Of a DNA stretch of 22,859 bases, positions 1-22,859 are shown piece after piece. The position numbers were made by a program, and so were the translations under genes. The notes beneath the pieces were generated by a model. It saw nothing but the letters and a program-made list of their open reading frames with translations, was not told the origin of the DNA and ran no database searches. The DNA is taken from positions 1 through 22,859 of the forward strand of contig JAIBBE010000004.1 of the NCBI GenBank assembly GCA_019694835.1. The letters are read 5' to 3'. Numbering within the stretch: the first letter of the stretch is position 1; every line of letters starts with the position of its first letter. This DNA comes from Fimbriimonadaceae bacterium (GTDB lineage: Bacteria; Armatimonadota; Fimbriimonadia; Fimbriimonadales; Fimbriimonadaceae).

Positions 1-23
1 GGGAGGGGGGGGGGGGGGGGGGG
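1..23. other. Poly-G tract at the window edge
   Basis: Apart from an A at position 4, the first 23 bases are all G (19 in a row at 5-23). Nothing else in the window looks like this. It is more likely an assembly or sequencing artefact at a contig end than biology. Between it and the promoter-like site at 119 I see no gene: stop codons are frequent in all frames, and there are only small inverted repeats (62-79 and 94-108). Confidence 0.75.
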
Positions 24-118
24 ACGATCGAGCATAGAAATAGTATGCATCGGACTTTGTTAAGTTTCTGAAAAAACTTCAGGTGGTTCTGCTAGCCTGG
101 CCCAGGCTCCCAACAGCC

Positions 119-148
119 TTGACATTCCGACTCCGAAACGGTCAAAAT
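119..148 (+). promoter_or_regulatory. Candidate sigma-70-type promoter upstream of fusA
   Basis: A perfect -35 box TTGACA lies at 119-124. It is followed after 18 bp by CAAAAT at 143-148, which matches four of the six bases of TATAAT. Transcription would begin near 155 and give fusA a leader of about 170 nt containing the hairpin at 246-266. Only the sequence match supports this. Confidence 0.45.
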
Positions 149-245
149 AGACTCTGATTGAGCGGCCGCTTGGCGCGGAAGAGGAGCATCGAGGAGAATT
201 TATCGGCAGTTAACCATCCGATCACATCATCTGAGACCGAAGACG

Positions 246-270
246 CGCCCCGACGATGCCGGGGCGTTTT
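246..270 (+). terminator. Small intrinsic-terminator-like hairpin before fusA
   Basis: A 7-bp GC-only stem (CGCCCCG at 246-252, CGGGGCG at 260-266) with a 7-nt loop is followed by TTTT at 267-270. It lies 54 bp before the fusA ATG and after the candidate promoter at 119-148. It may end an upstream or short leader transcript, or act as an attenuator. The U-tract is short. Confidence 0.45.
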
Positions 271-323
271 GGTGAATCCAGCAAGCGTCCGCCTGCAGTC
301 AAAAGAGAAAGCAAGAGAACATC

Positions 324-2453
<2,130 letters not shown>

Positions 2454-2474
2454 TACTATTCATAGTGGTGCGGG

Positions 2475-2488
2475 CATCCTGCTCGCGC
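2475..2488 (+). repeat. Dispersed CATCCTGC repeat, single copy
   Basis: CATCCTGCTCGCGC matches 13 of 14 bases of the paired copies at 17343-17356 and (inverted) 17445-17458. Similarity extends loosely about 13 bases further on the 3' side compared with the inverted copy. All copies lie in the gap just after a stop codon, as REP-like elements often do. Confidence 0.55.
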
Positions 2489-2509
2489 TTGCTGGCTTTC
2501 GAGGGTAGC

Positions 2510-2560
2510 CACCAGAAGTTGGCCGGACAAAGTTGTCCGGCCAACTTCTGGTGTTTTTTT
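2510..2560 (+). terminator. Strong rho-independent terminator of fusA
   Basis: A perfect 21-bp inverted repeat (2510-2530 with 2533-2553) is separated by only two bases (AG, so the real loop is slightly larger) and followed by seven T (2554-2560). It cleanly separates fusA from the next gene. Confidence 0.93.
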
Positions 2561-2592
2561 CACTTCCCGCCGGGATTTCCGAAAATCGTCTG

Positions 2593-2598
2593 TATAAT
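2593..2598 (+). promoter_or_regulatory. -10 box of the dockerin-like protein gene
   Basis: A perfect TATAAT lies 56 bp before the ATG and just after the fusA terminator, so the gene very probably has its own promoter. No convincing -35 box is seen 16-18 bp upstream (CCGGGA region). Confidence 0.6.
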
Positions 2599-2654
2599 GT
2601 CCTTACGGTGAAAAGCCGAATTGCCCGTTAGAGGGCAACAGAGAGGAGTCGAAG

Positions 2655-4934
2655 ATGATTCTCGTTCCAAGGCTTGCGAGGCCACTAGCCCCGCAGCGAG
2701 TCTGCTTGAAGGTCGCGGTCGCGATCTCTCTCCTTCTTGTCTCGTCGCTGGCTCGGGCTGCTGACTCGGTCGTCGTCTGCGTGATGAACACGACCGGAAC
2801 TACGGTTAGCGATCTCCATGTGACGTTCACCGGTACGGGCGGGAACATCACGGTTCCGCCACTCACAGTTACAGCTCCCGGTTGTCCAGTTCCGCTCGTG
2901 CCCTCAAACGGTGCGGTAACGAACACGGCCGTCATCGATTGGGGAGTCCCTTGCATCGGACCTGGCACCGTCGTGACGTTTATCGCGAACACGACGAATG
3001 GCCCACTTGGGATCGCATCCGCTAACTGGACGCTTGGTGGCATCAACGTCGGTCCGGCCAGGATCTGCGGTCCAGTCGTGCCACCTGCCCTGCCCCCTCC
3101 ACCGCCTCCTCCGCCAAGGCCGCGATGGGTCTACAAGACGATCATGCGTTACGTGGGCCGAGGCCAGCCAACATACACGCCTTGGATGCGACGAGGATTC
3201 TGCTGGGCACGATGGTGCTGCATGCCGCGGGGACGACGCCAGTATCGAACGGTGATCTGCTTCATGACCACGCGATTTGGCCGCCTCGTTGAGACCGGAC
3301 TCTGTTTCCCAGTCGGACCGTGGCGCAACGACGGCTTCCGACGACCGCGCTACCGATGGCGCTTCTGGAGCAACCCGCCGGGTGGCAACCCGTTTGGCGC
3401 TCCCAAGAACCACCGCAAGAACAACCCGGGTTATGCGACTCCGTGGAGCTATGGACTGACGCTCGTCAAGTCGGATGACGCCGGCCTCAGCTGGCAACCG
3501 TCCAGCGACTTCATTCAGTCGTTCTTCGACGTGTTCGATAGCCTGCAGATCACGGATGAGGGGACCCCGGACTTTCCTGACTACCTTGCGATCTGGGACC
3601 GGATGGCACCGGGATATCACGATGCGGCACTAGCTCTCCAGCCGCTGATGCTCGAGATCAACGACGTTCTGGCTAACGAGCCCGCTTCGCCGCTCGGTGG
3701 CGTTCAGGCTGGCCTGAACATGCTCATGAACGGCTTCCAAACCTTGGCCGTCCAACTCGACGCCGGAGCCCCGTCGGTTGCCGCCTGCCAGCAGATCGAG
3801 CTTGGCCTCCGTCAGATGGCAAGTCAGATTCAGACTTACGGCACGCGCTTCCAGCATGCTGCCCAGAAGCTGAATCGGGCCGCCGATGCCTACCAACTCG
3901 CGGGTCAGCAGATCCCGCTCTTCCCGAATCCGGTCAACATCGATCAGTTCCTGTACGCGCTGCTCGACAAGGCACAAGACTGCTTCCAGCATGCTGCGAT
4001 GGCGTTCATGCCTCACATACGGTTGCAGCTGAACCCGGGCAGCTATCTCGCTGATCGAGCGTCATTCACGCATGGCGCGGATGTCTTGGTCACGAACCAA
4101 ACGACGGGTGAGGTTCTCGACATGATGAACGTCCCCGTCGCCGACGACTACACGATCGACATCCCGATCATGACGTATGAAGAGAACGCCCCCCTCCGCA
4201 TCGGGGTGAAATGGGATACGTTCAACAGCTTCCTCTGCACGACGCCAGCACAGGATGGATTGGTCTTCGGACCGTTCAACTTGCGCAATGGCGATGTCGA
4301 CAACGACGATCGAATCACTCCGAATGACGTGGCACGAGTTCAGGCCGATATCGGCCAGGGTGGCATGGATGCTCCCGTGGTTCCTGAGACCGACCTCAAC
4401 AACGACGGTCGCGTTGACCTCACCGACCTTTCCATCGTGAACGCCAATCTTGGCTTCAACGGTGGAGGATTCAAGGCCGTCTCGGGCCGCATCGAACTGG
4501 GTGACTTCGTGGGCGACTCATTCGACTATGAGTTCCAAATGCAAATGCGAGATGGGTTGGGCAGCGTGCTGCAAGAGTCAGGAGTACAACTCGACGACAC
4601 CGCTGGACCAGGCGAGGAGAACTTCTGTTTCTTCACGGCCCGAACTGGTACCTTCACCGTGAATGCCAAGGGTGCACCTTGGCTCGGTCAAAACCGTAAC
4701 GGAGTGCTGGTTGGTCCGGCCAATGCCGGTGGTGTGAACTTCGCGCTGACGAACGGCGATTCGGATGGGGACAATGAAGTCGGAATCGGCGACTATGCCC
4801 TCCTTTCCTCCGCCTACAACTCGACACCCGGCACTCTGACCTGGTTCTGGGAGGCCGACATGAATGGCGATGAAGCGGTTGATATCGCGGACTACGCGAT
4901 TCTGTCAAGCAACTATGGACTAACGGGCGAATAG
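2655..4934 (+). CDS. Secreted protein with two pairs of dockerin-like EF-hand repeats
   Basis: This 759-residue protein is probably exported and calcium-binding; its function is unknown. A signal peptide ends near ARA|AD (about residue 35), and the start has a good ribosome site (GAGGAG 9 bases upstream). A Thr/Val-rich beta domain follows to about 145, then a proline run, then an unusual segment rich in Arg, Trp and Cys (about 160-260), a helical part with paired Gln/Leu repeats (about 280-450), and a beta-sandwich-like part. Two pairs of dockerin type I-like repeats follow: GDVDNDDRITPNDVARV (from 546) with DLNNDGRVDLTDLSIV, and GDSDGDNEVGIGDYALL (from 701) with DMNGDEAVDIADYAIL at the C-terminus. 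No LPXTG or PEP-CTERM anchor is seen. In this kind of bacterium such repeats are common on large surface proteins and need not mean a cellulosome. The gene is monocistronic, with terminators on both sides. Confidence 0.8.
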   Translation: MILVPRLARPLAPQRVCLKVAVAISLLLVSSLARAADSVVVCVMNTTGTTVSDLHVTFTGTGGNITVPPLTVTAPGCPVPLVPSNGAVTNTAVIDWGVPCIGPGTVVTFIANTTNGPLGIASANWTLGGINVGPARICGPVVPPALPPPPPPPPRPRWVYKTIMRYVGRGQPTYTPWMRRGFCWARWCCMPRGRRQYRTVICFMTTRFGRLVETGLCFPVGPWRNDGFRRPRYRWRFWSNPPGGNPFGAPKNHRKNNPGYATPWSYGLTLVKSDDAGLSWQPSSDFIQSFFDVFDSLQITDEGTPDFPDYLAIWDRMAPGYHDAALALQPLMLEINDVLANEPASPLGGVQAGLNMLMNGFQTLAVQLDAGAPSVAACQQIELGLRQMASQIQTYGTRFQHAAQKLNRAADAYQLAGQQIPLFPNPVNIDQFLYALLDKAQDCFQHAAMAFMPHIRLQLNPGSYLADRASFTHGADVLVTNQTTGEVLDMMNVPVADDYTIDIPIMTYEENAPLRIGVKWDTFNSFLCTTPAQDGLVFGPFNLRNGDVDNDDRITPNDVARVQADIGQGGMDAPVVPETDLNNDGRVDLTDLSIVNANLGFNGGGFKAVSGRIELGDFVGDSFDYEFQMQMRDGLGSVLQESGVQLDDTAGPGEENFCFFTARTGTFTVNAKGAPWLGQNRNGVLVGPANAGGVNFALTNGDSDGDNEVGIGDYALLSSAYNSTPGTLTWFWEADMNGDEAVDIADYAILSSNYGLTGE

Positions 4935-4947
4935 CTCAGGAAGCAAC

Positions 4948-4980
4948 AAGGCGCGGGTTCGATTTACGAACCCGCGCCTT
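4948..4980. terminator. Bidirectional terminator between converging genes
   Basis: A perfect 14-bp stem (4948-4961 with 4967-4980) has a 5-nt ATTTA loop. A T-rich tail (TCGCTTTTT) follows on the plus strand. It lies between the stop of the dockerin-like gene and the stop of the minus-strand oxidoreductase, so it can serve both. Confidence 0.88.
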
Positions 4981-4992
4981 TCGCTTTTTGCA

Positions 4993-6066
4993 TCAGTAGG
5001 AAACGTCGACGGGTTCTTCTTTCCCTGAGGCGCTGCTCTTGTACAAAGCATCGAAAATCGCGTTGAGGATCAGGCCGTTCTCGCCGGGGACTGGGGAGGG
5101 CTTATTGTTGATGATCGCATCCACGAACGCCTGCACTTCAGCAACGTGGGACGATTCGACACGGGGCAGATTCTGCGGGGTCAGGTCGAAGTACTGGCGG
5201 TCGATTTCCTTGAAGATCTGGACCGGATTATCGCCCCAGGCTCGGACTATCGCGCCGGCCTTCGTCCCAAACAACTGCGTCTCGAAAGGATCGCCCTCCA
5301 TGTTCGCCATGAAGCTGCTTTCGAGCACGACGACCGAGCCGTCTTCGAACTTGATCAGGCCCACCGCGAAGTCCTCGACGGTGAACTTGTCGCGGTCGTA
5401 CTCGCCCCAGAAGTTCGCGATCGTGGGGTCTTTGCCGAGGATGTCCCAGGTCTTGCCACTGGCCGAGACGGGCTTCGGGTAGCCCATCATGAACAGCGTG
5501 AAGTCGAGGATGTGAACGCCGATGTCGATCAGCGGCCCGCCGCCCTGCTTGTCCTTGTCGATGAACACGCCCCAGTGCGGAACGCCGCGTCGGCGAAGGG
5601 CTTTGGCGCGGGCATAGTAGACCTTGCCCATGTTCCCGGCGTCGATGAACTGGCGCATGAACCGCGCGGGGCCACCGAAGCGGGTCTGAAGGGCGACCTG
5701 CAGGATCTTGCCGCTCTCTTTCGCCGCGCGGCACATTTCCTTCGCTTCTTCCGCGTTCATGGCGAGGGGCTTCTCGCAAAGCACGTGCTTCCCTGCCTTG
5801 AGCGCATCGATCGTCGGCTGCTTGTGGAAGGCGTTCGGCGTCGTGACGCTGACCGCATCGATCTCTGGATCGGCGAGAATTTCTTTGTAATCCGTCGTGA
5901 CCTTGGGGATGTTGAACTTGTCCGCCGCAGCTTGGGCGACTTCTTTGGCGATGTCGCAAACCGCGACCATTTCGCACTGTTCGGGGATCGAGGCGTACCC
6001 CGGCATGTGGCACCCCACCGAAATCCCACCCGCACCAATAAGACCGATCTTTAGCTTCTTTGACAT
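4993..6066 (-). CDS. Gfo/Idh/MocA-family NAD(P)-dependent oxidoreductase
   Basis: Members oxidise or reduce sugars, inositols and related polyols with a bound NAD(P). The 357-residue length is typical. The N-terminal Rossmann fold shows GLIGAGGIS (8-16). The family's EKP motif is CEKPLAMN (97-104), and the C-terminal sheet contains GGGPLIDIGVHILDF, whose Asp and His are usual catalytic or substrate residues. There is no signal peptide, so it is cytoplasmic. The ABC ATPase gene ends 24 bp upstream on the same strand, so the two are likely co-transcribed. Pairing with a polysaccharide-export ATPase would fit sugar-nucleotide modification, but the substrate cannot be read from the sequence. No clear Shine-Dalgarno precedes the ATG. 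Confidence 0.9.
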   Translation of the reverse strand: MSKKLKIGLIGAGGISVGCHMPGYASIPEQCEMVAVCDIAKEVAQAAADKFNIPKVTTDYKEILADPEIDAVSVTTPNAFHKQPTIDALKAGKHVLCEKPLAMNAEEAKEMCRAAKESGKILQVALQTRFGGPARFMRQFIDAGNMGKVYYARAKALRRRGVPHWGVFIDKDKQGGGPLIDIGVHILDFTLFMMGYPKPVSASGKTWDILGKDPTIANFWGEYDRDKFTVEDFAVGLIKFEDGSVVVLESSFMANMEGDPFETQLFGTKAGAIVRAWGDNPVQIFKEIDRQYFDLTPQNLPRVESSHVAEVQAFVDAIINNKPSPVPGENGLILNAIFDALYKSSASGKEEPVDVSY

Positions 6067-6090
6067 GAGCCCAAATCTTACCGGAGCGGC

Positions 6091-6846
6091 CTAGATGTTG
6101 CCCGCGTCGCCGTCGGCTTGGTACGCCTGGATCACCTCGTCAGGCAGCCCGGACATCATCACCTCGCCATGCTTAAGCCACACGCATCGGTCCGCGATCC
6201 GCCGCACGGAGTCCATGTTGTGCGAGACGAACAAGATCGTGCCGCCCTGCTTCCGAAACTCCTCAATATACGAGTAGCACTTCTGCTCAAACGCATAATC
6301 GCCGACGGCGAGCACTTCATCCACGATGAGGACGTCAGCATCGACGTGAGCGGCGACCGAAAAGCCAAGACGAGCGAGCATACCGCTGGAGTAGGTCCGC
6401 ACCGGTGCGTCGATATGGTGCTCGAGCCCGGCAAACTCGACGATCTGGGCCATGCGCTCATTGACCTGCTTCCGAGTAAGGCCGAGGATGATGCCATTGA
6501 AAAGGACGTTCTCGATGCCGGTAAGGTCGGGGTGGAATCCGGCACCAAGCTCCAAAAGCGGCGCGATTCGCCCATCGACTTCGACTGAGCCCGAGGTTGG
6601 TTTGTAGATTCGTGAGAGGAGTGAGAGCAACGTGCTCTTCCCTGCCCCATTGCGCCCAACCAGCGCCACACACTCGCCCGGCATCACGTCGAGGTCGACG
6701 CCCTTGAGGGCGACGAATCGTTCGAGTTGGCGTCGCTTCCACCAGAGCAGCGCGGTCTTCAGCGACCCTGCTCCGCTGTGGCTGAGCATGAACTCCTTCT
6801 TGAGTCCGCGAATGCGGATGACCGGTTCAGCCGCGACCGCGCTCAT
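6091..6846 (-). CDS. ABC transporter ATPase, polysaccharide/teichoic acid export type (Wzt/TagH-like)
   Basis: This 251-residue ATPase would power export of a surface polysaccharide or lipid-linked glycan. Walker A is GRNGAGKST (64-72), the signature is YSSGML, Walker B is DVLIVDEVLAVGD and the H-loop is SHNM. The sequence LLELGAGFHPDLTGIENV is characteristic of the Wzt/TagH/RfbE subfamily. It lacks the C-terminal O-antigen-binding domain of long Wzt proteins. No permease (Wzm/TagG) is beside it. I placed the start at MSAVAAEP, preceded by GAGGGGGCG. The reading frame continues 22 codons further upstream (to 6912), but those codons are translated from the dispersed repeat and are unlikely to be real. 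The oxidoreductase gene follows after 24 bp. Confidence 0.92.
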   Translation of the reverse strand: MSAVAAEPVIRIRGLKKEFMLSHSGAGSLKTALLWWKRRQLERFVALKGVDLDVMPGECVALVGRNGAGKSTLLSLLSRIYKPTSGSVEVDGRIAPLLELGAGFHPDLTGIENVLFNGIILGLTRKQVNERMAQIVEFAGLEHHIDAPVRTYSSGMLARLGFSVAAHVDADVLIVDEVLAVGDYAFEQKCYSYIEEFRKQGGTILFVSHNMDSVRRIADRCVWLKHGEVMMSGLPDEVIQAYQADGDAGNI

Positions 6847-6855
6847 CGCCCCCTC

Positions 6856-7313
6856 GTACCGCTGGCAACCTGCCCGCGAACCAACGAAGTACCGCTGGCG
6901 TCCCGCCGGCATCCGGAACCCTCGCCTCGGTCACACGCGGGACCTCTCCTCTAGCCCCGCTCCTCCGCCACGGTCGGCTTCTCTGACCGCGATGAGGAGG
7001 GCGCAGGAGAGGGGAACCCATGCCCCCTATGCATCCATCCTTCCACGGGTGGATGCCCCGCCCTCCCCGTGCCATCGAACCCGAAGTTCCGCCGTGAGTG
7101 GTAGTCCGCGCCCCCTCCATGTCCCTCCCCCGTGCCGGGAGAGGGGACGTGCTTGCCCTTTCTCCGCTGACCCGTGACTCTAGGATTTGGGCGGAGTTTT
7201 CAAACACGTCCCCTCTCCCGGTACGGGGGAGGGACAGGGAGGGGGCGCGGACTCTCAGACTCGCCTCTCCTCGGCGCAATCCGAATGCCTTGCCGGCGGG
7301 ACGCCAGCGGTAC
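6856..7313. repeat. Intergenic cluster of GC-rich palindromic repeats between pheS and the ABC gene
   Basis: This 476-bp gap holds nested inverted repeats and no gene. The outer pair is a 22-base arm beginning GTACCGCTGGCGTCCCGCC (6889-6910) and its exact reverse complement (7292-7313). The same arms occur inside argS at 13821-13891. A partial copy (GTACCGCTGGC) starts at 6856. Between the outer arms lie an imperfect palindrome (about 6943-7020), the sequence CTATGCATCCATCCT (7027-7041, also at 10221-10235), and a large palindrome at 7104-7252. Transcribed from pheS, it would fold into long hairpins. Confidence 0.85.
7104..7252. repeat. Large GC-rich palindromic element, 48-bp arms
   Basis: Two 48-bp arms (7104-7151 and 7205-7252) are reverse complements with only two mismatches and are separated by 53 bp. 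Each arm also holds a small hairpin of its own (CTCCC...GGGAG). The design is the same as the element inside argS at 14144-14279, and the core sequence is similar (CCCTCCCCCG...GGGAGAGGGGAC). Confidence 0.85.
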
Positions 7314-7322
7314 AACCACGAT

Positions 7323-8318
7323 TCACCGAAACTGCTCCAGGAATCGTAGGTCATTCTCCAAGAAGTGACGCAAATCGTCAACACCGAATTGCATCATCGG
7401 AATGCGGTCGACGCCCAGCCCAAACGCCCAGCCGCTGTACTTCTCCGTGTCGATGCCGTAGGATTCCAAGATGTTCGGGTGGATCAGGCCGGCACCGCCC
7501 AGTTCGAGCCAACGACCGTTGAACAGTTTCTTCGTCGAGATCGCGTAGTCCACTCCGGGCTCGACGAAGGGGAAGAAGTCGGGGCGGAAGCGGACGGTCG
7601 CGTCGTCGCCGAACATCGCTCGGGCAAATGCGCCGAGGGTGCCCTTCAGGTTCGCCATCGAAACCCCCTCATCGATCATAAAGGCGTCGACTTGGTGGAA
7701 GGTGTGGCTGTGGGTCCGATCGACGGCCTCATTCCGGAAGCAGCGCCCGATCGTGAAAATACGCATCGGGGGCTTGCGGGCCTCCAGCGTATGCCCGAGG
7801 TAGGCGGTCATCTGCGTGCGCAGGAGAAGGTCGTCGGTGACGTAGAACGTGTCCTGCTCGTCCATCGCCGGATGGTCGGGCGGGTAGTTGAGGACATCGA
7901 AGTTGTACTTGAACTGCTCCAGTTCTGGCGTCTCGACGTACTCGAAGCCAAGCCCAACGAACACCCGCTTGATCTTGTTCATCGTGAGCTGGAGGACGTG
8001 CTCGCGACCGGCCGGTGGCCTACGGCCCGGCATGGTGATGTCGATCTGCTCGCGCTCGAACTGGGCGGTACGCTCTGACTGCTTCAGGTCTCCCAGTCGC
8101 GCCTCGATCTGGCTTTCCAGTCGCTGCTTGGCTTCGTTGACCGCCTTCCCAAATGCGGGCTTCTCTTCCGGCGGCAGGGTGCCTAAGTTGCGCATGAGCC
8201 CCGTCAGTTCTCCGCTCTTGCCCAGGTACTTGGCTTCGAGCGCCTTTAGTCCGCGCGTGTCGCCCGCGCTCCCAATCTCAACGCTCGCCTTCTTCTCGAT
8301 TTCGTCGATTCCGTGCAT
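7323..8318 (-). CDS. pheS: Phenylalanine--tRNA ligase alpha subunit
   Basis: This is the catalytic subunit of the alpha2-beta2 class II enzyme that charges tRNA-Phe. The 331-residue length is normal. An N-terminal coiled-coil arm (1-90) is followed by the class II core: GRCFRNEAVDRTHSHTFHQVD (motif 2, 191-211), FRPDFFPFVEPGVDYAI, WLELGGAG and the motif 3 region GLGVDRIPMMQFGVDDLRHF (300-319). One oddity: the conserved LLRTHTS segment reads LLRTQMT here (165-171), replacing His and Ser residues that normally contact ATP and phenylalanine. pheT is not next to it; repeats and an unrelated gene follow. The AraC-like regulator gene ends 40 bp upstream on the same strand. No Shine-Dalgarno is visible. 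Confidence 0.96.
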   Translation of the reverse strand: MHGIDEIEKKASVEIGSAGDTRGLKALEAKYLGKSGELTGLMRNLGTLPPEEKPAFGKAVNEAKQRLESQIEARLGDLKQSERTAQFEREQIDITMPGRRPPAGREHVLQLTMNKIKRVFVGLGFEYVETPELEQFKYNFDVLNYPPDHPAMDEQDTFYVTDDLLLRTQMTAYLGHTLEARKPPMRIFTIGRCFRNEAVDRTHSHTFHQVDAFMIDEGVSMANLKGTLGAFARAMFGDDATVRFRPDFFPFVEPGVDYAISTKKLFNGRWLELGGAGLIHPNILESYGIDTEKYSGWAFGLGVDRIPMMQFGVDDLRHFLENDLRFLEQFR

Positions 8319-8358
8319 GCAGACTTGAATCTACCCGACCCCGGGAGCAAGGGCTGAG

Positions 8359-9216
8359 CTAGAACGCCGATAACCAGATGCGGGTCAGCGCATCGTCCCA
8401 CGGCACCGGCGGCCGGTCGTACGTGTCGAAGGCCCATGTCGCCCCCGGCCATTTGCCGCTCGCCACGAGCCAGCCCTCGTTGCGCTGCTCGCGCGGGATG
8501 GGGTTGGCGAGGGTCGAATAGAGGCCGCTCGGCAAATCGAGGCGTCGCCAACCGGACGGCACCTGTTCGCCATCGCGCAGGAGAAACCCGATATCGGCGC
8601 GGAGCTTCGAGCTTTCGGGATAGGTCCAGGCATTGTCGATGAAGAGCGTCAGGCACTCGCGGTCCATCGGGAGGCAGCCGCTCTCGGCAAGCTCCGCCCA
8701 TCGCTGACCCAAAAGCTGATAGTTCCCGACAACTTGGCGAACAGCATACGAGGTCGCCGGGCGGAGGCCGAGGAGGGTGGGAAACTGCTTGGTCTTCGCC
8801 TTAACGACCTCGTCCTCGGGTTCGGCCCAGAGTGGGTTCCAATGGATGCCGCTTGGAGACTCCAGCTTCCACTCCTTCCCCGTCTCCCGATGGGCTTGTG
8901 GGCCGTTGCCCCACGCCTGTACAAAAGCCCGGGTGAACCCGGAACCGTGCGCATACCCAGCCTCTTCCCCGATCTCGCCGATGCTGCGTTCGGTGTGAAC
9001 GAGCAGCCACGCAGACCGCTCCAGCCTAATCCGCCGCACGAAACACGACGGACGCTCGCGCAGGTTCTTCTCGAACATCCGCGCCAGGTGGAAGCGGCTG
9101 TAGCCTGTCTTCGCGGCCAGCGCCTCAACCGAGTACTCCGCAGAGGGGTTGCGGAGTACGGTCTTGACCAGGCTCGAAAGGAGTCGGCCTGCGATGCGTT
9201 CGGCGGATTCGGCCAT
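8359..9216 (-). CDS. AraC-family regulator with GyrI-like effector-binding domain
   Basis: This is a one-component transcription regulator of 285 residues. The N-terminal part (about 10-112) is an AraC double helix-turn-helix (YSVEALAAKTGYSRFHLARM, then SIGEIGEEAGYAHGSGFTRAF). The C-terminal part (about 125-285) resembles the GyrI-like / AraC effector-binding domain that binds small hydrophobic ligands, as in Rob and BmrR-type proteins. The order DNA-binding then effector domain is that of Rob. Its ATG follows directly on the stop of the PEP-CTERM gene (TAGATG), so translation is probably coupled, and pheS starts 40 bp beyond its stop. The target genes are unknown; no drug pump is nearby. Confidence 0.9.
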   Translation of the reverse strand: MAESAERIAGRLLSSLVKTVLRNPSAEYSVEALAAKTGYSRFHLARMFEKNLRERPSCFVRRIRLERSAWLLVHTERSIGEIGEEAGYAHGSGFTRAFVQAWGNGPQAHRETGKEWKLESPSGIHWNPLWAEPEDEVVKAKTKQFPTLLGLRPATSYAVRQVVGNYQLLGQRWAELAESGCLPMDRECLTLFIDNAWTYPESSKLRADIGFLLRDGEQVPSGWRRLDLPSGLYSTLANPIPREQRNEGWLVASGKWPGATWAFDTYDRPPVPWDDALTRIWLSAF

Positions 9217-10125
9217 CTATTTGCGTCGGATGCGGCGCGCGATCATCGCCATCCCGGTCGCGATCATGGCGAGCGTCGCCGGCTCGGGGACGACGAGCAG
9301 CGTCACCGGTCCGTTGAGTCCGCTCGTGATGAACGCGCCCTGAAAGGCACCCGTTGCTGCGTCATACCGCAGAACCCGGTGATTCCGCCCGCTAGCGATG
9401 AAGAGGCTGTTGCCGTAGAAGAGCATTCCCGATGCGCTGCTGAGTCCGCCCGACCCTGCGGTGACGAAGGTGTCCACGAACGCACCGGTCGTTCCGTTGT
9501 AGCGGAGCACCTTGCTGCCGTTGTCGCTGGTGACGTAGGCGAGGCCGTCGCGCCACAGGATTTGGCGGGGCTGGGTGAGTCCGCCGGAGCCTGCGGTGAC
9601 GAAGTCGCCGAGGTACGCGCCGGTCGTGCCGTTGTACTTCTGGATCCGGTGGTTCCAGAAGCTGGGGACGTACAAGTTGCCGTCGGGCCCGAACGTCATG
9701 CCGATATCCGGCCCGTTCATCGCACCCGACCCCGCCGTAATGAACGTACCCGCGAAGTTGCCGCCGAGGTCGTATTGAGTGACGCTGTTGGCGTTGAAAC
9801 TGGCCACGAATGCGCTGCCGCCCTTGAACGCAATCGCAGTCGGCGCGTTCATGCCGACGGTCGCGAAGTTGCCGAGGTCGGTGCCGGTGGGCGAGAACGT
9901 GCGGATGGAGTTCGAATTCTCGGCCGCGATGTAGACCTTGTTGCCAGGTCCGTAGGTCATGCCGAGCGGCCCTAAGATGCCGTTGATCGATCCGACCTCG
10001 ACGCCAGTGTCTATGTCGAACCGCTTGACGTTGTTGCCGAAGTAGTTGGCGACCCACAACTCAACCGCCCCCGCCTGCCCGGCGATGGCGAGGGTGAGTC
10101 CAAACAAAATTCCCTTGATCCTCAT
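9217..10125 (-). CDS. PEP-CTERM beta-propeller (NHL/SMP-30-like) secreted protein
   Basis: This is a 302-residue exported protein with an N-terminal signal peptide (cleavage near AGA|VE, about residue 20). Repeats of about 45 residues (pattern: NHRIQKYNGTTGAYLGDFVT, then AGSGGL, then DGLAYV) indicate an NHL or SMP-30-like beta-propeller. The C-terminus is a complete PEP-CTERM sorting signal: VVPEPATLAM (278-287), a hydrophobic stretch and a terminal RRIRRK. Such proteins are processed by an exosortase, which is not in this window. The start was chosen for the perfect AAAGGAGG site; the frame remains open 110 codons upstream, but that part lies in intergenic and repeat sequence. Function is unknown; surface or extracellular-matrix roles are typical of the class. 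It shares a junction with the AraC-like gene. Confidence 0.9.
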   Translation of the reverse strand: MRIKGILFGLTLAIAGQAGAVELWVANYFGNNVKRFDIDTGVEVGSINGILGPLGMTYGPGNKVYIAAENSNSIRTFSPTGTDLGNFATVGMNAPTAIAFKGGSAFVASFNANSVTQYDLGGNFAGTFITAGSGAMNGPDIGMTFGPDGNLYVPSFWNHRIQKYNGTTGAYLGDFVTAGSGGLTQPRQILWRDGLAYVTSDNGSKVLRYNGTTGAFVDTFVTAGSGGLSSASGMLFYGNSLFIASGRNHRVLRYDAATGAFQGAFITSGLNGPVTLLVVPEPATLAMIATGMAMIARRIRRK

Positions 10126-10132
10126 GCTGTTG

Positions 10133-10140
10133 CCTCCTTT
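10133..10140 (-). promoter_or_regulatory. Perfect Shine-Dalgarno of the PEP-CTERM gene
   Basis: AAAGGAGG lies seven bases before ATG 10125. It fixes this start against the much longer upstream open frame and contrasts with the many genes here that lack any ribosome site. Just upstream, CGAGA-AATA-TCTCG (10145-10158) forms a small dyad that could be an operator; nothing further supports that. Confidence 0.85.
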
Positions 10141-10277
10141 GTCGCGAGAAATATCTCGTCTGAGGCAATAGCATAAGGCGTCGGGAGTTCGATCTCTTAT
10201 CCGTACGTGCGGACTTAATACTATGCATCCATCCTCCCTGCCGGCGTACCGATGAATCGAGAGGAGATGTCCGGGAA

Positions 10278-10325
10278 CCCCCTCGCCCCGATGAATGGCG
10301 GGGAGAGGGGGCAGGGGGTGAGGGG
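10278..10325. repeat. GC-rich hairpin repeat, left copy beside the IS
   Basis: A 12-bp stem with one mismatch (10278-10289 with 10300-10311) encloses GATGAATGGC, followed by AGGGGGTGAGGGG-type sequence. It is the inverted relative of the copy at 11649-11695; the two flank the insertion sequence. The rest of the gap 10126-10341 holds the PEP-CTERM leader and CTATGCATCCATCCT, shared with 7027-7041. Confidence 0.8.
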
Positions 10326-10375
10326 TGTTCCTGCCCGATTTTCTGTACCACTGACGACGATTTTCTGGGGTGATT

Positions 10376-11221
10376 TCATCCTTGTTCTGAGGGCTTGTGC
10401 ATATCGTGATACTCCATTGGTGTGTAGTAAGCCAAAGACGAGTGGAGCCGTCCATGGTTGTACAGCTCGATCCAGTTCGAGAGGCAAAGGCGCGCTTCGG
10501 CCAGGGAACGATACTCGCTGCGCAGCACTTCCTCTTCCTTGATCGTACGGTTCACACGCTCGGCTAGGCCATTCTCCCAAGGACTGCCTGTCCGCGCCAT
10601 ACTGATCTGAACCTGGAGACGGCTCAAGATCCGAGTGTAACGCGGCGAGGCGTACGGGCGACCTTGGTCACTGTGGTGAATCTCGGGCGTACCTTCAAAC
10701 AAGGCACGCTCAAGCGCTTCACAGTAGAGCGCGGTGGTGTTGCCAAAGCCCAGCGCCCACGACAGAATCCGCCGGGTGAAAGCATCGAGGATCAAGTCCA
10801 GATACGCCCAACGAGACGCCACCCGGATGAACGTCACGTCACTCACCCAGACCTGATCGGCGCGCACGATGGCCAGTCCCTTGACCCTGTTGGGATAGAC
10901 CGGGTGAAGGTGCTGCGAATCGGTCGTATGAATCCGGCGTCTGGGTGGTTTTCCCAGCAGTCCGTGCGTTTCATAGATCTTTCGAATCTGGCTTCGGCTG
11001 GCCTGGACTTGGTACCTTCGCAGCAGCTCGTGCATGTACCGCACGCCCGCACAAGGAAAGACAGCTCGAAAAGAGAGGATTGTTTCTTCTAAGAACTCCG
11101 GAAACGCACGAGGCGCAGGCTCGTAGAGCACCGTACTTCTGGGTACCTCCAGCAGGCGACATAGGAGCCGAACGGGGTGGGTGGAGGCGAGTGAACGGGC
11201 GAGTTCGAGGCGCTGGGTCAT
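10376..11221 (-). CDS. IS3-family transposase OrfB (integrase catalytic domain)
   Basis: This is the catalytic half of the transposase, 281 residues, which cuts and joins IS ends. An HTH_21-like N-terminal region is followed by the rve (RNase H-like) fold. The DDE residues are visible: Asp128 in VWVSDVTF, Asp185 in IHHSDQGRPY and Glu221 in NGLAERVNRT, with 35 residues between the last two, as in the family. Its ATG overlaps the orfA stop (ATGA) and lies in the -1 frame relative to orfA. An OrfAB fusion can therefore be made by -1 frameshifting at 11239-11245. The frame is intact. Confidence 0.96.
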   Translation of the reverse strand: MTQRLELARSLASTHPVRLLCRLLEVPRSTVLYEPAPRAFPEFLEETILSFRAVFPCAGVRYMHELLRRYQVQASRSQIRKIYETHGLLGKPPRRRIHTTDSQHLHPVYPNRVKGLAIVRADQVWVSDVTFIRVASRWAYLDLILDAFTRRILSWALGFGNTTALYCEALERALFEGTPEIHHSDQGRPYASPRYTRILSRLQVQISMARTGSPWENGLAERVNRTIKEEEVLRSEYRSLAEARLCLSNWIELYNHGRLHSSLAYYTPMEYHDMHKPSEQG

Positions 11222-11514
11222 GGGAGCCTCTTGGACGCTTTTTTTAGGACTTCAAGCTCCAGCACCTGTTTACCCACGATCCTTTCGAGTTCGGCAACGC
11301 GCCCTTGCGCTGATTGCATGGCCAGATCCCTTGCAAAGATGCGCGGTGCTTCTTCGAGGAATTGATCTCGCCACCTGGCCAGCAGTGTGTCCTTGATCTT
11401 GTATTCCCGGCTGAGTTCGGCCATGGACTTGACTCCGCAGACGATCTGCACGACGAGGCGCAGTTTGAAGTCTGGGGAGAATTCACGACGATTCTTGAGT
11501 TTGGGTTCTGCCAC
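11218..11514 (-). CDS. IS3-family transposase OrfA (HTH protein)
   Basis: This is the DNA-binding half of the transposase, about 98 residues. The sequence REFSPDFKLRLVVQIVCG and the following helix-turn-helix (MAELSREYKIKDTLLARWRDQ) are typical of the HTH_Tnp_1 family. A leucine-zipper-like C-terminus (VAELERIVGKQVLELEVLKK) follows and would serve for multimerisation. I chose the GTG at 11514 as start because codons upstream of it cross the IS end. The C-terminal LKK codons contain the run of seven A used for frameshifting into orfB. Confidence 0.92.
   Translation of the reverse strand: MAEPKLKNRREFSPDFKLRLVVQIVCGVKSMAELSREYKIKDTLLARWRDQFLEEAPRIFARDLAMQSAQGRVAELERIVGKQVLELEVLKKASKRLP
11239..11245 (-). 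promoter_or_regulatory. -1 programmed frameshift site (A7)
   Basis: On the coding strand seven A are read as CTA-AAA-AAA-GCG in orfA. This gives an A-AAA-AAA slippery heptamer about 20 bases before the orfA stop. A -1 slip enters the orfB frame with no intervening stop. This is the standard IS3-family mechanism; it has not been tested here. Confidence 0.8.
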
Positions 11515-11648
11515 GTTCTGACACCATTTCCACTCTAAGGCGGTGGTACAGATTTCCGGGCCACTACAGGGCCTCCCCGCTTCCAATTGACGGATCCAAG
11601 TCCAGGTCATCTCCAGGGGGCAAGCGATAGACCCCAAGGCACCTGAAG

Positions 11649-11695
11649 CCCCTCACCCCCAACCCCTCTCCCCGCCATTCATCGGGGAGAGGGGA
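11649..11695. repeat. GC-rich hairpin repeat, right copy, just after the sulfhydrylase gene
   Basis: A perfect 12-bp stem (CCCCTCTCCCCG at 11663-11674, CGGGGAGAGGGG at 11683-11694) with loop CCATTCAT is preceded by CCCCTCACCCCCAA. It starts nine bases beyond the stop of the minus-strand sulfhydrylase gene and could slow or end transcription, though no U-tract follows. It is an inverted relative of 10278-10325. The stretch 11553-11648 between IS and repeat shows no gene. Confidence 0.82.
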
Positions 11696-11703
11696 GCCGA
11701 ACC

Positions 11704-13020
11704 CTACGCGCTGGCTTTGAGGGCTTGGTCCAGGTCCGCGATCAGGTCGTCGACGTTCTCCAGGCCCACCGAGAGGCGGATGAAGTCCGCCGACACGCCC
11801 GTCGCCATCTGCTCCTCGGGCGTCAGCTGCGAGTGCGTCGTGCTGGCGGGATGGATGACGAGTGACTTCGCATCGCCGACATTCGCCAGCAGCGAGAAGA
11901 TCTCCAGCTTGTCGATGAACTTTAGCGCCGCGTCGTATCCGCCCTTGATGCCGAACCCGAGGATGCCGCCGTAGAGTCCGCGCTGGTGATACTTGCGGGC
12001 TTGGGCGTGGTCCTTGTGGCTGGGCAGGCCGGGGTAGGTCACCCAGGTGACCTGGCTGTGGCCTTCCAGCCACTCGGCGATGCGCTGGGTGTTCTGGGAA
12101 TGGCGCTCCATGCGAAGATGAAGGGTCTCCATGCCTTGGAGGATCAGGAACGAACTGAATGGCGAGAGCGCGGCCCCGAGGTCGCGGAGGCCCTGAACGC
12201 GGACCTTGATCGAGAAGGCGATGTTGCCCATGCCCGGGAAGTTTCCGAACACGTCCCAGTACTTGAGGCCGTGGTAGCTCGGGTCGGGCTCGGTGAAATT
12301 CTTGTGCCGCCCCTTGCTCCAATCGAAGTTGCCGCCGTCGACCATGAGCCCGGCGATCGTCGTTCCGTGTCCGCCCAGGAATTTGGTCGCCGAGTGGACC
12401 ACGATGTTCGCACCGTGATCCAGGGGCTTCATTAGGTACGGCGTCGGCAGAGTGTTGTCGATCACGAGCGGAAGGCCGTGCTCTTGCCCGATGCGCGCGA
12501 CTTGCTCGAATGGGAAGGTGTCGAGTTTGGGGTTGCCGACCGATTCGCCAAAAATCAGCCTTGTCTTGTCCGTGATCGCTCGCTTGAAGTTGTCGGGGTC
12601 GCTGGGGTCGACGAACCTCACCGTGATGCCCATCTTGGGAAGGGTGTAGTGGAAGAGGTTGTAGGTTCCACCATACAGGCTCGTACTCGAGATGATCTCG
12701 TCGCCGTTCTCGGCGATGGCGAGGATCGAGAGCAGTTCCGCCGACTGGCCGCTGGCGGCAGCGACTCCCGCCGTTCCCCCTTCCAGCGCAGCGATTCTCG
12801 CCTCGGCGACGGCCGTCGTCGGGTTCATCAGGCGGGTATAGACGTTGCCGAACTCTTGCAGCGCAAACAGCCTCGCCGCATGGGCGGTGTCGTCGAAGAC
12901 ATAGCTGGTCGTTTGGTAGATCGGCACCGCGCGGCACTTGGTGGTGGGATCGACGTCTTGGCCGCCGTGCAGGGCGAGGGTCTCGAAGTTCAAGGTCTTG
13001 GTTTGGGTGGCTTCGCTCAT
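11704..13020 (-). CDS. metY: O-acetylhomoserine sulfhydrylase (Cys/Met metabolism PLP enzyme)
   Basis: The enzyme forms homocysteine from O-acetylhomoserine and sulfide, the direct sulfhydrylation route to methionine. The 438-residue length fits this branch; cystathionine gamma-synthases are usually shorter (about 380-400). The PLP lysine is Lys213 in VHSATKFLGGHGT. NVYTRLMNPTT (59-69) and DNTLPTPYLMKPLDHGANIV are characteristic. The start was moved to ATG 13020 because AGGAG lies seven bases before it; an upstream in-frame ATG at 13038 itself precedes that ribosome site. argS ends 55 bp upstream on the same strand, so the two may be co-transcribed. No SAM riboswitch-like leader fits in the short gap. 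Cystathionine gamma-lyase is the main alternative, but less likely. Confidence 0.93.
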   Translation of the reverse strand: MSEATQTKTLNFETLALHGGQDVDPTTKCRAVPIYQTTSYVFDDTAHAARLFALQEFGNVYTRLMNPTTAVAEARIAALEGGTAGVAAASGQSAELLSILAIAENGDEIISSTSLYGGTYNLFHYTLPKMGITVRFVDPSDPDNFKRAITDKTRLIFGESVGNPKLDTFPFEQVARIGQEHGLPLVIDNTLPTPYLMKPLDHGANIVVHSATKFLGGHGTTIAGLMVDGGNFDWSKGRHKNFTEPDPSYHGLKYWDVFGNFPGMGNIAFSIKVRVQGLRDLGAALSPFSSFLILQGMETLHLRMERHSQNTQRIAEWLEGHSQVTWVTYPGLPSHKDHAQARKYHQRGLYGGILGFGIKGGYDAALKFIDKLEIFSLLANVGDAKSLVIHPASTTHSQLTPEEQMATGVSADFIRLSVGLENVDDLIADLDQALKASA

Positions 13021-13075
13021 GGTAATTCTCCTAGACACATTCTAGCAACCCAAACCGGACGATTGGGTTCCTACT

Positions 13076-15598
13076 TTAGTCAGGAGTGGGCTCCGCGCTG
13101 CGCTCCATCCGCTCGGGGGCCGAGATTCCGAGGATGTCAAAGACACCCTTGAGCCCGATTCGCGCCGCCTCGCACAGGGCCATTCGCGCTTGACTGAGGG
13201 CGGGTTGGTCGGTTTGGACGACGCGGCATCCATCGTAGAAGTGGTGATAGCTCCGGGCGAGCTCGACCGCGAAGGTGGTCAGTCGGTGAACTCCGTAGTC
13301 CTCCGCGCATCGGCGGACTTCGAACGGCAGGTCGAGGATCTTTTTAATCAGGGCGAGTTCGCGAGGGTCCCGGAGGAGCGAGAAGTTGGCACTGGCATAG
13401 TCGGCACTGATCCCCGCATCCTTAGCCTTATCGATGACCGAGCAGATGCGCGCGTGGGCGTATTGCACATAGAACACCGGATTCTCGTCGCTTTGCTTGG
13501 TCGCGAGGTCGATGTCGAAGTCCATGTGCGTCTCGTGGCTGCGCATGAGATAGAAGAATCGCGCTACATCCCGCCCGATCCGCTGCTGCTCGGCTTTATC
13601 CGCTTCTGGAGCCATCGTTTTGCCCAGTTCATCGATAAGATCGATGAGGGCGTAGATGTTCCCGTCGCGCTTTCGCATCGGGGCTGGTTTGCCTTCTTTG
13701 ACGAAGCGGACGATCTGGAAGATAACGACTTCAAGCTTTTCCTTAGCCTCTTGGAGAGCGGCTATGCAAGCATCTCGTTCTTCGGGGCTTCGGTAGATCT
13801 GCGCGTCGATCTCCGAAAATGTACCGCTGGCGTCCCGCCGGCTCCCCTGACCTTCCGAGGCTTCCGGATGCCGGCGGGACGCCAGCGGTACATTATCGGT
13901 CTTCTCTAACAACGCGGCGACGACCGCGGTAAGTCGACCTATGTAACCGTGATGGTCCGGGCCGAGGATGGTGATCATCTTATCAACGGGGCCGGTGCCG
14001 CGGACGCCGGAGGCGTCGGTCAGCTTGTCGCGGTGGTAGGCGACGTCACTGGCGATGTAGGTGAGACGTCCGTCGCGGCGGCGGAGGACGCGATCCATAT
14101 CGTCGGCGAATTTGGTTGAGCGGAGCCAGACCGTGCCGCCGGCCCCCCTCCCTAACCCTCCCCCGCCAGCGGGAGAGGGGACTGGTTCCGGCGTAACTCC
14201 AGTTTGAGACGAAAAACCTGGATCAGGGGCATTCGATCCGGTCCCCTCTCCCGCTTGCGGGGGAGGGTTAGGGAGGGGGTTCTCCGCCTGGCTATCGTCA
14301 TCGTCTTCGATCGGCTGTATCTGTCGCTCTACCTCCTCGATCTTCCCACCTTTTGCCATCTTCAAGACGAGGCGATAGGGCTCGTCGTCGGCGACTTGTT
14401 TGTCAAGAAGTTCCTGAAGGCATGCATCGACCGCCTTCTGGTCGTGGAGGGATTGTTCGGAGAACCAAGTGTCGAACTCGACACCGAAGGTGGCGAGGTC
14501 GAGTCGCTGCTTATCGAGCATGATGTCCTGGCTCTTTGACTGGAACCAAGAAATATCTTCTGTGCCAGTTAGGAGAATCTGTAGCTCGCCGTCGGTCTTC
14601 CACCGTTCTCGAATAACCTTTACTGGAAACTTCTCTCCATCTAACAATACGGTCAGGGACAGTTCGGATAACCCGAGCACTTCGTCTCGATGTGGTAAAC
14701 GTGCAGAAGTCACAAATTTTGCATAGACCCTGGCCATTTGCTCGTCGGGAACTTGCCCAGTCTGCTCGAATTCTCCATTTTCTTTCTTAAAGAGAACTGC
14801 TGTTATTCCAGGCTCGGCGCGAAAGAACCTAATCGCAGATGAGCCTTCCTTAAGTGCATTTCTCAGAATGTTTGCGGCAATTCCTGTGGATAAGTTGAAA
14901 CCTAGGTCTTCTCTCTCCATTTCCGCAAAGTCCATTAACTTTGGAGAATCTAAACTAGCAGAGTGAGATAAACCGGCGATCAGTTGTTCCGCAACAGCCG
15001 CGACATAGTCGCCTTTGTAGCCTTTCTCCGGAATCAACTTGCCCTCAACAAGCGCTTTTACAGACTCAGCAAACAATCTCATCTGCTCGCTGTTCACACC
15101 ATCGTTGATGTAGTACTCCCGATGCACGGCATTCCCAGCTGCTTCCAACACATTCGCCAAACAAGAACCGAACGCAGCACCGCGCCCGGATCCCACCGTT
15201 ATCGGACCATTAGGATTGACACTTACATATTCAACATTGATCTTCTTCCCCGAAGAAGGCGAACGCGCTAACGACGTGCCAACCGACAAAATCCGGGCCA
15301 CGTAATCGGAAATGAACTGGGGGCGAAGACGAAGATTCAGGAATCCCGGACCGGCTAACTCAGCCGACAGATCCGCATCGCCAGCAAGCGCTTCCAACAA
15401 AAGGGCACCGAAATCGCGCGGATTCATCCCGGCCTTCTTCGACGCGGTGAGGGCGATATTGCATGCGTAGTCGCCGTGCTCGGGGTTCTTGGTGTCAGCG
15501 ATCTCGGGGGTGCCGTAATCGGCATTGGTCAGGCGGCCCGAAGCGACCAACGAAGCGAGGGCGGCGGCGATTTTTTGGCTCAGTTCTTCTCGGATCAA
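13076..15598 (-). CDS. argS: Arginine--tRNA ligase, enlarged by three insertions
   Basis: This class I enzyme charges tRNA-Arg. The core is complete: N-terminal domain (1-100), the HIGH region NPNGPITVGSGRGAAFG (128-144), LATFGVEFDTWFSEQSL (368-384), VWLRSTKFADDMDRVL (490-505), GPDHHGYIGRL (546-556), the degenerate KMSKS region PMRKRDGN (640-647) and the DALR anticodon domain (709-840). At 840 residues it exceeds the usual 550-600. The extra length comes from about 210-352 (extra domain, low-GC DNA), 440-485 (large palindrome) and 570-593 (71-bp palindrome). The HIGH tetrapeptide is TVGS, without either His. The start is TTG with no Shine-Dalgarno; an in-frame stop lies three codons upstream, so no earlier start exists. 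As the only argS in view and with an open frame, it is probably functional. Confidence 0.95.
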   Translation of the reverse strand: MIREELSQKIAAALASLVASGRLTNADYGTPEIADTKNPEHGDYACNIALTASKKAGMNPRDFGALLLEALAGDADLSAELAGPGFLNLRLRPQFISDYVARILSVGTSLARSPSSGKKINVEYVSVNPNGPITVGSGRGAAFGSCLANVLEAAGNAVHREYYINDGVNSEQMRLFAESVKALVEGKLIPEKGYKGDYVAAVAEQLIAGLSHSASLDSPKLMDFAEMEREDLGFNLSTGIAANILRNALKEGSSAIRFFRAEPGITAVLFKKENGEFEQTGQVPDEQMARVYAKFVTSARLPHRDEVLGLSELSLTVLLDGEKFPVKVIRERWKTDGELQILLTGTEDISWFQSKSQDIMLDKQRLDLATFGVEFDTWFSEQSLHDQKAVDACLQELLDKQVADDEPYRLVLKMAKGGKIEEVERQIQPIEDDDDSQAENPLPNPPPQAGEGTGSNAPDPGFSSQTGVTPEPVPSPAGGGGLGRGAGGTVWLRSTKFADDMDRVLRRRDGRLTYIASDVAYHRDKLTDASGVRGTGPVDKMITILGPDHHGYIGRLTAVVAALLEKTDNVPLASRRHPEASEGQGSRRDASGTFSEIDAQIYRSPEERDACIAALQEAKEKLEVVIFQIVRFVKEGKPAPMRKRDGNIYALIDLIDELGKTMAPEADKAEQQRIGRDVARFFYLMRSHETHMDFDIDLATKQSDENPVFYVQYAHARICSVIDKAKDAGISADYASANFSLLRDPRELALIKKILDLPFEVRRCAEDYGVHRLTTFAVELARSYHHFYDGCRVVQTDQPALSQARMALCEAARIGLKGVFDILGISAPERMERSAEPTPD
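13821..13891. repeat. 71-bp palindromic element inserted in-frame in argS
   Basis: Perfect 22-bp arms (13821-13842 and 13870-13891) enclose 27 bp. The arms are identical to those at 6889-6910 and 7292-7313. Read from the argS strand, the element encodes residues 570-593 (VPLASRRHPEAS... to ...RRDASGT) without a stop or frameshift. These residues sit between two normal ArgS segments. Confidence 0.9.
14144..14279. repeat. Large GC-rich palindromic element inserted in-frame in argS
   Basis: The 39-bp arms (14144-14182 and 14241-14279) pair with a single mismatch across a 58-bp spacer. The design and core sequence resemble 7104-7252. It supplies ArgS residues 440-485, a low-complexity stretch beginning NPLPNPPPQAGEG and ending PSPAGGGGLGRG. 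The reading frame is kept. Confidence 0.9.
14541..14970 (-). other. Extra-domain segment of argS with low GC
   Basis: This stretch encodes about residues 210-352, absent from ordinary ArgS. By hand count, 14581-14940 is 47 % GC; neighbouring parts of the gene exceed 60 %. The low-GC zone continues to about 15240, over the HIGH region. The motif ILRNALKEGSSAIRFFRAEP followed by a Lys/Glu-rich strand pair and VTSARLPHRDE recalls the N-terminal domain of GspE/PilB/PilT secretion ATPases. That likeness is by eye only. Confidence 0.55.
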
Positions 15599-15668
15599 GG
15601 TCCGTTAGGGATACCCGTTTGAACCCGAAACCTGCACGGACGGGCTCAGGCTTCCGACACTTAACTCT

Positions 15669-16031
15669 ATGAGTCCAAAGATGTTCACGTTGGGCTTGGG
15701 CATTCCGGCGGTCGGGCTGCTCAGCCTGTACATGGTCGCGATGAACGGGCAGTACGGGGCCTTCGCCAAAAGTCCGCAAACCGCGAAGCTGACCCTGGGA
15801 GGCTCTGTCATCGTCGGCGGAGGGCGGGCGAAGCTCTGGTTCCGCGAAGTCGATGGCAACGCCGTGGTCGAAGTCAGCTGCAAGAGCGACACCAAGGTCG
15901 TCGAAATCAACGAGGACGAAACGACGGAGGAAGTCTGCGGAATCCGCATGAAACGCCTCGATCTCGACCTCAACGGCCCTCATCCGCCGCGCGTCAAGCT
16001 CGAAGTCACTTGGGACGAGAAGAAGCCATAG
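15669..16031 (+). CDS. Small membrane-anchored hypothetical protein
   Basis: This is a 120-residue protein I do not recognise. Residues 5-25 (MFTLGLGIPAVGLLSLYMVAM) form a signal anchor or uncleaved signal peptide. The remainder (about 30-120) alternates short strands (AKLTLGG, AKLWFREVDG, AVVEVSC, RVKLEVTW), suggesting a small extracytoplasmic beta domain. Two Cys (about residues 77 and 95) could form a disulfide. It is divergent from argS across only 70 bp, and its 3' end overlaps that of dacA by 26 bp on the opposite strand. There is no Shine-Dalgarno; TTAACT eight bases before the ATG might be a -10 box of a nearly leaderless transcript. Amino-acid composition and good third-position GC support a real gene. 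Confidence 0.65.
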   Translation: MSPKMFTLGLGIPAVGLLSLYMVAMNGQYGAFAKSPQTAKLTLGGSVIVGGGRAKLWFREVDGNAVVEVSCKSDTKVVEINEDETTEEVCGIRMKRLDLDLNGPHPPRVKLEVTWDEKKP

Positions 16032-17283
16032 CCACCGCGTTCTTGCGCCGCATCATGTAGGCGCCACCTGCCAACAAGAGGGCGATCAACCCGAAACTCA
16101 AGTCACGCCGCCCACCCGAGGTCGCCAGGATCGGTGCCCGCACCGGGACGTCCTGCATAGCGATCAGCGGCAAGGTCTGCATGAAGCCCGATGAATCCTC
16201 GAATACCAGCGTCCCGACCGGCTGGCCCTTGACGATCGGTGCGGTCAGGTTTGGCTTGAGCTCGAATCGGTAGTCGGTCTCCCACGACGTGCCCTTTGCC
16301 ACGAGCGCCCTTCCGACCTTAGTCACCCCGAGCGCCAGTTCATCCGTCTCGCCCCCGCTCACCACGCGCGGCGTCCCCACGATCTCGCCCGGCTTGAAGT
16401 AGGTCACCCATTCGTGCCCGTTGAACCCCCAATCCAGCAGCACCTTCGTGTCCGCCGCCCAATCCTCGCTCTTCATGACGACCGTGATGATCCGGTAGCC
16501 GCCGCGCACCGCGCTGCCCACGAAGCACTTTCCGGCCGGGTTGGTGTAGCCGGTCTTGATGCCGTCGACGGTCCGGTCGTACTTGAGCATCCGGTTCTTG
16601 TTGATCATCCACAGGTCTTGCCGGTTGATGCTGCGTGAGATGGGCTGTTTCTGGGTCTTGACCACGGCGCGGAACTCGGGCCGCTTCATCGCCTCGCGGG
16701 CGATCAGGGCCAGATCGCGGGCGGAAGTCATGTGGGTCGGGTCGTTGAGGCCATTGGGGTTGTTGAAGTGGGTGTTCTGGCACCCGATTTGCTTCGCCCG
16801 CTCGTTCATCAGCTTCGCGAACTCGGGCACCGACCCCGAGATGTGACACGCAACCGCGTAACAACCATCATTGGCGCTGCGCAGCATGAGCGCGTAGAGC
16901 ATGTCCTTCGCCGTCAGCGTCTCGCCCGGCTTGAGGTGCATGCTGGCTTCCTTGACGTTCTCCACGTCGGACGGAGCTTTGATCACGTCGGTCGGTTTGC
17001 ACTTCTCCAGCAGCAGCAGGCCCGTCATGATCTTGGTCGTGCTGGCCGGGTAGCGCGGCGTGTCGGGATCCTTGCTCCACAGCACCTTTCCCGTCTCCGC
17101 GTCGATGACGATCGCGCTGGCGGCGGAGACGAACGGCTTCCCATCGGGAAGCAGCCCCGAAGTCGGCTTCGGCGGCTCCTTGGGAGTCGCGACCTTCGCC
17201 TTCTTCTGCGCTACCGCTGGCGTCATCGCCAACAGCACACAGAGCAACACGCTATGGATTCGTATGGGTCCTCGCCGCAACAC
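16006..17283 (-). CDS. dacA: D-alanyl-D-alanine carboxypeptidase (PBP5/DacA family, serine type)
   Basis: A low-molecular-weight penicillin-binding protein that trims the terminal D-Ala of peptidoglycan stem peptides. All three active-site motifs are present: Ser81-Thr-Thr-Lys84 in PASTTKIMT, Ser-Ala-Asn (136-138) and Lys-Thr-Gly (243-245). A signal peptide ends near AVA|QKK (about 25). A PBP5-type C-terminal beta domain follows the catalytic domain. The C-terminus has a transmembrane helix (LSFGLIALLLAGGAYMM, then RRKN), where E. coli PBP5 has an amphipathic helix. The 425-residue length is normal. The start codon is GTG without a Shine-Dalgarno. It lies 181 bp downstream of the blaR-like gene on the same strand. 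Its 3' end overlaps the small plus-strand gene. Confidence 0.95.
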   Translation of the reverse strand: MLRRGPIRIHSVLLCVLLAMTPAVAQKKAKVATPKEPPKPTSGLLPDGKPFVSAASAIVIDAETGKVLWSKDPDTPRYPASTTKIMTGLLLLEKCKPTDVIKAPSDVENVKEASMHLKPGETLTAKDMLYALMLRSANDGCYAVACHISGSVPEFAKLMNERAKQIGCQNTHFNNPNGLNDPTHMTSARDLALIAREAMKRPEFRAVVKTQKQPISRSINRQDLWMINKNRMLKYDRTVDGIKTGYTNPAGKCFVGSAVRGGYRIITVVMKSEDWAADTKVLLDWGFNGHEWVTYFKPGEIVGTPRVVSGGETDELALGVTKVGRALVAKGTSWETDYRFELKPNLTAPIVKGQPVGTLVFEDSSGFMQTLPLIAMQDVPVRAPILATSGGRRDLSFGLIALLLAGGAYMMRRKNAVAMASSRPK

Positions 17284-17342
17284 CGGTAGTCTAACAGACG
17301 TTCGACAGCCCTAGCAAGCCGCATCTCCCGGAGTGGCGCTGG

Positions 17343-17458
17343 CATCCTGCCCGCGCGGGTCCGCCCTCCAAGAGTAATCGCTCAAGTCCGAGTAGGGCGA
17401 AGGCAGGCAAGCGAAGGCTTGGCTGTGAAATCCAAGCACGGCGAGCGCGGGCAGGATG
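17343..17458. repeat. Inverted pair of CATCCTGC repeats between the blaR-like gene and dacA
   Basis: CATCCTGCCCGCGC (17343-17356) and its exact reverse complement (17445-17458) enclose 88 bp. The second arm begins seven bases after the blaR stop. The pair could form a large stem-loop in a transcript reading into dacA. A third, single copy is at 2475-2488. No gene is seen in the 181-bp gap. Confidence 0.75.
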
Positions 17459-17464
17459 GGGGAA

Positions 17465-19015
17465 CTAACGCTTGCCGACCGTGAACTTCGTGAGCAATCG
17501 CTCGCTGGTGCGAGGCTGCTCACCCAGCCATCGATCGACCTCTTTCACGATGCCGACGCCGGGAGCAATCCAGTAATCGGATTGGCTTCGACCCATACCT
17601 TTTGAGGAGCGGTCGATCCGCACATGGGAGGTGCGGTATGTACCTGCGGGCACGGTGACTTCGACATTGGTCGCGAGCACCCTCCCCGTACATTTGCTGT
17701 CGAGGTCGGCCATGTTGATGTCGTTTCCGTTGCCCGAAATCTGACCTCGGAACGGCGATATCCATGTCCATTCAGCCCCCTGCTTGAGAGGCAACCTCCA
17801 CAACGGCTCGGGCGCGTCCTCTTCGGCCACCCCGGGACCCGACATCTGCGAGTTGTGATACATCCAGTAGCCCTCGGCATCGACTGCCAGGTAATGGTAG
17901 TTTGGTTTGTACTTGCCAAATTTCTGGGTCAATTCGAGGACGGGCTTGCCCTTGACGAGCACGACTTTCTCAGCTCGCTGAACGAAGGGCTCCGGCCCCT
18001 GCTCGCCCGTGATCGTGTATTCCCATACCGAGCCAGGGATGAGGCCGAAGTCCTCTGCCTGGGCGTTCGCGGTAACGACGGCAACAGCAACTCCAGTGCC
18101 GCCGAGGACGAAAAGGCCAACGATGCCGGTTACGAACGATCTTCGATTCATGATTTCACCTTCCAGAAGCCGACGAACGCGGTCCTCGAGACCGGATCGG
18201 GGCGCGATTTGGGGACAGAAACGGGGCAGAGTTCCGACCGATTGCTCGGCCGCCTTGACGAGGGCACTGGCGAGGGCGTGGCCCTTCGACGGGCAATCGA
18301 CGACTCGCCGATCCGCCAGTTCTTCCAATGCCGAATCCAAAGAGAGGGTCAAGCCGCGAATGCCGGGAGCCCACCAAAACCAGCGGGCCAACAGGTCACC
18401 GGCGAGTGAGATGTCTAGGTGCCGCCCGAGACGATGAGCCTCCTCGTGGTCGAGCACGGCGTCCGATTCACTCTCGGTGAACGGCTCGGGCCATCTGGCA
18501 GGCACCAGGACGACTGAATTTGGCCAACCCGCGACGGCCGGACCGGAGATCTCACTCGATCGACGAACTCGGCCGTCGGCGGCGGAGTTGCGGACGATTC
18601 GGTTCATGCGGAGCACTGCCCCCACCATGCGAATGCCGCCAATGAGAAACCCGATCGGCCAGAGGCTGAGCACGGCAAGCCCGATTGGCTTCAGATCCGC
18701 CGCAGTCGCGACCTGAACTGGGGGCGATGAAGGGTCGGCGAGAGTCGTGTCGCTCTGAGACACCGCCCGTTCGCCGGACTGCACGGGTATAAGTGTTGCT
18801 TCCGACGATATGGCCCCAGAAACTTCGAACCTTGGAATCCACGGGGAAAGTCCGGGCAAAAGGGCGACTCCGAACGCCAGAAAAACAAATCCGACGCGGA
18901 CTTTTGGAGACCATCTCACGCGCGGCGCGATCCAGCCCGTAACCAGAAGCACGACGCCCGCGACGATCAGCCAGGTCCAGCCGTATCGCGACCACTCGGC
19001 CAGGCTATTCGGCAT
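17465..19015 (-). CDS. BlaR1/MecR1-like M56 sensor protease with a non-PBP outer domain
   Basis: BlaR1-type proteins sense a signal outside the membrane and use an inner M56 zinc protease to inactivate a BlaI repressor. This 516-residue protein has transmembrane helices near 12-30, 40-60 and 110-130. The M56 site is HEEAH (190-194), with Glu231/232 in EELADR as likely third ligand. Another helix (293-318) follows. The outer part (about 321-516) lacks the Ser-x-x-Lys and Lys-Thr-Gly motifs of a penicillin sensor. It looks like a beta domain with WEYTITGEQG near its start and YWIAPGVGIVKEVDRW near its end, as in secreted TapB/DUF3108-like proteins. Start ATG 19015 has GGGAGG upstream and overlaps the blaI stop by 11 bp. 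The frame is open further upstream, but only inside blaI. Confidence 0.88.
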   Translation of the reverse strand: MPNSLAEWSRYGWTWLIVAGVVLLVTGWIAPRVRWSPKVRVGFVFLAFGVALLPGLSPWIPRFEVSGAISSEATLIPVQSGERAVSQSDTTLADPSSPPVQVATAADLKPIGLAVLSLWPIGFLIGGIRMVGAVLRMNRIVRNSAADGRVRRSSEISGPAVAGWPNSVVLVPARWPEPFTESESDAVLDHEEAHRLGRHLDISLAGDLLARWFWWAPGIRGLTLSLDSALEELADRRVVDCPSKGHALASALVKAAEQSVGTLPRFCPQIAPRSGLEDRVRRLLEGEIMNRRSFVTGIVGLFVLGGTGVAVAVVTANAQAEDFGLIPGSVWEYTITGEQGPEPFVQRAEKVVLVKGKPVLELTQKFGKYKPNYHYLAVDAEGYWMYHNSQMSGPGVAEEDAPEPLWRLPLKQGAEWTWISPFRGQISGNGNDINMADLDSKCTGRVLATNVEVTVPAGTYRTSHVRIDRSSKGMGRSQSDYWIAPGVGIVKEVDRWLGEQPRTSERLLTKFTVGKR

Positions 19016-19397
19016 GACGCGCCTCCCATTCATCGAGCAGCGTACGCAGACGGCGAGCTTCCTCGGCATCGAACGGCGCCGAACCCACCAATGAACGCAT
19101 GAGGCGCGTCGGCGAGCCGTCGAAGAACCGCTCCAGAACACGATGAGCGACCTTCTCCGCGCCCACCGTCGCCGGTTGGACGGCTTCAAAAGCCAGTCCT
19201 TCGGAGGTCGGGATACGCTTCAGCCAGCCGCGACCAACGAGGCGATTGACAATCGTCTGAATCGTCGTCCGTGCCGCCAGTTTCGGCTGGCCCACCATCT
19301 GCCAGATCTCGGCGTGGCTGCACGGTCGGCCCGCCTGCCACACAAACTCGACAATGTCGTGCTGAATCTCCGTTAGTTCGCCGGTCGGGTTCTTCAT
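19005..19397 (-). CDS. blaI: BlaI/MecI/CopY-family transcriptional repressor
   Basis: This 130-residue winged-helix repressor would bind its own promoter and be cleaved by the sensor protease encoded next to it. The typical start of the fold is visible (GELTEIQHDIVEFVWQAGRPCSHAEIWQ), followed by the recognition helix region ARTTIQTIVNRLVGRGWLKR and a C-terminal dimerisation part (SLVGSAPFDAEEARRLRTLLDEWEA). The start is ATG 19397; an upstream TTG-type extension to 19454 would run through the promoter and operator and is rejected. The -10 box would give a leader of only about 10 nt. The blaR-like gene overlaps its 3' end by 11 bp. No beta-lactamase gene is present in the window; the nearest drug-relevant gene is dacA. 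Confidence 0.93.
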   Translation of the reverse strand: MKNPTGELTEIQHDIVEFVWQAGRPCSHAEIWQMVGQPKLAARTTIQTIVNRLVGRGWLKRIPTSEGLAFEAVQPATVGAEKVAHRVLERFFDGSPTRLMRSLVGSAPFDAEEARRLRTLLDEWEARHAE

Positions 19398-19436
19398 GAC
19401 TACACCTGTAGGCATTATACGCCTACAGGTGTAGTC
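19398..19436 (-). promoter_or_regulatory. BlaI double operator with -10 box between the dyads
   Basis: A perfect 16-bp inverted repeat (19398-19413 with 19421-19436) is separated by ATTATAC. Each arm contains its own dyad of the known BlaI/MecI type CTACA-N2-TGTAG (19400-19411 and 19423-19434), with centres 23 bp apart. On the minus strand the spacer reads TATAAT (19419-19414), a perfect -10 box lying exactly between the two sites. A repressor bound there would block the promoter. No good -35 box is seen. The same site may affect the divergent hydrolase gene. Confidence 0.9.
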
Positions 19437-19482
19437 GAGTTTCCTAAGATTCACGTCTTGCTTGCTAATTCATAATCGGCCC

Positions 19483-21885
19483 ATGGTTGCACTTGCCTTG
19501 GCCCTCTTGGCTCCCCAAAACCCCTACGGCGTTCTCAGCGAGGGCTTAGCCATCGGTCCGATCGGACGCGGTGGACGGACACCCGTTCAGGTTGACCCGC
19601 TCGCCAAGATGATCGTCGATGCCACTCTCGATCCCCATGAAGGCACCGAGGTCGGTGGGCGCCGATGGCAGAAGGTCAACTCGGACAAAGATGGCTGGTT
19701 CCAAGGCGGACCGTTCAACGGGGGCTACGCGGCATTTCAAGTGGACTCACCCAAGCGCGAGATCGTGATCCTCAACGCGGCAGGGAACAGCGCGGTCTGG
19801 GTGAACGGCGTGCCGAGGCCCGGCGATCCGTATTCGTATGGCTGGTCGCGGCTTCCGGTTGTGCTTGAACAAGGCACCAACCAACTGCTGTTTTCCAGTC
19901 GACGCGGGCGAATGCGCGCGGACATCCAGCCAAGCAAGACGCCGGCCTTCCTGAACCTGGGCGATATGACGACGGCCGATGTGGTGGTCGGCGAGCGCAG
20001 CCCGATCTGGTGCGCGGTGGTGGTTGGCATCGCGACAGAGGCAAGCGCTGCTGACCTGGAAATCCGGGCTTCGGTCGCGGGGGCACCGCTTTCGGTCACC
20101 AAACTCCCCTACTTCTTGCCTCTTCAATGCCGGAAGGCAGGATTCAAGGTCCAGGTCCCGGCCACGACCAAACCGGGGACGTTCAAGGTCACTTTGACCC
20201 TTACAAGCAAAGGCAAGGAACTCGACCGACAGAGCTTCGACATCCGGGTGCGAGGCCCCCAAGATACGGTTAAACGGACCTTCCGAAGCGACATCGACGG
20301 GAGCATTCAGTACTACGCGCTCCGCCCGGGTCTGAAACCCGACCCTGAAGCCCTGGTCCTCTCGCTTCACGGGGCGAGCGTTGAGGCGTTGAGCCAAGCC
20401 GACGCCTACGCGGGCAAGTCGTGGTGCGCGATCGCGTGTCCGACTAATCGTCGGCCATTCGGCTTTGACTGGGAGGAAATTGGTAGGCTGGATGCGCTTG
20501 AAGTCCTCGACCACGCGAGCAAGGCCCTCAAACCCCAGCCGGACCAGATCTACTTGACTGGCCACTCAATGGGCGGGCACGGGACGTGGCAGGTCAGCGT
20601 GAACAATCCGGGTCGGTTCGCAGCGATCGGACCCAGCGCGGGCTGGTCGACCTTCTTCTCGTACGGCGGCGGAGTCCGGTACCCGAGCCCTTCGCCGGTT
20701 GAGGCGATCTTGAATCGGGCCAGTAATCCGTCGGACACGATGGCACTCTTGCCGAACCTAGCCGACCTGGGTGTCTACATCCTGCACGGCGACGCTGACG
20801 ATAACGTGCCCGTGAGCGAGGCACGCAAGATGGCGGCGGCACTGGGCGAGTTCCACAAGGACTGGCGAATTTGGGAAGAGAAAGGGGCAGGACACTGGTG
20901 GGAGAACTCGCCCGAACCCGGCGCTGAGTGTATGGATTGGGCACCAATGTATGACATGTTCAGCCGCCGACGCATCCCCGGCGCGACCCAGCGGCGTCAA
21001 ATCGACCTCTCAACTTTCAGTCCGGGAATTGCGTCGACCTTGGGCTGGGTGACGATCGCGCAACAGACCGAGCCGTTTGAACTGAGCCGCGTCAAAGCCG
21101 ACTGCGATCCGTTCCTGGGCCGAATTCGGCTGACGACCACGAACACGGCTCTTGTTTGCCTCGACCTGACATCATCGCCGGTCCTCAATGGCAAGCGGAT
21201 CGAAGTCACTGCTGACGGTCAGAAGGTCCCCGTCACTCCGAGGGCCGACGGCAAGATTTGGTTAAGTTTCGCCTATAATCGTTGGACTGAATCCCCTCCT
21301 CCGAGAGCCAGCGAAAAGGGACCCCACCGCAACGGTGGATTCAAAGATATCTTTAAGAATCGGGTCGTATTCGTATACGGAACGAAGGGCAACGCGTCCG
21401 AAAACGCATGGTCGCTCACCAAGGCTCGCTACGACGCGGAAGCCTTCTGGTACGTTGGTAATGGAGCACCCGAGGTCATGGCCGATACTGGCTTCAGTCT
21501 CGCCAGGACCAAAGACCGAAACGTCCTCCTCTACGGCAACGCCGAGACGAACGCCGCCTGGCCACTCCTGCTTCGCGACTCTCCCGTCGGCGTCAACCGG
21601 AAGACCGTCAAAGTCGGCGACAAGGCGATCAGCGCCGACGACCTCGCCATCGCCTTCATTCGGCCTCGTCCGGACAGCGAGAATGCAAGTGTTGCGGTCC
21701 TTGGTGGGACGGGAATAAAGGGGCTGAGACTGTCCGAGCGCTTCCCCTTGTTCACCTCCGGCGCTGGCTTCCCGGATGTGCTCGTGCTTGACTCTTCCTC
21801 CCTCATTGACGGCACCAAGGGTGTGCGCGCGGCTGGCTATTTCGGGAATGACTGGGGAGTCTTGTCCGGAGACTTCGCATGGTAA
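19483..21885 (+). CDS. Large secreted alpha/beta-hydrolase (prolyl oligopeptidase / esterase type)
   Basis: This serine hydrolase of about 800 residues is of unknown substrate. The N-terminus is hydrophobic (MVALALALLAPQ), a short signal peptide. An N-terminal beta region (about 30-260) contains AVWVNGVPRPGDPYSYGW, like sugar-binding-type sandwiches. The hydrolase core (about 270-490) has the nucleophile Ser362 in GHSMGGHG, the acid Asp439 in LHGDADDNVPV and His471 in GAGHWW. A C-terminal region (about 500-800) has further strands and a Rossmann-like finish. The architecture matches prolyl-oligopeptidase-family or PHB-depolymerase-like esterases. I chose ATG 19483; CATAAT lies six bases before it, suggesting a leaderless transcript. 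A TTG at 19462 would give 807 residues and a more basic N-terminus. It is divergent from blaI and seven bases before the next gene. Confidence 0.85.
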   Translation: MVALALALLAPQNPYGVLSEGLAIGPIGRGGRTPVQVDPLAKMIVDATLDPHEGTEVGGRRWQKVNSDKDGWFQGGPFNGGYAAFQVDSPKREIVILNAAGNSAVWVNGVPRPGDPYSYGWSRLPVVLEQGTNQLLFSSRRGRMRADIQPSKTPAFLNLGDMTTADVVVGERSPIWCAVVVGIATEASAADLEIRASVAGAPLSVTKLPYFLPLQCRKAGFKVQVPATTKPGTFKVTLTLTSKGKELDRQSFDIRVRGPQDTVKRTFRSDIDGSIQYYALRPGLKPDPEALVLSLHGASVEALSQADAYAGKSWCAIACPTNRRPFGFDWEEIGRLDALEVLDHASKALKPQPDQIYLTGHSMGGHGTWQVSVNNPGRFAAIGPSAGWSTFFSYGGGVRYPSPSPVEAILNRASNPSDTMALLPNLADLGVYILHGDADDNVPVSEARKMAAALGEFHKDWRIWEEKGAGHWWENSPEPGAECMDWAPMYDMFSRRRIPGATQRRQIDLSTFSPGIASTLGWVTIAQQTEPFELSRVKADCDPFLGRIRLTTTNTALVCLDLTSSPVLNGKRIEVTADGQKVPVTPRADGKIWLSFAYNRWTESPPPRASEKGPHRNGGFKDIFKNRVVFVYGTKGNASENAWSLTKARYDAEAFWYVGNGAPEVMADTGFSLARTKDRNVLLYGNAETNAAWPLLLRDSPVGVNRKTVKVGDKAISADDLAIAFIRPRPDSENASVAVLGGTGIKGLRLSERFPLFTSGAGFPDVLVLDSSSLIDGTKGVRAAGYFGNDWGVLSGDFAW

Positions 21886-21892
21886 TCCGCGC

Positions 21893-22660
21893 ATGAGCAT
21901 GGAAACCGAGATTCTGGTTGGGGCCGTCGGTCTCTTCCTCATCATGCTCGTCGGCTTTGAATACGGCCATCGGGTCGGCAAAGACTGGGCCGAGAAAGAG
22001 GACAAGACGCGAGGCGTCAATGCTGTGGAAGGAGCCGTGTTTGCACTGTTCGGCCTCGTCCTCGCGTTTTCCTTTAGCTCGGCATCGGATCGCTTGGAGC
22101 ACCGCCGCGAACTCGTGGTGAGGGAAGCGAGCGCGATCGAAGTCGCGTTCATGCGCCTGGATCTTCTCCCCGATGTACAGGCCGCGACGATGCGAGTTGC
22201 GTTTCGCGACTACGTTGATGCGCGCATCAACATCTATCGGGATTATCGCGACGAGAACAGCTTCGGCGTTGACCTTCTGGAGGCTGACCGCCAAAAGGAG
22301 CGGATCTGGGACGAATTGATGAAGGGTCGACTGAGCAATGAAGCAGCACTCTTGGTCGTCCCTGCTGTCAATGAGATGTTCGACAGCGGGACCGCGCGAA
22401 CAGTCGCCCTGCAGACCCATCTACCCTGGCTAATCACGGCTTTCCTCGTAGGCCTCGCAGTGATCAGTGCCGTGTTGGCGGGCCGAGCTCTGTACGGACC
22501 GAAGGGCGGCTGGTTTCACCGCATGCTGTTCTCGGCGGTCATCGCGCTTACCGTTTACGTGGTCATTGATCTCGACCATCCGCGCTCGGGCTTCATCCGG
22601 GTCGGAGCCGCCGAGCAGGCGTTCAAGGATTTGCGCGAAGAGATGATGAGGGACAGGTGA
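21893..22660 (+). CDS. DUF4239 (bestrophin-like) membrane protein
   Basis: This 255-residue integral membrane protein has four predicted helices (about 7-23, 45-63, 178-200 and 209-226). A soluble helical region lies between helices two and three (about 66-175). The pattern of VEGAVFALFGLVLAFSFS, then HRRELVVREASAIEVAF and RVAFRDYVDARI, is typical of DUF4239, a family distantly related to bestrophin anion channels. Its function is not established. It starts seven bases after the stop of the hydrolase gene, so the two are probably co-transcribed. A second in-frame ATG (Met3) follows two codons later. There is no strong Shine-Dalgarno, in keeping with translational coupling. Confidence 0.82.
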   Translation: MSMETEILVGAVGLFLIMLVGFEYGHRVGKDWAEKEDKTRGVNAVEGAVFALFGLVLAFSFSSASDRLEHRRELVVREASAIEVAFMRLDLLPDVQAATMRVAFRDYVDARINIYRDYRDENSFGVDLLEADRQKERIWDELMKGRLSNEAALLVVPAVNEMFDSGTARTVALQTHLPWLITAFLVGLAVISAVLAGRALYGPKGGWFHRMLFSAVIALTVYVVIDLDHPRSGFIRVGAAEQAFKDLREEMMRDR

Positions 22661-22678
22661 GAGGGAGCACAGGGGTCA

Positions 22679-22859
22679 ATGTACTTTCGCCGTCCCGGCG
22701 ATTCTCCCTTGCATGTGGGTGTAGTAAGACTCGAGAATCCCTTGTGGCTACTGGGAAGGAAGAAGTATGTCGCGCCGATCTTCGTGGCCGGGGTGATGAA
22801 GTGTGCACCGCGGTCCTATCACGTTTCCAACGAGCTTCCAATGGTTGGCAGCGCCGGGG
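22679..22859 (+). CDS. Partial open frame running off the window
   Basis: From ATG 22679 the frame stays open for 60 codons to the last base (MYFRRPGDSPLHVGVVRLEN at the start, then a Leu/Trp stretch, KKYVAPIFVAGVMK and CAPRSYHVSNELPMVGSAG). AGGGG lies close upstream. It begins 18 bp after the DUF4239 stop on the same strand, so it could be the third gene of that operon. I do not recognise it, and 60 codons without a stop is weak evidence in GC-rich DNA. Confidence 0.4.
   Translation, partial: MYFRRPGDSPLHVGVVRLENPLWLLGRKKYVAPIFVAGVMKCAPRSYHVSNELPMVGSAG

Follow-up and report, generated by a model that had tools for sequence, protein, structure and literature searches.

A hypervariable domain cassette in the arginyl-tRNA synthetase of Fimbriimonadales-type Armatimonadota

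The argS gene on the window (the whole stretch of 22,859 nucleotides analysed here, from a Fimbriimonadaceae bacterium) raises the question of how a segment of low GC content with no counterpart in ordinary arginyl-tRNA synthetases (ArgRS) came to lie inside an essential translation enzyme, and what keeps it there. The gene and its features are listed in Table 1. Its product passes the curated equivalog model NCBIfam TIGR00456 with 324.9 bits (cut-off 261.65), and the Pfam domains follow each other in the order PF03485 (Arg_tRNA_synt_N), PF00750 and PF05746 (DALR_1); the first and the last score far over their cut-offs, the catalytic PF00750 barely so (26.2 versus 23.3). The first 20 rows of a Foldseek search with the predicted fold were all ArgRS, the best being 3fnr (E = 8.4e-24), and the named best relatives, among the best 120 of 2233 homologues, are mostly from Fimbriimonadaceae (Armatimonadota). 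The HIGH motif with both histidines is absent and the equivalog model is passed without it. The sequence T[IVL]GS occupies this position in 172 of 177 relatives, HLGH or HVGH in four more distant ones and TVAA in one. Because several Patescibacteria-type argS loci also lack HIGH (they have TLGN), its absence is not decisive for membership of the ArgRS family. Speculatively, having TVGS in place of HIGH might affect ATP binding or confer resistance to an inhibitor.

Table 1. Features of argS on the window (positions of the window; residues of the ArgRS protein)
Feature	Position	Strand	Basis
argS, arginyl-tRNA synthetase, 840 aa, TTG start as listed	13076..15598	minus	TIGR00456, Pfam domains, fold
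Residues 1-180, comprising the N-terminal domain and the first half of the catalytic domain	15059..15598	minus	98.3% identity to P0002
Class I HIGH motif site, occupied by T-V-G-S (residues 134-137)	15188..15199	minus	T[IVL]GS in 172/177 relatives
Exchange cassette, residues 181-375, after the MRLFAESV block and before FDTWFSEQSLHD	14474..15058	minus	alignment boundaries
Extra domain proper, residues 209-348, low GC	14555..14974	minus	alignment, GC
Residues 234-301, like the N-terminal domain of same-order pilus ATPases	14696..14899	minus	profile, fold model
Low-GC patch, about 47%	14541..15120	minus	GC count
Residues 376-840, rest of the catalytic domain and DALR anticodon-binding domain	13076..14473	minus	94-100% identity to P0002 outside two linkers
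Palindromic repeat pair, in-frame read-through in a linker (residues about 441-485)	14146..14277	.	sequence
Second palindromic repeat, in-frame read-through (residues about 570-593)	13820..13891	.	sequence

The initial annotation had described residues of about 210 to 352 as extra. In an alignment of the best 120 of 2233 homologues, a sample that leans to relatives of the window, only a few sequences contribute to most of the columns for residues 209-345, and the presence of about 140 extra residues (209-348) in the CP1 region was confirmed. The GC values counted by hand for the patch were reproduced on recount, with 46.9% for 14581-14940 and 47.4% for 14581-15120. The remainder of the gene had been credited with 60-70% GC; it is indeed richer in GC, but a value near 60% fits better (60.5% for 13076-14540 and 59.2% for 15241-15598, as against 46% for the insert). 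Directly upstream of the insert, at 14987-15300, GC is 52%, with a GC3 of 0.42 in residues 121-160, and the protein is conserved there. A frameshift or an artefact was considered as the source of the insert and rejected: the frame is open, the segment is homologous in frame to a protein domain, and large inserts also occur in chromosome and complete-genome records (L003, L009).

The resemblance of the segment to the N-terminal domain of GspE/PilB/PilT ATPases, noted by eye at first, found support in profiles and in a fold model of low confidence. The window's insert matched the profile of this domain with E = 2.4e-9 in a search among 44 inserts, and a profile search of 113 genomes gave a match in 66 at E ≤ 0.1, the best at 1.1e-5. 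With a model of the insert, predicted at low confidence (pLDDT 57), the first 15 rows returned by Foldseek were N-domains of the GspE/PilB/PilT type. Judged by sequence, the window's insert is a homolog of the N-terminal domain of GspE/PilB/PilT-type ATPases. It is like the N-domain of the GspE/PilB/PilT/VirB11-type enzymes in profile and apparently has a similar order of strands and helices, but unlike these enzymes it is located inside a synthetase and has no Walker-type ATPase domain: the Pfam family T2SSE gave no match in the insert at E ≤ 10, and no ATPase family matched the whole 840-residue protein at E ≤ 1. The idea of a new partner for an aminoacyl-tRNA synthetase therefore stands as far as the domain homology is concerned, but the ATPase part that should follow the domain is absent, and a partner role would be conjectural. 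The relatives do not have this domain in common, and the low-confidence model of the insert is not a Rossmann fold, so neither of the two alternatives named by the initial annotation applies.

The comparison with relatives showed that the extra domain occupies a site of unusual variability. For this purpose the cassette was defined as the sequence enclosed by the conserved blocks MRLFAESV and FDTWFSEQSLHD, cut by alignment anchors, and cassettes were grouped into families by single linkage at E < 1e-3. Partial or frame-broken sequences (L006, L014, L034, L035, L056, L060) were dropped before counting, as were L062-L080, mostly from other phyla with one Armatimonadetes locus (L064) included; removal of four fragments (L036, L049, L054, L173) and 14 duplicates from 195 sequences left 177 distinct ArgRS. 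The label Fimbriimonadales was taken from the titles of the records, and five of the 177 (L046, L047, L048, L052, L053) belong to more distant Armatimonadetes. The cassette measures 57-89 amino acids (median 62) in 129 of these proteins and 93-315 in the other 48. The 48 large inserts fall into 33 families without detectable mutual similarity, of which the largest has ten members; these are sequence families, and the number of folds could be smaller. The insert of the window (P0001) forms a family with only two others, P0013 and P0063, and the three are weakly related. Going by these alignments, strains and species carry either no large insert or one from 33 families, with roughly 30-250 extra amino acids. 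In P0091, P0101 and P0111 the extra sequence precedes a GYKGDY-like stretch, and therefore there is more than one acceptor point.

Across the ArgRS tree, large inserts come and go almost as if by chance: 37 changes in their presence were counted on the tree of the core, compared to a mean of 42.2 (range 36-48) in 200 shuffles. Among 42 pairs with a core identity of at least 95%, which are not independent of each other, 23 differ in cassette class, 15 have short cassettes in both members and four share the same large family. The closest case is that of P0069 (61 aa) and P0077 (222 aa), the cores of which are 99.8% identical while the cassettes differ by 161 residues in length; P0093 and P0097, with cores 99.6% and 98% identical to that of P0069, contain further unrelated inserts. 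Similarly, L008/P0051 (60 aa) and P0111 (180 aa) have cores that are about 99% identical. The hypervariability of this cassette in Fimbriimonadales-type Armatimonadota is our main finding.

The extent of the replaced unit can be read from the nearest relative of the window's enzyme, P0002, which has a core identity of 96.5% and an unrelated insert. Identity is 98.3% over residues 1-180, drops to 50% over 181-208 and to 28% in the insert (a forced alignment), is 67% over 349-375 and returns to 98.2% over 376-430. Identity is thus lost and regained sharply at the conserved flanks. Because 181-208 and 349-375 are also poorly conserved, the replaced unit comprises, besides the insert, about 25 residues of ordinary ArgRS on either flank; it runs from just past MRLFAESV to just short of FDTWFSEQSLHD, as delimited by the alignment. 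Further towards the C-terminus, residues 489-568 are 100% and 597-840 94.2% identical, and two linkers stand out with 64% (431-488) and 54% (569-596). Both of these linkers, which diverge from P0002, bear the palindromic repeats of Table 1, and pieces of the second repeat also occur at 6889-6924 and 7291-7314 of the window.

In two collinear 400-kb blocks, the sister genomes G001 and G090, whose argS inserts are those of L003 and L011, were searched for internal protein blocks of at least 40 amino acids that contain no conserved window and have conserved flanks on both sides. Such replaced blocks were found in two of 317 ortholog pairs (median identity 95.5%) and two of 327 (95.2%), or 4 of 644. 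The one in argS is the largest, with 134 versus 239 amino acids and a GC content of 49% and 40%. The other three, named by eye, are in a protein with an RGPSK motif, a prepilin-like protein and a small protein; the prepilin-like block, with 24 identities, has perhaps merely diverged. The frames of LeuS (913 and 913) and CysS (505 and 506) agree between the two genomes. For this one sister pair, argS is exceptional in its block replacement. In the RGPSK protein (284 aa, at about 1761379 of contig C1 in G001, and its counterpart in G090), the middle 109 and 106 amino acids are replaced and the ends are conserved.

Synonymous divergence distinguishes import of a cassette from its evolution in place. 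In the pair L009/L171, which has a common insert family, the core shows a dS of 0.144 and a dN of 0.018, and the cassette a dS of 1.40 and a dN of 0.288. Because the cassette dS is ten times that of the core, this cassette is an import and did not evolve where it stands, and because its dN/dS is 0.21 it is constrained; in this one pair, the insert is thus of outside origin and under purifying selection. For L028/L058, which also have a common insert, the values are similar (cassette dS 0.96, core 0.78) and mark the insert as old and vertically kept. Raised dS is not peculiar to large inserts, because some short cassettes show it too: among four short-cassette pairs, cassette and core dS are 1.72 and 0.79 for L020/L024, 0.78 and 0.52 for L018/L019, and 0.43 and 0.42 for L026/L030, and in L032/L045 the dS is raised, less than in L020/L024. 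The base composition of large cassettes is also distinct. GC3 is lower than in the own core in 12 of 15 (mean difference -0.128, p = 0.0015) and total GC in 11 of 15 (p = 0.007), the remaining four being not lower; for short cassettes the mean GC3 difference is -0.046, with 30 of 43 lower than the core (large versus short, p = 0.02). Acquisition of the domain by recombination into a housekeeping gene, as initially proposed, is supported by the alignment, the profile match and the dS of the sister case.

Searches for the source of the inserts gave little outside argS itself. When 13 joined inserts were compared with 113 genomes, matches were obtained in four genomes, one in each and all inside an argS frame (787-896 codons); these four are the known hosts, within the set, of four of the 13 inserts, and no such host was missed. 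Residues 204-352 of the window's enzyme found only themselves among 886 word-sharing candidates of 462-1470 aa, a search of limited sensitivity that missed P0013 and P0063 as well. No stand-alone relatives of the P0002 insert appeared at E ≤ 10 among 2043 word-sharing candidates. With Pfam, the curated cut-off was never reached for 24 inserts (those of the window, P0002, P0013 and P0063 and 20 more); the strongest sub-threshold match was DUF7801 (E = 3.9e-5) to the coiled-coil-like insert of P0022. PADLOC, run on ten whole proteins, gave two weak matches: the insert of P0002 matched a type IIG restriction enzyme (E = 0.036), and P0106 matched a cyclase (E = 0.027) in a part that is not the insert. 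The PHROGs gave one weak match among ten inserts (E = 0.086), the 13 joined inserts had no match in 50,697 phage records and the window's insert had none in viral contigs. In the PDB, the single match to the window's insert at E ≤ 10 was an unrelated flavin reductase (0.86). Nearly all tested inserts thus lack known relatives. The insert of P0097 showed a sub-threshold match to Bflower, the four-fold beta flower family (E = 0.0031).

An intein was considered and rejected for the window's insert. No intein family matched the whole protein at E ≤ 1, and the insert ends, LIAGLS and ISWF, do not have the residues usual at intein junctions, which are C or S at the start and HN followed by C, S or T at the end. 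A search for terminal repeats at the insert yielded a single imperfect 12-nt pair, taken as chance.

We propose that the CP1 region harbours a multi-allelic domain cassette of which the segment in the window is one allele, and assign a probability of roughly 0.7 to this reading. That cassettes are exchanged in Fimbriimonadales-type argS is, taken by itself, very probable. The insert site is predicted to be the tip of a helical hairpin. Swapping of the unit probably proceeds through homologous recombination in the conserved stretches of argS that flank the cassette, from environmental DNA or by other transfer, and the insert would fold as a domain that leaves aminoacylation intact. A dprA match is present in 61 of 61 genomes (53 over the cut-off), but dprA is not diagnostic of competence because E. 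coli also has it. Rare alleles would be favoured if a harmful or exploitative factor, such as a phage protein, a competitor toxin or an inhibitor, recognised ArgRS at the cassette surface. We favour such an antagonist because only a single feature of a single enzyme varies in this way, turnover occurs at the strain level and purifying selection is found where it could be tested; against it counts that no insert is clearly like a defence or phage protein. Selection of this kind for insert diversity is a tentative proposal. It is likewise possible, at less than even odds, that ArgRS is under diversifying selection of the kind seen in antigens and that a shared pool of nearly all orphan cassettes is swapped between strains to escape, or to bait, an ArgRS-targeting factor borne by phages, toxins or inhibitors.

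The main rival holds that the tip of the CP1 hairpin accepts almost any foldable insert, so that random fragments come and go with little effect on fitness. The inserts do look of many kinds, as random capture would give (that of the window resembles a pilus-ATPase N-domain and that of P0022 a coiled coil, and many seem helical by eye), and a large insert is missing from 129 of the 177 alleles. However, many proteins must have tolerant loops, and replaced blocks are nevertheless as rare as 4 in 644 ortholog pairs; furthermore, dN/dS values of 0.21 and 0.37 in two pairs whose members have an insert family in common indicate constraint, and the near-random turnover on the tree also speaks against neutrality, which we consider doubtful. 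It is rather improbable that the inserts serve to link ArgRS with a partner or location specific to each lineage, which in the window's case might be the machinery of pili or of secretion. Extra functions often come with domains added to synthetases, and the window's insert is homologous to a pilus-ATPase domain, but its ATPase part is lacking, and near-identical strains with different inserts or with none would be odd for a stable role. Selfish in-frame elements, similar to inteins or palindromic elements, that insert into argS are very unlikely. The palindromic repeats that are read in frame in two linkers of the window's argS would suit them, whereas the insert families have no detectable common sequence, the window offers neither terminal repeats beyond the one imperfect pair nor an intein match, and further copies were absent from the four genomes that own one of the 13 searched inserts. 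Very fast divergence of a single ancestral domain in place would accommodate the weak relationship of the P0001, P0013 and P0063 inserts, but can hardly be reconciled with the tenfold dS of the L009/L171 cassette, the coexistence of insert-free and insert-bearing alleles at 99.8% core identity and the several-fold differences in insert length.

The exchangeable cassette that we prefer as explanation has partial counterparts in known systems. In the fold, its site corresponds to the region called CP1 / Ins-1 in class I arginyl-tRNA synthetases, and lineage-specific insertions in synthetases are well known; the known ones are old and lineage-wide, whereas the Fimbriimonadales-type inserts are unrelated and come and go between strains. 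In the target-recognition domains of type I restriction HsdS subunits and in mosaic surface and penicillin-binding proteins, a variable segment is swapped by recombination between conserved flanks, as in the argS cassette. Unlike these, argS encodes an essential translation enzyme, and its alternatives are unrelated in sequence and length and include having no insert. The palindromic elements of Rickettsia, palindromic repeats that lie in frame inside coding genes, resemble the two linker repeats of argS but have no relation to the CP1 domain. Essential enzymes with lineage-specific insertions are already known, for example RNA polymerase, where the BEAN and HABAS insertions are described as polyphyletic domain insertions at recurrent sites (PMC11515920). 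The argS inserts are similar in being polyphyletic and placed at recurrent sites of an essential enzyme; the BEAN and HABAS insertions differ in characterising whole lineages and in being recurrent homologous domain types, and the word 'strain' does not occur in the text of that paper (PMC11515920). Among the papers listed by searches of an open-access collection, none reported a hypervariable ArgRS insert or a tRNA synthetase in which unrelated domains are swapped between strains.

The least variation would be expected in housekeeping enzymes, yet one position in ArgRS varies like a surface antigen in enzymes that are otherwise up to 99.8% identical. If selection drives this diversity, ArgRS would be a battlefield so far unseen, on which each insert hints at the adversary. 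If the diversity is neutral, the CP1 region of ArgRS would be a natural platform for domain insertion and a record of new domains entering proteins. In both cases, the birth and turnover of domains would become measurable in populations, because the pool, of which nearly all domains are orphans, sits in a context that is fixed, essential and easily amplified.

Two observations concern other synthetase genes. In part of the order (G016, G042, G044, G045, G058 and G059) the LeuS frames are long (1029-1213 aa), and an interruption around position 231-239 of the model might mark a second site for inserts; the frame has the same length in G058 and G059. In G045, contigs C9 and C5 seem to contain a second argS-like frame (571 aa) beside one of 1134 aa.
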